Below are positions 1 to 64,000 of a stretch of DNA of 64,000 bases, piece by piece (within the stretch, counting starts at the first letter, position 1; each line of letters starts with the position of its first letter). The position numbers were made by a program, and so were the translations under genes. The DNA is taken from assembly GCA_014905825.1 (NCBI GenBank), contig JACGCN010000011.1:248001-312000 (forward strand). The letters run 5' to 3'. The notes below the pieces were generated by a model. That model did not search any database, was not told the origin of the DNA, and saw only the letters and a program-made list of their open reading frames with translations. The stretch comes from Lyophyllum atratum. Its lineage: Eukaryota > Basidiomycota > Agaricomycetes > Agaricales > Lyophyllaceae.

Positions 1-259
1 TTGAAATCATGAGCGACAGAGAGTTACTAAAGGTTTTACCGATAAAAATTCCTCTGCCTTCGGTTTGAATTTCTCACTTCGACATCACGGATCAAGCCTT
101 GAAAACCACGGGTGTCCATCTAAGAGTATCGGAATCAGTTTGCGACGGCAGAGAAAGTGAAAGACAGTAACATCGAATATAAGATTAGTCCTGTCCTTGT
201 TCTCTGTGAGGTACTTTTCGTACATCAAAGTATGTTCAAAAGCCTCGATGTCTTGTAAC

Positions 260-2425
260 GATGCCATTGACGACCAATCCTACATTTGCGTCGGTCAGCC
301 ACAGTAAAATGACAGGTCATGGTACCACGAACCGAATATACGAGGCTAAATTCAACGGTGGAAACATGCATTTTCCATGTCTGAGACGGTTTGAGCGTGT
401 CAGTGGTCACAGGCTGCTTGGACGGTTCCTTGGGTTGCTGGGTCACTTCCCCCGGTTGCTTGGATGGTTCCGCAAGCTGCTGGCCCGGTTCTGCAGACTG
501 CTTGTCCGGTTCTGCAGGCTGTTTGTCTTGTTCCGCAGGCTGTTTGAACGGTTCACTGGTCTTCCTAGTGGCTTGCCCAGGCTGATCGAGACCCTATAAC
601 ATGATATATGCATCGAACCTAGTTTTCGAGCCAGAGATCTAGAGGTCAACTCACAATGAATACATCCAAGTTCGGACCGGGACCAGCACTTGGGAGCCCC
701 AAGATGACTTTTAAGAAGTCTTCCACAAAGACATTCTTGAATTGAATGCAATTAATGGCGCGGGCGATCTTAAAGATCTCGTCATCCTGTGAACGCAGGC
801 GAGGACTGAGCGTGTCCTCCGCGGAACGCTGCTCGGCGGGTTCAACCCATTTTTCTTGTTCGTTGTTCAAGAGAAGGCGCCGCGCGATGAACTGATGAAG
901 CAAGACAACAATCAGATCAAATTGGGATAACGGTCAAATGGAACATGCATTATGGTTCCTGTTCCAAAGAATCAAGAGTGCTGATACCGCGGGAGAGAGA
1001 AACATGGCACGATCTTCGTAAAAGCAATCAGGCGAGAGCATTCCTCTTCCATCCTTGGCTCGTATTAGATCCGACTCCGCCTTGGTGACGCCGTAGAGAG
1101 GAGAAAGGTCGAGGGTAGGCGAAGTCCCGTTATATTTAGGCTTGTCCCCATCGATACGGACGAGTGTAAGCTGATGAATCTCAAATCAGCATGACTGTGA
1201 AGGGCCTTTGAACGGAGTGCGCACTGAAATGATCGTGGCAAGGGCGACGTAAAACCCGTTAATCCCGTTGGGATGGTTGGCGCTCTGGGGGTGTTGGGGG
1301 CTTTTCAGCAGATTGTCGAAGACTTGTTGTGCATCAGGCAAGGGTGTGGCGTCATGTCTTTCAGAACTGCGCGCGAATGGGTACCGTTCTCCAGGAGATA
1401 ACGTCCGTTCTGCGAGGAATGTTATGGGTCGAATGCGTTGCGGACTGACCACTGCAGAAATAATATAAGTTGAGAATCTTCACATCTCAAAAATCCACAC
1501 TCACGCAGTCTTATGACCCCTTCGTTGAGTGTACGATGATCTGTAAAACCTCGGGTGGTGAGAAGACGGTCTGGTTAGACGGCAATTTATACTCACGCAT
1601 TGCCAGAGTGGCTTCATCTGGTATCTGGTCCTCTGATTCCTTGCCGGGGTTGGCGAGCTTCCTATCGCCCGGCGGCACATCGGTTTTGTCGACATCCTTG
1701 TCATCCGGTGTCACCTCGACTTGATCCAACTCTTGCCCCTTGGGATCATTGACCTTCTTATCATCTGAGGTGTCGTCTGTTTTATCGCGCTCCTGCATAC
1801 CCACTGTCCCGTCGACTTCTTCCTCGGATTTCTGGCTAGGTGATGCTGCGGCAGCCCCGTCGAGCTTCCCCTGATATGCTAAGTATCTAATCGCACGATG
1901 AAACTGTGTGATTAAGGGTTAGATAGTTCTTCGATCTACCATACGATGAACATACCATGCCCTTTCTATCGTCTATGAGATCTTCAGTGACATCCGTGAA
2001 GTCTTTCTGAATATTTGTGTCATCAGTCTAAGTGAAAGAGAGGACTTGGATTTGGGAACACGCACCACGATCTCAGGCACTTCCTGCAGTCCCTTGCCAG
2101 ATTTCTTCTTCTCGGGCGCCTTCTTCTCGCAGGAAACATAGAGCGTCAGTAAGAGAAATGAGCCGTGATCGGGTACGCCTACCTGAAGGTCGGCCGATCT
2201 CTTTGTGGGATCACTAGTACCATCGGCGGCACTGGGATTGTTCTTCTCGTTGGTGCTTTCCTTCGTACCGAACAAACGCGTGGGTTCAAAGGTCAGTAGG
2301 TCAGCCAGGACGCTATTAAAAAGGCTCACTGGGGCTGTTCCCGTCGTCGCATCGACGACCTTGTTATCTTCATGGGGTGACTGCGAGTCCTCAGGTAGTG
2401 ACTGAGACATCAGGATCTCAGCCAC
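260..2425 (-). CDS. Ppo-like fatty-acid oxygenase (heme peroxidase family), intron-rich, probably degenerate
   Basis: Several blocks match psi-producing oxygenases (linoleate diol synthase family), which oxygenate C18 fatty acids with an animal-type heme-peroxidase domain. Read right to left: DDRKGM near 1965; LPDAQQVFDNLL and HPNGINGFYVALATI at 1240-1350 (family LPDPGLVFDTLL, HPGGISSLFFAFA); LDLSPLYGV, GRGMLSPDCFYEDRA and SALLILWNRNH at 960-1130; IARRLLLNNEQEKW and DDEIFKIARAINC at 740-900. VEFSLVY near 350 aligns with the family VEFNLLYRWH, but the RWH that should carry the heme-ligand His reads SVRG. Two low-complexity insertions are unusual for the family: an acidic DDK/DVD stretch (1660-1800) and a Pro/Gln heptad repeat (400-600). 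Frame changes not clearly explained by introns (about 1440-1470 and 1180) suggest decay. The start at 2425 is the first Met of the frame that splices onward. The 3' end was not resolved near the left edge. The family call is fairly safe; function is doubtful. Confidence 0.5.
405..590 (-). repeat. In-frame heptapeptide minisatellite (KQPAEPD type)
   Basis: On the minus strand about seven consecutive 21-base units encode variants of KQPAEPD (KQPAEQD, KQPAEPD, KQSAEPG, QQLAEPS, KQPGEVT, QQPKEPS, KQPVTTD). They sit inside the Ppo-like reading frame just before the VEFSLVY block. Units diverge from one end to the other, so the array is not a fresh expansion. Confidence 0.75.
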
Positions 2426-2526
2426 GATGCTATGAAAAGGCTCACTGAGGCTGTTCCCGTCGTCGTATCGGCGACCTGGTTATCTTCATCTAGTGACTGC
2501 GGGTACCCAGGTGGTAATCGAGACAT
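2295..2526 (-). repeat. Direct tandem duplication, about 115-119 bp, at the 5' end of the Ppo-like gene
   Basis: Two adjacent copies (about 2295-2412 and 2413-2526) share a core beginning AAAAGGCTCACTG and running through GACGACGGGAACAG. Both encode a peptide of the form MS..LP...QS..EDN.V.D.TTGTA.VSLF. The upstream copy has lost one base in the run before ATAGC, so it cannot read into the downstream copy. The Met at 2412 or 2425 is therefore the more likely start. Confidence 0.75.
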
Positions 2527-3951
2527 TAGGACGTTAGAAGGCTGTGAGGTAAAATGGAACTATATAGTTGCAATCTCGATCCTACCTCATTGAAAAGGTG
2601 CTTCGCGGCACTACGAATATGCTTGCACAGCTCGCGTATGCCACGCAGATGCTGTCAATATTGACCAAGCATACGAGTATAGGTACGGGCGCTCAATCCC
2701 TTGATGGATGCATCCGACTTTGCATGCAGCCACGGTGCTTCGTCCATTCTTTTCTGGCCTTACTTCGGCTCCACTTTGTGAGTAGTAGTGCGAAATCTCG
2801 AGATCAGACAATAGGTTGTGCCGCAAGCGAGTCGACGTTTGACAGGAGCATTCTTCGCGCACATGTTGACAGAGAGCTCAGGCCACCAGGAAAGTAGGAA
2901 AGCTGGGGATACAGCCACGCGTTGCAAGCATGTCAGAAGGTACGGAGACAGCTGAGTTGTACGAGGCTTGGGTTAACGCAATGGCTTGTGATGAAGAGTT
3001 CTGCAGATCATACCTTGTTCGGATGAATCTACCCGATAACCCCACGTGGCGGGAGTTTTCGGCTCCGATAATCTTGCCTCGGTTCAGAAGGGGAAATTCC
3101 GGAGTCTCTGTCTCGTCCACCCCAAGTCCACCCCCAAGTCTACCCCACTATCAGACAGTTCATACAGCTCCCTTGCATGCATGTTCAATAGACTATATCA
3201 CGGAATTATTCGTACTTGAGGCAACTTATAACAGACCATCCAATCTATCACTATCACTTCTCGTGGAAAAAGTAAGTGATGCCCTCACTTGAGCAGTCCA
3301 ACTTCCAAAAGACCAACCCCTTCCACTACCAAGATCCAGAGCAGATGGCATCCGCGTATGCTCACGCATGGGTAGGACTAGTCTTAATTGGCAGCTTTGG
3401 TATTCGCCAGAAGGATTGTGTGTGATGTCCCATCGTGTACTGGCCGGAGATTGACGTCGTGGCCCAGATCTGGTGATTCGCCTAATTCGCTCCCAATGCA
3501 ATATACTCAACAAAAACTTTTGACTAGTAGATGCTCCCAGCACGTAGACTTATTACAACCCGTTCTTGTCTGTATGTCCACCGGTGGCTTCGCGGGGTAT
3601 GGAAGTGACATCTTTCATGCCAGCTCTGAACGGTATGAGCCCCGGATCGATCGTGTTGCTTGTTTTTGCATGTGGAAGCGGCCTGGCTACGACACCTGCC
3701 AATCGTGATGGGACCCGGCAGCCAGCAACATACCGTTTCATTTCCGAGAGATGGATGCTCGTGTATGCCTTCCTCCACATTCATAGACGACATGAAGCAT
3801 GCCGCTGTACCGCCTGACTTGTCCGCTGTGAAACAATGCCTCGCTTTACCTTATTCTAGCTGTGTGGGACACGCTCACCCATTTGAGTAGACGCATAGGT
3901 TCCTTCAAAGAAAAATCTTCCTTCGTTCGTCCCAACCGTCCCCATTGCAAG
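2527..3951. other. Stretch without a supported gene
   Basis: A 120-codon reading frame (2930-3292, +) starting MSEGTETAELYEAW and several shorter overlapping frames are open, but none shows a recognisable domain or a convincing splice continuation. It is probably the intergenic region between the divergent Ppo-like and DUF2235 genes, or old eroded sequence. Confidence 0.4.
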
Positions 3952-6049
3952 ATGACTCCAGTCTCCTTCGGTCTTGACTCTCCCAAACATTCGACTCGCA
4001 ATATGATCCTGTGTTTCGACGGCACAGGGAATAAACCGGGCGAGGCAAGTCTGTAGTGATCGAGGCCTCAGAATAAGCTAGCTCACGCTGGCCAATTGAA
4101 CTGCACACGACAGACGGCGAGGATATTACTTGATTGACTACCTGTCAATACTGAATTTAATACAGAATTCCATTGTGGTTCGCTTCCACGATGCTCTTAT
4201 GAGGAACGTTCCGAGGCAGCAGCTTGTCTATTATCAGGTCAGCGGACTCAAATTGTAACCAGCTATTACGGACCCGTCTCATCAGCGTCTGTAGCCTGGA
4301 ATCGGAACCTCCAGTAAACAACAATTCGTCACCGGAACAGCTGCAATAAGCGCGATGGCCGTCGACCAGAGTGTCGCCCTCAATATCAATGATCACATCA
4401 AGGATGGGTAAGTGCTTTCACTCTCTTTCACCATCGTCCCCGTGTGCTGAAGCATAGCGTGACGCCAGGTATAGATACGTTGTGCAGAATTACCGGTGAG
4501 CGGTCTTCTTCTCATATTACGGTATGAATCAAAGTGTTTCCTTGTCACACAGCAAAGGTGACAAAATAAGCATCTTTGGATTTTCCCGAGGAGGTAAGTG
4601 GTGCAATACCCGAGTCGTCACTCAAATTATTCTTAGAAACGCCTGGCATCGTTAGCGCACACAGCTCGAGTCGTAGCTGGCATGCTCTACAAGGTAGACA
4701 GCGTATCGCGTATCTCTACCTTTCGGTGACGTCATTCACGGGTGATTTTAGGTGGGTATTCTTCGCCCCCACTCCAACGATGCTCAACTCGATCTTGCCC
4801 TTCATGTATATCAAAAAACGGGCGACGAAGGCTATAACGAGACGAAGGCGTTCCGAAAACAGCATCTCGTGTGAGCGGCATGTTAACAGAAATTCTTGCT
4901 TCATATCTGACATCATCGCTAGTCTGCCAGTGACCATAGAGTTTGTGGGGGTCTGGTATGGAAATCGCACGCTGATATTTTTCATACCCGGATCCCTTAC
5001 GAACTTGGCTAATTCAGGGATACTGTTTCCTCTGTTGGGATTATTCCTCGCAGCCATCCCTATACCTCAGTCAACTATGCTGTAAAACACTTTCGTCATG
5101 CACTAGCACTCGACGAACGGCGAGCTCGGTTCACTCCAAACTTTTGGAACGAACCGACTTTAGAACCGGAACAGGAGTTAGACATTGATGATCCGGATGT
5201 CGAATTCCCCCCGCAGCCAATGGGGACCCTCAGGGATGGCTGGGTGTACACGCCTCCAAGCCGTGATGTCTGCGACGTTCAAGAAGTATGGTTCTCAGGT
5301 AAAGTTCTGCAACAGTCGCTTTCAGTCCCGCCTGACTCATGCAACCCTGTAGGAACACATGCCGATGTCGGAGGCGGTTCACACTCTAACAAGGAGCAAG
5401 CGAGTCTTTCTTACATCCCCCTCCGCTGGATGATCAAAGAGTGCCTCTTTGCCGGAACTGGTATCCTCTTCGACCCCCAATATCTTGTATCTTTTGGCAT
5501 AAACCTCCGGAATCTCGCTGCGGGATTGAGGGAAAAGGGATTCTCGGACTCAGACTTGGCAGCGCTGAACTTCTCCCAGGATGTGCTCAGAAGAACACAG
5601 GACAATCGTCCAGATATCTCTCACGCGCCACAAGCCCAGGCTGATGTATCAGCGAAAATCTACGACCAATTGTCCTTGGGGAAGGGATGGTGGATTCTCG
5701 AACTACTACCCACAACATTTGGTACGTACCAGAGATTTGACGGAGCCTGGGTTCGCAAGAGAATGTGAGCTCTCTTTTCCGGCTTTGGTCTCAATCTATT
5801 CAACATGCCTTTCCGAATAGGTCGAATTTCGGCCAAGGGAGATATATACCTTTCCACGAGGACGAGGACGAAATCAAGGTCCATATATCCGTCAAACTCA
5901 GAATGGACGACCCAAAGCAGAGATACATCCCAGCCGCTTATAATTGGGACGTCGCATTGAAATCGGGCATGTTGACTTGGGTGGGGAAGGAGGAGGATGA
6001 AAGGGACGAGAAGGTTCGAACGAATCGGATGGTGGACGCCAATTCGTGA
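3952..6049 (+). CDS. DUF2235 (Tle1-like) alpha/beta hydrolase
   Basis: This is a fungal DUF2235 protein, the family that shares its catalytic fold with the bacterial Tle1 phospholipase effectors. Motifs appear in family order once short introns are removed: ILCFDGTGN (about 4000), VVRFHDAL and QQLVYYQ (4170-4240), KISIFGFSRG with the nucleophile Ser (about 4570), LAGMLYKV, VGILRPHSNDAQ (4755), then IEFVGVWDTVSSVG, formed exactly by joining 4955 to 5018 across an intron. NYAVKHFRHALALDERR, the GTHADVGGG block and IPLRWM follow (5065-5430). The last exon begins after the intron at 5766 and ends at a TGA at 6047-6049. I chose ATG 3952 because it lies just upstream of the first motif and the frame is open. 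No signal peptide or membrane segment is visible. Substrate and cellular role in fungi are not known from the sequence. Confidence 0.92.
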
Positions 6050-6377
6050 GGGGCTATCCCATTTCCTTACACACGGGTATCAAATGTGTATTGCCTACCC
6101 GGTGTCCTCGATACCAGTTATATTTAACTTCGACTTTACCATATAATCTCAGTCACCGAAGCAACCATTCAGGGCTCTGATTGAATCATGCCAGAATGCA
6201 TTGGGAATATATAAGTCAAAAGAATGCATGAACAGATCGAAGAGTTACAGCGCCAGTAGCATAAGTGTATATCCCTATCGTAGGAATGAAACCCCAGGAA
6301 CCTAGGAAGGAAACCCCGAGATTGAATAGGAATGTCAAGAATAGGGGAGTCGAGACTTACCTTTGCCACTTTGATAC

Positions 6378-8007
6378 TTACATCTGTTCCAGGGCATATT
6401 TACGTTCTTGGGTTCTGGTATCATGGAATGCAGGTAATAAGTCATCCACCTGCTTCCATTGAGATGCAAAAAGTGACGGATACGTGAAGACATATCTCAG
6501 ACTAGGAAACAGGTCCGTCAAGAAGGACGCGACTGTTGCCGGCTTTTCGTTGAATACCAGTGATTTCAATTCGAGGCACTCAATAGAAGCACATCGTGAC
6601 AGCACCCTCACCGGGCCTGCGGCTAGATGATGTGGTGGATTCAGGGTTGCATGGGAGACGGACAGAGTGGACATGAGACCAATGCTTGGCAATCGATATG
6701 AGCCCATCCAGCGACATTGCACCATCACCGTCCCAGTCCGATGTAGGCCCGTATGTGAATTGAGTCATCTTCGGCCAAGCCATGGTCATTTTCTCGAAAG
6801 AAATATCGTCTAGCTGGAATGCACAGTTAAATTCGATGTTGACAGATTCTAGGTTTCCGAATGCGAGGAGGGGTGCTATGGAGGTGGGGGTTATGACGTG
6901 TGCATGTGAAGCTGCAAGTGGAGTAGGAGATTCGACACTTGTGATCTGCCTGATCTCGAAATTGCAAAGTTGTGCATGAACGCAATGGGTTTCCAGAGCC
7001 TCGAAGAAATGAAGAACTTCCGACCCGAGGGGGGCATATGTGGTCGTGATATCCAGTGTATGAAGATGACGAGGACGCATGCGACCGAATACTTTAGCGC
7101 AGCGGCCAAGGTCTTGGGTAGTGATTACTAGATATTTGAGCTGCTGAAACGCGGGGCGCCCTTCTGGAAGAGACGACATGATATCTTCGCCAGTATTCCC
7201 AACCTTGAGCGTGTGTAACGTTGAGGAAGCTGCGAGAGTTCGAAGTGCAGTGGGGGGCAAGATGAGTCTGCTGCATTCTAGAACTTCTAGGCGTGCAAGC
7301 CCTTCAACTAGTCCTACGAATATCGGTCCGAGGCCAACAAGGTTGATGCTTGTATCATCGAAGAGCCGAATGCTCTTAAGATTAGGTGCCCTGGTCCGGA
7401 AAGAGTCCAGGACGGACGAAACGGTAAAATTCGGGTCTTCAGGAGGAAGCCAGAGCTCGATGCTATGCAGGCTTGGTCCTAGAAAATGGCCCATATAAGG
7501 CAGATGATCCGCGCTCCCTCTAAAATCCTGTAGATTCGGGAATGTAATCGCATGGTTGAGAGAAAGGACGTGGAGAACATGAAAGTCGATTTTGTGAGTG
7601 CTCGTCACATGAAGGGGATGCATGACCATGTTTCCCAAGTAAGGCGGGAGAAATCCCAAGCGTCGCACACGGCGAGCATATGGCTTGCAGGGAGCCCAAT
7701 CTTCGGACGTAGTCGGTCGCCGGAGAGACTGGCATAAAAACATGGGGAGTGAGTTTTCGAGCCGTCAAAGAGATGGATTTTCCATTCGTACCACAGTTCG
7801 GTCGACCTTTTGCCATGTGTCTGCACTCATGCAACGAACAAGGGGAGCCAAGCTAGGCAGTGTCGACCAGAGAACGTCAGAAGCTGGATCATAGAATGCC
7901 TGGCATGTGGCTGCGAGTGCGGCCATGTCTTTTGGTCCGCGATAGTCATCGTAAACAAAGGCAAAAACGAGGCGCAGGATATCGACGATCTTCAAGCAAG
8001 GGTGCAT
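6378..8007 (-). CDS. F-box-like protein with leucine-rich C-terminal region
   Basis: The N-terminus (exon 1, 8007 to about 7788) has the look of Agaricomycete F-box proteins: ILRLVFAFVYDD, AALAATCQAFYDPASDVLW, LPSLAPLVRC. A 63-base intron with donor GTACGA and acceptor TGCCAG joins it to a long exon (about 7725-6580) with loosely repeated Leu-rich segments such as LKSIRLFDDTSI and LARLEVLECSRL. Such proteins are usually substrate-selecting subunits of SCF ubiquitin ligases, a family-based inference. Near 6610 the frame SSRRPGEGAVTM stops, while the next frame continues with CLELKSLVF and VASFLTDLFPSLRYVF to a stop at 6378. Either an 80-90-base intron (GTGAGG...AACAG) joins them in frame, or one base has been lost. 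Confidence 0.65.
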
Positions 8008-8540
8008 CCTGTCGGTCTTTAGCTGACGGGTAAAAAGTAGTGAGAATAGTGAGATTGGCTATACCTCTCAGTCGATGTCGAGCTATGTCGAGATGGACGG
8101 ATATATCAAGTCGGGGCAGGAGTATAGACGCGCGTCGCGCAAAAGGCAAGATCGCGACCGTAATTATCACAAAGCCTTATATTCTACAATATGTTTGATT
8201 GAGAATGGAAGGTTTCGAAGCAGTGGTGGTAGTTGATAACTGCAGTTGAGTCGACTGTTGTCGCCCAAAACGGGCAGATGGCGGAATATGGCGAGCTTTG
8301 TCAGCACTGTATCACTTTCCGCGTTTGGCGAACGCCCGAACAGCAGTTGCATGTCGCAGTGCATGGTCGCTCTCCTGCTCCGGACTACTGCTGTCCTCCT
8401 GCCATATCCCTCGAGGACTTGGTTCGATAAATACTACTGATTTCTACTTATCTCCCCGTGAATTCGATCACACTCGCTGCCACCAGCAGCCTCACCCCCT
8501 TTACCTGATTCGAGGAGTCACATACCCGTCGGCCCCTGTT

Positions 8541-11500
8541 ATGGCGCCAAGCTCTCCGCAGTACAAGCGCGGTTCAAGCTCCAGTGCAGCTGCCACGCCG
8601 AAACGAGCTGAAGATGAGGAGATTAGGCCCTATGTTATTGTTGGGGACATCGGGAAGGGGAGTTTTGCAACCGTCTACAAGGGATACCACGAGGTGCATT
8701 ACTTTTTCGATTCGCGTCCGCTTTTCTCTAACATTTGTGACCAGGAAACCCGTCTACAAGTGGCTATCAAAACTGTCAAACGCGACAACCTAACTGCCAA
8801 GCTGTTCGACAACCTCCAGAGCGAGATCCAAATTCTCAAGTCGCTATCACACAGGCATATCACTAGGCTTATTGATATCGTGGTGAGTATATACGCTCCT
8901 CGACCGCCTCAACGCATCTGAGATTAATTCAGCGCGCCGAGCGACATATATACCTGATTATGGAGTATTGCGGCGGAGGGGACTTGACGAATTACATCAA
9001 GAAGCGCGGCCGCGTCGAAAGCCTGGAATACGTGCCAACTACCGGAGCCGCACCCCAGTATTATCCACATCCGCGAACTGGTGGCCTGGACGAGATCGTC
9101 GTCCGCAGTTTCCTGAGGCAGCTCGGTGAGCAGGCTATCTGACGTCAACGCTGTATATGGCTTAGCGTTTTCTGTTTTCTCCGTAGCCCGTGCTCTCAAG
9201 TTTCTTCGACATCGTAACTTGATCCATCGAGACATCAAACCCCAGGTTTGCCCATCACTGATTTTTGACTCCACGATATTGATCAACCCTCCAGAACCTC
9301 CTACTGAACGCTCCTTCACCTGAGGAACTCGCTCGAGGGCATCCTTTGGGAGTTCCAATCCTCAAAGTAGCGGATTTCGGATTCGCTCGTTCACTGCCAA
9401 ATGCCATGATGGCGGAAACACTCTGCGGGTCTCCGTACGTCCATCTAATTTTAGACCTGTTTGTGGTGGTTAAGATTTTTCTTTATAAGATTGTACATGG
9501 CCCCAGAGATCTTGAGATACGAGAAATACGATGCCAAAGCCGACCTCTGGTCCGTCGGCGCCGTCCTTTTCGAAATGTCCGTCGGCAAGCCACCATTCCG
9601 TGCTCAAAACCACATAGAGCTGCTCAAGCGGATAGAGCATTCCAAGGGCATCAAGTTCCCAGACGAGGCCCCCACATCACCCAGCGCAAAGAACGGCGGC
9701 GGCGGCAGCGAAGACTCGCCCGTCCCAGAGGACGTGAAGAAGCTCATTCGTGCCCTGCTAAAGCGGAACCCCGTCGAGCGGGCTAGTTTTGATGAATTCT
9801 TCGGGAGCACTGCACTGGCGAACTCCAAATTTCCACGAATTCAGGCGGCTAGTGCGTCTCGCTCGTCTGTGGCGCGGGATTCGAGTATAATACAAGACGA
9901 GGACCAAAGACCGTGGACGGGGCGATCGCCGACGCCTGAACACCATCGTGTCATTCCGCCGGAAGTGTTGGACCCGAAGGCGATGATTCCGCCGAGCAGG
10001 TTCAATTTCAGAAGGACTAGTGGTCTGGACAACGAGGAAGGGAGTCCTTCGACGCCGAATAACGGTCTGCCTCAGGACACGTATGATTTCAAACCCATTG
10101 TGTAGTCGTGAAAGGCTCACATGAAGTTTCAGCTCCAATGATTCTCGAGAGAAGTTTGCAAGCCCTCCAGAAATGGCCCGACGTCCATCATTACAACCGA
10201 ACCAGGAACGTCGGCCTCCGAAGCCGCTCTCGACAGAGGGCTCGTTCATCCCAGGGGAGACAGAAGAGGATGGGATGCTGCGACGCGAGTATGTGCTGGT
10301 CGGCGATACACGAGCGGTGGAGTTCAACCGCGCAGTAGACGGTACGCTCCCTTCCCATCTCTCCAAACCTCCCATGAACCCCCCATCCCCAGAAATCGCG
10401 TCAGAGCCACGACGGCCCCTACAAGACCGAAAAATCCCACCAACACCCGTCACCGAAGACTACACGCCAGAGTTCCCAATACCCACCCCCACCAACATCA
10501 CCTTCCCCCCACCACCCAACCCCGCCGCCCCACCACTATCATCCTCACCATCCAGCCTCGCGTCTCGTGCGGCCTCCAATGCCCTGAACCGCGCGATCAG
10601 CTTGGCCTCGAAGAAGCTGTTTGGGTCTTCGGGGCAGTCGCGGTCGTCGCCATCACGTGACTATAGTAGTGTGCCGTCGTCCCCCAAACGATCGCCCATC
10701 ATCAGTCTCGGACCGGAGGGCGAGCGGGATCCTCTGGAGGACGAGTTGTTGGGAGCTCTGGAGGAGCTGGCGCAAAAGACTGATGTGCTGACGCACTGGG
10801 CGGATGAGATGTACGAGTATGTCAAGGCTGTGCCTCAGAGTAAGTCCTATATTTTGCCTCTGGGACATCAAGGGATACATTCAACACGTTCTTTCTTTGT
10901 GTAGAACCGCTACCTGACCCTACGAAGTTTGCGCAGCGGGAAGGCGAGGCTGATAAGCACGCGCGACGGCGGAAACTTGCGGACATGGAGGCGGAATATA
11001 ACGCCGTCACCTGCGTTGCGGTGTACATGCTTTTAATGTCATTCTCGCAGAAGGGCATCGACAAGCTGCGGAATCACCAGGAACACATGAAGATGCGCCA
11101 TCCGGATGGCGACTTTGTGGTTAGCGAGGGTTTCGATGACGGTAAGCGCAATCTCTTGTCTAGGTTGGATTGTAGGCTTATGCATGGATCATGAAGCGCT
11201 CTCGTGGTTCAAAGAGCACTTCATCAAGTGCAACGATCGCGCGGCTCTCGTGAAGACTTGGCTGCCTGCGCAGTACGATGGCCCCAAGAGTTGGCTCGAT
11301 CAGCTGGTATATGATCGTGCCCTGGTTCTCGTAAGCAGTACCTTCTACTCAAATAGCGCTGCATCCCTAACCCTTGCCTCACACAGAGTCGTACAGCTGC
11401 GCGGAAAGAGCTGCTGGATCAGGCATCCAGCCCCGACGAATGCGAGAAGCTCTACGAGGAGTCGTTGTGGTGTCTATATGCCCTGCAAGATGACCTGCTG

Positions 11501-11785
11501 CAGACAGGAAATCCGTTCATGGACGAAGACCGCGAGACGATCGGCACATGTGCGCTTCCCCCTCCTCAGTTGAATGTACGCGACTCTAATCCAGAATCCA
11601 CACATACAGGGATCAAACGGACTAAACTTCGTCTTGTCCGGTGTCGCGCGCGTATGGCCATGAATGACCGCGACCGATTGACCGATGCACGTGCGGATCA
11701 GAACCTGGCCGATGTTGCGCGCATTCCGGCACCATGGGATGTTAAGCCTGTGGATTCTGGCAGAACGACTGGTCGCTCGTCATGA
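8541..11785 (+). CDS. atg1: Serine/threonine kinase Atg1 (ULK), autophagy initiation
   Basis: Atg1 is the kinase of the Atg1-Atg13-Atg17 complex that starts autophagosome formation at the phagophore assembly site. The N-terminal kinase domain is complete: glycine loop [14 protein letters not shown] (residues about 35-48), VAIKTVK lysine, MEYCGGGDL hinge, HRDIKPQNLLLN (joined across the intron after 9244), [21 protein letters not shown] (joined across the intron near 9436-9495), [13 protein letters not shown] Ser/Pro-rich linker follows (about 9850-10700). The conserved C-terminal MIT-type region includes [16 protein letters not shown] and ends ARIPAPWDV just before TGA 11783-11785. The intron at about 10079-10130 joins ...PQDT to SNDSRE in frame. 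ATG 8541 was chosen because it starts the open frame leading to the glycine loop. It looks fully intact, is about 950 residues as usual for the family, and is convergent with the methyltransferase gene downstream. Confidence 0.95.
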
Positions 11786-12112
11786 CATTCAAATCTACCC
11801 CTTGTCTTGCGGAGGAGCAGGCTAGGGAGGCTATATTTTAATTGGATTGTATTTGGCCTTTTAGGAAGGTATTAACTTGCTATGTAATGTATCCCGCATT
11901 TTCAACCGTCATCCACTGTACCTACCTCAGTTTTTCATCCTGTATTGGAGACTCATCTTTACTTTTGTTATGCGCATTTCAATATTGCATTGCCCGCTCC
12001 CGAGTTATGTATGTCTGGCATCTTCGCACATTTGTACTACTTTTATGTCATTAGGAACGTTTGTATCATGGTTCGCACGTCGTTAATCTACACCGGACAT
12101 ATGTCCGCACCA
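11786..12112. other. Convergent intergenic region
   Basis: T-rich sequence between the stop of atg1 and the stop of the SPOUT methyltransferase on the other strand. It probably holds both 3' UTRs. No other gene seen. Confidence 0.6.
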
Positions 12113-13094
12113 TCAAAAGTCACCAAAGGTTTTGTCGAGGTCCTTGTGCAGGAGGTCCCTCATTCCTGGGGGCAAAAGTGGCTCTTTTCCATCCGTGTCC
12201 GCGATGTATCCTTGGACTGGGTAAGTTGGCGTAGAGGAAACACGAACAGAATAACACACGGAATGGCATTTCCACAGACTCTCTAGCATTGAAACGGATG
12301 GTGGGGAACTCCTGAAAGTCAATTCAGCGAGCGTTCAGACCGAGTCGCACATCCAACGTACCACGTATGGTATGTCGACGAGGAGAGTCTTGTCCTGAAC
12401 GACGCGTTTTGTAACTCCGAGTGCCGTGTCAGTAGTCATTTGCACAGGTCCTAAATGTCGCGTCGGGAAACCCATTATCCGCAGTTCTGCAGTACGATCC
12501 CGCGGTGGATCGTCGCCTTCGAAAAGGCTTCAACGTCAATGTCGACATACGCAAGATCAGATATGTACCTAAAATTCCCTGGAGGACATGAATTGTAGGC
12601 TCCATAATGATAAACCAGTAGCCGAAATGGGACGTACTCCAAACAAGAACATATCGAATCGACCATCCCCGTCCTCAGGAGCCAGTACAGCCTCCGCTTT
12701 GGGATCAAGCAAGCAAACCTTATCCATGCCAATACCCTTTGACTTCATAAGATCTAGAACCCCAATTTCATGGCAGAGCGCGTCCGCTAAGCCGCTCTGC
12801 GATGACGGAAATGCGGCCGACAGCGACTCCCTTGAGGGCCTGGAGAGATGAGTGAAATGCACCTGGCCGTCTTGCCCTGCGAGACTGCGCATATGCTGCC
12901 GCAGAATGTTACACGTCAATTCCATCTATGAGTAGATAGGTGTTCGGACGGACCGCGTACTCCAGTTCAACCCATGGCGGAATGGACCTAGCGGTCTCCT
13001 CGTCCTCTTCCATGTGCTCTAGGTGGACACAGTTGACTGAGTAACCCGGGTATCGCATGAAATAAATGTTACCAATAACGTAGACGTAACTCAT
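12113..13094 (-). CDS. sfm1: SFM1-type SPOUT protein-arginine methyltransferase
   Basis: This matches the family of yeast Sfm1, a SPOUT-fold enzyme that methylates an arginine of ribosomal protein Rps3. The gene is in about seven short exons, so no single long frame reveals it. Reading minus: ATGAGTTACGTCTACGTTATTG spliced to AGCACATGGAAGAG gives VIEHMEEDEE; PPWVELEYA joins HMRSLAGQDGQVHFT; VCLLDPKAEAVLAPED and FDMFLFG follow; FG joins GILG, then DDPPRDRTAELR; MGFPTRHLGPVQMTTDTAL is the SAM-binding knot region; IPYV joins EFPTIRFNARESVEMPF; the end is PLLPPGMRDLLHKDL. All family motifs are present in order and every join is GT...AG, so the gene is probably functional. It ends at 12113, tail to tail with atg1. 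Confidence 0.88.
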
Positions 13095-13939
13095 CGCATG
13101 TACCAGCTGGAGGTGTTGCGCTGAGAGACAAGTAAATTTAGGACTGAATCGATGGGTACACAGATAAGACATCGTCCGATAAGATAAGATCTCAAGCAAT
13201 ACCAAATGACATCATTTCCCAAGGCATTCTTGTCCAGGTCGATCAGTGACAGTACTAGTAGCACTCTAGAGTATTCATCCATGGCGCGAAAATGACAAAA
13301 GATATACAGCAGATGTATATTTCAAAAGAAGAAATTTCAGTAGTTGACAGATCTTGAGCAGGAAATTGATGCATTCGAAATGCATGCCAGAATAATCGCC
13401 CACGAAGAACTTCAAGGCAGGAGGTAGGGAAGAAAAACAAATCACCCACGTCGTATTGTCAACCTAGGCAGAAAATCAAATATCCCCTAAAGGCTGCCTC
13501 CAAGCCTGTCGGGAGAGGAGGTGTAGGAAGTGCTTATAATGTCATTCAGAGACGACATCGAAAGGCTAAGACTTGAAGCTTGGAAAAGCTCGGAAGCCCG
13601 CCATAGACGAAGTCGAACTCACAAGGCTGTTCTCCCTTGCATGTTGGCCAACTGAAGTGATATTTGGAACCGCAGGATTATCACAGAAGTACACTGTTAA
13701 CCCAGGCGTTGTAAAGCTGAGTTTGTCCTGTCGTCAGACTTCCTTTCGCGTTGCATTGAGACAAACTCGAAGTTCCACCGTAGTCAAAAACAACATTAAG
13801 TAATTAGTCCAAACATTAAGCCGATGACCAATGTAGACGTAACAGGAAAGGAGTCCCTAAGTCGTAAGCCCTTCGTGATCATGAAGATATTTAGTATGAG
13901 AAATGTCCTTGCAGTATGGTAAATGTCCGTGATGTCAGC
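13095..13939. other. Stretch without a supported gene
   Basis: The sequence upstream of the methyltransferase gene and downstream of the small membrane protein gene contains only short frames on both strands, with no domain and no convincing splice chain. Nothing else was recognised. Confidence 0.5.
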
Positions 13940-14729
13940 TCAGGCCGCCGACGAGTCCGAATCTGCCTTATCGACGTGGGCTACATTGGCCGACAATCCG
14001 GCACCAGTTTTACGGGCTGATGTCTTAACAATAACCGCGGAAACCAGTGCTGATGGTGGTACTGTGAGGCCTTGATATTTAAGGATATAGAAATGGAAGA
14101 CATACAAAAGGCAAACAGCAAAAGGGAGACTGTGAACGTCGAACTCCCCAATCCGCACCAGAGGTTGGCATCGCCATCCGAATAGGTCTTGAAGTCGCAC
14201 TGCAGAGGAAATTGGGTTCCGAGCATGATGGTGAGAGCTGTAATGGGCAAGCGTCAACTCGACGAGTCGCAGAAACGTCCAATGAGAATAATTACCAAGC
14301 CAAGTGACGGCAAACACAGTGAACGATTTGAAGTGAGTTGAGGCTCGCGTAAGCGCGTGGGACGAAAGCGGCCTGTTGTTGCATGACAGTCTGCAGAATA
14401 GGATGAGGAAAGGCCCACTCGGCAGAAGATGGCGAACTCACAGCACACTGATCCATATCCATGTTACAAGTGCCCATCCCGCTGTGATCCCCGAAAAGAT
14501 TTCTGCGAAATAGCCTCAATAAACATCTCCTCTCACGGGTGACTGAGAGTGTACGTACGCATATAAGGTGCAAAGCCTTTGTTAATCGTGTTCACCGCAG
14601 CGATCACGGTTTCGCAGACACCCAAGGCCAGAGTCAAGCCTGGAAAGAGATCATTTCGATCAGAAACCGAAATCGAGATACCAATGCACCACACGTACTG
14701 TAGAACGTTGTGCGCAATTGGAACGGCAT
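13940..14729 (-). CDS. Small four-helix membrane protein (MARVEL-like topology)
   Basis: I reconstructed this from splice sites and hydrophobicity. From ATG 14729: MPFQLRTTFYS | LTLALGVCETVIAAVN | QIFSGITAGWALVTWIWISVL | a polar loop with CNNRP | SFTVFAVTWL | ALTIMLGT | QCDFKTYSDGDANLWCGLG | FTVSLLLFAF | LPPSALVSAVIV, ending in a charged tail DKADSDSSAA. Introns are 50-65 bases with good donors (GTACGT, GTGAGT, GTAATT, GTATGT), and all joins keep frame. The product is about 160 residues with roughly four hydrophobic segments and a Cys-containing loop between helices 3 and 4, as in fungal MARVEL-domain proteins. The topology is what I see; the family name is a guess. It could be any small multispan protein. 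Confidence 0.5.
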
Positions 14730-16448
14730 ATTGGCAGGATTCGTTAGAGTATCAGAAATGAGCTGAATGGCGGATGGGGGGAGCGACCTGAAGAACAGAA
14801 CCAACCGAGCAACCCTTCAAATAGTACAGAGTCTGGTGGCGCGTGATATGTTTGAAAAGCTGCGGAACGACAACATACTTCATTTGATGGCTTGGAAAAT
14901 CGGAGGAGGGATGTCCGGTCGACTTGGCAAGCAGAACACCGCCCCGAGGTCATTAGGACCATGTGATGAATGATCTGCGCAGTTTGATGGCGGACTTGCA
15001 TTGTGGTAAGCGAGAATAAGCGTCGAAGAACCCGAACAAGGCATCGCGGTCGCGTCGCGCTTCACGAAACTAACTTGAAACTAACCTCTGAAAACCTCAA
15101 ATTCAGATTGCCGAGTGGCGAAGATGATTGTCGATCACGCGAAGGCCATTTGAATTTCGGTGGTTCGACGTCGACCCTGACAACAGTCTCTTCGCCTCTT
15201 CTCGATATGCAATAGTAAAGTCTCGGTCCGTAGTCGAGCGTAGCCGCGAGTCCTAGAATATCACGAGAGAAGAAGCTTGCAGCTAGGATATTCTGCTAAG
15301 CGAATTCCTCAGTGATGGCCTGCGCAATGGCCGATTTTTTTTGTTTGGGTAGATCGTGATGAGAGTGCTTTCAGAGATAGTACTGGTAGTGCCAATGTCT
15401 CGGGAATGATTGAAGGCCGTATGCAAGGGATATAGAATGAACACAAGACGAGAGGATGGAAGTCGTCGAAGCCTGGGCTCCAGACTGCTTTGAGGAAGTA
15501 TAAAGTGAAGGGTTCAAGTGGCAAATGATCGAAAATCAGATACATGTCAGAAGGGAAGAAGATTAGATTAGATTGAATGAAATTGTTGACCACCTCTAGC
15601 CTTCATTAATCATTCTTTAGCCTACTGCGTCCATCTATCAACCCATTAGTATGATACAGCCCTTGATAGATGCATGCGACTAGCAGCCTTTGCGATGCTG
15701 TTAAGTACCATCCAGAACGACAATGCCACATTCAGCAACATTGACCGAAAGACCGCCAACTTTCAAGTGCCGCGATAGATCATGACCACACTAACCAAAC
15801 GCATTCAAATGACTACCGGATAACACCACAAGAAATAAAGAGCAGGATCGCGATCGCGAAGGATAGTGCTCCCTCGGTACACCAAACGCCACCCAAGGCG
15901 TCCATGTCGATATCAAGAGTACATAGCGAAGGAAACTGGATGCCTAATAGAACCAGGAGAGCTGATCACGACGTATTCAGCACAGAAAAACGAATCATGG
16001 ATGGGTCGTCAGAGTAAGGGAGGGGCCGGTATGGTACGGTACTAGAGAGGTGTGATGGATCTGTGACGTAGGAAAGGTCATTCAACTGGTTCAGACTCAG
16101 CGGTGGTGAGCTGGAAGTTACCATGGCCGACAATACAACATTCTGACAGTAGAAAAACGAGAGGAGAAACAAAAAAAATCATTAGGGTAGGGGGTGAGTT
16201 TCAAAATCATGAGCTGCTCGTAACAAAAATAGCGAGGCGCGTACATACGACGAGAGGAAAGAAAACGAGGAACATGCCATCGGACTCCATCCTATATACA
16301 AAGCATCCAACATTGACAGCAAGTCGCTGACGTCAAATGAACGAAATAAAAAAGCAAGAAACTCGTCTTCCGTCAGGTATAGATCGGGGCATCTTAGAAG
16401 CCATCGTTCGAGAAATGGCGCCCGCAGCCTAGCCACCAACGAGTCCAT
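14730..16448. other. Gene-poor stretch with a NACHT relic
   Basis: Apart from the short NACHT-like relic near 15.3 kb (separate entry) I see only short unrelated frames. The part from about 16.0 to 16.45 kb lies immediately 3' of the long disordered protein gene and probably includes its 3' UTR. Confidence 0.5.
15265..15342 (-). pseudogene. Relic of a NACHT P-loop exon
   Basis: On the minus strand this stretch reads SAIAQAITEEFA, a stop, NILAASFFSR. It lines up with SAIAQTIAEECAERKTLAASFFFSRG just after the Walker A motif of the two NACHT genes in this window (27.4-27.5 and 52.9-53.0 kb). It contains a stop, and no flanking NACHT sequence was recognised, so it is a fragment of a third, lost copy. 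Confidence 0.65.
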
Positions 16449-18867
16449 TCACGCCCCAGCCTTCTTCTTGTCATCGAAGAACGCCACGAGCTGACCGATA
16501 GGAACCTTCCCCACCGGCTTCGGCATCGCAATCTTCGCCCCCTCCTTATCCTGCCTCCTCAGCACCAACGGGTCCACAAACTTCCCCGTCGGGAAACTGC
16601 TTTCCGGGCCGGGGCCAGAAACAAGGCGTTCACTCGAGCGCGAGCGGATGCGCGGCTTAAGCGGCGTGACAGGTGTCTGCGGCGGCTGGAGGTTGGAGAA
16701 CCCGTACGCCGACTGCGCACGGAGTCTACGGTTCGACGCAGGCGACGGGGTTGAGGGTTTGTAGTCCCCGCCCGTGGCGTTCGCGAAGCGCGCTGCGGAC
16801 GACTTGCCGATGGTCTCATCCTGGAACTCATTCTCCTCGTCCGGTTCGTCATTGAGCTCATGAGGTGACGTCGAGAAAAAGGCCGTGCCCATGGCGGAGG
16901 TGGGCCGACGGGACAGGCGGGGCTCGGGGGTGAGATCGGGTGGAGAGACGATAGGTTCGCCAAGTGCGACTGTGTAGCGTTTGCGTGGCGTTGGGCTGAC
17001 GCTCGAGCGCCGTGGGGAGGGATACTTCGGTGGAGGAAGTCCCTGTGTAGGACTGGTGGCACGTGCTGCTTGGGCAGAGGTCCCACGTATGCTGGAGGAG
17101 ATGGAAGACGTGGAGGCGGTATTTAGCGTGGAGAGTCCCAGGCCCAGGCCAACGCCTGGTACGCCTGCGACAGAGAGAGGCCGAATTCGGGTAGCCGAAG
17201 TGATAGACGATGGTGGTGAGTTAGTTGGGGAGAAGACACCTTGGGAGAGGACGCTTGTGCCAGGTGGGGTTGCGTAGTCTCCTGTAGGATAGGGCAGCCG
17301 TGTACCTGAGGATTTGGAAGACGCCATCGGCGGGCTCGTGGACTCGCGGGCCGTGGCTGAGACGAGGCGGGAATGTTGTGGTGTCGAGACTGGCGATGTC
17401 GGGGGCACGACAGGGTTGTCATGCACGACAATGGTTGAAGTCGTGGGCGGTGCAACGGAGATCGGCCCTGGCTGACGAGAAGGTCCAGAAGAGAGGTTGG
17501 AAGGAGCAGTCGCAAGTTTCGCCATCTCACGACCGAGTATGCCAACCCGACCTTGAAGTTCTGTGATGTTGTCCTTCATATCCAGGAGGTCATGCTTAAC
17601 AGATGCGGATACATCTTCTCGCGAAGCTTCATGAACAGACGCTGCTTCCCCCTTGTGCTTGTCCTTTTCTTTCTCCTTGTCCACTAGCCACCTTTCGACG
17701 TCACTCATCCGCTCCTCTAGAGCACGGACATGACCGACGGTCCATTTCTCGAGCTTCTCAAATCTCTTCGCGATGGTGAGGAGAGTTGCAGGCATGTCCA
17801 ACGTGCCTTGCGCATTGAAATGAGCGTAGAGGAGCGGGGCCTCCCTCGATGGCGATGACGACGCGGCATCGCTTGAGCGCATAGGCGAAGGCGTCAAGTT
17901 TGGCGGCAAATTGGATAAATTAGGACGTGATGGGGTCGGAGAGGATGGGGATGCTGGTACCGGCTTCCTATGCGGCGGCGGCGGATGCGGAATATTGAGG
18001 TTCAAGGAAGCAGGATCGTTGTACTTGTCCTGAGCGTTGGCGGACCATTCCTTATCCTGCTCTTTCTCCTTCCCTTTCCCCCTCTTGTCCTTCTCCCGCG
18101 CTTTGGCTTCCAAAATGACTTGCTGCGCCGGTGTGAGTGGGTCCTTGTCCTTTGTCGGCGTCAGCTTGTTTTTCGCTGCCGTCCACCAATTCGTGCCGTC
18201 CTTTTGCGAGTTCGAAGGTGAAGGTGGGTTTGACCCAGTCTGCGAGCGCGAAGGCGGCGGTGGAAGGCTCCTTGTGATCTCCATCATTGCTAGGACGCGT
18301 TCCTCGACCAACTGCCTCTCTTCGGCCTCTCTGGTCAAGATCCGCTCAGCCTCTCGCCTGCTTCTATCTCTCTCGCGTTCTGCTTCAGCCTCTAATTCAG
18401 CGTCGGTGGGCATAAGTCCTGGAGATCGTGGTGCCATATTCCCGAGAAAATTCCCGACGCGCTGGGTGAAGCTGGCAGCAAGCTGTGAAACAGATGAGGA
18501 TGGCGAAGGTGATCGCTCAGGCCACCTTCCTCGGTCGTGAAAATCTTCATCATCCTCGCCATCTTCCGAGACTTCGTCGGGGTCGATGCCCGTGAACGTG
18601 TCCGGGACAAACCCATTCCGCAGTGGTGACGGTGGCCGACCTGCTGGCGGTCGATAACCCTCCGGCTGTATACCAAAGTTTTCTCTTAGCTCAAGCTCGA
18701 CTTGAAGATCTTTAGAACAGGTAAAAATCACGAACTGGATTGAGGGAAGAATTGGATGCTGGCGAAGTCAGTCTCCTCTGTTGTTTCTGCGTTGGACCTG
18801 GACCAGGAAGTTGAAGATTGCTCTGGCTCAGGGAGTGGGTCGAGCGGTGCGACGGCGAGTGGGCCAT
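16449..18867 (-). CDS. Large disordered protein with a central coiled coil, function unknown
   Basis: One very long exon (18731-16449) plus an upstream exon starting MAHSPSHRSTHSLSQS at 18867. They can be joined by an intron of about 70 bases from SSLNP to PEGYRPPAGRPPSP. The protein is Ser/Pro/Thr-rich throughout. A charged helix with Arg/Glu repeats lies about 18.30-18.40 kb (AELEAEAERERDRSRREAER), a Lys/Glu region about 18.05-18.15 kb, and a second predicted coiled coil about 17.55-17.80 kb (FEKLEKWTVGHVRALEERM, MKDNITELQGRVGILGREM). It ends GQLVAFFDDKKKAGA. No catalytic domain is visible. Composition suggests a cytoskeletal, polarity or vesicle-coat adaptor, but that is speculation. The single 2.3-kb open frame and biased composition make it a real gene. 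Confidence 0.8.
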
Positions 18868-19239
18868 GATCACCGGCAGAGCTCCTCGCCCACTGGTCCC
18901 TCGCGATTTCTCCTGGCTCGACTTGAAGGTGGTGGAAAACAATGAACTCCCAAGTCTCGTGACCCTATCGACGTCGTGACCGAAATTGGCGCGCGGGGTT
19001 TCAACTCGAACTTCGCTCTTACACTCCAACTTCAAAACTCACACCTCCTCAGGAAATGAAGGCTTCTGACGCCCTATCGATCATATAGTATGTCCCAGCT
19101 GCGTATGATACACGTGGATAGTGCATGGCTACCGAAAAGCTGTGAAGTGCGGAGGAGCTGTGGCCGGACGAAAGGAACCTTATAAAGAAAGACTGAGCCT
19201 TCCTGGCACTGTCATCGTTGCAGCACTCCATATTCTGGG

Positions 19240-22200
19240 ATGCTTGCCCTCGGCGACAATTTTACTCGCCTACTGATTCTTCTTTCCATTCCAGTAATTC
19301 TTACTGCTATTTTGGCAAACCCTTGGAGATTCAGAGCGGTAAGTCTATGCCATCTAACCTGGCGTGATTGTTGACGGAGCATCATTTGGCAGAAGGCAGA
19401 CAGCTTCCATGACTTTAACCTAGGTATTAAGGAACTAGCTCCCGGAGATGATCCTACCGTCGAGTGAGTGTTAATTTGGACGACCTGCCTGTCAAGCTTT
19501 GACAGCGGTCTCCCCAGCATTGTGGCTATTCATGGACTGAATGGGGATCGTGATGCGGCGTGGACGCACAGTGGCAGCGGCGTACTCTGGCTTCGCGACC
19601 TTTTACCCTCTGAAATTGGAACTGCAAGGATTCTGACTTATGGTTACGATGCAAACACTACCGGCGATCGGTCAACGCACCAGACCGCTCAGAGACACGC
19701 GGAAGATTTTCTGGCAAAGCTCGCAATCTTCCGAGAAAAAACTAATGTATGTATCTGGCATCAACTTATTGAATGGCCTACTCAAGGAGGTTAAAGACAA
19801 GGGAGCGACCAATCGTGTTCGTGGTTCATAGTCTCGGTGGAATAATCCTCAAACAGGTATGTGCAGATCCTTGAACGGTTTATATCAACTCACGTCTCGA
19901 CGTAGGCCCTGTTCCATGCATATCCCGCGGGTCCAAGTCATCTTTCTGACCATAAGGCGATCCAAGTGTCGACCTCGGGAATTATATTCTTGGGCACCCC
20001 GCACCAGGGTGCGAAGGGTGTGTCACTAGGCCTGATTGTGCTTCAAATCCAATCATTTTACTATTCGACAAGCAGTGGAGTTCTTGAGAACCTGGCACCC
20101 GATTCCGAGTTTCTCGAAACACAGCAAGCTCATTTCACTTCGATCAGCGAGCGAATTGACGTGAAGTTCTTCTATGAGGCACACGCAACTCGTTTGCCTG
20201 GCGGTCGGCAGATAATGGTCAGCATTATCACGTCCTTCCCTTTATGATCGACGCTAAGAGTGACCGACATTTCTAGCTGGTTCCAAGGTCGTCTGCCGTC
20301 GTTCCCGGGGTACGCGATGCTGAAGCCATTGCTATCAACAAAGACCACAGTGGCATGTCAAAGTTCGCATCATCCGGCGACGACGATTTTCAAACCGTGC
20401 TCGAATCCTTGCGGGTCATGGTGAAGAAGGCGCCACAGAAGATCCAACGCGAGTGGATGCGATACAAGAGAACCGAGAGTTAGTCCAGCAATATCATGAA
20501 AATGTTCATAGTGTAACCAATCTGTGATAGTCCTGCGCCGAGATCAAAGCATCATCAGCTACGTCCCAGGTCCCAGCCAACATTTTACTGGGCGCACTGG
20601 CCACCTAGCAGACCTTCAAAATCTCTTTTTCGGCCGGAGAAACGAAGACACGCAGCAGCGAGTTTTGCTGCACGGTATTGCAGGCGTTGGGAAAACGCAA
20701 ATTGCACTCAAGTTCGCTGAACTGAACGCAGGCAGGTAAAGGCTATCCCGATATTCCGGCTGTCATTTTCTGACTCGAGACCTGAACGTTAATCAGGTTC
20801 TGGCGCATCTTTTGGGTGGATGCGAACAACACCGAAACCATTGAATCAAGTCTGCGAACAATCGCCATCGACGATCCAGAGGCCAAGGCGTCGGGCGTAC
20901 CCGAGTCTGCTCAATCTGTTCTCCGTTGGATCTCTCGCGCTGAAGGCGAATGGTTGCTCGTGTTCGACAATGCAGATCGGGACTCCAGCCTCATAGCCAA
21001 ATATCTGCCGCCCGGAAACCGTGGCAATATTCTTGTTACGAGTCTGACGCGCGAGATGGGGCATGTTATCTCCCGCTCCATCGAGATTGAGGAAATGGAG
21101 GATGGCGATTCCATTACGTTGCTGCTGACTGCTGCTCGGCTGGACATTTCATCTGAAGAATTACGGCTGGAGGCGCGTAGGATTGTCACCGAGCTTTCGT
21201 TCTTACCACTTGCAGTCGACCAAGCTGGAACTGCGATTGCGCGAGGCCTCGTCGACCTTAACGGCTATCTCGTGATGTACTCCAACCACAGGCAACGGCT
21301 CATGGCCTATCCCTCATTCAAAGGCGCTACCAATTATGGTCGAGCGGTGTACGGCACATGGGACATGCTGTTCGATGCGATCAACAGCCAGCGCGCGACT
21401 AGCACCAGTGCGGAAAGCGCCATCATCGTCTTGGAGACGTTTGCATTCCTCCACCCGCAAAATATACAGGAAGACATATTTCGACGTGCAGCTGAAAACA
21501 GCGACGCGACCAGCCCATTCCCTCTCGCGCTCGATAAACACGGACAATGGGATCCTTTTCCCTTCAACGAGGGCATCGAGATGCTGCTTTCATACTCTCT
21601 CATCCGAAGGGGAGGAACAGGAAAGTCGTATGCCGTCCACCGCCTCGTGCACAACTGGAGCCGGGACAGGATGAAGCCGACTGAGCAGGTGGAGAAGTGT
21701 GGATCTACGAAGCGTATTCTGGTTCTCTCGATCCCGATGGGGGATATGAGCTCAGAGTACGCCTTCCGAAGGATGATCCTCCCTCACATCAAGGCGAACC
21801 GCCAGTACGCTGCAGAAGTCGACGCCCCCGCATCCCATGACGATGACGAATTTAACAAGTATTGGCGTGTCTACTCCGATAATGTCTATGGGAAGGATGC
21901 TGAGGATATGATTTCGCAGTCTGTGGAGTGGAGGAAAGCTATGTATGGGCTAGACGATCCCAACACACTTGACAGTATGGATCGATTGGTCGTGGCATAC
22001 CAACAAAATGAAAAGTGGGAGGATGCTGAGCGGCTTGGAGTGGCAGTCGTGGAGGGACGATCGAAGCTCATGGGCCCGGATGATCGAAGCACGCTGGGCA
22101 CCATGTCGAACTTGGCGTTGACGTACAAGAGTCAGCGCAAGCCAAGGGAGGCGGAGAAACTGGGACTGGAGGTGTTGGAGAGGAAACGGAGAACTTTGGG

Positions 22201-22720
22201 CCCTGAGCATCCTGACCTCCTGCCCACGATGGCCAACTTGGCATCGACATACGCCGATCTGGAGCAATGGGAAGAGGGTGAACGGCTGGCGGTCGAGGCC
22301 ATCAAGATGACTAGGAAGCTAGTCGGGGCGGAGCATCCAAGGATGATCGTCAGGCAACTCATTCTCCTGCGGGTATACATCGGTCAGGGAAGGCTGGATG
22401 TCGCTGAGAAGCTAGCGCTGCATGTCTTGATGATGAGTAAGGAGCTGCATGGAACGGAAAATCCGACGACTTTGATGTGCATGTCATACCTGGGCATGGT
22501 GTACTATCATCAAGACAATACGGCGAAGGCTGTGGAAATCCTGGATCAAGCGTTGACGACGGGCCAGACCGTGCTGGAGCCGGGTCATCCGGACCTTTTG
22601 AGGTTCCAAGTCAACCTAGATTACCTGACGCGGCGAGCGACTGAAGAGATGAGTTCTACCAAGGGTCTGCATACCAATTCGAGAGAGGAGAGATTTGTAT
22701 ATCGTCGATGGAATACATAA
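19240..22720 (+). CDS. NLR-type receptor: SesB-like alpha/beta hydrolase, NB-ARC, TPR
   Basis: Order of parts: a short N-terminal hydrophobic segment (LLILLSIPVILTAILA, residues about 11-26); an alpha/beta hydrolase of the SesB/PGAP1-like kind with AIHGLNGDRDAAW (about 19.53 kb), VVHSLGG carrying the nucleophile Ser (about 19.83 kb) and GIIFLGTPHQGA (about 19.98 kb); a linker and YVPGPSQHFTGR; an NB-ARC ATPase with Walker A GIAGVGKTQIA (20.68 kb) and Walker B WLLVFDNAD (20.96 kb); a winged-helix-like region with YAVHRLVHNWSRD (21.63 kb); then about five 42-residue kinesin-light-chain-type TPRs (21.95-22.62 kb). Fungal proteins with this layout act in self/non-self recognition and programmed cell death; this is family knowledge. 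The gene starts at ATG 19240, has short introns in the hydrolase part and one 1.9-kb last exon (20816-22720). No break was seen, so it is probably active. Confidence 0.9.
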
Positions 22721-23011
22721 AGCCTGCAAGGTTCCAATACTGAAAAGCTGACTCGATGGCATTTTATGTAGCTGCATAGTGTTACTGGATTGCAAGTGTA
22801 CCTCAGGCTGAACGGGTAAGCCATAAATTTGGATGTTCCCACACGCGGCTAGCTGCCGTTGCCTCTTACCACGATGCACAAGAGTCTGAGGCCTGAGGAG
22901 CGTCCCCCACGGGTTATGTGCTCGACGCTGACATACAGGAGCTTGTGGGCTTACAACTGCTTTGTTTCATGATGAACAACTACCATGAGACCGCTTCAGC
23001 ACCCCTGGCTA

Positions 23012-23017
23012 TATAAA
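23012..23017 (+). promoter_or_regulatory. TATA box before the SDR copy in arm A
   Basis: TATAAA lies 38 bases before the start codon at 23050, in GGCTATATAAACCG. The related copy in arm B has TATACA-type sequence at the matching place (about 57.40 kb), so the promoter was duplicated with the gene. Confidence 0.45.
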
Positions 23018-23049
23018 CCGACTTCGTTGCTCAAACCGTGCAACCTCAA

Positions 23050-24346
23050 ATGTCTGGATTGATCCTAGTGAGTGCTACTTTTCACCGCCGATGCATCAAT
23101 GACGAGATACTAACTCCCTAAACCTCTCCACAGCTCGCAGGGGTTTCTGAATCGTTGGACTCGCATATCGCGCTGCAACTGCTGGAGAAAGGGTATCGTG
23201 TCAGAGCGTACGTCTCTCTCCTTTCCCCCTCTCTGGAGTCATGGTTTCACCTTGACAAGCCACTAGTACAGCCCCTGTCGCCAAAGTCGCCGAACGAAGG
23301 AAGGACTACGCAGAATTCGGGGATGAATTTCGAGGTCCTTGAAGTCTCTGACATCAGCGCCACCCATTCCCCGACGCTTTCAAGAGCGTTGACGCCGTCA
23401 CCCATTCTGACGCGTCGCTGCCAGAGCGCCAGAACGCCGAGATCGTGCTTAAGGTGAATCCTTCGACCTTGATATACAACTTTCAAAGTCTTATGCGTTG
23501 CTTTGTTGATAGAATGCGCTAGATGGCATCAATGTCGTCCGCCAAGCTGAAAAAGGGATCAAGTGCCTTGTCGATCAGCCCCGCAGAAAGAACCAAAAGA
23601 TGTACACCGGCCAAGGTTCGTCTTTCATACTACCTACCACTCACGTTACATCCAAAACGCTTACGATCTATTTATTACAATAGACTGCTACCCAACCAGT
23701 GGAGAGCAAGGCATCTCAGGCTCCAAAATGGACCTACCGCGCCGCCACTGCCCGTATGTCCTCTCCTTCCTTCTTCACCACCCGTTCGGCTACGACCAAC
23801 ATGCTATCCCTACACTCAACACTCCATACCTCGTCGGCCCCTTTGCCGAAACCTTCAGGCTGCCCCAAGGCGCCTAAATACGCCATGTCCACCAGCCTCC
23901 ACACCTACCGCCTCCTCCTCTTCCTCCACCCCTCTGGCCGCTTCCCGGCCTCCGCGGGGCAGGTCGACGTCCGCGATATCGCCAAGGCCCGTGTGCCCGC
24001 TCTCACCTTTCCGCGTTCCTCCTCCTCCTCCCCCTCCTCCTCCACCTCTCAGCGCAAACGCATACTCGTCGCATCCGCGCACCCCTTCGATCTCCTCGCG
24101 ATCCTTAAACTCCTCGCTGAAAAGAGGCCTAAGTTGAAGGACCGGCTGACGAAGAAGGAGCCGCCGGCGTACCCGCCTGATCGGATGCCGATTGATTTTT
24201 GGAGGGTGGAGGAGGTGTTGGGATTGAAGAAGGAAGGGTTCCGGACAGTTGAGGAGACGGTGTTGGGGGCTATTGATAGCGAGCTTGAGGTGGAGAGGGA
24301 GTGGATGCAGCAGGGACATCGTGTTGATATTCCCCAGGATAGCTAA
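23050..24346 (+). pseudogene. NAD(P)-dependent reductase pseudogene (extended SDR, GRE2/DFR-like), arm A copy
   Basis: The family contains NADPH-dependent carbonyl reductases related to dihydroflavonol reductase and yeast Gre2. Exon layout matches the intact paralogue at 49.5-50.8 kb. Several lesions are visible. The nucleotide-binding GxxGxxG, GASGFVG in the arm B copy, reads GVSESLD here. The region after DGINVVRQAEKGIKCLV has lost bases, so the SSIAT...NPAER segment is out of frame. A Pro-rich shifted frame replaces the expected VNPPYLHGPFAE region. The final exon (about 23.95-24.346 kb) is still well preserved: VDVRDIAKAR, FRTVEETVLGAIDSELEVEREW. With the cofactor loop destroyed and the frame broken, an active enzyme is very unlikely. 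Confidence 0.8.
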
Positions 24347-24842
24347 GGATGGGAAGTTGCCTTTGATAGAGTTTTGACAGAGCTTGAGGTATCGCTATGC
24401 TTTGTGTATATCGCGAACTTAACGTCACAAATTCTCTTATGCACATTCTAGATACTGTACCCTTCCGAACTCGGCGTAAGCCTTGCTGAGAAGTCTCAAC
24501 TCATCTTCGAGAAGGGCATGTCTCAAGGCCCGATCGGCCTTACCAGCTGCCAGCTGGCCATGTCTGAACTCTTTTTTTGGATAATACTCGCGTCTGTTAT
24601 GCACAATGTGAAGAAGTGGAGATGTGTAACGCTACCTGTAGCGGATCCTGTGTTGTCCTGCGTACCCCTCTTGGATGGGGCAGTACTGAGCTGCCAGATG
24701 TGACTGGCGCGGCGCCATATCATGTCTACCAATCATGCTGAATCAACAGGCCCATGATATAAAGTGTTAATGAGAATACATGTTACCAAGACTGAGGTGG
24801 TATTGGACAACCTTTTTACGGATTGGACCTAAAAATTGTCCC
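24347..24842. other. Spacer of arm A, convergent 3' region
   Basis: The spacer lies between the SDR pseudogene and the NACHT gene, which point towards each other. It matches the spacer of arm B on the opposite strand (about 55.60-56.05 kb), for example GTTGTCCTG...GATGGGGCA. No gene was recognised. Confidence 0.6.
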
Positions 24843-27800
24843 CTAGATTCTCATGTCGACGTCATCGCCGTCCCAGATTTGTTCCCAGCGTACTCGATTC
24901 CTCGGTTCGACGTGCGCCCGGAGTTTCTCGTGATATGCCTCCCACCGACGTACAAGGTCTTCACGATTTGCTGACTGTGGACCTTCCTAAAAAGAAAAGG
25001 TGCTGAGAGAGAAATACATATGGGACGCATGGTCGAGCAATGGTCGAGACCAACCTTCAACCACCGTATAACTCGACGAACATTGCATATGTCATCGAAT
25101 AGGAAGCTCCTACGGATCTCTTGGACAGCTTTTCCCGGGGGGCTGGACAAGAGCCCGTGCGGATGCCATTTCAAACCCCACAAAGCTCTATAAATGAATC
25201 CGTTCAATTTGACAAGGATTACTCGATCATGTTCTTCAATGACTTCTTTCTCCTGTGCGTATCTATAGGAACGTTTTGGAGGAATTTGAACCCCTTCCTG
25301 TAAACACAAGTATCAATCTATGAAGGCAGCTGGTTGAAGATGAACAACAAAATACCTCTAACTTCTTGAGGTAGGTAAGGGTACTATCAAAATACTCCCC
25401 ATTGAAGAGATGCTGCCGATCAATAGACTGAAGGTGACGCAATAGTTCTTCATCTCCAGAAGGGGCGTTTGTAAGATGGTTTGCCCAGTAAAACCTAGAA
25501 TACCGATATTCAACGTTGCTGTTAATCACATTGAGTATAATGTCCAGTGATGTTCTGGCTAATGCACGGACTTCTTACTGTCCATAACTTTATCCACATC
25601 AGCGGTCAGGAGCTCCATGCACTGATGAGCTAAGTGAGTCTGACTGGTATTACTGTCAAGGAAGACTTCGGCCGGTGTGTTTTTACTAGTGAGATAGTGC
25701 CGTAGGTCACTAAGCGGGCGGCTCAAGCTAGCCAGGGCGTTCAAGACTTCGTAGATTTGAAAGGTATGGTAGGAGAATGGACGCTGGAGACCGAGTAGCC
25801 CCTGGATGATCATAGCCCCTTCGAAAGTCGACCACGAACCGAAGCACCTGGTGGGAGAATACCACATCCCTCCGGCACCCCCTCCCGAGTCGTACTCTGC
25901 AGTGAATATAGAGAGAATCCACGTATCTTGGAGACACTTTGGGGCAAGGAGGCGGCAAATCACCTTGTCGCACAGCCGTTTCAAGGGTTCAAGCTGAATG
26001 AGATCTTCTTGACGGACATCCTGCAAAATGTACGCTGTGGATAAGTACATGGTATGTTGCAAAAATTACGAAACATCACCTCAATGAGTGCTAAGCCTAC
26101 CCCATTCTTTACACCCGATATTATCCTTGCAAGTCTTACCAACATGGCGATACCACCTGCACACAGAGTCTTCAGATCGGAGAACTTCTTGTCATGCCAA
26201 GGAATGAGGACATTTTCAGGTGGTAGAGGAATCCAGCAATTATCATCCATAGCCATGACTTCTTTGACGAGGGCAGTGCGGTGGGAACCTGCTTGGATAA
26301 GATGGTCAAACCAACATTGATAGCTATAAAGTGCCGTTGTCAAAGTTTGGCGTGGAATGCTAGTGGGATCCGAAAATGATGCCTGACAAGCCTTAGAACA
26401 CTGTCTCAAGCAATCAAGCATCAGACGAGTGAGCTGTGCATGAAAGTCCGGAGGATTGATGTGAAATTTCCCTGCACGGACCGGATCGAATAGGAAGTCA
26501 CGGAATGAGGTGTGAATGGGCACATGTCCACCCAAGCCTATGTCGCGCACCACGGACTGGAGCCCACGTAAAGTGATGGAAACCTGACCAGTCTCGAGGA
26601 GGAACAAATCACCGATCAACTTGAGAGTAGGATCCCGCGCTAGTAGAACAGCGCTTAGGACAGTTTTAAGGACAGTAATGTCGCGGTCGGGAATTGTCGA
26701 GAGGATTTGGTGGTAAAGTTTGTCAAGCTCTTCGAAGGCATCAGAGCCTGGAGTACCCTTCAACACTATATCTAACTGTTCCAGGGGAGAGGTCCATTCT
26801 TGATCTATGAACCTGACCAACGTGGAAGCATAGATAAAATATCCGTCGCATCGCCAAGCCAAGAGGTTAACGTCAGCTGTGGTTGGCCAAGGGCTTGACA
26901 CAGAAGCCATCCATGGCTCGTGAGTGTCAGATGTATAAATCCTATTGAATCCATCTAGTAGATATTTGTGAACGTCATCCCGAGATTGGAAACCACCGTA
27001 GAAAGAAATAGGCTCTGCGCAGAACTGTGAAAGATCTGTTTTCTCGAAGGCACGACGGATGTTGGACTCTGGTCGGCTCACAATAAGAAAACGAAGAGGC
27101 ACGCAAGGCGTTCTGACGAGAGTAAGGATATGCTTTAAGAGTTGGTCCTGATGATCCTTTCCAGCGCATTCATCCAAACCATCAATAATAACCAGTGACG
27201 GGGTTGGGCTAGATGGTATATGCGGAGATGATGAAACTGATGCCTGGAGCGGCTCGATGACTAGCTTTTGTAGCTGGACGAATATATTTTTTTGTACGAT
27301 GGACGGGTCATCGAAAAGAATTTGTCGCAGCGCAGAGCGTAAGCTTGGGATAGAGGATAGACATGGCGAGTTGATATGCAATAGTAGTGAAAACTCGATC
27401 TATGGTGTCCCGTCCTTGACGACCACGAGAGAAGAAGAAGCTTGCGGCGAGGGTCTTCCGTTCAGCGCATTCTTCAGCGATTGTCTGTGCAATCGCAGAT
27501 TTCCCGGCGCCTGCAGGACCGTGAAGCCAGAGCACTCGCCTAAGATCCTCACCTGACTCCCTATTAACCGGGACAAAATGGGTGATCTTCTCGATGATCT
27601 CCTTGCGCGTGCCGGGGTGGCATCTAGCAGGCGGATATCGTTCATTAGAATCAAAAGCTGCACCTGGGGAAGTAACATTGAAAAGAGGAAGTAGTCCTAT
27701 ACATAATGTCTTAGGATCTGCCTAGCCGCGGACTGCATAAAGTAGACAGGCTCACCTGATTCCGACTTGGATATATTGTACTGATCCCCTCCGATATTGT

Positions 27801-27870
27801 AGTGATCCCTTCCGATATCCATAAACATGCTTCCATAGATATTGGAATGTTGAGCATTGCTAAAAGCCAT
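24843..27870 (-). pseudogene. NACHT-domain STAND protein, arm A copy, frameshifted
   Basis: This is a homologue of the intact gene at 52527-55599, same exon plan. Start ATG 27870 gives MAFSNAQHSNIYGSMFMDIG, then an intron; RCHPGTRKEIIEKI leads into Walker A GPAGAGKSAIAQT (about 27.50 kb). Further on come SLVIIDGLDECAGKDHQDQ (Walker B, 27.18 kb), FLIVSRPESNIRRAF, HTSFRDFLFDP and a helical C-terminal region ending NREDLVRRWEAYHEKL before a stop at 24843-24845. Between RVFTTIAYQLAMSI and the next conserved block, a 7-base tandem duplication (GATAGAG GATAGAC on the plus strand, about 27348-27361) shifts the frame. No plausible intron removes it. The ATPase would be cut just after Walker A. The rest of the frame is well kept, so the lesion looks young or could be a polymorphism. 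Confidence 0.8.
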
Positions 27871-27975
27871 TTGCAAGAGTGTCGTCCTATGTTCGCGAGA
27901 AGAGAGGATAGCTTGAAGTTATCAAAGGCAGGCCGATTCAAGCAAGAAGTCAGTTTGGCGCGCTGAAGGCCCCCA

Positions 27976-28522
27976 AAAGTTCGGTCCATTGCGGTCCGAT
28001 TTCGGTTTTTGTGCTCCGACACCGCTATCCCACCTAGCATCTCATCGAGGTAAGCATTGTTCGCATTCTAATCACTCGTTGGTGCTTATCTCTGTCTACA
28101 TTCTTCTTTAAATCATGTAGCTAATAGAAATTCTGGTCACTGCAACGACCTCACTTTCGGTAACAATGCGAAGAGGATTAAGAGAATCTGGTCCCTGGAA
28201 ACGAAGGCTTCTATTCTGCGTCCATATCGTTCATGTCAAGAAAGAAAATTCTTCGGGCCAGAAACGGGCTAGAGTATGTAAATGGGATCGACGAAACAGA
28301 TGGGCATGGCAATGAGACTATGAGACTTGAAAGGAAAACGCGGCCGAAGCCATGCCAAGCACGAAAGGAATTAACCTGATGTGGGGATCAAAGAATGTCG
28401 ATGAGGGAGAGACTGTGATGAGATGAAGACTTGAATTCGGCACGGTCGACAGGCTAAATGGCAGATCTAAAGTCATGTAAAACTCCTGACCTCGATCGCA
28501 GGTCGTCGTGTCGAGCTTGATA
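27976..28522. other. Stretch without a supported gene
   Basis: The sequence between the outer edge of duplication arm A and the F-box gene contains only short frames. Nothing was recognised. Confidence 0.5.
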
Positions 28523-29581
28523 TCAAAGCGACACCGAAACCGACATCGACAAGCCGCTCGGGGCGCAGCCAAGGCGAGCCTCCACCATAGTCTTACCCAT
28601 ACAACTGAACTTGCCACAGTCCAAGCGATGCCGCTTAAGGAACGCATCCAGGTCATCGGATTCCTCGAAGTGGCTGGTAACAAGAACATGGTTCAGAGAC
28701 CTCATCGTGAGGGGATCGGCGAAGACGTAGTCCCATTCATGGATTGGAAGCGAAATGTTTTCGAACGTGAGTTTGCGGATAGGGGCAGAGCTGAGGAGGT
28801 GCAAGGTCCACTCGGAGAAGGGCAGTTGGAAGAGAAGCGAGGAGTTGATATTGAGCTCCGATAGTGCGGGGTGTTGGCTGGGTGGTAGGACGATCTCGCA
28901 ATTTCTGGGGAGCTGTACGGCTTCCCTTTCGGATATCGGTCCTGAAATGGGGCTGGACGTGAAGTTATGAATAGGCGCGGGGCTGGTAGGGACGGAATGG
29001 GAAAGCCAACGGGGAAGGAATCGCCGGAAGTACAATGAGCTTTTACTCTGGCGGGCCTTGAAGACAGCGTCGGCCGAGAAGTCGTAGTAAAATGGTAGTC
29101 CCTCTGTTGGCCATCCGTCGGCACCCATAACGGTCAGGCTCCGCGTCTTCGTCACGACTTGGTTCAGCACATCCGCAACGAGGAACATCCATCTCTTGTC
29201 CACCGCAACCTGCGGACGACCATCCAACGGGGTAAAATAGAGGCACATGCGGTCCATGGAATCGAGGTGCGAGAGCAGGACACGGAAGCTCTGAAGAGTC
29301 TCGCAGAGGTCAACGTCGTATGCGAGGACGAGTTGAAGGTGTGGAGTCGATGTGATCTCGTCTTGGAATAGGCGTTGCACGGCATCTCCGTCGAAGTTTA
29401 GATTTTCGGAAACGACCAGGGCTTGGAGATGAAATTTCTGTTTGCTAAGGAGAATCGGCGAGGCAAGACGCCGAAGACGCTCGGAAGTGCTAACGAGTCG
29501 GCGTAGCACAAGGATGTCGCAGTGTTCCATGATTTCGCCAAAGACGTCGTCTGGCAGCTCCAAGGACGTACAGACGATCAT
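28523..29581 (-). CDS. F-box protein, shorter paralogue, C-terminus missing
   Basis: Starting at ATG 29581 (in an open frame that extends upstream) the protein begins LELPDDVFGEIMEHCDILVLRRLV, an F-box-like motif. A Leu-rich region without clear repeats follows. It is a paralogue of the next gene: LQLPFSEWTLHLLSSAPIRKL and LPIHEWDYVFADP here match LELPFFPWTLAILNGSPIRTL and LARHEWEYVLPS there, at the same spacing. Here the protein stops soon after DDLDAFLKRHR with an unrelated Ser-rich tail, whereas the paralogue runs on for about 170 residues. The tail is probably a frameshift product or a re-used end. As an F-box protein it would recruit targets to an SCF ubiquitin ligase. The role is inferred only from the family. 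Confidence 0.65.
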   Translation of the reverse strand: MIVCTSLELPDDVFGEIMEHCDILVLRRLVSTSERLRRLASPILLSKQKFHLQALVVSENLNFDGDAVQRLFQDEITSTPHLQLVLAYDVDLCETLQSFRVLLSHLDSMDRMCLYFTPLDGRPQVAVDKRWMFLVADVLNQVVTKTRSLTVMGADGWPTEGLPFYYDFSADAVFKARQSKSSLYFRRFLPRWLSHSVPTSPAPIHNFTSSPISGPISEREAVQLPRNCEIVLPPSQHPALSELNINSSLLFQLPFSEWTLHLLSSAPIRKLTFENISLPIHEWDYVFADPLTMRSLNHVLVTSHFEESDDLDAFLKRHRLDCGKFSCMGKTMVEARLGCAPSGLSMSVSVSL

Positions 29582-30436
29582 GGTGGTGGCCGTGTTCGAG
29601 CAGTGATTCCAAAGAGCACGAATAGCGAGAGAGGGCGAAGGAAATATGGTCTGCTCGTGATGGGAAGAGGCAGAAAGGTGAAGACATGTTTGGTGATCCT
29701 TAAGCATCTTGTCATTTCTTCGAGTGCACGGGACCGGGGAGCGCCTGGAGTCGAGCACGGAACGTGCCAGCTTGTCGGGCTCACCCATCTGAGCCTTATG
29801 CAGCCCCTGCTTGTATTTGGTTGAACCGTTACTACTTCGTTGAGGCTACCAGGCAAGCTTCGGCAAGCCGCGTGACTCGGACTTTGAAACCGTCTGGGGG
29901 CAGAGACGCGGGTAGACTCTATGAATTCGCATGTGGCTTATGGTTTCTTGTGTCGTGAACGGTTGTAGACCTTGCCGATATCGCGGTCGCATTTCTCGGC
30001 CCCAACGATGGGAAGGGGTGGGTGTGCGTCGTGACGGTGCGCTACTGAGAGTTCTTACGCCGTCGTGGCGGATGTCCCGAGAAAGGCGTACCCGGAGAGG
30101 CAGGTGCCCCAGCGTATCTGAGCGACCCTGAGTGGCTTGTTACGGATGCCATCCTGTTTGATCTGCCGTTGGGGTGAAGCCGCAGCCTACTCGGCGGGTT
30201 CTCAGGGAGCGAAGGATCTTATCGGGAAGGAGAGGAAGGGTCAAAATAAAAAAAAACCGATCGTCAAAGTTCCGCATCATACAAGAGCCAGGTATAACGG
30301 ATGACCGCGGTGCTATGTACTTTTCCCCTCGATTCCCACATAGAGCTTGAAGCTAAATCACCAAGCTTTGTCAGTCTCGGGCTTCCCAATTGTTCAATAA
30401 CATCGTCAAGTACAGCACCTTCTACAAGATGGCAAA
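29582..30436. other. Stretch without a supported gene
   Basis: The upstream region of the first F-box gene and the downstream region of the second. It contains an A-run near 30.25 kb. No further gene or repeat was recognised. Confidence 0.5.
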
Positions 30437-32029
30437 TCAAGGCCTGGGTACTCCATTGATTGTTTCTAGCTCTGGATACCGATCCCAGAGGCTATCAGTC
30501 ACCTCCGCGCCCCACACGCCGTTCAGATGTCTAAGGGACGGGAAAAGCCCAAGGAGACGCATAACGCTAGCGGGTGTGCCTGTCATTCGCCGGTACTGGG
30601 TGTACCAAATTTCCAACTTCACGACAGCGCGGACCTTTCTCAAGAGCCTTAATGATATTTTAGGGGGGATGGACTGAAGCCATTCATCCAGCCCTCGTTG
30701 TCGGAAGAGACGGAGCGTGAGGGAGAGTTCGCCCGTGTGCTGAGCGATTCTCTTGAAAACAGTCTCAAAATGAAGGAAATCGAAGGGAGCAGAACTTTTT
30801 CTGTAGTCGGAGATTAGAGTGATGGATGTCAGAGAACTAAATGAGGAGGGTAGCCCGAGTAAGCGAGCTAAACACTCGGGATAGGCGACGAGGTCAGTCA
30901 AATTGGGAGGGAGCTCCCCTGAGGTAGGCAAGTCGAGGTCGCCAATAGCATCGCCTTTGGAAACCTCCAGTCTTGTGATGGAGGGGTGTCGGAAAAGAAA
31001 AGCCTGGAGGTCTGCGAAAGCGATATTCGATGATCCCAAAGAAACGCATGATAGCGTCGGTATCGTGATTGAAGGGAGAACATACTCCCACTCATGGCGG
31101 GCCAGATGCATATCAGAGATGGAGAGCGTTCTGATAGGGGATCCATTGAGAATAGCGAGCGTCCATGGAAAGAACGGTAGTTCCAAAAGAATGGGAGAAT
31201 GGATCCGGAATTCCTCGAGGAAAGAACAAGGAAATGGGGTTGAAAGAAGGATGTTATTCTTCTTTAGCCCTGGGATTTGCACCAGGCCGGGCGGCGGCTG
31301 AGCTGGTGTTATTTTGACCAGAGGTCGACTCGGATCGTCGAGTCCGGTGGAAATTCGGAGCTTCGCTACAAATCCCCTGAAAGATTTGGAAATGTGATGG
31401 AAGCTCTGGTGGGCAGGAGTCCTGGGTGACGGAGTTGGAGGGATGGTTGTTGGAGGGAGACCAGGCTCTAACCAGAGTGATTGATACTCGAAATCCGACT
31501 CGAATGGACTTCCCAGGGATGGCCAATGGATGCCACCCTGTACAATCACTTTAGCCTGAGCTTTGCTTGTTGCGAGGTTCAGAATCTCTGCGACAAGGTG
31601 CATCCACCCCAAGCTCGATTTATTACTGAGTGGCGAATATGAATGTTCGGAAAGGTTTCTCCGTGAGAAGGTAATGTCGACGCTGGCGATATTATCAATG
31701 CGCGAAAGGAGTTCACGGAAAGCTTGAAGATCCCCGGATAACCTAGGACTATACCAAAGGACGAGGTTGAGATTTAACGCCGGGCTCTTTTCATCGTCTC
31801 GGAAGAGCCTCTCGATTGTGATGTCTTGATCAAGAGATAATGACCCTGCATCTACCAAATTCTGTAGATCCCTTCTCGTAACTATTGGCTGCGTAACCTC
31901 GCGAAGCCTGTAACATAGAGTCGAGAGACGGCGCAATGAAGCTTGGTCGAGATCTTCGATTATCGCCAGGAGGAGTTCGTATGGCAGGTCAGGGAGTGAT
32001 GTAGTGGGCATAGTGTGAACAAGGACCAT
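30437..32029 (-). CDS. F-box protein, full-length paralogue
   Basis: One uninterrupted frame of about 530 codons; the start could be 32029 or the Met at 32011 (MPTTSLPDLPYELLLAIIED). The N-terminal LPDLPYELLLAII and LRRLSTLCYRLREVTQPIV form an F-box. The rest is Leu-rich and gives LRR-like beta-strand/turn patterns, for example ITRLEVSKGDAIGDLDLP and SLTSITLISDYRKS. The last part, LMRLLGLFPSLRHLNGVW, resembles the closing segment of many basidiomycete F-box/LRR-like proteins. It is paralogous to the shorter gene at 28.5-29.6 kb on the same strand, so the pair arose by tandem duplication. The probable role is target recognition for an SCF ubiquitin ligase. The target is unknown. Confidence 0.75.
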   Translation of the reverse strand: MVLVHTMPTTSLPDLPYELLLAIIEDLDQASLRRLSTLCYRLREVTQPIVTRRDLQNLVDAGSLSLDQDITIERLFRDDEKSPALNLNLVLWYSPRLSGDLQAFRELLSRIDNIASVDITFSRRNLSEHSYSPLSNKSSLGWMHLVAEILNLATSKAQAKVIVQGGIHWPSLGSPFESDFEYQSLWLEPGLPPTTIPPTPSPRTPAHQSFHHISKSFRGFVAKLRISTGLDDPSRPLVKITPAQPPPGLVQIPGLKKNNILLSTPFPCSFLEEFRIHSPILLELPFFPWTLAILNGSPIRTLSISDMHLARHEWEYVLPSITIPTLSCVSLGSSNIAFADLQAFLFRHPSITRLEVSKGDAIGDLDLPTSGELPPNLTDLVAYPECLARLLGLPSSFSSLTSITLISDYRKSSAPFDFLHFETVFKRIAQHTGELSLTLRLFRQRGLDEWLQSIPPKISLRLLRKVRAVVKLEIWYTQYRRMTGTPASVMRLLGLFPSLRHLNGVWGAEVTDSLWDRYPELETINGVPRP

Positions 32030-32641
32030 GAGCGACCGTGACTGTCGTCGACGTGGGTGTCGAAGATGTACTTGTGCGGCACCGCCGCAGTACCACTAAG
32101 TACGTATCCATCTGTCACCTATTTGATGGAAGCACAATGTATCAGGCCCGCGATGCCATGAGGTGACAGACCCACTGACTCTGGAGTCGTCTTCATCGGG
32201 AAGAATGTCGCCACCATTAGATCGTTGGCAGCGCCGAGTAGCGCCTCGTCTAAGTTGATATCATTCCTCATCCCGAGATAATTTTGGGATGACATTCTGG
32301 GAGGACAAGTATCAATACTGTTACGATATGCGAAATACGAGCCCAAGGCCTGGATGCTTGTGACCACCGAGAAAGAGCTGTGAGTCTCTAGTTCACATCC
32401 AGGCTAAGCATCTCATAAACGAGGAGGCCGGATACTCGTTGATAGGGATAGTTGTGGAGGACTATACAAACACGAACTTTCCATATGAGATTGTATAATT
32501 TACGACCCATATACACATCAAACCACTGTACAGCTGGTGTACATTTAACCTGGGTGGGCACGTCAGATGAGCGTCGCCGTATATTCATGAAGAAACAGAT
32601 ACCTTATTCCAACAAAACTGCCATGCCACTGGGGTATGGAT
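32030..32641. other. Stretch without a supported gene
   Basis: Holds one open frame of 82 codons on the minus strand (32119-32367) without a recognisable domain, and otherwise short frames. It is probably intergenic. Confidence 0.45.
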
Positions 32642-33627
32642 TCACTTTCCTCCCTTCTTTTTAGCGTCCTTCTCCTTCTTAGCCGCTTCCTTGATCGCTT
32701 CTGCTTTCGCGATTTCGTGGGCGGCGTCGTTAAGGCCTAATCTGTTTCTAGCGATCTGAACAGGGAATCAAAAGAATGAATACGCGAGAGGAAGGACAGA
32801 AAACAAGTGGAAATGTACCTCGATGGCGTAAAACTAATAAGGCGCATTTTTGAGTACAATACAAGAGTTGAAGATAGACACTATGACTGACTTGCATCCG
32901 TGTGACTATATGATGGAGGTGAATATCAGTACCCGGGCAGGGTAGTAAGATCGTTGAACGCACCGAAAATAGTGTTGGTTTCTCCATATTCCTGTCTGGC
33001 GTCCGTACGGATCAAACAGCCGAAGTTGTATTCCTTGACTTTCTTCTCATAACTGGCACAACTTGAGACCCTTCGTTGGACGGACCGCAATATGTGACGC
33101 ACGAGTTGATAAACGTCCGCCAGCGGTTCTTCCCGTCCTCGCTCTTCATCCACTCTTCGTCCAATTTGACGAGCTTGGCATGTTCATTGTCGGCGAACTC
33201 GGGGAAGAATTCCATCGTATGAGTGAAAATCTCATCGTCGAGCCTACGGGGAAGGCGGACTATGATTACGTGCGCCTGACGTTGAAAGACCTTCTGCGTA
33301 CTTTGTCAATTTGAGGTCCCGAGGAGCCACTTTCTCTAGGAGATTCCAATACGTCTGCGTGGCGGCGTTAGTGGTCTGCGTCGCTGATTCCGTCATGTAA
33401 GCCACGCACCTGAGCTTGCTCAACCGCCTTTACGGCAAACCTCGATAGCAAAAGTAAGTGAGTTTAAGGGCGAGATCCCTCACGCTAGATGCCATGATTA
33501 GGCCAAGACTTACTGCTTCTCGATCTAGCCAAACGGTCAGTGATGAGCTTTGTCAACGCACGAGTACGTAGATCGTGCTTACCTCCATGAGATTTTGCGC
33601 GTTCTGGGGGTCAAACTTTCCGGCCAT
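32642..33627 (-). CDS. PBDC1 / yeast Ypl225w (Chp1) family protein, eEF1A chaperone
   Basis: Small conserved eukaryotic protein of the PBDC1 family; the yeast member is reported as a chaperone for newly made eEF1A. From ATG 33627 the exons give MAGKFDPQNAQNLME, FAVKAVEQAQ, TYWNLLEKVAPRDLKLTK, LDDEIFTHTMEFFPEFADNE, LVKLDEEWMKSEDGKNRWR, YEKKVKEYNFGCLIRTDAR and a Lys/Ala-rich tail (EAIKEAAKKEKDAKKKGGK) ending at 32642. The order and spacing match the family, including YxNLL, LKLT..D and YNFG.L.R. At least six short introns interrupt it. A core gene, it looks intact, and it sits with only about 130 bases between its start codon and the end of the candidate transposon. Confidence 0.9.
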
Positions 33628-33756
33628 GGTGGTCGTGTGTGAAAAGGACACGGTTGAGGATGGTGATGTGGCAGGAACTCGATATACCCGCTACTTTATG
33701 TAGTGGGTTTCTGTCCGACATGCCCCCTTTGGCCACTAAAGCTCACCACCAGTATA

Positions 33757-33938
33757 GTCACCTGATCCTGTACTTTTTTTTCGATGTCCGCTTCTGATAC
33801 CACGTTATTCGGCTCGTTACTTAGACTCGCGACCAGCCGCTATCTTAATGTTTTGTCTCTGTTTACACCCCAAACAACAACACAACAGAGACACCTTGCG
33901 ATAGCGACTGGGACAAACGGTGGACTTTTAGCCGTGTC
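33757..33938 (+). repeat. Left terminal inverted repeat of the RecQ/DUF6589 element
   Basis: Pairs with 40248-40400 on the opposite strand. The best blocks are 33757-33770, about 33815-33843 (CTCGCGACCAGCCGCTATC) and 33898-33938. The spacing between blocks differs by about 30 bases between the ends, so the repeats have diverged by indels. Confidence 0.7.
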
Positions 33939-34100
33939 CCCCCCAGCGTGACTCGGACTTGGTGAAATTTGACTTCGTGTTCTTCAAAAATCGGTCGAAT
34001 TTCAAACACATGTAGCGTACATTTCGAGAACAGAGGATCAAGAATATCTATACGAAAAAATAACTTTTTTTGCGGACCGAAATTGACTTGTGGTCGTATA

Positions 34101-36622
34101 TCACCCTGGAGGGAGGTCAGGGAAAGGTGTTGGAAGGTAGTAATTGATGTAAGGGTTCCGAGGCCGGGTTGCAGGTGTAGGAGTGGCTTGGGCACCCGTT
34201 GGGGATGGTAATGGTATAGGTATTGTGCTGTAGGAGGAAGCTTGGGGCATGGAGGGCAGATAATACGGATGTTGACCATACAGATATCGGGGGTATGTAT
34301 GATAGTGGTAATTGTGAGGTGTCATAGGTGTCATGGTATTGGGAATGGTGGCTGCCGGTGGACGCGACGTTGACGTGTGCGGGGCATGTGCATGAGGCGC
34401 AGGCGTCACCTGATTCCTCGATCGCGGCCTTTGCGTGGAGGATTCTCGCGACGGCGCTTCTTTTCTTTGTCGCTTCCTGCCATCCGCTGGCACCGTCTGG
34501 GAGGCCTCGTTCGACTCTGTTGGAGGGCGTTTGTTACTGCTGGCGGCTTTTGGCTTCGGCTGCAGGGGAGGAATGTCAAGTCCTTGTAAGTAAGTCCACA
34601 AACTTTCTCCATAAGTTGCAAACCAAAGCCACCGCCCTCCCAAAACCCGTTTCAGATGTTCCTTCGAGAGGATAGGACCGACTGAGGCAAGAATTTCGAT
34701 AGTCTCGTCTTTCAAGATACCAGAGGCGCCAATGAGTGATTCGGAGAAATCCTGAGCCTTCACGGAGGTACGCCAGGTATGTAGAGCATTTTTGACCATG
34801 TCGTTGGGCTCACCGCGCTTAACCTTTACAGAACGCTCGATGGTCACTGCCTCGCTTGGCCGAGTACGATCTAATAATTCAGGATGACAGAGGTCGCAAC
34901 ATGGAACAGTGGGATCTTCTCGAACAAGGTGAGTAAAGATTGCACTGCATCAAACATTCAATAAACTGACTCGGTTCATCGTTGCCAAAGACCTTCATCA
35001 GTACACGACGCCGACAGCGCACGGTCTGTACCAGGCTGTGCAGGCCCTCGTCTGCAGCACCGAAGTCGATCGATACGTCGTCTGTCGCCAGTTCCCTGTT
35101 ATCGTCTTGCCCTCCATGCCCTCCGCGGTTTACCCCATGAAGCACTGCATATTCCTTTGTTGCCTTCGGGTATCCGTCCGACTGGCGCACTCCTGCTGCT
35201 TTCTTGCCCTTGCGTTTGCTCTTACCAGCATCCTTTTGAAGGTTTGTCTCGAGCCCCGATAGATCTGCCTCATATGCTGATTTCTCGACAAGCAGGACAG
35301 CAAGTCCAACTCGACTAGCTGCTCGAGCTGCCCGTCCTGCTCGCTGAACAAAGCTGGACACGTTTGCAGGCAGTTTCCATTGGCTAACGATGTCGACGTC
35401 CGGGATGTTACAACCCTATCATGGTGTGAGTACCTCTTGAATTGTACACTCAATAAAATTGTTTCCTTACCATGCCTGCTGCATCAGTACAAATCAAGAT
35501 CCGTACAACACCCAGTTTGAACAGCCGCATCAGCTCGGCTCGATACTCCTTCGTGTAGGCCGCACTATATGGCCGGATGAGTCCGAGCTCTCGCAAGTGT
35601 TCAGGTAGCCGTTCATGTAATCGCTGCTCGATATCGGGACCAGTACTGATGCTGTCTGCATAGACAAAGGCCTTCGGGATCTGGGAGGCTTCGACGACAT
35701 TGTTGGGAATGAGGAAGTCGAGATCACTGTAAGTGTTCATTGTGTTTTGAATGGCCCGTACCACAATTGACACATTTGGTCGGTTGTTCCCTAGGTTGAT
35801 TGTAATGTAGTCCTGTCCGAATTGGAGTAGATTTAGTACATCCTTTTGCACGCGTGGAGGCAGGGTTGCGGACATCGCGACCATTGGTGTCCCTTTAGGA
35901 AGTAATGCCCGAAGAATCCCTAGCCGTCCATATTGCTTTCGAAAGCCTGAGCCCCAATGGGAGACGACATGTGCCTCATCAATAACCACTGACAGAACCC
36001 GCGAGCAAAATTCAGTGTCTCCGAGGACGTTCTTGATGAACCTTTTCGAGAGCAGCATTTCGGGTGAGATAATAACTATCTGATATGCCCCTGAGCATAT
36101 CTTCTGAGGTGTGTTTCCATGTCGGTCTTCCGTGTCGAAATTGCTATTTAACTATTCTGCTTACCGTCATCAGCTCTGGTTGACAGCCGCCATGAGCACT
36201 ATTAACGGCAACAGCTTTCAGCTTGTACTCTTCTTCAAATGTTTGAACCTACTGCCAGTGAGTCCGAAGTATGCTGAGCATTGTCTTCGAAAACTTACCT
36301 GCTCTTCCTGTAGTGCTATCAACGGCGAAACCATCAAAGTAACCTTTCCGTTGCTCTTCTCGTGGACGTGAGGGCCCGCCGCAATAGCTGTCTTGCCCGA
36401 ACCAGTACCCGCATGGACCAGCACACTGTGTCCGGACAGCTGTGCCTCTATAGCTCCAGCCTGGTGAGTGCGTGGCGGCTCACTCCAGCCAAAAGCTTGC
36501 TGAACCTTTTCCTGAAACCCTTCTAGATCCTCTGGTTTCAGATGCTGGCGTTTCGGCCACGTATTGGTATCAGGCTGCCGGCGGGATTTCCTATTCTTTT
36601 TCTGCCTGCGTTGCGGAAGCAT
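34101..36622 (-). CDS. RecQ-type superfamily 2 DNA helicase (element-encoded)
   Basis: From ATG 36622: a Lys/Arg-rich N-terminus, FQEKVQQAFGWSEPPRTHQ, then motif I GTGSGKTAIA (about 36.38 kb), VSPLIALQEEQ, VIDEAHVVSHWGSGFRKQY (motif II; RecQ has DECHCISQWGHDFRP), MVAMSATLPP (motif III), a second RecA lobe with AFVYADSIS and RILICTDAAGMG, and motif VI QRAGRAARA. CRRRVLMKVFGNDEP and VPCCDLCHPELL (about 34.9-35.0 kb) form a RecQ-like zinc-binding cluster. The C-terminus is a Pro/Tyr-rich low-complexity tail (YHYHTYPRYLYG) ending at 34101. About five short introns are seen. Start codons of this and the DUF6589 gene are only 64 bases apart, which points to joint expression. The role in the element, such as unwinding ends or repairing gaps, is inferred. 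Confidence 0.85.
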
Positions 36623-36686
36623 TGTGGGCTAAGACAGGCCGTGAAGTGATCGAAAAATTGTCACAGCCACTCCGTCCATCTCAGTC
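36623..36686. promoter_or_regulatory. 64-bp divergent promoter of the RecQ/DUF6589 pair
   Basis: The two start codons face away from each other across 64 bases, so both transcripts must be started from within this gap or from inside the opposite gene. There is no clear TATA box. This suggests coupled expression. Confidence 0.6.
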
Positions 36687-39600
36687 ATGAACCCAGGTCT
36701 GCCGTTTTTGAGCCCTCTAACGACGGCGTCCGAGTCGTCTTCTGAGGATGATGATTCTTGTGATGACACTCCTCTCGAAAGTCTTACCACCCGAATTCAT
36801 CGTCGACCTGCTTCGCCAGGGTCATCTGCTCTTCCCGGCCTGGGACCATTCACTCCAAGACACACAATTTCTCAGCCTCCGAACAACACACCTCATACAC
36901 CATCACAATCTCATGCTGCACCACCCACCCTTCCCTCCAGTGGCCCGGTAAACAGCAGCCCAATCATTGGCACGCGGGAGCAGAGAAAGCAGAAACGGCT
37001 CGAAAAATCACAGAAAAAACAGCGTGCTACCCTGCGCAAGAATCAGGCTTCCCGTGCCGCCGTCGCTGCCCAGCAGAAGAAGGCTGCTTGCAACGAAGTT
37101 CTTCAGTTCATGCATACAAAGGGCCTTCGCTTCAACGAACTAATGGAACATGTATTCGACCCCGAGCAACAGCAAGGCAGTATCCGCTGGCACGAGTTTT
37201 TTATTTTTCGCGGCAGTGCAACGAAAATTCTGGACTGGTGGACCTCCTCCGGAAACAGTAAACCGGCCCAGGCAGAGGTCAAGGATTGGGCGGTTAAATT
37301 TGTTTCGAAGACCATCTCGCGCGAGGCGCGCACAGTAACGCGCTCGAAGGAACTCCAGACTATGGGAAAGACTATAGACGAGTCATTCATTACCTCCTTC
37401 GACTTCCCGAGCATTCTCGACAAGCTGCGTGACATGGCATCGATCTCGATTCAAATGCTCACATCTTTTGCAACATCGTCACGGTCTCAAAAGCACACCC
37501 CACAACGAAAGGCTAGGACAGCACTGGTATGTGTGCAGCTCTCCCAAATGGGTTCAATGCCCTGATACTTAGACATTTTCAGGTCATCACATCGGCGGCT
37601 CTTGCATGTCTCGGTGAATACAGCCATGCAAACAATCTCGCGAAGCGCATCATTGGGCTCTATCTGTACGCAACGGGTTCACAACGACAGCCTATCTCCG
37701 TCCTCTCGACACTTGGTCTTTCGGAAAGCTACTCAAATATAGTTTCCCGGCCAAGTAGCAAGAAGATCAGCTCCATTACCCAGCTAACCATGACCACAAT
37801 CCCGGGACTCACATCAGACTCACCGACTCCTATTCCTCGCGAAGCACCCGCACCTGCCGGACTCAACTCACCGATTCCTATTCCTTGCGAAGCAGCCGCA
37901 CCTGCCACCACCAACCCACGATTCGAGCGGACGGGCACCTTGCACCAGCTTTCAGGTGCTATGCGTGGTATGGCTCACGCTATTGCTGCTACTGGGCTCT
38001 ATGGGCTTGTTTACGACAATATCAATATCATGTTCCGTTCTGCTGAGCAGATCATTGGTCGTCACGGTATGTTCACCTTCATTTTTCGGTTGTCACTCTA
38101 TCCTGATTGTGCCTGCAGACTCTCAAGAGAACGGCACATGCGCGACGATTTTCCCTCTATGGAAAGCTAAAGTCGCTGATATCAAAATTTCGGACTTCCA
38201 GCAAGCCTTCCTTGCAGCCTCACCACTCGAGATCACCGATATTCTTCACACCAAGGACGAAGCACGCCACTTCAAGCAGTCCCTCGTTTTTGCGATCATG
38301 CGCGTGGCGATTCTGGCTGGCGGAGAAGGATTCAAAAAGTTCGAAAAGGAGACCGTCGAAAAACAGCCCGTCTCGCCGTTCAAGATTGATGTTCACCAGA
38401 CCGAGCTTCATCCTCTTCCCGCATGGAAGATTGACGAATCAACGATCATTGGCAACGCTGAGGTGGATGAAGCGATCATTGAAGAGCTGCAGCTGCGTAA
38501 GGATAACCCAACCTTCCCAGATACTGTCCGCTTCATGGGTGGAGACCAGCTTTCGTTGGCAAGGCTGCGTGCTCTCGAGAACATCCGCGCTGGCCATGAG
38601 GCCGGACATGCAGGCTTTTTTTGGGGTGCGTGGATGCCGGGACTTTTCCATGCCAAAATTGCGGATATGCACGGCATGCTTGTTACTCATTGGGGAAAGC
38701 CGGTCGAGCGCAATCCTGCCTCTCTCGCATTTCATAACACCCGCCTTGACCGACTCCCAATCACTCTCACGTCGCTTCCCCCTTTCCGTACATGCCGTGA
38801 CCTTGTTTTTGTCTCGCTCTATGCCCGCGTCCTCCACTGTCTATTATTGGTTACTGGGTGTGCTACGCTTGAGGAGTATACCACTAAAACAACATCTTGG
38901 GAGGACTTCCAGTCCGATGCTCTCCAGATATACGAGCGCTTTGCCAGCACATCAGTCGTCGACGAGCTTCGTCACCAACGGGCAAACTGCAAGTCAAAGC
39001 CTCTCGATGCGGGTGACATGGTCTTCGAGAATGCAGTTCTCTTCATGCGAGACGCACTCATCTCGCGCGAGTTTGCCGATGCAATCAAGGCCGGGGATTC
39101 AGGACGGGTGCTTCTTGTTCTCAAGACCTGGGCTCTCAGCTTTCGAGGAAGTGGCCGTACGAAGTACGCATATGAGATGCTCCACGTCATACACAATCTT
39201 ACCCATGTATGGCCGAAGCCTATTCAGTATGTCGTTGCTGTTGGCCATTGAATAGGTGTTCATGCTTTTACTGACAGGGAAATTATCCTCAATAATTGGC
39301 TGCTGAATCCAACTGGCAAGCCGAATGCCTTCGTCGAGATGGATCTTGTACAAGAACACCTCAACTTCTGGATAAAGGTATGGAACTGTACAGTTACTCG
39401 ACACATAACTGACATCTTGCATCAGAGTTATTACAAAGCCCATGGCTCTAATGCTTCTTGGGATTGGCTCGAGCTCGTGGCGCCCTGCGTTACTGCTCTC
39501 CGACACTTGGCGAATGGACTGAATGATCTTTTCGGCGATGATCAGGGTTCGCGCCATGCTCCTCCCGATCTCACGGAGGACATCGAAACTTTGATGAGAA

Positions 39601-40199
39601 GCCTCATGGATTATAAAGTATATCAGATCATACCTGGCCGCATTCTTGATGAGGATGACCCACCAGCAAATGATATCATAACAGTAGGACTACAGAACAT
39701 TACAGACAACTCGAAGAGTCCACTTGCAGAGTATGTCGCGAATTTCCTTCGCCTTCAACAACGCCGACGCAAACAGCCGATCATCATTCCCTCACTGAGT
39801 ACTGACCTCGCTACGACAATCACCTCTACCATCAATGCCGACCTGGAGCCAGTGACAGCCTTCGCCCTCCCAACCACACATTCTTCACTTGTGCCAGAGC
39901 TGCCGACTTCTGCCGTCACCATGACCTCACACACGACGCTATCACCCGGTGTCGATGACATGAACACATTTACTTCAGATGATGAAGACGACAATCAGGA
40001 TACCTCGGAGATCGACGCAATACTCGATGAACTTCAAAGTCAGGAACCTGAGCCGACGTTGACGAGAGAAGGTGCGGAGGACGTTGCGCTGGATATGGAT
40101 AAGGTCTATGCTGTTGAACTTGATGATATTGAGGTTTCAAGTAGTTCAGAGGGCGAGGAGGAGACAGGAGACGAGGGAGACAATAGTTTTGTATTCTGA
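36687..40199 (+). CDS. DUF6589-domain protein, possible transposase
   Basis: About 1,120 codons with three or four short introns (one at about 37529-37583 removes to ...ARTALV | ITSAALACL). The N-terminal 110 residues are Ser/Pro-rich and basic (REQRKQKRLEKSQKKQ). The conserved core runs from about 37.1 to 39.6 kb and shows DUF6589 hallmarks: MGGDQLSLARLRAL (38.54 kb), MPGLFHAKIADMHGML (38.63 kb), HWGKPVERNPASLAFHN, YAYEMLHVIHNL (39.17 kb), NNWLLNPTGKPNAFVEMDLVQE (two pieces, 39.29-39.35 kb) and HLNFWIK. The D, H/D and E residues in the GDQ, FHAK..D and DLVQEH motifs could form an RNase-H-like DDE site, but that is my inference. The C-terminus is very acidic (SSSSEGEEETGDEGD). It pairs with the helicase in a TIR-bounded unit. 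Confidence 0.85.
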
Positions 40200-40247
40200 C
40201 CTAGAGCAATGCATTGAAATTTCACTAAGTTAAACGTGACAGACCGT

Positions 40248-40400
40248 GACACGGTTAAAACGCGACCGTTTCTCCCAGCCGCTACGCACACAAGCGCCCA
40301 GCGGAGTTTGCTTAGCGGTTGGTCACGAGCCTACTCGTTACTCATTGGAGTGGCCGATACTGATACTGATACTGAGCGGAGTTTGTCAGCATCACGTGAC
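40248..40400 (-). repeat. Right terminal inverted repeat of the RecQ/DUF6589 element
   Basis: Reverse complement pairs with 33757-33938. It also contains two direct copies of GCGGAGTTTG (40301-40310 and 40377-40386) and three copies of GATACT (40354-40371). Short sub-terminal repeats of this kind often serve as transposase binding sites. Confidence 0.7.
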
Positions 40401-41530
40401 CTCCCAAAGCGGTAATCGCGCTTTCATCAGCACCCTCAATGCCAACATCCGCTCAATATCGTCGAGGATTGCACTCTGGAAAGGCTGTGAAGCTCGCATC
40501 CCAACTATTCATGCTCCCCTTTGCACTTTATAGCTCCAATATTAGAAATTTCGGATCTGCTGACCTGGTCTTGAGCGGTGTTACACATTACAATTTTTGA
40601 TCTCTTCACCTCTTCATGGGTACAATTTCAGTGTTACGAAGAGGTAAATCTCTTCATGCCCATTTGGACAACGGATGCTCACTTCTCAATGTAGGGTGGC
40701 CATATAGTGTAGAAATTTTCGATCTTCAACTGGAGATTTTTTGGTCCGAGATGCTCTTAAACTGTTTTGTTATATGTTACGAGGGTGTAAATTTCTTCTC
40801 TTTCTGTGTAATTCTACGGATCGCATCTCAGAACCGCCAGACCACCACAGCACACCCAAATGCGAGATGTGTTTTGCGCGGTCGCATATCACTCGTCCTC
40901 AACGTATGATTCCTTTCCCCATTGATGCACCCACCTGATCTCGACCACCATCGACTCAATCCAGCGACCACATCGTCTCCCCTCCAGGAGGTATAGATAC
41001 CCCGTAGAATAGGTGGTATTCTACATCTCCCTTTTTCCCCACTTTCCTCTCACTACCACTTCATAATTTGCTCTCATAAATCAAACACCAATCTTATTGA
41101 TACTGCGTGAACGTCAGCCTGACATCTCTGCTGGAATCAATGTTGCAATTTCAATCAGCAGGTTTGCGAATCCTCAGCACCCGATGAACACATGCCGTAC
41201 AGCTGGGACGAGTAGTCTGCAGGATTTGAGTTGAGGTTCTCCGATACAGCACCAAACACTCTTTCCTTTTTTGGTATTTATTTTTTTATTTTTTTATTTA
41301 GTCCACCCCAATCAGTATCGAGCCCGTTATTCGTCTGTGCGCAAGAGCAGCGACGAAAGCGTAATTCGGTCGCTGAGCGCTGCGCTCTTGCGGTCCTCGA
41401 TTCAACTGGGTCAGAGCAAGATATAGATACAGCGTGAATGAATAAAGATAGAACTGCCGTGGAGTCGCATTGACATCACTGTCGTAGTCCATGCCAATAT
41501 GGAGGGGGCTTGCATCCACAAAATCTATTA
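40401..41530. other. Non-coding stretch between two mobile elements
   Basis: No supported gene. It contains a small hairpin (GTAGAAT AGGTGGT ATTCTAC, 41002-41022) and a T-rich run at about 41.26-41.30 kb. Its right end carries the TTA duplicated by the Harbinger element. Confidence 0.55.
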
Positions 41531-41608
41531 GGGCCTGTTCGGCAACACAATTCAACTGAGAATTTGAAATTGTTGATCTCAAATTCTCGCCCGATTTGTT
41601 TGTATCAC
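41531..41608 (+). repeat. Left TIR of the Harbinger element
   Basis: Begins GGGCCTGTTCGGCAACACAA. It contains an internal palindrome, GAGAATTTGA / TCAAATTCTC (41558-41588), so each end can fold into its own hairpin. Identical to the reverse complement of the right TIR. Confidence 0.95.
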
Positions 41609-41767
41609 GGGTTCGGTGCAAACACCAACTCGTGACAATCTGTGACCGATAAGTGGCTGACACACTGCAACCGCGCTCGCGCGCCGCGCGGTAGAGTAGA
41701 TCAACAATAGATAGAGGACTGTACAGTGTCGACATGAGGCTGCCCCCTTTTCTCTGTCTCCATCATC

Positions 41768-44083
41768 ATGCCTCCAAGAGCCAATGCAGTCTGGACCACC
41801 GAGGATGAGCACAAGCTGCTTGAGCTTCTTCTGGAACGCAAGGCCTCTGCTGGTGATGCAGGAAACTTCAAGGAGACCATATTCCAAGAAGTTTCCGACA
41901 TTCTCACCCCTCTGGTGACGAAAGGGGGACCGAAGACGGTCAAGGCTTGCCAGAACAAGTGGCTCCTAGTCAGTACCTATTTTAGATGCCTTCACAACCT
42001 TTGTAACAGCCTGATTAGCTCAAGAAGACATTTCGTGTTGTTCTTGCTATCAAGGACGTCTCGGGATGGACTTGGAGCGATGCCACGGGTGCGAGCATCA
42101 CTCCCGAGTTGGAGAGCTCGTGGGCTGCCTACATCAAGATCCACAAGGACGCGAAGGCGTTCAAGAATCACGGCTGGCGCCATTTCGACCTCGTGTCGCA
42201 GGTAATGCCATCGTTGGTCCGAGGTGCACACGTATTTCGCCCTTCAAACTCGTCCGTTGGTCTTGGCCCTGCCAAGGATGACGAGGATGTACCCAACAGC
42301 TCTGTCGACACTTCCAGCCCGCCATCGGATGATGCAGCCACACCTGCCGTTCCCGTCGATGCTGACATTGGTGGCACCTCGCAGTCCTCCTTGGAAGAAT
42401 CGGACGATGAAGGTGTAAATGTCACACAGGTGCGTAGTTACAAACTATGTTTATGGTGTACGCATTCTAATTACTCACAGGTCGTCATCATGACTCCTCG
42501 TCGCTCAAATAAACGTTCCGCTGCAGCACCTCCCAGCACTGCGGCGCCATCGTCTTCCAAGCGAGGCAGGATGACTGGAGCGACTGCCATCGAAGGGCTT
42601 TCGCTCTCGCTCGGCCAATTTGGTGACGCGATTGCAAAAGCACTTGCACCTGTTCCTTCAGATGCTGTTGTTAATGCGTCACGTCGTCAGGATGCTATCA
42701 CCCGAGCTCAGGTGTTGGAGAAGTGGCTCACGATTTATGAGCTCCTCATGTAGGCTTTCGAGGTCCGGTTGCACCAACCGGAAAAGACCGGAAAAAGACC
42801 GGACCGCAACCGCAAACAACCGGACCTGCGGTTGCGGTTGTGGCTGATTTTCAGAGCCCGCGGTTGCGGTTGCGCGGAAATGGCCGGCCTGCCCCAACCG
42901 GTCGGGACCAGTCGCAACCGGTCAGAACCCACGTGAAGTCACATGGTACGCATAAACAATTGTTGGCGCATGTTGTTGACTCCCTTTCACCACGAATACC
43001 AGCACCACCACCGTCGTCGCGTCCGTTGGCGCGGTCGACTCGACACGAACACCATTTGCGCACCCAACAACGTTTCCCACGGCCTCTGTGGTGGGCCCAG
43101 ACGGACGAATACAGAAGGAATAGGTGGGAAGTCGAGCAGGGCAGACCCCAGTTGGGGGAGAGCCGTTTAGGTGCGTCATCCACACCTGCCCACCGTTCAC
43201 TGAACATCCCCACCCCCGCAGCTGACTATGAATGCTCCCCCCACGTCGCTCGACACCTATCGACATCGACGTCCCACCGCTGCCACGGCCTATCGACACC
43301 CATGCCACATCGACACCGCCACATGTCCATGCACATGCCCCGTCACCACCATCGCCTATTGACGCCCATGCGCCACCACCATCACCATGTCCGTTCTCCA
43401 CACACCACCGATGGACAGCGCAGCAGGCTGCCACGTCACACCGCAGCAGCAGCAGTCCCACCTGGCAAACATCGGATGGCGGCCAACACGTCACGCAGCC
43501 GACATGAGACTGCGACCGCGCCCTGACTCCTGGTGGCCACGATGCGTAGGCGGCGTCCTCGACGAAGACCACAGCATCGATGGCCCGACATTGATCATTC
43601 ATTGTGAGTTTGCTTCTAAGATTTCTTACTATTACTCTACTAATCTTTGAGCTTAGACTCTTATTAACTAGTGATGTGTATATACTAATATAGTTCAATA
43701 TAATATGTTCGACTTATATATTTTCGTGAGCTCTTGAGTGGCGACGACCGGTTGCGACCGACACGCAACCGGTCACAACCCAGTTGGGTCGCAACCGGTC
43801 AGAACCGGTTGTGCATGTCGATGCGACCGACAGCGACCGGTTCTGCACGGTCCAGTTGTCGGTTGGCTCGGCCTCGTAAGTTGAGCGACCGGTCGCGGTC
43901 TCGGTTGCGGCAAAAAGGTGCCAAGAACCGGACCCGACCGGACTTCGAAAGCCTATCCTCACGTTCATTCATATTCTTGAGAAGGATAGTGATGCTGCCG
44001 CAGTTTATCTCGCTCTTGACGATGAAGAGTTCCGGAAGGTGTGGGTTCAGAACAAGGTTGATACTGCACCACTTCTTGTTTGA
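41768..44083 (+). CDS. Myb/SANT-like protein of the Harbinger element, split by a nested insertion
   Basis: In PIF/Harbinger elements the second gene encodes a Myb/SANT-like partner that carries the transposase to the TIRs and the nucleus. Here ATG 41768 starts MPPRANAVWTTEDEHKLLEL, with QNKWLLV at the end of the trihelix/SANT domain, then an intron (41970 to about 42020), KTFRVVLAI, WAAYIKIHKDAKAFKNHGW and an acidic linker. A second intron (about 42430-42480) precedes a basic patch (PRRSNKRSA) and a helix (ITRAQVLEKWLTIYELL). The present frame stops at the first bases of the insertion (TAG 42751-42753). Beyond the insertion the frame resumes with TFIHILEKDSDAAAVYLAL and ends at TGA 44081-44083. 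Unless the insert is removed, the protein lacks about 40 C-terminal residues. Confidence 0.8.
42751..43955. mobile_element. Nested non-autonomous element (MITE-like, hAT-type duplication)
   Basis: A 1,205-bp insertion in the Myb-like gene. Its ends are inverted: TAGGCTTTCGAGGTCCGGTT at the left, and TAGGCTTTCGAAGTCCGGTC as the reverse complement of the right end. It is flanked by an 8-bp duplication, TCCTCATG (42743-42750) and TCCTCACG (43956-43963), with one difference. Both sub-terminal 200-bp regions are packed with ACCGGTTGC / GCAACCGGT motifs in both orientations. The middle (about 43.2-43.45 kb) is a CAC/CCA-rich simple-sequence region. No transposase was found; long frames inside it follow base composition. 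Confidence 0.85.
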
Positions 44084-44204
44084 TTCTGATTCTTCTTCGT
44101 AATTCCCTCCACTCTTTTTTGATCACAGTCTTTTACCACTACAATCCCTTTAGTCCCTACTTCGTCGGTCCATCCTCGACCTCATCACTTTATTAGCCCA
44201 CTCT

Positions 44205-45545
44205 TTAATCATCCATCGTTATATCTGGGTGCTCGCGTAGATATTGTTGGTATTGATTCCACATCGCCTGCGCAATGCTATCCCTTGTTGTTGTTGCCCG
44301 TTCTCTCTCTGCACGATCAACATATCCATCTGCTAGAACACCCATATCTCCAGTTGCTCCTGGGTCTGGATCAATGAGATCAGGATCATCGAGATATGCC
44401 TCGATATCAGCAGGGTCATGTGTCATGATGAAGTTGTGCACCGCAGCAAGCCCTGGCGGGATTCGAGCCTGAAGATCCATGTCGTACTGGGGTGCCCGAG
44501 TGAGAATTGCCCATCGGGCTTTAAGAACCCCAAATATCCTTTCGATAATATTCCGGGCCTGTGCGTGCCGTAGATTATAGAGTTCCTCCTTATTTACAGG
44601 CCTTAAAAACCATGAGCAATTTATACTAGAAATGGATGTACTGCGATACTCACCGTACATTGGCGCGACCCCATTCAGCCAAATGGTATCGAACTCCACG
44701 GTACGGAACCAGAAGCACATCACAAATACCAAATCCTGCATCGGCAAGATAGTACATTCCGGCTGGAATCACAAAGTCGGTCAAACGTGCATTGGCGAAG
44801 AGTGTTGCATCAGCAGCCGATCCCTCCCAACCACTGACGATGTATATAAAACGGAATGCGAAGGAGCAGCATGCAAGGCAGTTTTGTGAGAACCAGCCTT
44901 TGCGGTTCCTAGCTGCATGTCGATCCGCAGCAGAAGGGGAACTGTGGATATGTGTTCCGTCCATGGCGCCCAGAGCACCAGAGAAAAAGGGGAAGAATTT
45001 CGGATTGTTTCGGATGTATTCATGAATAGGTTCATCCGTGTTGGGTAGGCGAACATGAATGGTGTAGAATGGAGGTGAGGATATAGCAATCAAAATCTTT
45101 CGGAAGTACCTAGTGGTCGTTGAGAGAGAAATATTCGGAAAAGGCGGACAACATACTTGGATATCGTTTCGTTGGATCGCTGAAATCGCTCTCCTATATG
45201 GCGAACAGATAAACCTGTGACGCAGGCATACAGGAAGATTGCAGCCTGTTCTTCTAATTTTACATGCCTCGAGTCGGAAAGACCACATACAGTCCGCAGC
45301 TCTATCACGAAGGCAAGGAAAACATGCAATCGAACACCGAGCTCTGTCCAAATTCGATCGGGATGGCCATGGATTAGCTCGTTCAACCAGGCATCACCAG
45401 ATAGTGCAGATGTATGGTAGTCTTGCTTCCAATAGAGCGGATTTGCATATAAAGTAACTGCTATTCCAACAAGCTGTACCACATATGCTGTCATAAGCAC
45501 AGCTATACGCTTTCGGAACGTGTCAGAGTTGCGAGGGCCATCCAT
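44205..45545 (-). CDS. PIF/Harbinger DDE transposase (HARBI1-like, DDE_Tnp_4)
   Basis: Three exons. ATG 45545 opens an N-terminal helical region with LHVFLAFVIELRTVCGL and an HTH-like VKLEEQAAIFLYACVTGLS...RFQRSNETISKYF, joined across an intron at about 45.11-45.16 kb. The catalytic triad is visible: D in GALGAMDGTHI (about 44.97 kb), D in MYYLADAGFG (about 44.75 kb) and E in ARNIIERIFGVLKARW (about 44.53 kb). A second intron at about 44.60-44.66 kb joins WGRANVR to PVNKEELYNLRHA. It ends HPDITMDD at 44205. All catalytic residues are in place and no stop interrupts the frame, so the enzyme is probably active. It is convergent with the Myb-like gene. Confidence 0.93.
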
Positions 45546-45829
45546 GAGTGCAGTTTTCGAGCGGATAATCGTGTTGCGATCGCGCTATCCACCGTGTGAA
45601 AAAATGCTGGTTCACCCTCTTGAACCAAAAATGCTCTCCTGAAAGGGGGATTTCACTGTTTGGTATACTTTAAAAGCACAGAACGTTTCATAATGACTAT
45701 ATACTTCGTTTCCAGGTGACAGGTATCATTCAATTAACAGCGCGAGCGAGATACAGCGCAGAATGTGCGAGAAATAGCAGATCAGAGCGTCGACTATTTT
45801 TGGAAGTCACGCTGTTTGGTCTCGGGCCT

Positions 45830-45907
45830 GTGATACAAACAAATCGGGCGAGAATTTGAGATCAACAATTTCAAATTCTCAGTTGAATTGTGTTGCCGAA
45901 CAGGCCC
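45830..45907 (-). repeat. Right TIR of the Harbinger element
   Basis: Reverse complement identical over 78 bases to 41531-41608. The TTA at 45908-45910 is the target-site duplication. Confidence 0.95.
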
Positions 45908-45910
45908 TTA

Positions 45911-46323
45911 CGGATCATTCGGCTACAAAGAAAGGGCTGAAAGTAGCGGGCTGTGCGGCGGGACGGCGCCCTATGGTGTTATTGAAGAGGGCTCGTGTGG
46001 ACGCAGGAAAGCCGATGGCCATGTGACCCTGCTCAACCTGCGATTATCTAAGCCAACGAGAAGTGATCGATCAATCTATCTTATCTGATCGGGACCTTTT
46101 CCTTCTTGTGAATCCTACCATTATCAATTTCAGCGTAGTGTCCAATAGTACATAACACTGGATGCAGATATCGATCTTCTTGGGGAAAAATTGCAAAGAT
46201 TATCGAAAAGATATTCCATTGCTCAAAGAATATTCAGAGAATATTGAAGATCTGGAATAATCTTTCAATATCTCTTGAATCTTTTTGTGGCAGTTATCGT
46301 TCTTTGTTTCCAGTGTAATATCA
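45911..46323. other. Short intergenic stretch 3' of the aspartic peptidase gene
   Basis: A/T-rich, with repeated AATATT-type words at about 46.19-46.27 kb. Probably the original 3' UTR of the peptidase. No gene was recognised. Confidence 0.5.
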
Positions 46324-48644
46324 CTAGTTGTCTCTCTTGTGGGGAGAAAGGAGAGACTTATATAAGGGTTCTCGCGGCGTTCCCCGCCGAATACAATTAG
46401 TCACGCCCAGCACCAAAAGCACCAATCCCACGAGCAGATTTGCTGTTAGGAATTGAGACACCGCAAACACCCTTTGTGAGTGTCGCTTATCACGGTCTCT
46501 TTATCATACAGAACATAAAGGTCTCTTTATCTCACATCTACATATATATACCTACTGTACATACTCGGGCACCCTCAGTCACTTATACCGGACTGAGGGT
46601 GAGCCACTTTCTCTTATCACACACACTTACCTTTACTGATCATACCGTAGTTTATTCTTCCTTATCACTTAGGTATGATCTTATCAATAAAGTCACTTAT
46701 ACCGGACTGAGGTTTATTCTTCCTTATCACTTAGTCTGATCATAGACTCTACACTACGGTATAGATTCTAACATTTGCTGCCAGTAGCCCAATGACGATG
46801 GTAGCATATCGCGAAACGTCCGATGTATCAGCCGCGAAGGTCTCGCCTGGAGCGAGGTTCACACTTGTTTTGGTGGTGCTGGTCAGTGTGGACGCGCCGC
46901 TGGTCGTGGTGGCGGGGCCATTCAAGATGGCAAGAAGCTCTTTAGGAGGAATCTCGGGGCCAATTTCAGCGATGGCCTTGTTGCGCACGGCGATAGCCTG
47001 CTCAGCGGCCTTGGCGGCGTCAATCTGGGAGAGAAATTGCATATACGGGACACCCATGGCGCCGTCAGAAGACCCACTGGGGTCACCAAAGTCGTATCTA
47101 AGGTTAATTGATATTAGTTGTTGAGGACGCCGACGAGGGCTAGAAAAGTCAGACATACACGCTGTAGACGTTCCTGAGGAATGTATCTCCAAGCACGAGG
47201 TCAAACTCGTTCCCACCGACTTTATCATGGGTGGAGAAGGAACTCGTGCACAATGTATGATTCTGCCCTGATATCATTGCGAAGGTCACTTCACTAAGAT
47301 CAAGTGGATGAATCGAGAACGACTGGTTCCTACGGGAGGTGAAGTGTAAGTCCCAGGCTACAAAGTAAAGCACCGGGTGGGCATACCCCATGACCATGTC
47401 GACATTGGTGGTAGAGTTGCAGGGAATCAACCAAAGACGCATCGTCTTGTCATATGCCGCGCCCTCAATTCTTGAGAATATGCCTTGCATAATCTCTGCC
47501 GGGAAGACACCCGCTGGGCTGCCGGTGTCGACGAGCGCAATAGCTTTCCCAGCGGGGACGCCTTCGATTGTGGACCCAAATTTGATAGAGACGCCATCTA
47601 CCCAGACGTCTTCGAGCAAGGTTGTCCACCTCGTGGCATTGCGCGGGAATTGCAAGAGCTTGGGCGCATCTGCAACGGCAACATATTCCTTGTCGTAGTC
47701 CGCGATATTGAACGAGCCACCGGCGGTACCCTCGAGATCTTCCGTGCGGGCAAGGTCGACAGCGATGAAGTTTGGTTTGCTGGCGTTCTGGTTGAAGATA
47801 TTCTGGAGGACGGAAGCGCCCCATGTTGCGGATGGGCCATACTTCTTCTCGATGGCAGAGTTGATGGGGGAGGTTTCTGGGTGGTCAAAGCCAAGCCCGA
47901 ACAGTCCGTAGATTCCAAGATCAGTCATAGCACCAATCGTAGACTGGACATGTTTCAATGATCAAGTAATGCCGTAACCGTGGTTGGAGACATACCTCAT
48001 TGGCATTGAGGAAGGCTATAGGAAGTAAGGCGCATGTATCAGAACAGAACACGGGGAAAAGGGCGATAAAGTTCGTGTACCTTGTTTCCCAATCTTGTAC
48101 GGCCCAAATTCAAACGGAGAGACACCAATCGTTCCTTTGACACCATAGCTGCCGTCTCCGTACCGTAGCGAGAGGGGGATCTCAGTGTCGTTGAACTGCC
48201 CGATGCCACCGGGAGGAATGACCCTATGAAGAATTCAGACTATGACGGCACGATGAGTTCGCATTGAGATACGTACCATAGATCGGTGCTACCAGTATCG
48301 AGTGCAACGTGGACCTCTGGAAGATGAAGGTCAGTAAGGACAAGGTGTACCTTTCATTCATTCTTACCCTTTCCGTTGATGGTAATGTTGGTCGTGTACT
48401 TGTCCGGATGTCAGTAATTATTTCTTGTCAGCGGCGCAGAAAGCAGACGCACCCGAATATTGCCCACATTCCCAAGGTTGTCATCGTCAGAAGTACCAGC
48501 CAATAGCGTCCCAATTGAATGAGAGGAGGTTCCAATGAGGGTCTTCGGGTGCGCGGTCCGTTTGAAAGGGATCTTGAGCGAAGTGACAAGTTGTGACTGG
48601 AGGGAAAGGACCAGTCCAAGCGAGAACAAGTGAAGATGCTTCAT
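46324..48644 (-). CDS. Pepsin-like (A1) aspartic peptidase with C-terminal anchor, disrupted by a solo LTR
   Basis: A secreted or surface A1 peptidase. ATG 48644 begins a signal peptide (MKHLHLFSLGLVLSLQSQLV); the N-terminal region GTLLAGTSDDDNLGNVGNI leads, through introns, to VHVALDTGSTDLW (first catalytic Asp, about 48.30 kb), IPLSLRYGDGSYGVKGTIG (flap region) and GLFGLGFDHPE. The second catalytic Asp lies in AIALVDTGSPAG (about 47.52 kb). FDLVLGDTFLRNVYSVYDFG closes the domain. A Thr/Ser-rich stalk (TTTSGASTLTSTTKTS) leads to a membrane segment TIVIGLLAAN, cut at codon level by the LTR, which substitutes VRIYTVV and a stop at 46749. On the far side of the LTR the frame continues LLVGLVLLVLGVTNC with a basic tail to TAG 46324-46326, so the ancestral protein had a full C-terminal helix. 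Confidence 0.88.
46444..46773. mobile_element. Solo LTR, 330 bp, with 5-bp target duplication
   Basis: Starts TGTTAGGAAT and ends AGATTCTAACA (TG...CA ends with a short inverted repeat). It is flanked by TTTGC at 46439-46443 and 46774-46778. There is no internal retrotransposon region, so it is the residue of recombination between two LTRs. Inside are direct repeats of TCACTTATACCGGACTGAGG and TTTATTCTTCCTTATCACTTAG. Confidence 0.88.
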
Positions 48645-49481
48645 AGTGGATCGAGGAAGCCTAGAGAAAAAGAGGGAAGGGAAAACAATGGGTATTAACG
48701 AGCATTTTCTGCTCCTTTATCATTGACAGGCCATAGAGAGGCTATGACATGGCGACACATCCTCCCTAAGAGACCCTGACAGGGAAGCCACGATAAAGAT
48801 CAATGTGGACTCGGAGCGTGTAATAAATGAGCTGTGGCGGTGGATGCCGCTGAGTTCTCTGTGTCCGTCGACGGCGTCGGATGGATAAGCTGCATATAAG
48901 CGTCTCGACGCGTCCAATGCTTGGAATATGTACAGATTTTAAGAGCTTCCAAACAGTCCAAGACCAGCTGGCCTCTAGGCTGTGCGAGTTTGAACGTCGC
49001 AAGATTAGTATCAAATTCTGGAATGAAGATACACAGCATTCAAAGGCGGACCGAATTCAAGGATTTCCGTGGACGATGGTGTGGTGGGCGCGTCGTACAC
49101 AAGCATTATTCAGAGTTGAAAAGACTTCGACTGCATTCACTGTGTATGACCGTTGGTACATTGAGCTGAGTCGATGATAGCACTGAGATGAAAGCGAATT
49201 GAAAGTTTGCACAGGTTGTTTGGGAGCGGCCCGCAATTTCCGGCGACGTCAACAAGCTCGATGATGGCAATCCTCAACGTTTCAATCTCGATTCTTTACT
49301 AGGTATTATTAGCGCCTGCCAATATAATGCCTCTTGTCAAGTTCCCCATATCTCTCGTCATCTCTCAGGCCTTGAATGCTAGCTGAACACATCTCAGTGC
49401 GCGAACTCGCCAGACAGGCATTAGGAAGATCAACGACCAAAAGTGCTTCATACAGGAGATCCTAAGGTCAGACATACTCTA
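48645..49481. other. Stretch without a supported gene
   Basis: The sequence between the peptidase start and the 3' end of the intact SDR gene. Overlapping short frames on both strands (48.77-49.18 kb) show no domain. Nothing was recognised. Confidence 0.5.
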
Positions 49482-50801
49482 TTATGAGCCCACTGGGATA
49501 GTAACACTATGTCCATCAGCAATCCACCGCTTCTCCAGCAAGATCAGGCTGTCGATCGCATCCACAATGGTTTCCTCTACCAGTCTGAATTCGTCCTTCC
49601 TTATCCCGATCACCTGTAGTATCCTTTCAAAGTTGACTGGCGCTCTTTTGAAGGGTAAATCCTTGGCAGGAGGTTTGAGAAGCCTCCCACGGAGGTCGGG
49701 TCGTTTTTCAGCAATCACGTCGATGATAGTCTTGAAGTCGAAATTGTAAGGTGAGGCAAGCATGATGCGTTTGCGGCCCACTTGGGAGGTTGGTGGGCTC
49801 CGAAGAGCTAGGACGTGCGCCTTGGCCAAATCGCGGACGTCGATTTGGGCTGCAGTTCCGGGGAACTTGCCCGCGGGATTCAAGAAGGCATAAAGGAGAA
49901 GGTTGGAAGATAAGGCGGCGTAATTCGGTGTCGGCAGGGAAAAGCCTCGTGCGAAAGGCCCATAAACGAATGGCGGGTTTACTTTACACAAGGAGGCTTA
50001 AGTATTTGCATGATGAAAAGTAGGACTATCGGAACTCACGGGTTGTGATATCAAGGTGTGGATTCACGTCCGCGAAGCTCCAGACCTCGCGCTCGGCTAG
50101 TGTTTTAGCCGCATAATACGCGTCTATGTATGTACCACTCAATGCCGTCTCCATTGTTGCAGAGTGCCAGTCTACAACGGTATGCTTAGTTGCCTGAACG
50201 AAATGACTTGCGAGAATTTGAAAGCCGACCTTGATCTGTGAATGTCCTTTCCGGAGTGATAGCAGTTGAAATCGAGCTCGTGACCACAATCCGTTTTATA
50301 CCAGCTCTCTCAGCCTGACGAAGGACATTTAAAGTCCCTTCTATTGATGTCTACCGCCACCACAAGTAGCTGGTCAGTACCACACGTCTACAGAGCTCAT
50401 GATTTCGCGTCACCTTCAAAACAGCTTCGGGAGACTGTCGGCCAGCGATGGGCGTGCCAGAATGGATGAGGGCATCTGCACCACTGAGCGCTTCTGGGAA
50501 CTGGTTAGTAGCAATGTCGGAAATAGTCACAGCTTCGAAGTTGTCGCCAAATCTTGCATAAGTTTTCGCAAGTTCAGCTACTTTAGACCCGCGCGCTAGA
50601 CTGAGAGCACCGTTTTGAATGATTTGCTACCGGTCAAGCAGGAAGAGAAATACCCTCGAACACGATAGCCTTCGTCCAAGAGTTGCACAACGATGTGGGA
50701 GCCTATGAATCCAGAAGCTCCAGTGACCTATCATATCCTCTAGAGGTCGATCTTAACGTCGAGAGCAGATAGAAAGCACTCACGACGACCGTCTGAGTCA
50801 T
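49482..50801 (-). CDS. NAD(P)-dependent reductase, extended SDR (GRE2/dihydroflavonol-reductase-like), intact
   Basis: This family reduces carbonyl groups of aldehydes and ketones with NADPH. ATG 50801 starts MTQTVV, spliced to VTGASGFIGSHIVVQLLDE with an intact GxxGxxG. Further exons give ARGSKVAELAKTYARFGDN, FPEALSGADALIHSG, TSIEGTLNVLRQAE, RIVVTSSIST (catalytic Ser region), AYYAAKTLAEREVW (catalytic YxxxK), HLDITT, VNPPFVYGPFARGF and IDVRDLAKAHVLAL. It ends HSVTIPVGS at 49482. Introns are short with standard borders and every join keeps frame. It is the only one of four related copies in the window that is intact. Substrate is not predictable from sequence alone. Confidence 0.88.
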
Positions 50802-51092
50802 TCTGAAGATCCCTGCACTGCTGACTGGCTGAAAGATAGACAACAGTTTATATGATAGATGGAATCCGTGGGCGCCAATCAATTTTTAGTTGACACCTTG
50901 GCAAAAAGAAGTCATAGCGGACGGCTAGCATGTGCAGATCATCGTCACTTCATGGATTGTCATCCCCGGGCCGTGACAACCCCTACCATGCGGAATCGGA
51001 ATCACATGCCCCCTTTCCTCACCTATCCCCCGATCGTGTGTCGGATCACCGTACGGCTGCTTTACAAGGTATGTGTAAATCACCTCAGCCAC
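50802..51092. other. Short upstream region of the intact SDR gene
   Basis: Contains TTTATATGATAG about 50 bases before the start codon, at the place where the arm copies carry their TATA-like sequence. No gene seen. Confidence 0.4.
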
Positions 51093-51550
51093 TTTTCCTC
51101 AACCTCCAGCAACTCATCAATTGCGCCCAATACCGTGTCCTCCACAGTCTACAACTCCTCTTTCCTCCGCCTTAAAAACCTCTCAATCCGCCCAAAATCA
51201 ACGGCCAGCGTATCGAATCGTCCAGGACTCGGCAGCGTACCTCCATTGAGCACCTCCCTCAGCGCTGGGCGCCGCTCCGCAATGATCGCTAGAACCACCT
51301 TGAAGTCCAAACCCTAGGAAGAGGCGAACAGCATACGTTTTCGGCCCACTGAAGATGAAAGGGGGCTGGTGAGAGCGAGGACGTGGGCGGGGGCAACATC
51401 ACGGATACCGGGATGCCGGGAGTAAGGGAGGGGGGGGGGGGGGGCGCTGGAGGGCTTGCGCAAGCGATAGGGCGAGGTTGGCAGAGAGGGCGTAGTAATC
51501 TGGCATCGGCAGTGCCAATCCATCTGTGAAGGGGCACAGAGGTGCAACTT
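51093..51550 (-). pseudogene. Truncated SDR pseudogene
   Basis: Only the last third of an SDR related to the neighbour remains: PMPDYYALSANLALSLAQAL (about 51.48 kb), RKRMLFAS, GLDFKVVLAIIAERRPALR (about 51.27 kb), VDFGRIERFL and TVEDTVLGAIDELLEVEEKW (about 51.12 kb). A TAG stop precedes TVEDTV. A run of 15 G (51430-51444) breaks the frame, and no cofactor-binding half is present. It lies beside the intact gene in the same orientation, so it is probably an old tandem duplicate. Confidence 0.8.
51430..51444 (+). repeat. 15-base poly-G run
   Basis: An uninterrupted run of 15 G inside the truncated SDR pseudogene. It is prone to slippage and to sequencing error, so its length is uncertain. Confidence 0.8.
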
Positions 51551-51733
51551 GAGAGAAAGGCATGAGACATACCAGTGGCCCGGCAGGGGTGTATGACAGT
51601 CGAAAACAAATCGATGATGACGCGGTATCTGGTGCTGGGTCTATCCCACTCTACAGCGCGACATCCAATATCGCGTCACCGCATTCTGTTGGACGGGAAA
51701 AATTCCGGGTAAGATTACTGAGAGCGTGCTAAT

Positions 51734-52341
51734 GGGGCCGACAGTCTTCTGCGAGGAGCAACAGAGTCGAGTCTGCACGTACATGCAGATAGATTGGTAC
51801 GACAACTGACGTTTGGGGCCTATTTTGGCAAACCATCCTTCCTCACTCTCGGCACACCGCCGCCTGGCAGTCTCGCATCGTTACGGAAAGTGGAGAACCG
51901 TTATCGTCGCAGTGAACAGAAACGAAACTCTGTGTAACAGCTATGTAATCCAAAGTAGAATTTACACAGAGATAAGCATGGAAACGGGTGATTAGATTAT
52001 GAATAGTGCTTACCTCGATGAAATGGTAGTAGTAGTTGGGGCCGACAGTCTTCTGCGGGGAGCAACAGAGTCGAGTCTGCACGTACATGCAGATAGATTG
52101 GTACGACAACTAACGTTTGGGGCCTATTTTGCCAAACCATCCTTCCTCACTCTCGGCACACCGCCGCCTGGCAGTCTCGCATCGTTACGGGAAGTGGAGA
52201 ACCGTTATCGTCGCAGTGAACAGAAACGAAACTCTGTGTAACAGCTATGTAATCCAAAGTAGAATTGAGACAGAGATAAGCACGGAAACGGGTGATTAGA
52301 TTATGAATAGTGCTTACCCCGATGAAATGGTAGTAGTAGTG
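51734..52341 (+). repeat. Two tandem copies of a 304-bp unit
   Basis: Copies at 51734-52037 and 52038-52341, both starting GGGGCCGACAGTCTTCTGCG and ending near ATGGTAGTAGTAGT. They differ by only a handful of substitutions, so the duplication is recent. It contains no convincing gene and ends about 190 bases before the NACHT start codon of arm B. Confidence 0.92.
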
Positions 52342-52526
52342 GTAGGTGGCATAAGGTGGCATAGGCCAGTTGCATAGCGATATCGGAGCCCGAAAACAGT
52401 CTGTGGAGCCACGAGACCCGAACCCGAACTGACTTCCGAGCGTCAACTTGAACTCTTGCTTCAAAAGGCCAGGCTTTGGCAACTTCAAGCTATCCTCTCA
52501 TCTGTGAACATACGACACCCTCGAAA

Positions 52527-55500
52527 ATGGCTTTTACTAATGCGCAATATACTAATGTCTTCGGAGGCTCGTTTATGGATATCCGAGGCGATCACTACAA
52601 TATCGGGAGCATCTCAACCAACAAGCCAGAACCAGGTAAGCCTATGTTGTTACGCAGTCCACGGCTAGACAATTCCTGAACATATTCTATATAGGACTAG
52701 GGTCTCTCTTCAATGCTACTTCCCCAGGTGCCGCTTTCGATTCGTCTGAACGAGATCCACCTGCCAGATGCCATCCTGGCACGCGCAAGGGGATCCTCGA
52801 AGAGATCCTCGATTTTGTTCCGGTCAATAGGGAGTCAGGCGAGGATCTTAGGCGAGTGCTCTGGCTTCACGGTCCTGCAGGTGCGGGGAAATCAGCGATT
52901 GCGCAGACAATCGCTGAAGAATGCGCTGAACGGAACACCCTCGCCGCAAGCTTCTTCTTCTCTCGTGGTCGTCAAGGACGGGACTCCATAGATCGAGTTT
53001 TTACTACTATTGCATATCAACTCGCCATGTCTATCCCAAGCTTGTGCCCTCCGCTCCAACAGATTCTTTACAATAACCCATCCATCATCCATAAAAGAAA
53101 TTCCGTCCAGCTTCAAAAACTAGTCACCGAGCCGCTCCAGGCATTATTCTCGTCCTCACCGGATATACCACCTACGACAATCCCGTCACTTATCATTATC
53201 GATGGCCTGGATGAATGTGCTGGAAAGGATCATCAGGACCAACTCTTAAACCATATCCTTACCCTCATCAGAACGCCTTGCGTGCCCCTTCATTTTCTTA
53301 TTGTGAGCCGACCAGAGTCCAACATCCGTCGTGCCTTCGAGAAAACAGATCTTTCAAGATTCTGCACCAAACCTATCTCCCTCTACGGTGATTATCAATC
53401 TCAGAAGGACGTCCGCAAATATCTGCTACATGAATTCAATAGGATCTATACATCTGACGCTCACGAGCCATGGATGGTTTCTGTGCCAGACCCGTGGCCA
53501 GCCACAGCTGACGTTGACCTCTTGGCTGGGCGATGTGATGGATATTTTATCTATGCTTCCACGCTGGTCAAGTTCATAGACCAACCATTCACATCCCCCC
53601 TGCAACAGTTAGATGTAGTGTTGAACAGTACTCCTACAGGCTCTGATGCCTTCGGAGAGCTTGACAAACTTTATCACCAAATCCTCTCGACAATTCCCGA
53701 CCGTGACGCTACTGTCCTTAAAACTGTCCTGAGGGCTGTTTTAGCGCTGTGGATTCCTACTAATTTGATCGGTTACTTCTTTTCTTTCGAAACTGGTCAG
53801 GTTGACATCACTTTACGGGGACTCCAGTCTGTTCTGCAAGTCTTCCCGGGCCAGTGGGGCTTGGGCGATATCCATCACACACCCATTCACACCTCATTCC
53901 GCGACTTTCTATTCGATCCGAACCGTGCCGGGAGATTTCACATTGCTCCTGCGGATTCGTACTTCCATGCACAGCTCACTCATGGGATGCTTGATTGCTT
54001 GAGACGGTGTTCTCAGGCATCTCAGGCATCACTTTTGGATTCCACTACAGGCCAAGTTCTATCAGCAGCACTTTATAGCTATGAAACTTGGGTCCACCAT
54101 TTTATGCAAGCAGGTCCCCACCGCACTGCCCTTGTCAAAGAAGTCATGGCTATGGATAACAATTGCTGGATTCCTCTGCCACCTGAAACTGACCATATTC
54201 CTTGGCATGATGAGAACTTCTCCAACCTGAAGACTCTGTGCGCAGCTGGTATGGCCATGTTGTTAAGCCTTGGAAAGACATTATCAGACGCGAAGGGTCG
54301 GGCAGAGTCAGGAATCAAGGTGATGTCCGATAGGTATTGCGAGACTCCACCTACTTATTCACACGGCACCTTTTGCAGGACTCGGATGAGCCGGAGTCCC
54401 TTCTCCATCAAGAAGATCTCATTCAACTTGAACACCTAACACGGCTGCGCGACACGGTGATTTGCCGCGTCCTTGCCCCAAAGTGTCTTCAAGATTCATG
54501 GATTCTTTGTATATTCACTACAGATCACGACGGGAGTGACATAGTAGTGTCTGGCATATCAGCGTGCGAATATTCTAATAGGTGCTTTGATTCATGGTCG
54601 TCTTTGGAAGGGGGTATGACAATCCAGGGGTTACTCGGTCTTGAGCGTCCATTCTCCTACCATACCCTTCAGGTTTACGAATTCTTGAAAGCCATGGATA
54701 GCTTAGGCCACCGCCCTCTTGTCGACCTACGCAGCTATCTCTCCAGCAAAAACCCACCGCCCGAAGTCTTCCTGGACCGTAGTATCAGCCACGCCCACTT
54801 AGCTCATCGGTGCATGGCGCGCTTGACTGCCACTGATGTAAATAAAACCATGGATGTTGAAATGTTCGTGCATCAGCCGGAACATCACTGGACAATATAC
54901 TCAACGTGATTAACAGCGACGTTGAATGTCGGTATGCTAGATTTTACTGGGCAAACCATCTTGCAAACGCCCCTCCTGGAGAAGAAGAACTATTGCGTCA
55001 CCTTCAGTCTATGGATCGGCAACATCTTTTCAACGGGGAGTACTTTGATAGTGCCCTTACCTACCTCAAGAAGTTAGAGGTATTTGATTGTTCATTTTCA
55101 ACTACCTATGTTCATAAATCGATACTTGCGATTACAGGAAGGTGTTCAAATTCGTCCAGACCTTTCCTATGAATATACGCAGGAGAAAGAAGTCATTGAA
55201 GAACATGATCGATTGATCCTTCTCAAATTGAACAAATTTATCTATAGAATGTTTTGGGCTGACGAAATGACTCTTCGCTACCTGCGAGGGCCTCCGGGAG
55301 AAACTTTCCAAGCGCTCCGTAGGAGCTTCGTATTCAATGACATATGCAATGTTCGTCGGGTTAAACTGTGGTTGAAGGTTGGTCTTAACAATGCTTCCCT
55401 CACGCACGTCTCTCTCAGCACATTTCCTTCTTAGGAAGGTCCACAGTCACCAAATCGCGAAGACCTGGTACGTCAATGGGAGGCATATCATGAGGAACTT

Positions 55501-55599
55501 TGGGCGCGCGCCGATCAGCGCCATCAAAAACTCTGTAATGACATATGGGGCGAGGAAAATGAGATGTCCCTCCTACTCTTCCGTCTAATTCCTCAATAG
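52527..55599 (+). CDS. NACHT-domain STAND protein (NLR-like), arm B copy, apparently intact
   Basis: STAND NTPases of this sort are abundant in Agaricomycetes and are regarded as intracellular NLR-like sensors. ATG 52527 opens a short first exon, MAFTNAQYTNVFGGSFMDI with RGDHYNIGSI, a glycine/aromatic motif of the kind used as an amyloid-like signalling tag. After a 58-base intron: RCHPGTRKGILEEILDFV, Walker A HGPAGAGKSAIAQT (about 52.88 kb), SLIIIDGLDECAGKDHQDQ (Walker B, 53.19 kb), FLIVSRPESNIRRAF (sensor 1), then a winged-helix-like region, HTSFRDFLFDPNRAGRF (53.9 kb). A helical C-terminus continues through introns (54.32-54.38 kb, about 54.84-54.9 kb, about 55.38-55.43 kb) to NREDLVRQWEAYHEELW and TAG 55597-55599. 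No WD40, ankyrin or TPR repeats are present. The intron near 54.9 kb is not firmly placed. Confidence 0.87.
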
Positions 55600-56051
55600 C
55601 TTGTCCACTACCCCCTCAGTCTGATTATAATAACATATCTCATCAGGAAGAATGCATATCATGGGCCTCGTGAATCAGCATCAGTGGTAAACATGGTATG
55701 GCGCCGGTCACATCCAGCTCTTGGTGCCCCATCCTAGAATGATACACAGGACAACGCATTGCCTCCTAGTAGAAATATTGTTTCACGCCTCCACTTCTCC
55801 ACACCGCAAGTCACCGTCCCGACTTCTTGCGTCACGAAAATGAATCCAAAAGAAAGGTTTAGACATGGTCAGCTGTTAACGTCAGTTGCGCCTTAAGACA
55901 TGCACTCGCGAAGATAAGTTGAAGGGGTTATCCCGAGCTCGGAAGGGATACGATATCTAGCATCTGCACAAAGAGAATCTGTAATGTCAACTTCGCGGGA
56001 TACACAAAGCCTACTGATACCTCAGGTTCTGTCAGAGGCGCCTTCCCGTCC
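55600..56051. other. Spacer of arm B, convergent 3' region
   Basis: Matches the spacer 24347-24842 on the opposite strand in several blocks. No gene was recognised. Confidence 0.55.
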
Positions 56052-57357
56052 TTAGCCCTCCTGGGGAATATCAACCTGATGTCCCTGCTTCACCCACTCC
56101 CTCTCGACCCCAAGCACACTATCAACAGCCCCCAACACCGTCTCCTCCACCCTCCCAAAATCAATGGGAATCCGACCACCCGGGTACGCCGGCGGCTCCT
56201 TCTTCGTCAGCCGGTCCTTCAACTCGGGCCTCTTGTCAGCGAGGAATTTAAGGATCGCGTGGGGGTCAAACGGGTGCAGGGATGCGATGAGTATGAGTTT
56301 GCGACGAGGTGGAGGAGGAGGTTGAGGAAGGAGGAGAGGAGAGAGCGAGCACGATATCGCGGACGTCGGCATGCCCCATGGAGGCCGGAAAGTGGCCGGA
56401 AGGGTGAAGGAGGCGGTAGATGTGGAGGTTGGTGGACATGGCGTAGTAGGCACCTGGGGGCAGCGTGAACGCCTCGGCGAAGGGACCGTGGAGGTACGGG
56501 GGGTTCACTGTAGGGATATTGTGTTGGCCGCTGCCTAACGAATGGGGAAGAAGAAAGGAGAAGACTGACGGGAAGTGATGTCGAGGTGGGGATGAGCTTC
56601 CCCGAAGGCCCAGAGTTCCATTTCGGCGAGGGTTCTGGCGGCGCGGTAGGTGTCCATTTTGGAGCTCGGTCTTTGCTGGCTGGGTAACAGTCTATTGTAA
56701 TAAATAGGTCGTAAGCGTTCCAGATGTAACGTGTAGTGGAAGGATGAGAGACGAACCTTGGTCAATGTAGATCTCTTTCGTTCTTTCCGCGGGGTTGATC
56801 ACGGTCGCGATCGAGTAGTAACGACGAGGCGCTTGATCCCGGCTTTTTCAGCCTGACGTACGACGTTGATGGTGCCATCTAGCGCACTCTGATAAAGAGA
56901 ACGCACTGTTAATAAGACATTGGAACTTGTACATTACGGTCAAGGGATTCACCTTCAACACGATGTCGGCGCTCTGGCGCTCTGGCAACGACGCAGCAGA
57001 ATGGACGACTGCGTCGACGCCCTTGAAAGCGTCAGGGAATTGGTCGGCGCCGATATCGGAGACTTCGACGACTTCAAATTTATCCCCGAATTTCGCACAG
57101 TTGTTCCTTAGTTCAGCGACTTTGGCGCCACGGGCTGTGCTGGTGGCATTGTAAGGATGAAACCGTGACACCAGAGTGGGGAGAGGAGGAGCAGACGTAC
57201 GCTCTGACACGATACCGCTTATCCAGCAGTTGCATCGCGATATGCGAGCCCACGAATCCAGAAGCCCCTGTGAGCTGTGGAGAGGTTTACGAGTTAGCAT
57301 CTCGCCATTGAAGCACTGACGGTGAAAAGTATCACTTACTAGGATCAGTTCAGACAT
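56052..57357 (-). pseudogene. SDR (GRE2/DFR-like) pseudogene, arm B copy
   Basis: Better preserved at the front than its twin in arm A: ATG 57357, then LTGASGFVGSHIAMQLLDK with a good GxxGxxG, ARGAKVAELRNNCAKFGDK and FPDAFKGVDAVVHSAASL. After RLVV the frame is lost by one base (about 56.82 kb), and SIATVINPAERTKEIYIDQ continues in the next frame. MDTYRAARTLAEMELW and VNPPYLHGPFAEAF are kept. AKAR is missing from VDVRDIAKARVLAL, and a second shift occurs near 56.29 kb. Between PIDFGRVEE and TVLGAVDS, 16 residues present in the arm A copy (EVLGLKKEGFRTVEE region) are gone, apparently by recombination between two GTGGAGGAG words. It is not expected to make an enzyme. Confidence 0.8.
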
Positions 57358-57625
57358 TGGAAGTTATACGGTTTGAGCACCGTCATCTTTCAACAAAGAC
57401 GGTTTATACAGCCGGGTGCGCTGAGCTAGTTTGAGGCGGTCTCATAGTAGTTGGCCATCATAAAACAAAGCGGTGGTGAGCTCCCAAGCTCCTGTATGTC
57501 AGCGTCGAGCACATAACCCCTGGGGGCTGCTCCTCAGGCCTTGGATTCTTCTGCATCGTGGTAAGAGGCAAAGGCAGCTAGCCGGAACATCCAAATTTCT
57601 GGCTTACCCCTTCAGGCACACTTGA

Positions 57626-59317
57626 TTGAGCCTAACATTTCCCTCGACCTCTGTGAACAACAACGCTCCGTCGAAGTTTGTGCTGGCCTTTCGGGACATC
57701 TTGTTCTAGCTACTCAATTTCAGGGACAGACATGAGGCGCTCAATATGTTTATCCCCTCACATAACGCGTCGCTGGCCTGTACGCAGTCCGCCAAAGCGC
57801 GGCAGGCGATTCTGCCGCTGCTCTAGTCTCGCATTTCATGGCGAACATCGACCGGGAGGTGAGTACTCTATTTGTACTACGAAAGCGCAAGCTAACGACG
57901 CTGCCAGCTTAATGTAAACACGTCCCAGCTAGGCAATCCATGCGGTGCCTAGCCCGCCCAACCTTCCAACATCGATTTGACCGTTTACGACGCTGACGGC
58001 CCGTCTATTCGGACTATTCCCCTTGGCCTAACCCGAACAAGTTTTCCAAACACTAGACTCCGATCCCAGTCTCGGAGCAAGAACAGAGCGAAGGCGAAAA
58101 CAACGACATCCGCCTCCACCGCCCACAAAACATAACGCCCCACCGCCGAGATGACCACTCTCAAGCTCCCTCCCCGACCCCACGCCCAGAGCGGCTCCGA
58201 AGCTCGAGACTTACAAGTCTAGTTGGAATCGAAGTAGGATCTCCTCGAATAGCTGCGGGAACAGATCTCAGAGGGAGAACAGAATCGGTACATCTTTCCT
58301 CCCGTCTTTTCCCCCTTTTTTCTGTTTCCTCCTTTCTTCCTTTTCTTACCTTTCTTACCTTTCTTCCTGTCCTCTTTTCCCTCTCACCTTTTCTCCATTC
58401 TCTTTCTCCCGTTGCTGCCCTTTCTCGCTTTCTTACTTTCCTTTTTCGATGCAGGTTTGGGTCATGGAGGCGGGCGCCTTGGCAACCCTAACCCTTGGAG
58501 GTTGACGTTACGCTTGATGCTAATGCGCGGGGAGGAGACTATGGATGTGGACGCCCCTCCAGCAGCAGGCATTGCGCCTTCGCTAACCTCGAGTACAGAA
58601 ACAGACCGCTTTACCTAAAGTAGCACGCAACCGCTAGCCGTCTCATAAGTGTCCCAGTCCAAGACCGGGAGCAAGGCCAAATACAAAACAAGTTGGCTTT
58701 TGCCCGCGATACGAAAAGCCCAGGTCCCCTCTCCCGCTGACGACGACCCGCTTCCACTCCCGCACTCAAGCCGAAACGTGGGTCGACAAACTCAAGCACG
58801 AGACTTACAAACAAGCCTGGTCGGAGTCGGAGCAGCACCACCTCGAGAAGACGTTGCAGCAGATAGCTGGAGGAGAGAACGTAGGTACATGTTCCTTGAC
58901 TTCTCTTCCTTCCTCCTGTTTCTTCTCTTTCTTTCACGTCAAAGCATAGGAGCGCCGTCATAACCAAATTTAGATAGACGTATCATCGTGCATCAACTGT
59001 ATGTATGAGAGTCACCCGAAATGAATGAAGAATTGGGTCCAATTCAGCTCTTCCCACATCCCCGCACCCAGTTTGGTCCCACCCCTAAGCTGGGGATAAC
59101 CGCTGATGAAATAACAAGGATTGAACCCTCCTCGTTATGCAAAGAATGAAGTATCCACGTTATACGAGCTTTCTATGGTGCATGAACTGTTGGGAAAGGT
59201 TGGGACTCGATCAAAAAATGAGAGGCGGGCGCCGCGTCCTGATCACGACTTGTGAGTATGTGACAGATCGCGAGTGTGACACGGCAAAAACCAAGGCTCT
59301 CCTCCAGCCACCAATTC
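57626..59317. other. Gene-poor stretch with two degenerate Myb/SANT-like repeats
   Basis: No intact gene. Two segments about 590 bases apart, around 58.19-58.29 and 58.78-58.89 kb (+), resemble each other (GAGACTTACAA...TGG..TCG.AG...CTCGA...GAGAACG/A) and are followed by C/T-rich tracts. The second can be read KHETYKQAWSESEQHHLEK, like the first helix of a Myb/SANT domain. The first has stops in the matching frame. They look like remnants of a tandemly duplicated gene. Confidence 0.4.
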
Positions 59318-62300
59318 ATGTCCGACCACGAAGTCATCGATATCTCAGACGACGGTTCCGATGGCGAGCCTGCCATTGACCGTCGCGCTATTCTCCAGCC
59401 CGTAGTCAGCCGCGTCGTCGACGCCCTGGGTGGGTACGAAGGCGGGACATACCGCCTCGGCGACGAAGTCTCCGGATGCCTCAAAGACCTCAAGAAACTC
59501 TGGAGAAAGGACGACACGGACGACGAACGCACTGTTGCGCGAATATTTTGGGAGACCCGTGTCCTTCCAAACGATCTCATCCCGATCCTGCTGGCAACGG
59601 CGGGGAAAGGCTTGGTGGAGGACAAACGCGCAATCGCGTGCGCGGATTTGATGACAGCCATGACGTGGCCTATCGACATGGCGGAGGAGTTGAAGGAGCT
59701 GGATGAGGAGCTGGATAAGGGCACGGACTATACGCAGCTGCTGCAGAGTCACCTGCACTACAAGGCTGCGTTGTTGAAGCCCGGGGTTATGCAGGCGCTG
59801 TTTGGGATCGTGCTGCCGCCACTCGCAAAGTCGCAAAAGGAGAGACAGGAGAGGGACGGTCAGGTCATCAACGTGGTGTTGCATCTAATACGCAATCTCG
59901 CGTTCATCAAGGACTTGCCGTTCGATACCCGTCTCAGCGCGGACCAGGCAGAGTTCTCGTCGCTTCAGTCGAAGTTGATCCGTGCACTTTCGGAAACGCA
60001 TATGATCCAACTTCTACTCACCATCGCTGCCAACACCGCCAAGGATCCCCTGCTGACCAGCTGGAATACCCTCGTCCTCGAAATACTATACCTCCTCTTT
60101 CGCGGTGTCAAGCCCACATCGTTGACCATTGACCAAGCCAAGGTACATATATTTTCCAGTATTGTATTTCTGATGTAATCCTAACTGCAATAATAGCAAC
60201 CAGCAGAGACCCTCCACCGCCTCCTCGCCGCAGAAGAACGCACCCGGCGCGACCTCGCCCGTAAAGCCACTTCCCGACACTCCCGTTTCGGCACCACCAT
60301 CGCAGTCAAGCTTAACCCCAACAAGAAACCTCCACCATCAGCGCAAGATACCGGGAACGAGGCCGACTCCGAATCAACTCCTGCCCCTGCCCCTGTGGCG
60401 TCTTCCTCCTCGCAATCGTTCGTGCTGCACCGGCAGCAGGCGATCAGCCGCGAGGCAGGGAGCATCATGGACATGACCAAGCGGACGACGGCGAAGAGGG
60501 GGACGAAGCTGGATGAAATGACGCGGGAGGATAACCTCTCCGTGGAGGCGCGGGTTGTGTTGCAGGAACTGGCTGTCGAGTTCCTCGAGGCGTGCTTCAA
60601 TCGTAAGTTTTGTTTTCGTGGTTTGGTTACGTCGATTGACATGCCTGCGCGCCCATTTCCCAAGCTTTCCTGTCGGCGTTGCTGAAGGACATCCGATCGG
60701 AGAGAGCGAAGATTACGGAAAAGGATAATCTCAGGCTGTTGTTTGTGACGAAGTGGTTTCTGGAGTTCTTCCTCTCCATGCGTGCCAAAGAGAAAGCAAA
60801 CAATACAGGGCGAGAAAGATGGAGCTTTGGCGTGATTGCAGAAGTCACAGAACGGACATGGATCGTTTGGGTCCTTAAACGGATGCGCGAGGCTGTGGAG
60901 GAGAAGGTACGCTACAACATTAGGATTATGATCAGCGCCTACTCACGCGCGTTCTTTTGTATCCTTTTCTTAGCCGAAGCAGTGGACAGAGCTGCAGACG
61001 GGGATCGAGTGCCTAACGCAGCTCCTCCTCCTGATCGACTGCATGTCCTCTGCTGATATCGCCGACCCTGTCCTGCGCGAAGCAGCTGACCTCCTGCAGC
61101 AGCAGCTAATTTATAACGGTGAGGTCCTAGACATCGCCTTCGAGAGCCTACGGTCGTACAAGACAGGCACGCAGTCGCTTACGTATCTCGACTCAAGCGT
61201 GTACCTCGCGTATGCGCTGCTGCGAATGCTGGAGAAGTGGAGTCAGGGCAAGGGCAAGGGCGGGGATATGTACGTGAGGAAGAAGAAGACGACAAAGAAG
61301 CGCAGGAACGCCAAAGGTTCGTCTGGGTGCGCTAATCGTGAGGGTATACGCGGAAATTGATTGTGGAATGTGATATAGGCACGGGAGAGGAAGATGGGAT
61401 ACCAGATGTGGAAGAAGAGGTCCCGGAGGAGGAGGACGTGGTGCATGAGACGATGTTCACTTTTGAAGCCTTCGAAATGGTAAAGTCCCCTCTCCCTCCC
61501 TCTGCTCCCGAGTCCGGGGTGCGAACGACAACCCCCCCCCCTCAATTCGAATACTTTTCCAGAAATTCGCACACGCCGACATCACACACACGCTCTTGAC
61601 ATACCTAGCGCGCTACAAAGACTTCTCATCACCCGAATACATGCGGCGCGTGGTCAGCCTCATGCACCGGCAAGTCGTCCGCGCCAAGGCGGAGGGCCTG
61701 TTCTTCAAGGTTTGTACTAATACTTTTCTTTTTGACGTTGTGGCGCTATCAATATCGATTGTGAAACTTCGCACTGCCCCCTTCACTCCGCTCTCCCCCC
61801 CTGTTCCATGGTTTTGATATTGTTCTGTTTCGGGTGTTTACTTGTTGTGTTTACGTAGGTGTCGACTTTGGACCTGTTCAAGACGATTTTGGCCGATCAG
61901 AAGGCGCTGCCACGGGAGCAGCCTTACAAGGACCTCGTGAACCTCATCACGTTCATTTTGCGCCAGTTCTTCAAGGCGCTTGCCGAAGAGCCGTTTTTGG
62001 CCGTTGAGGTGCGTGTTCCCATTCCAAAACATGGCTTGGGCTTGGGCTGATTTAATATTGGTAGGCGTTCTTCCCGAAAAACCGCGGAAATTGGAAGCAG
62101 TTCTCGAGCTGGGAACCAGAGGAGAAAGCAAAGAGGGAGAAGAAGACGGTGGAGGATACGAGATTCCCGCAGGAGGTTGAGGTCAAGAAGGGGTATTCCT
62201 GGAGTGATCAACTGGGGATTGCGATTGCTGCACTTGTTGATGCTGGGAATGGGGAGTTCGTCCACTGGACTAAAGATGTATGTGCGACCTTAAAATATCC

Positions 62301-63480
62301 TCGACGGTCGCCAACGACTTTTACGCTTAGATTCTGGGCTTGGTCATCGCTCAGCGCCAGAGGATAATTGATGCGACGGACGCAAAGGACGATGACGCTG
62401 AACTACTTGACGACGATGACGATGGTGTGGCTGCGGAGGCCCTGAGACTAAAGGGGCCGTCGGCAGAAGCGATGGCGAAGATAACTGACTACCGTATGTA
62501 ACTCATTTGCACTTCTGCGTCGAGGGAATTGTACTAAGAACGTTGCTCAGAGGTACCATATCTGAGCAACGAGCAAGCAGATGCTGCGACGAAAAACCCG
62601 CACGTAAAACTCTTGTTCCGACTCTGCAAATTCTTCGTCGTAGATGAAGGTACGGTTTATTCCACCCCCCCGTCGTATTTTGCTAATATTTTTATGGACA
62701 GATGCGGACGAATTGGAGTGGTACGTGCCTTCGGGTATCGCACCATCCGATCTTCAAAGCACTCTCACTGTCATCGAACAATTTTTGGAGACTCCCATCG
62801 ATCTTGAGGGCAAGAAGGCTTCGGAGCTATTAGGCAAGAAGCGTCGCCGTCGACGTCGAAGGCGCTCACCTTCACCTGCGTCCGGCGATGATGATGTGGA
62901 TGCGCTTGACGACGACGAGCCCAGGCGAAAGAAGAGGAAAGAGAAAAAGACCAAAGAAAAGGAACAATACAAATCGGCGCAATTCATCGAAGACAGCGAT
63001 GAAGAGTACGGCGACATTGAAGCCTTCCTTGAGAAGGAGAGGATCATGCGAGAAAAGGCGGAGACGGCGGCCGCCACGTCGGGTGGAGCCAAAGTTGGAA
63101 CTATGAAAGCGCACGGTACGAAGAAGAGGCGCAGGAAGGTTGGGAACGACTCTGGGAATAAGAAGCGGAAAGGCGAGCAGCCGGCAACTACCACCGTGAC
63201 AGAGCACAATGCGACAGACGCGGACACTTCACATGAGGATGACCAGGAGATAGGCGTCGCCGTTTCTCCCGACTCTCCTCCCGCTCCTCCACCCCCTCGA
63301 CCTAAGCCAAGACCAATCGCTAAAAGGGCTCTTTCCACTTCCCCGTCATCAGACGCCGGGGAGATGCCTGCCCAGGATACGCAGACTAATTTATCGCCGT
63401 CTGTTACCAGGGCGGGAACTGCTGGGAACAGCCACCCTCGGCGAAATCGGATGGTGATCTCAGATGAGGACGATGACTGA
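59318..63480 (+). CDS. tof1: Timeless/Tof1 replication-fork protection protein
   Basis: Tof1 (Swi1, Timeless) forms the fork protection complex with Csm3/Tipin and travels with the replisome. ATG 59318 starts MSDHEVIDISDDGSDG; an upstream in-frame Met at 59276 is possible. The timeless domain follows: DALGGYEGGTYRLGDEVSG, CLKDLKKLWRKDDTDD, VVLHLIRNLAFIKDLP (59.87 kb), then ARKATSRHSRFGTTIAVKL, EFLEACFN, FFLSMRAKEK and SLTYLDSSVYLAYALLRML, then HTLLTYLARYKDFSSPEYM and MHRQVVRAKAEGLFFKVS. LEWYVPSGIAPSDLQSTL (62.71 kb) precedes a very basic, disordered tail (KKRRRRRRRRSPSP, KRKEKKTKEKEQ) with likely nuclear-import signals. It ends MVISDEDDD at 63480. About ten short introns; no break seen. VIDIS and MVIS beside acidic residues resemble SUMO-interaction motifs (inference). 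Confidence 0.92.
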
Positions 63481-64000
63481 GCCCGAGGTTGTCATGTTTT
63501 ATATCCGTCCTGTGACCTTTCCCTTCGCGCTACCACCCTTGACGACCAACCCTGCATTCTTTGCTTTTGAACAACATGTACAGACTACCCGCCTCCGACG
63601 CTCTCGTTCGCCCCCTGTAATTTGACTATTATTTATGGTCCCTATCTTCTATCTTCTTCCTCGTTGTGTAGTAGATTCTACAGATGGTGGGGAAATAATC
63701 ACTATGTGAGCCAGCACCTCTTGTTCCTGTGTGTGTACCGCTGACCCTGCATACGTCGCCAATCGAGATCTCCGTTGACCCTCCCTGGGTACTTGTCAAC
63801 CAAGCAGGAGGGAAGCAGCCGCAGGCAATCTACATTCCTGCCGCTGTCAAGCTCGTTCCCGACTTGCTTGTATCCAACGGCTAGGTCTATCCGAATTTTG
63901 ACAGCCTTCCCGTCCGCGTGATACCGAGCACTCTCAAAGTAAGCGTGTTGACTTTTAACCTAAACATGATGCAAAAGCTCGGAGATGCTACACGAGAATG
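63481..64000. other. Right-edge stretch, possible gene fragment
   Basis: After the tof1 3' UTR, a plus-strand reading of about 63.76-63.93 kb gives SVDPPWVLVNQAGGKQPQ, then IYIPAAVKLVPDLLVSNG, a TAG, and VYPNFDSLPVRVIPSTLK. This looks coding in character but is stopped, and I do not recognise it. It may be a relic or an exon cut by an intron, continuing past the window edge. Confidence 0.25.

What the first reader, a model, noticed from the sequence alone, without database searches (positions are those of the whole stretch)
33757..40400. RecQ-type helicase and DUF6589 protein packaged between long inverted repeats: a possible self-mobile element class
Two divergent genes with start codons 64 bp apart are enclosed by imperfect inverted repeats whose inner, middle and outer blocks all pair (31 of 37 bases in the inner block), and the genes fill the space between the repeats. 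DUF6589 has no assigned activity I can name. Its GDQ, FHAK..D and DLVQEH motifs would fit a DDE-type nuclease, and an element bringing its own RecQ helicase would be unusual among cut-and-paste transposons, recalling helicase-dependent mechanisms. Sub-terminal direct repeats (GCGGAGTTTG twice, GATACT three times) add to the transposon look.
Basis: partly seen in the sequence, partly recalled or inferred. Interest (0 to 1): 0.87.

Follow-up and report, generated by a model that had tools for sequence, protein, structure and literature searches.

The report
RecQ-carrying AcademH-type transposon in mushroom
This stretch of the genome of a mushroom, Lyophyllum atratum, is a mobile DNA element: it and the 21 other end-paired copies read here each lie between two copies of a 9-base target sequence (one pair with a changed base), and it carries a RecQ helicase gene and a DUF6589 gene that is likely its transposase, so it is most likely a new member of a known kind of transposon, AcademH.

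Summary
It runs from 33822 to 40333 (6,512 bp), begins TAGACTCG, ends CGAGCCTA and lies between copies of CTCGTTACT. Of 22 end-paired copies read in the same genome, 21 have an exact 9-bp target duplication and one 8 of 9. They range from 68-bp gene-less copies to a 17-kb copy.

DUF6589 and RecQ travel together: a RecQ match lies within 6 kb of 18 of 21 DUF6589 loci, divergent at 6 and convergent at 12. The proteins co-diverge across species (37 pairs, Mantel r 0.88).

A RecQ-type helicase plus a 9-bp duplication fits AcademH (helicase, 9 or 10 bp), so this is most likely a new AcademH member, not a new class. The deciding homology (DUF6589 against Academ transposase) could not be tested.

Unexplained: the 11 ends tested, from four lineages, each hold a hairpin-capable palindrome next to the tip.

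The parts
33822..40333 (.). the whole element, 6,512 bp, TAGACTCG...CGAGCCTA
   Evidence: ends fixed by 10 copies with both ends and an exact 9-bp duplication; checked
33813..33821 (+). left target-site duplication CTCGTTACT
40334..40342 (+). right target-site duplication CTCGTTACT
33822..33960 (+). left end (terminal inverted repeat and subterminal region)
   Evidence: multicopy
40200..40333 (-). right end (terminal inverted repeat and subterminal region)
   Evidence: multicopy
33833..33844 (+). left palindrome, outer arm CCAGCCGCTATC
   Evidence: 11 of 12 pairs with the inner arm; folds
33900..33911 (+). left palindrome, inner arm GATAGCGACTGG
33854..33863 (+). second stem inside the left palindrome, 5' arm TGTCTCTGTT (pairs with 33884-33893)
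33884..33893 (+). second stem inside the left palindrome, 3' arm AACAGAGACA
40275..40288 (-). right palindrome, inner arm
40309..40322 (-). right palindrome, outer arm (12 of 14 pairs)
34101..36622 (-). RecQ-family helicase gene, 5 exons set by hand: 36622-36299, 36248-36165, 36103-35471, 35415-34956, 34915-34101; 771 aa
   Evidence: public model P0122 99% identical over 90% of it
36687..40199 (+). DUF6589 gene, likely the transposase, 5 exons set by hand: 36687-37526, 37583-38066, 38119-39226, 39278-39377, 39426-40199; 1,101 aa
   Evidence: public model P0002 100% identical over the searched residues 130-960
38015..38017 (+). codon of candidate first catalytic Asp (YDNIN; D379 of P0002)
   Evidence: invariant in 62; 4 of 4 distant members aligned there; Asn in P0303 and unaligned in P0263
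38544..38546 (+). codon of candidate second catalytic Asp (GDQ; D538 of P0002)
   Evidence: 95% of 62; 5 of 5 distant members aligned there; Asn in P0300 and unaligned in P0086
39342..39344 (+). codon of the invariant Asp of DLVQEH (D787 of P0002)
   Evidence: invariant in 62 and in the 16 of A5
39354..39356 (+). codon of candidate third catalytic residue, Glu of DLVQEH (E791 of P0002)
   Evidence: invariant in 62 and in the 16 of A5

Best explanation
The stretch 33822-40333 is a 6,512-bp mobile DNA element with inverted-repeat ends and a 9-bp target duplication, present with many relatives in the genome; it likely moves by cut-and-paste with its DUF6589 protein as a predicted DDE-type transposase and its RecQ helicase as a likely helper, and it is most likely a member of the AcademH transposons. 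Shown here: exact ends, target duplications, short copies that keep both ends, the recurring RecQ-DUF6589 pair, co-divergence of the two proteins, purifying selection on both genes. Inferred: DUF6589 would bind the ends (TAGRCTCG tip plus the adjoining palindrome), cut them with a D379-D538-E791 (or D787) active site and join them to target strands staggered by 9 bp. RecQ would unwind the cut ends or the palindromes and help finish the product. The short copies (68-1,428 bp), too short for either gene, would be moved in trans.
For: End-paired copies read: 22; exact 9-bp duplication in 21, 8 of 9 in one. Six of them hold both genes: window, C64 6,469 bp, C57 11,831 bp, C76 17,169 bp, C20 5,968 bp, C57:65174 6,282 bp (gene places). 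End motif 77 against 5 for the control pattern. RecQ within 6 kb of 18 of 21 DUF6589 loci. In other species 41 of 118 DUF6589 proteins tabulated share organism and contig length with a tabulated RecQ protein (118 of the 120 listed, of 335 found). 37 unique pairs co-diverge, Mantel r 0.877, 0 of 2,000 permutations as high; r 0.98 over 11 within-species comparisons, not all independent. dN/dS 0.05-0.17 for four RecQ exons and 0.11 for DUF6589 exon 1 against the C64 copy. Conserved D, D and D..E motifs. AcademH: helicase and 9 or 10 bp duplications (PMC10045372 passage); RecQ in Academ (PMC3627910 passage); fungal Academ copies with PF00270 and recQ_fam (PMC6416283 passage).
Against: No sequence link between DUF6589 and any solved or named transposase: 0 PDB matches for profile A1 at E <= 1, two implausible ones for A5 at E 0.8-1, no transposase family among 16 members in Pfam at E <= 10, where the filters drop most weak matches. 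The candidate first and second Asp are each Asn in one of 16 deep relatives. No structure model was obtained. No Academ transposase sequence was found to be on hand and the AcademH paper is not held, so the homology that defines Academ is untested. Three of 21 DUF6589 loci show no RecQ match. No clean empty site was found for the window copy. dS is high (1.7-2.6) or saturated, so the ratios are rough, and DUF6589 exon 3 gives none. Two C75 copies have right ends without a common duplication, read here as a rearrangement.
Confidence: 0.85

Rival explanations
1. A RecQ-carrying transposon of a superfamily of its own: DUF6589 is an unrelated transposase, and the helicase and the 9-bp duplication resemble AcademH only by convergence.
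For: No search linked DUF6589 to a transposase family; the library search found no paper that names DUF6589.
Against: Helicase family, duplication length, host group and gene content match what is written of AcademH and fungal Academ (passages).
Confidence: 0.1
2. A Mutator-like (MULE) element: 9-bp duplications and longish inverted repeats, with a captured RecQ gene.
For: 9-bp duplications in 22 copies, 21 exact, suit MULEs (length recalled).
Against: No MULE transposase domain listed for the 16 DUF6589 proteins scanned; RecQ is no single capture but recurs at 18 of 21 loci.
Confidence: 0.02
3. KolobokH: the other described fungal transposon with a RecQ helicase.
For: RecQ, fungi only (PMC9587614 passage).
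Against: KolobokH encodes RecQ downstream of the transposase domain, whereas here it is a separate gene on the other strand. Kolobok duplicates TTAA (recalled), here 9 bp of varied sequence.
Confidence: 0.01
4. A stationary host gene pair that merely lies between chance or older repeats.
For: No clean empty site for the window copy was found.
Against: Shared ends with target duplications at 22 places.
Confidence: 0.01

Closest known systems
AcademH (Academ superfamily, Kojima 2020; the paper itself was not held, seen only through passages of citing papers)
   Same: DNA transposon with helicase; duplications of 9 or 10 bp, here 9; known from Basidiomycota, Ascomycota and Mucoromycota
   Different: no difference found; DUF6589-Academ homology untested; end palindromes not mentioned in the passages seen
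AcademX (Academ superfamily)
   Same: same superfamily if DUF6589 is the Academ transposase
   Different: nuclease instead of helicase and 3 or 4 bp duplications (passage)
KolobokH
   Same: fungal DNA transposon with RecQ helicase (passage)
   Different: RecQ lies downstream of the transposase domain; TTAA duplication (recalled)
Helitron
   Same: carries a helicase
   Different: HUH nuclease and single-stranded transposition (PMC12730594 passage); here 9-bp duplications and no Helitron_like_N match
DUF6589 (PF20231)
   Same: Pfam family of unknown function to which the likely transposase belongs
   Different: here attached to a mobile element with fixed ends

Membership tests
AcademH | encodes a helicase inside the element | tested here: met
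   Pfam DEAD and Helicase_C for the window protein; for the L. shimeji relative P0123, RecQ structures and TIGR00614 at E 8.5e-49 but under that model's cut-off (166.6 against 219.8 bits)
AcademH | target-site duplication of 9 or 10 bp | tested here: met
   9 bp in 22 copies, exact in 21, 8 of 9 in one; criterion from a PMC10045372 passage
AcademH | terminal inverted repeats | tested here: met
   TAGRCTCG tips in the window lineage; TAGAC tips in C20
AcademH | DDD/E transposase homologous to Academ transposases | not testable with these tools
   no Academ sequence on hand; paper not held
AcademH | DDD/E catalytic fold | tested here: inconclusive
KolobokH | TTAA duplication (recalled) | tested here: not met
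   varied 9-bp duplications
KolobokH | RecQ downstream of the transposase domain | tested here: not met
   separate divergent gene
MULE | MULE transposase domain | tested here: not met
   none listed for 16 proteins; weak matches are dropped by the filters
hAT / KDZ | duplication of about 8 bp (recalled) and their transposase domain | tested here: not met
   9 bp; no such Pfam match listed
Helitron | HUH nuclease; insertion without duplication (recalled) | tested here: not met
   duplications; no Helitron_like_N match

The most novel reading that the evidence does not exclude
DUF6589 elements are a helicase-dependent transposon system with hairpin ends. The palindrome that lies next to the tip of each end type examined would be extruded as a hairpin, DUF6589 would recognise hairpin plus tip, and the element's own RecQ would open or remodel these hairpins to let the ends be cut and joined 9 bp apart. 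Two old lineages with opposite gene layouts keep the same plan.
Probability: 0.12. Interest if true: 0.75.

Novelty: new member of a known kind. Interest (0 to 1): 0.42.

Why it matters
It attaches a Pfam family of unknown function, common in mushrooms, to a mobile element with defined ends, so such genes can be recognised as likely transposon genes and their RecQ neighbours need not be counted as host helicases. It gives end sequences, duplications, short copies without genes and candidate catalytic residues, which is what an excision assay needs. If the palindromes matter, it offers a system in which to ask why a DDE-type transposon would carry its own RecQ.

Tried and rejected
Empty site: joining 33000-33821 to 40343-41200 and comparing with the loci held by then gave none that spans the junction with both flanks. 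The left flank matches C78 (97%) and a 131-bp repeat, the right flank matches C112 (95%), separately.

Column-wise covariation of the end palindromes: right ends gave one pair with changes on both sides (covariation score reached by 7 of 500 shuffles, but the number of such pairs by 410 of 500). So the palindrome claim rests on per-sequence pairing and folding, not on covariation. The pairing search only looked for arms starting at bases 9-22, so their position is partly set by the search.

Against an essential left hairpin: the 82-bp copy read (L098, exact duplication) keeps the left outer arm without its partner. One search lists six copies of 81-82 bp and one of 86 bp by end positions; only that one was read, but the similar sizes suggest that they spread in that form.

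RecQ motif counts in 120 relatives: Walker A in 71, DEAH in 119, motif VI in 102, all three in 55 (a narrower pattern gave fewer). Gene models may be cut; I claim nothing from it. Profile searches of DUF6589 against PDB, NCBIfam and PHROGs gave no link.

Copies left out of the duplication count: two C75 copies (inverted, no common duplication); right ends on C116, C73 and C35 with nearly the same flank, hence not independent; end matches without a partner or whose flanks were not read.
Full report
What is there. The window lies in a 64.8-Mb genome. The DUF6589 protein of a public Lyophyllum atratum assembly matches the window's at 100% over the searched part, on a contig of the same length, 1,772,675, so the species is taken to be Lyophyllum atratum (Agaricales, Lyophyllaceae). 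The gene pair is as described: a DUF6589 gene on + (36687-40199) and a RecQ-family helicase gene on - (36622-34101), starts 64 bp apart, both open through hand-made models of five exons each. Pfam calls DUF6589 at E 1.8e-146 and DEAD plus Helicase_C. For the L. shimeji relative P0123 the best solved structures are entries named RecQ, WRN and BLM.

Where the ends are. The inverted repeats align far better than chance (77 against at most 57 in 500 shuffles). Searching the genome with either end plus some flank gave 16 and 18 matches, the window's own included; 4 and 3 of them are to the flank only. Aligning copies fixes the ends at 33822 and 40333: TAGACTCG... on the left...CGAGCCTA on the right. 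The flanks carry the exact 9-bp repeat CTCGTTACT.

That it moves. Among copies with both ends, 9-bp duplications were checked in 10 (nine exact, C86:1513477 8 of 9), two more, five more and five of the other lineage: C20, C57:65174 and C64:169930, C103:157772 and C46:232689 (read by eye from sequences printed). That is 22, of which 21 exact. Twelve of the first 17 are short copies of 109-1,428 bp, one (C122, 4,598 bp) was not read inside, and four hold both genes; the two longest (11,831 and 17,169 bp) probably hold insertions. Of the other five, two hold both genes (5,968 and 6,282 bp) and three are short (68, 82 and 601 bp). A 14-bp end motif occurs 77 times, its reversed control 5 times; a motif for the other lineage 66 times against 8. 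Two C75 copies form an inverted pair 99.8% alike without a common duplication.

That the two genes belong together. Of 21 DUF6589 loci in the genome, 18 have a RecQ match within 6 kb: 6 divergent, 12 convergent (matches, where the RecQ search scored 58 of 103 candidates). The other divergent loci are 53-84% identical to the window protein piece used; the convergent loci that one search lists are at most 42%, and four convergent loci (C97, C78, C73, C116) are not in that list. So the two layouts look like two lineages. Both share a TAGAC start and the 9-bp duplication. In other Agaricomycetes 41 of 118 tabulated DUF6589 proteins share organism and contig length with a tabulated RecQ protein, three of them on contigs of only 5.8, 6.9 and 7.1 kb. 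Only the best 120 of 335 and of 418 hits are listed, so this is a lower bound. In 37 unique pairs the distance matrices correlate at r 0.877 (0 of 2,000 permutations). Host phylogeny contributes to that, but 11 within-species comparisons, not all independent, give r 0.98. Against the C64 copy dN/dS is 0.05-0.17 in four RecQ exons and 0.11 in DUF6589 exon 1, with dS at 1.7-2.6; DUF6589 exon 3 is saturated.

How it likely works. DUF6589 has no recognisable relative, but three motifs persist over deep divergence: DN (D379 of P0002), GD (D538) and DLxQEH (D787, E791), with H573, D695 and D722; one of 16 deep relatives has Asn for the first Asp, another for the second. Median spacing is 158 residues from first to second Asp and 256 from second Asp to Glu over 98 of 120 proteins with all three motifs. 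This suits a DDE transposase with a large insertion before the Glu (general knowledge of such enzymes, recalled). The RecQ role is inferred from its recurring presence and its constraint.

End palindromes. I tested 11 ends from four lineages (some closely related). With arms sought only from base 9 to 22 on, the best pair of arms starts at base 9-18 and has 10-21 matching pairs (one perfect, ten imperfect); 0-3 of 200 shuffles do as well. Left ends of 12 copies fold as single-stranded DNA with z -2.6 to -8.0, right ends with z +0.05 to -2.55, the window's own right end only -0.9 (-2.0 for the opposite strand). Controls from the element interior average 0.18 (60 pieces, none at or below -2), from the window 0.05 (80 pieces, 3% at or below -2) (right-end pieces were 72 bases, controls 100). 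Ends of the other lineage give z -2.4, -2.6 (left) and -4.0 (right). In the C64 lineage the arms match within an end (scores 9-11) better than across ends (4-5); in the C57 lineage 11-12 against 9, in the window lineage 10-13 against 7-12. The left and right palindromes of the C20 element differ in sequence. Against an essential role: the 82-bp copy read keeps the left outer arm without its partner, and column-wise covariation is weak or absent. They may be hairpins or paired binding sites.

What it is among known things. I saw passages of other papers, not the AcademH paper itself. AcademH duplicates 9 or 10 bp, AcademX 3 or 4, a difference that the author links to helicase and nuclease (PMC10045372). 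AcademH is a low-copy element of Basidiomycota, Ascomycota and Mucoromycota (PMC10799480). Academ carries a RecQ helicase (PMC3627910). Fungal Academ copies carry PF00270 and recQ_fam (PMC6416283). KolobokH is a second fungal RecQ transposon (PMC9587614). By helicase, duplication length and host, the element fits AcademH; the homology test is missing. No paper of the library names DUF6589, but the AcademH paper is not in that library, so I do not know whether the link DUF6589-Academ is in print.

Verdict. A real transposon, probably mobile in the recent past, most likely AcademH: a new member of a known kind, with a likely functional assignment for DUF6589 and an unexplained palindrome at its ends.

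Noticed in passing
33684-33814: About 131 bp next to the left end recur at four other places of the genome at 95-98% identity and at more with less; the element sits beside or inside another repeat.
   Followed up: partly
40334-41200: Right flank about 95% identical over some 870 bp to C112:22385 onwards; the left flank 33000-33685 is 97% identical to C78:332437-333123.
   Followed up: partly
L056, L057 (C75:658234-670430): Two DUF6589-RecQ copies 99.8% alike lie in inverted orientation, with no common target duplication.
   Followed up: partly
L098, L099: Very short copies (82 and 68 bp) with end motifs at both sides and exact 9-bp duplications; one search lists more of 68-86 bp by position, not read.
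   Followed up: partly
37818-37913: 48-bp tandem duplication (83% alike) in a proline-rich part of DUF6589 exon 2.
   Followed up: no
44650-45393 (-): Open frame with DDE_Tnp_4 (PF13359), a different transposase family, 4.3 kb to the right of the element.
   Followed up: partly
20786-22720 (+), 25981-27399 (-), 52640-54439 (+): Frames with TPR repeats or NACHT/NPHP3_N domains, as in fungal NLR-like proteins (recalled).
   Followed up: partly
L083 (C57:317600-321600): The part read of the extra 5-6 kb of the 11.8-kb C57 copy holds no open frame over 147 aa; probably a nested insertion.
   Followed up: partly
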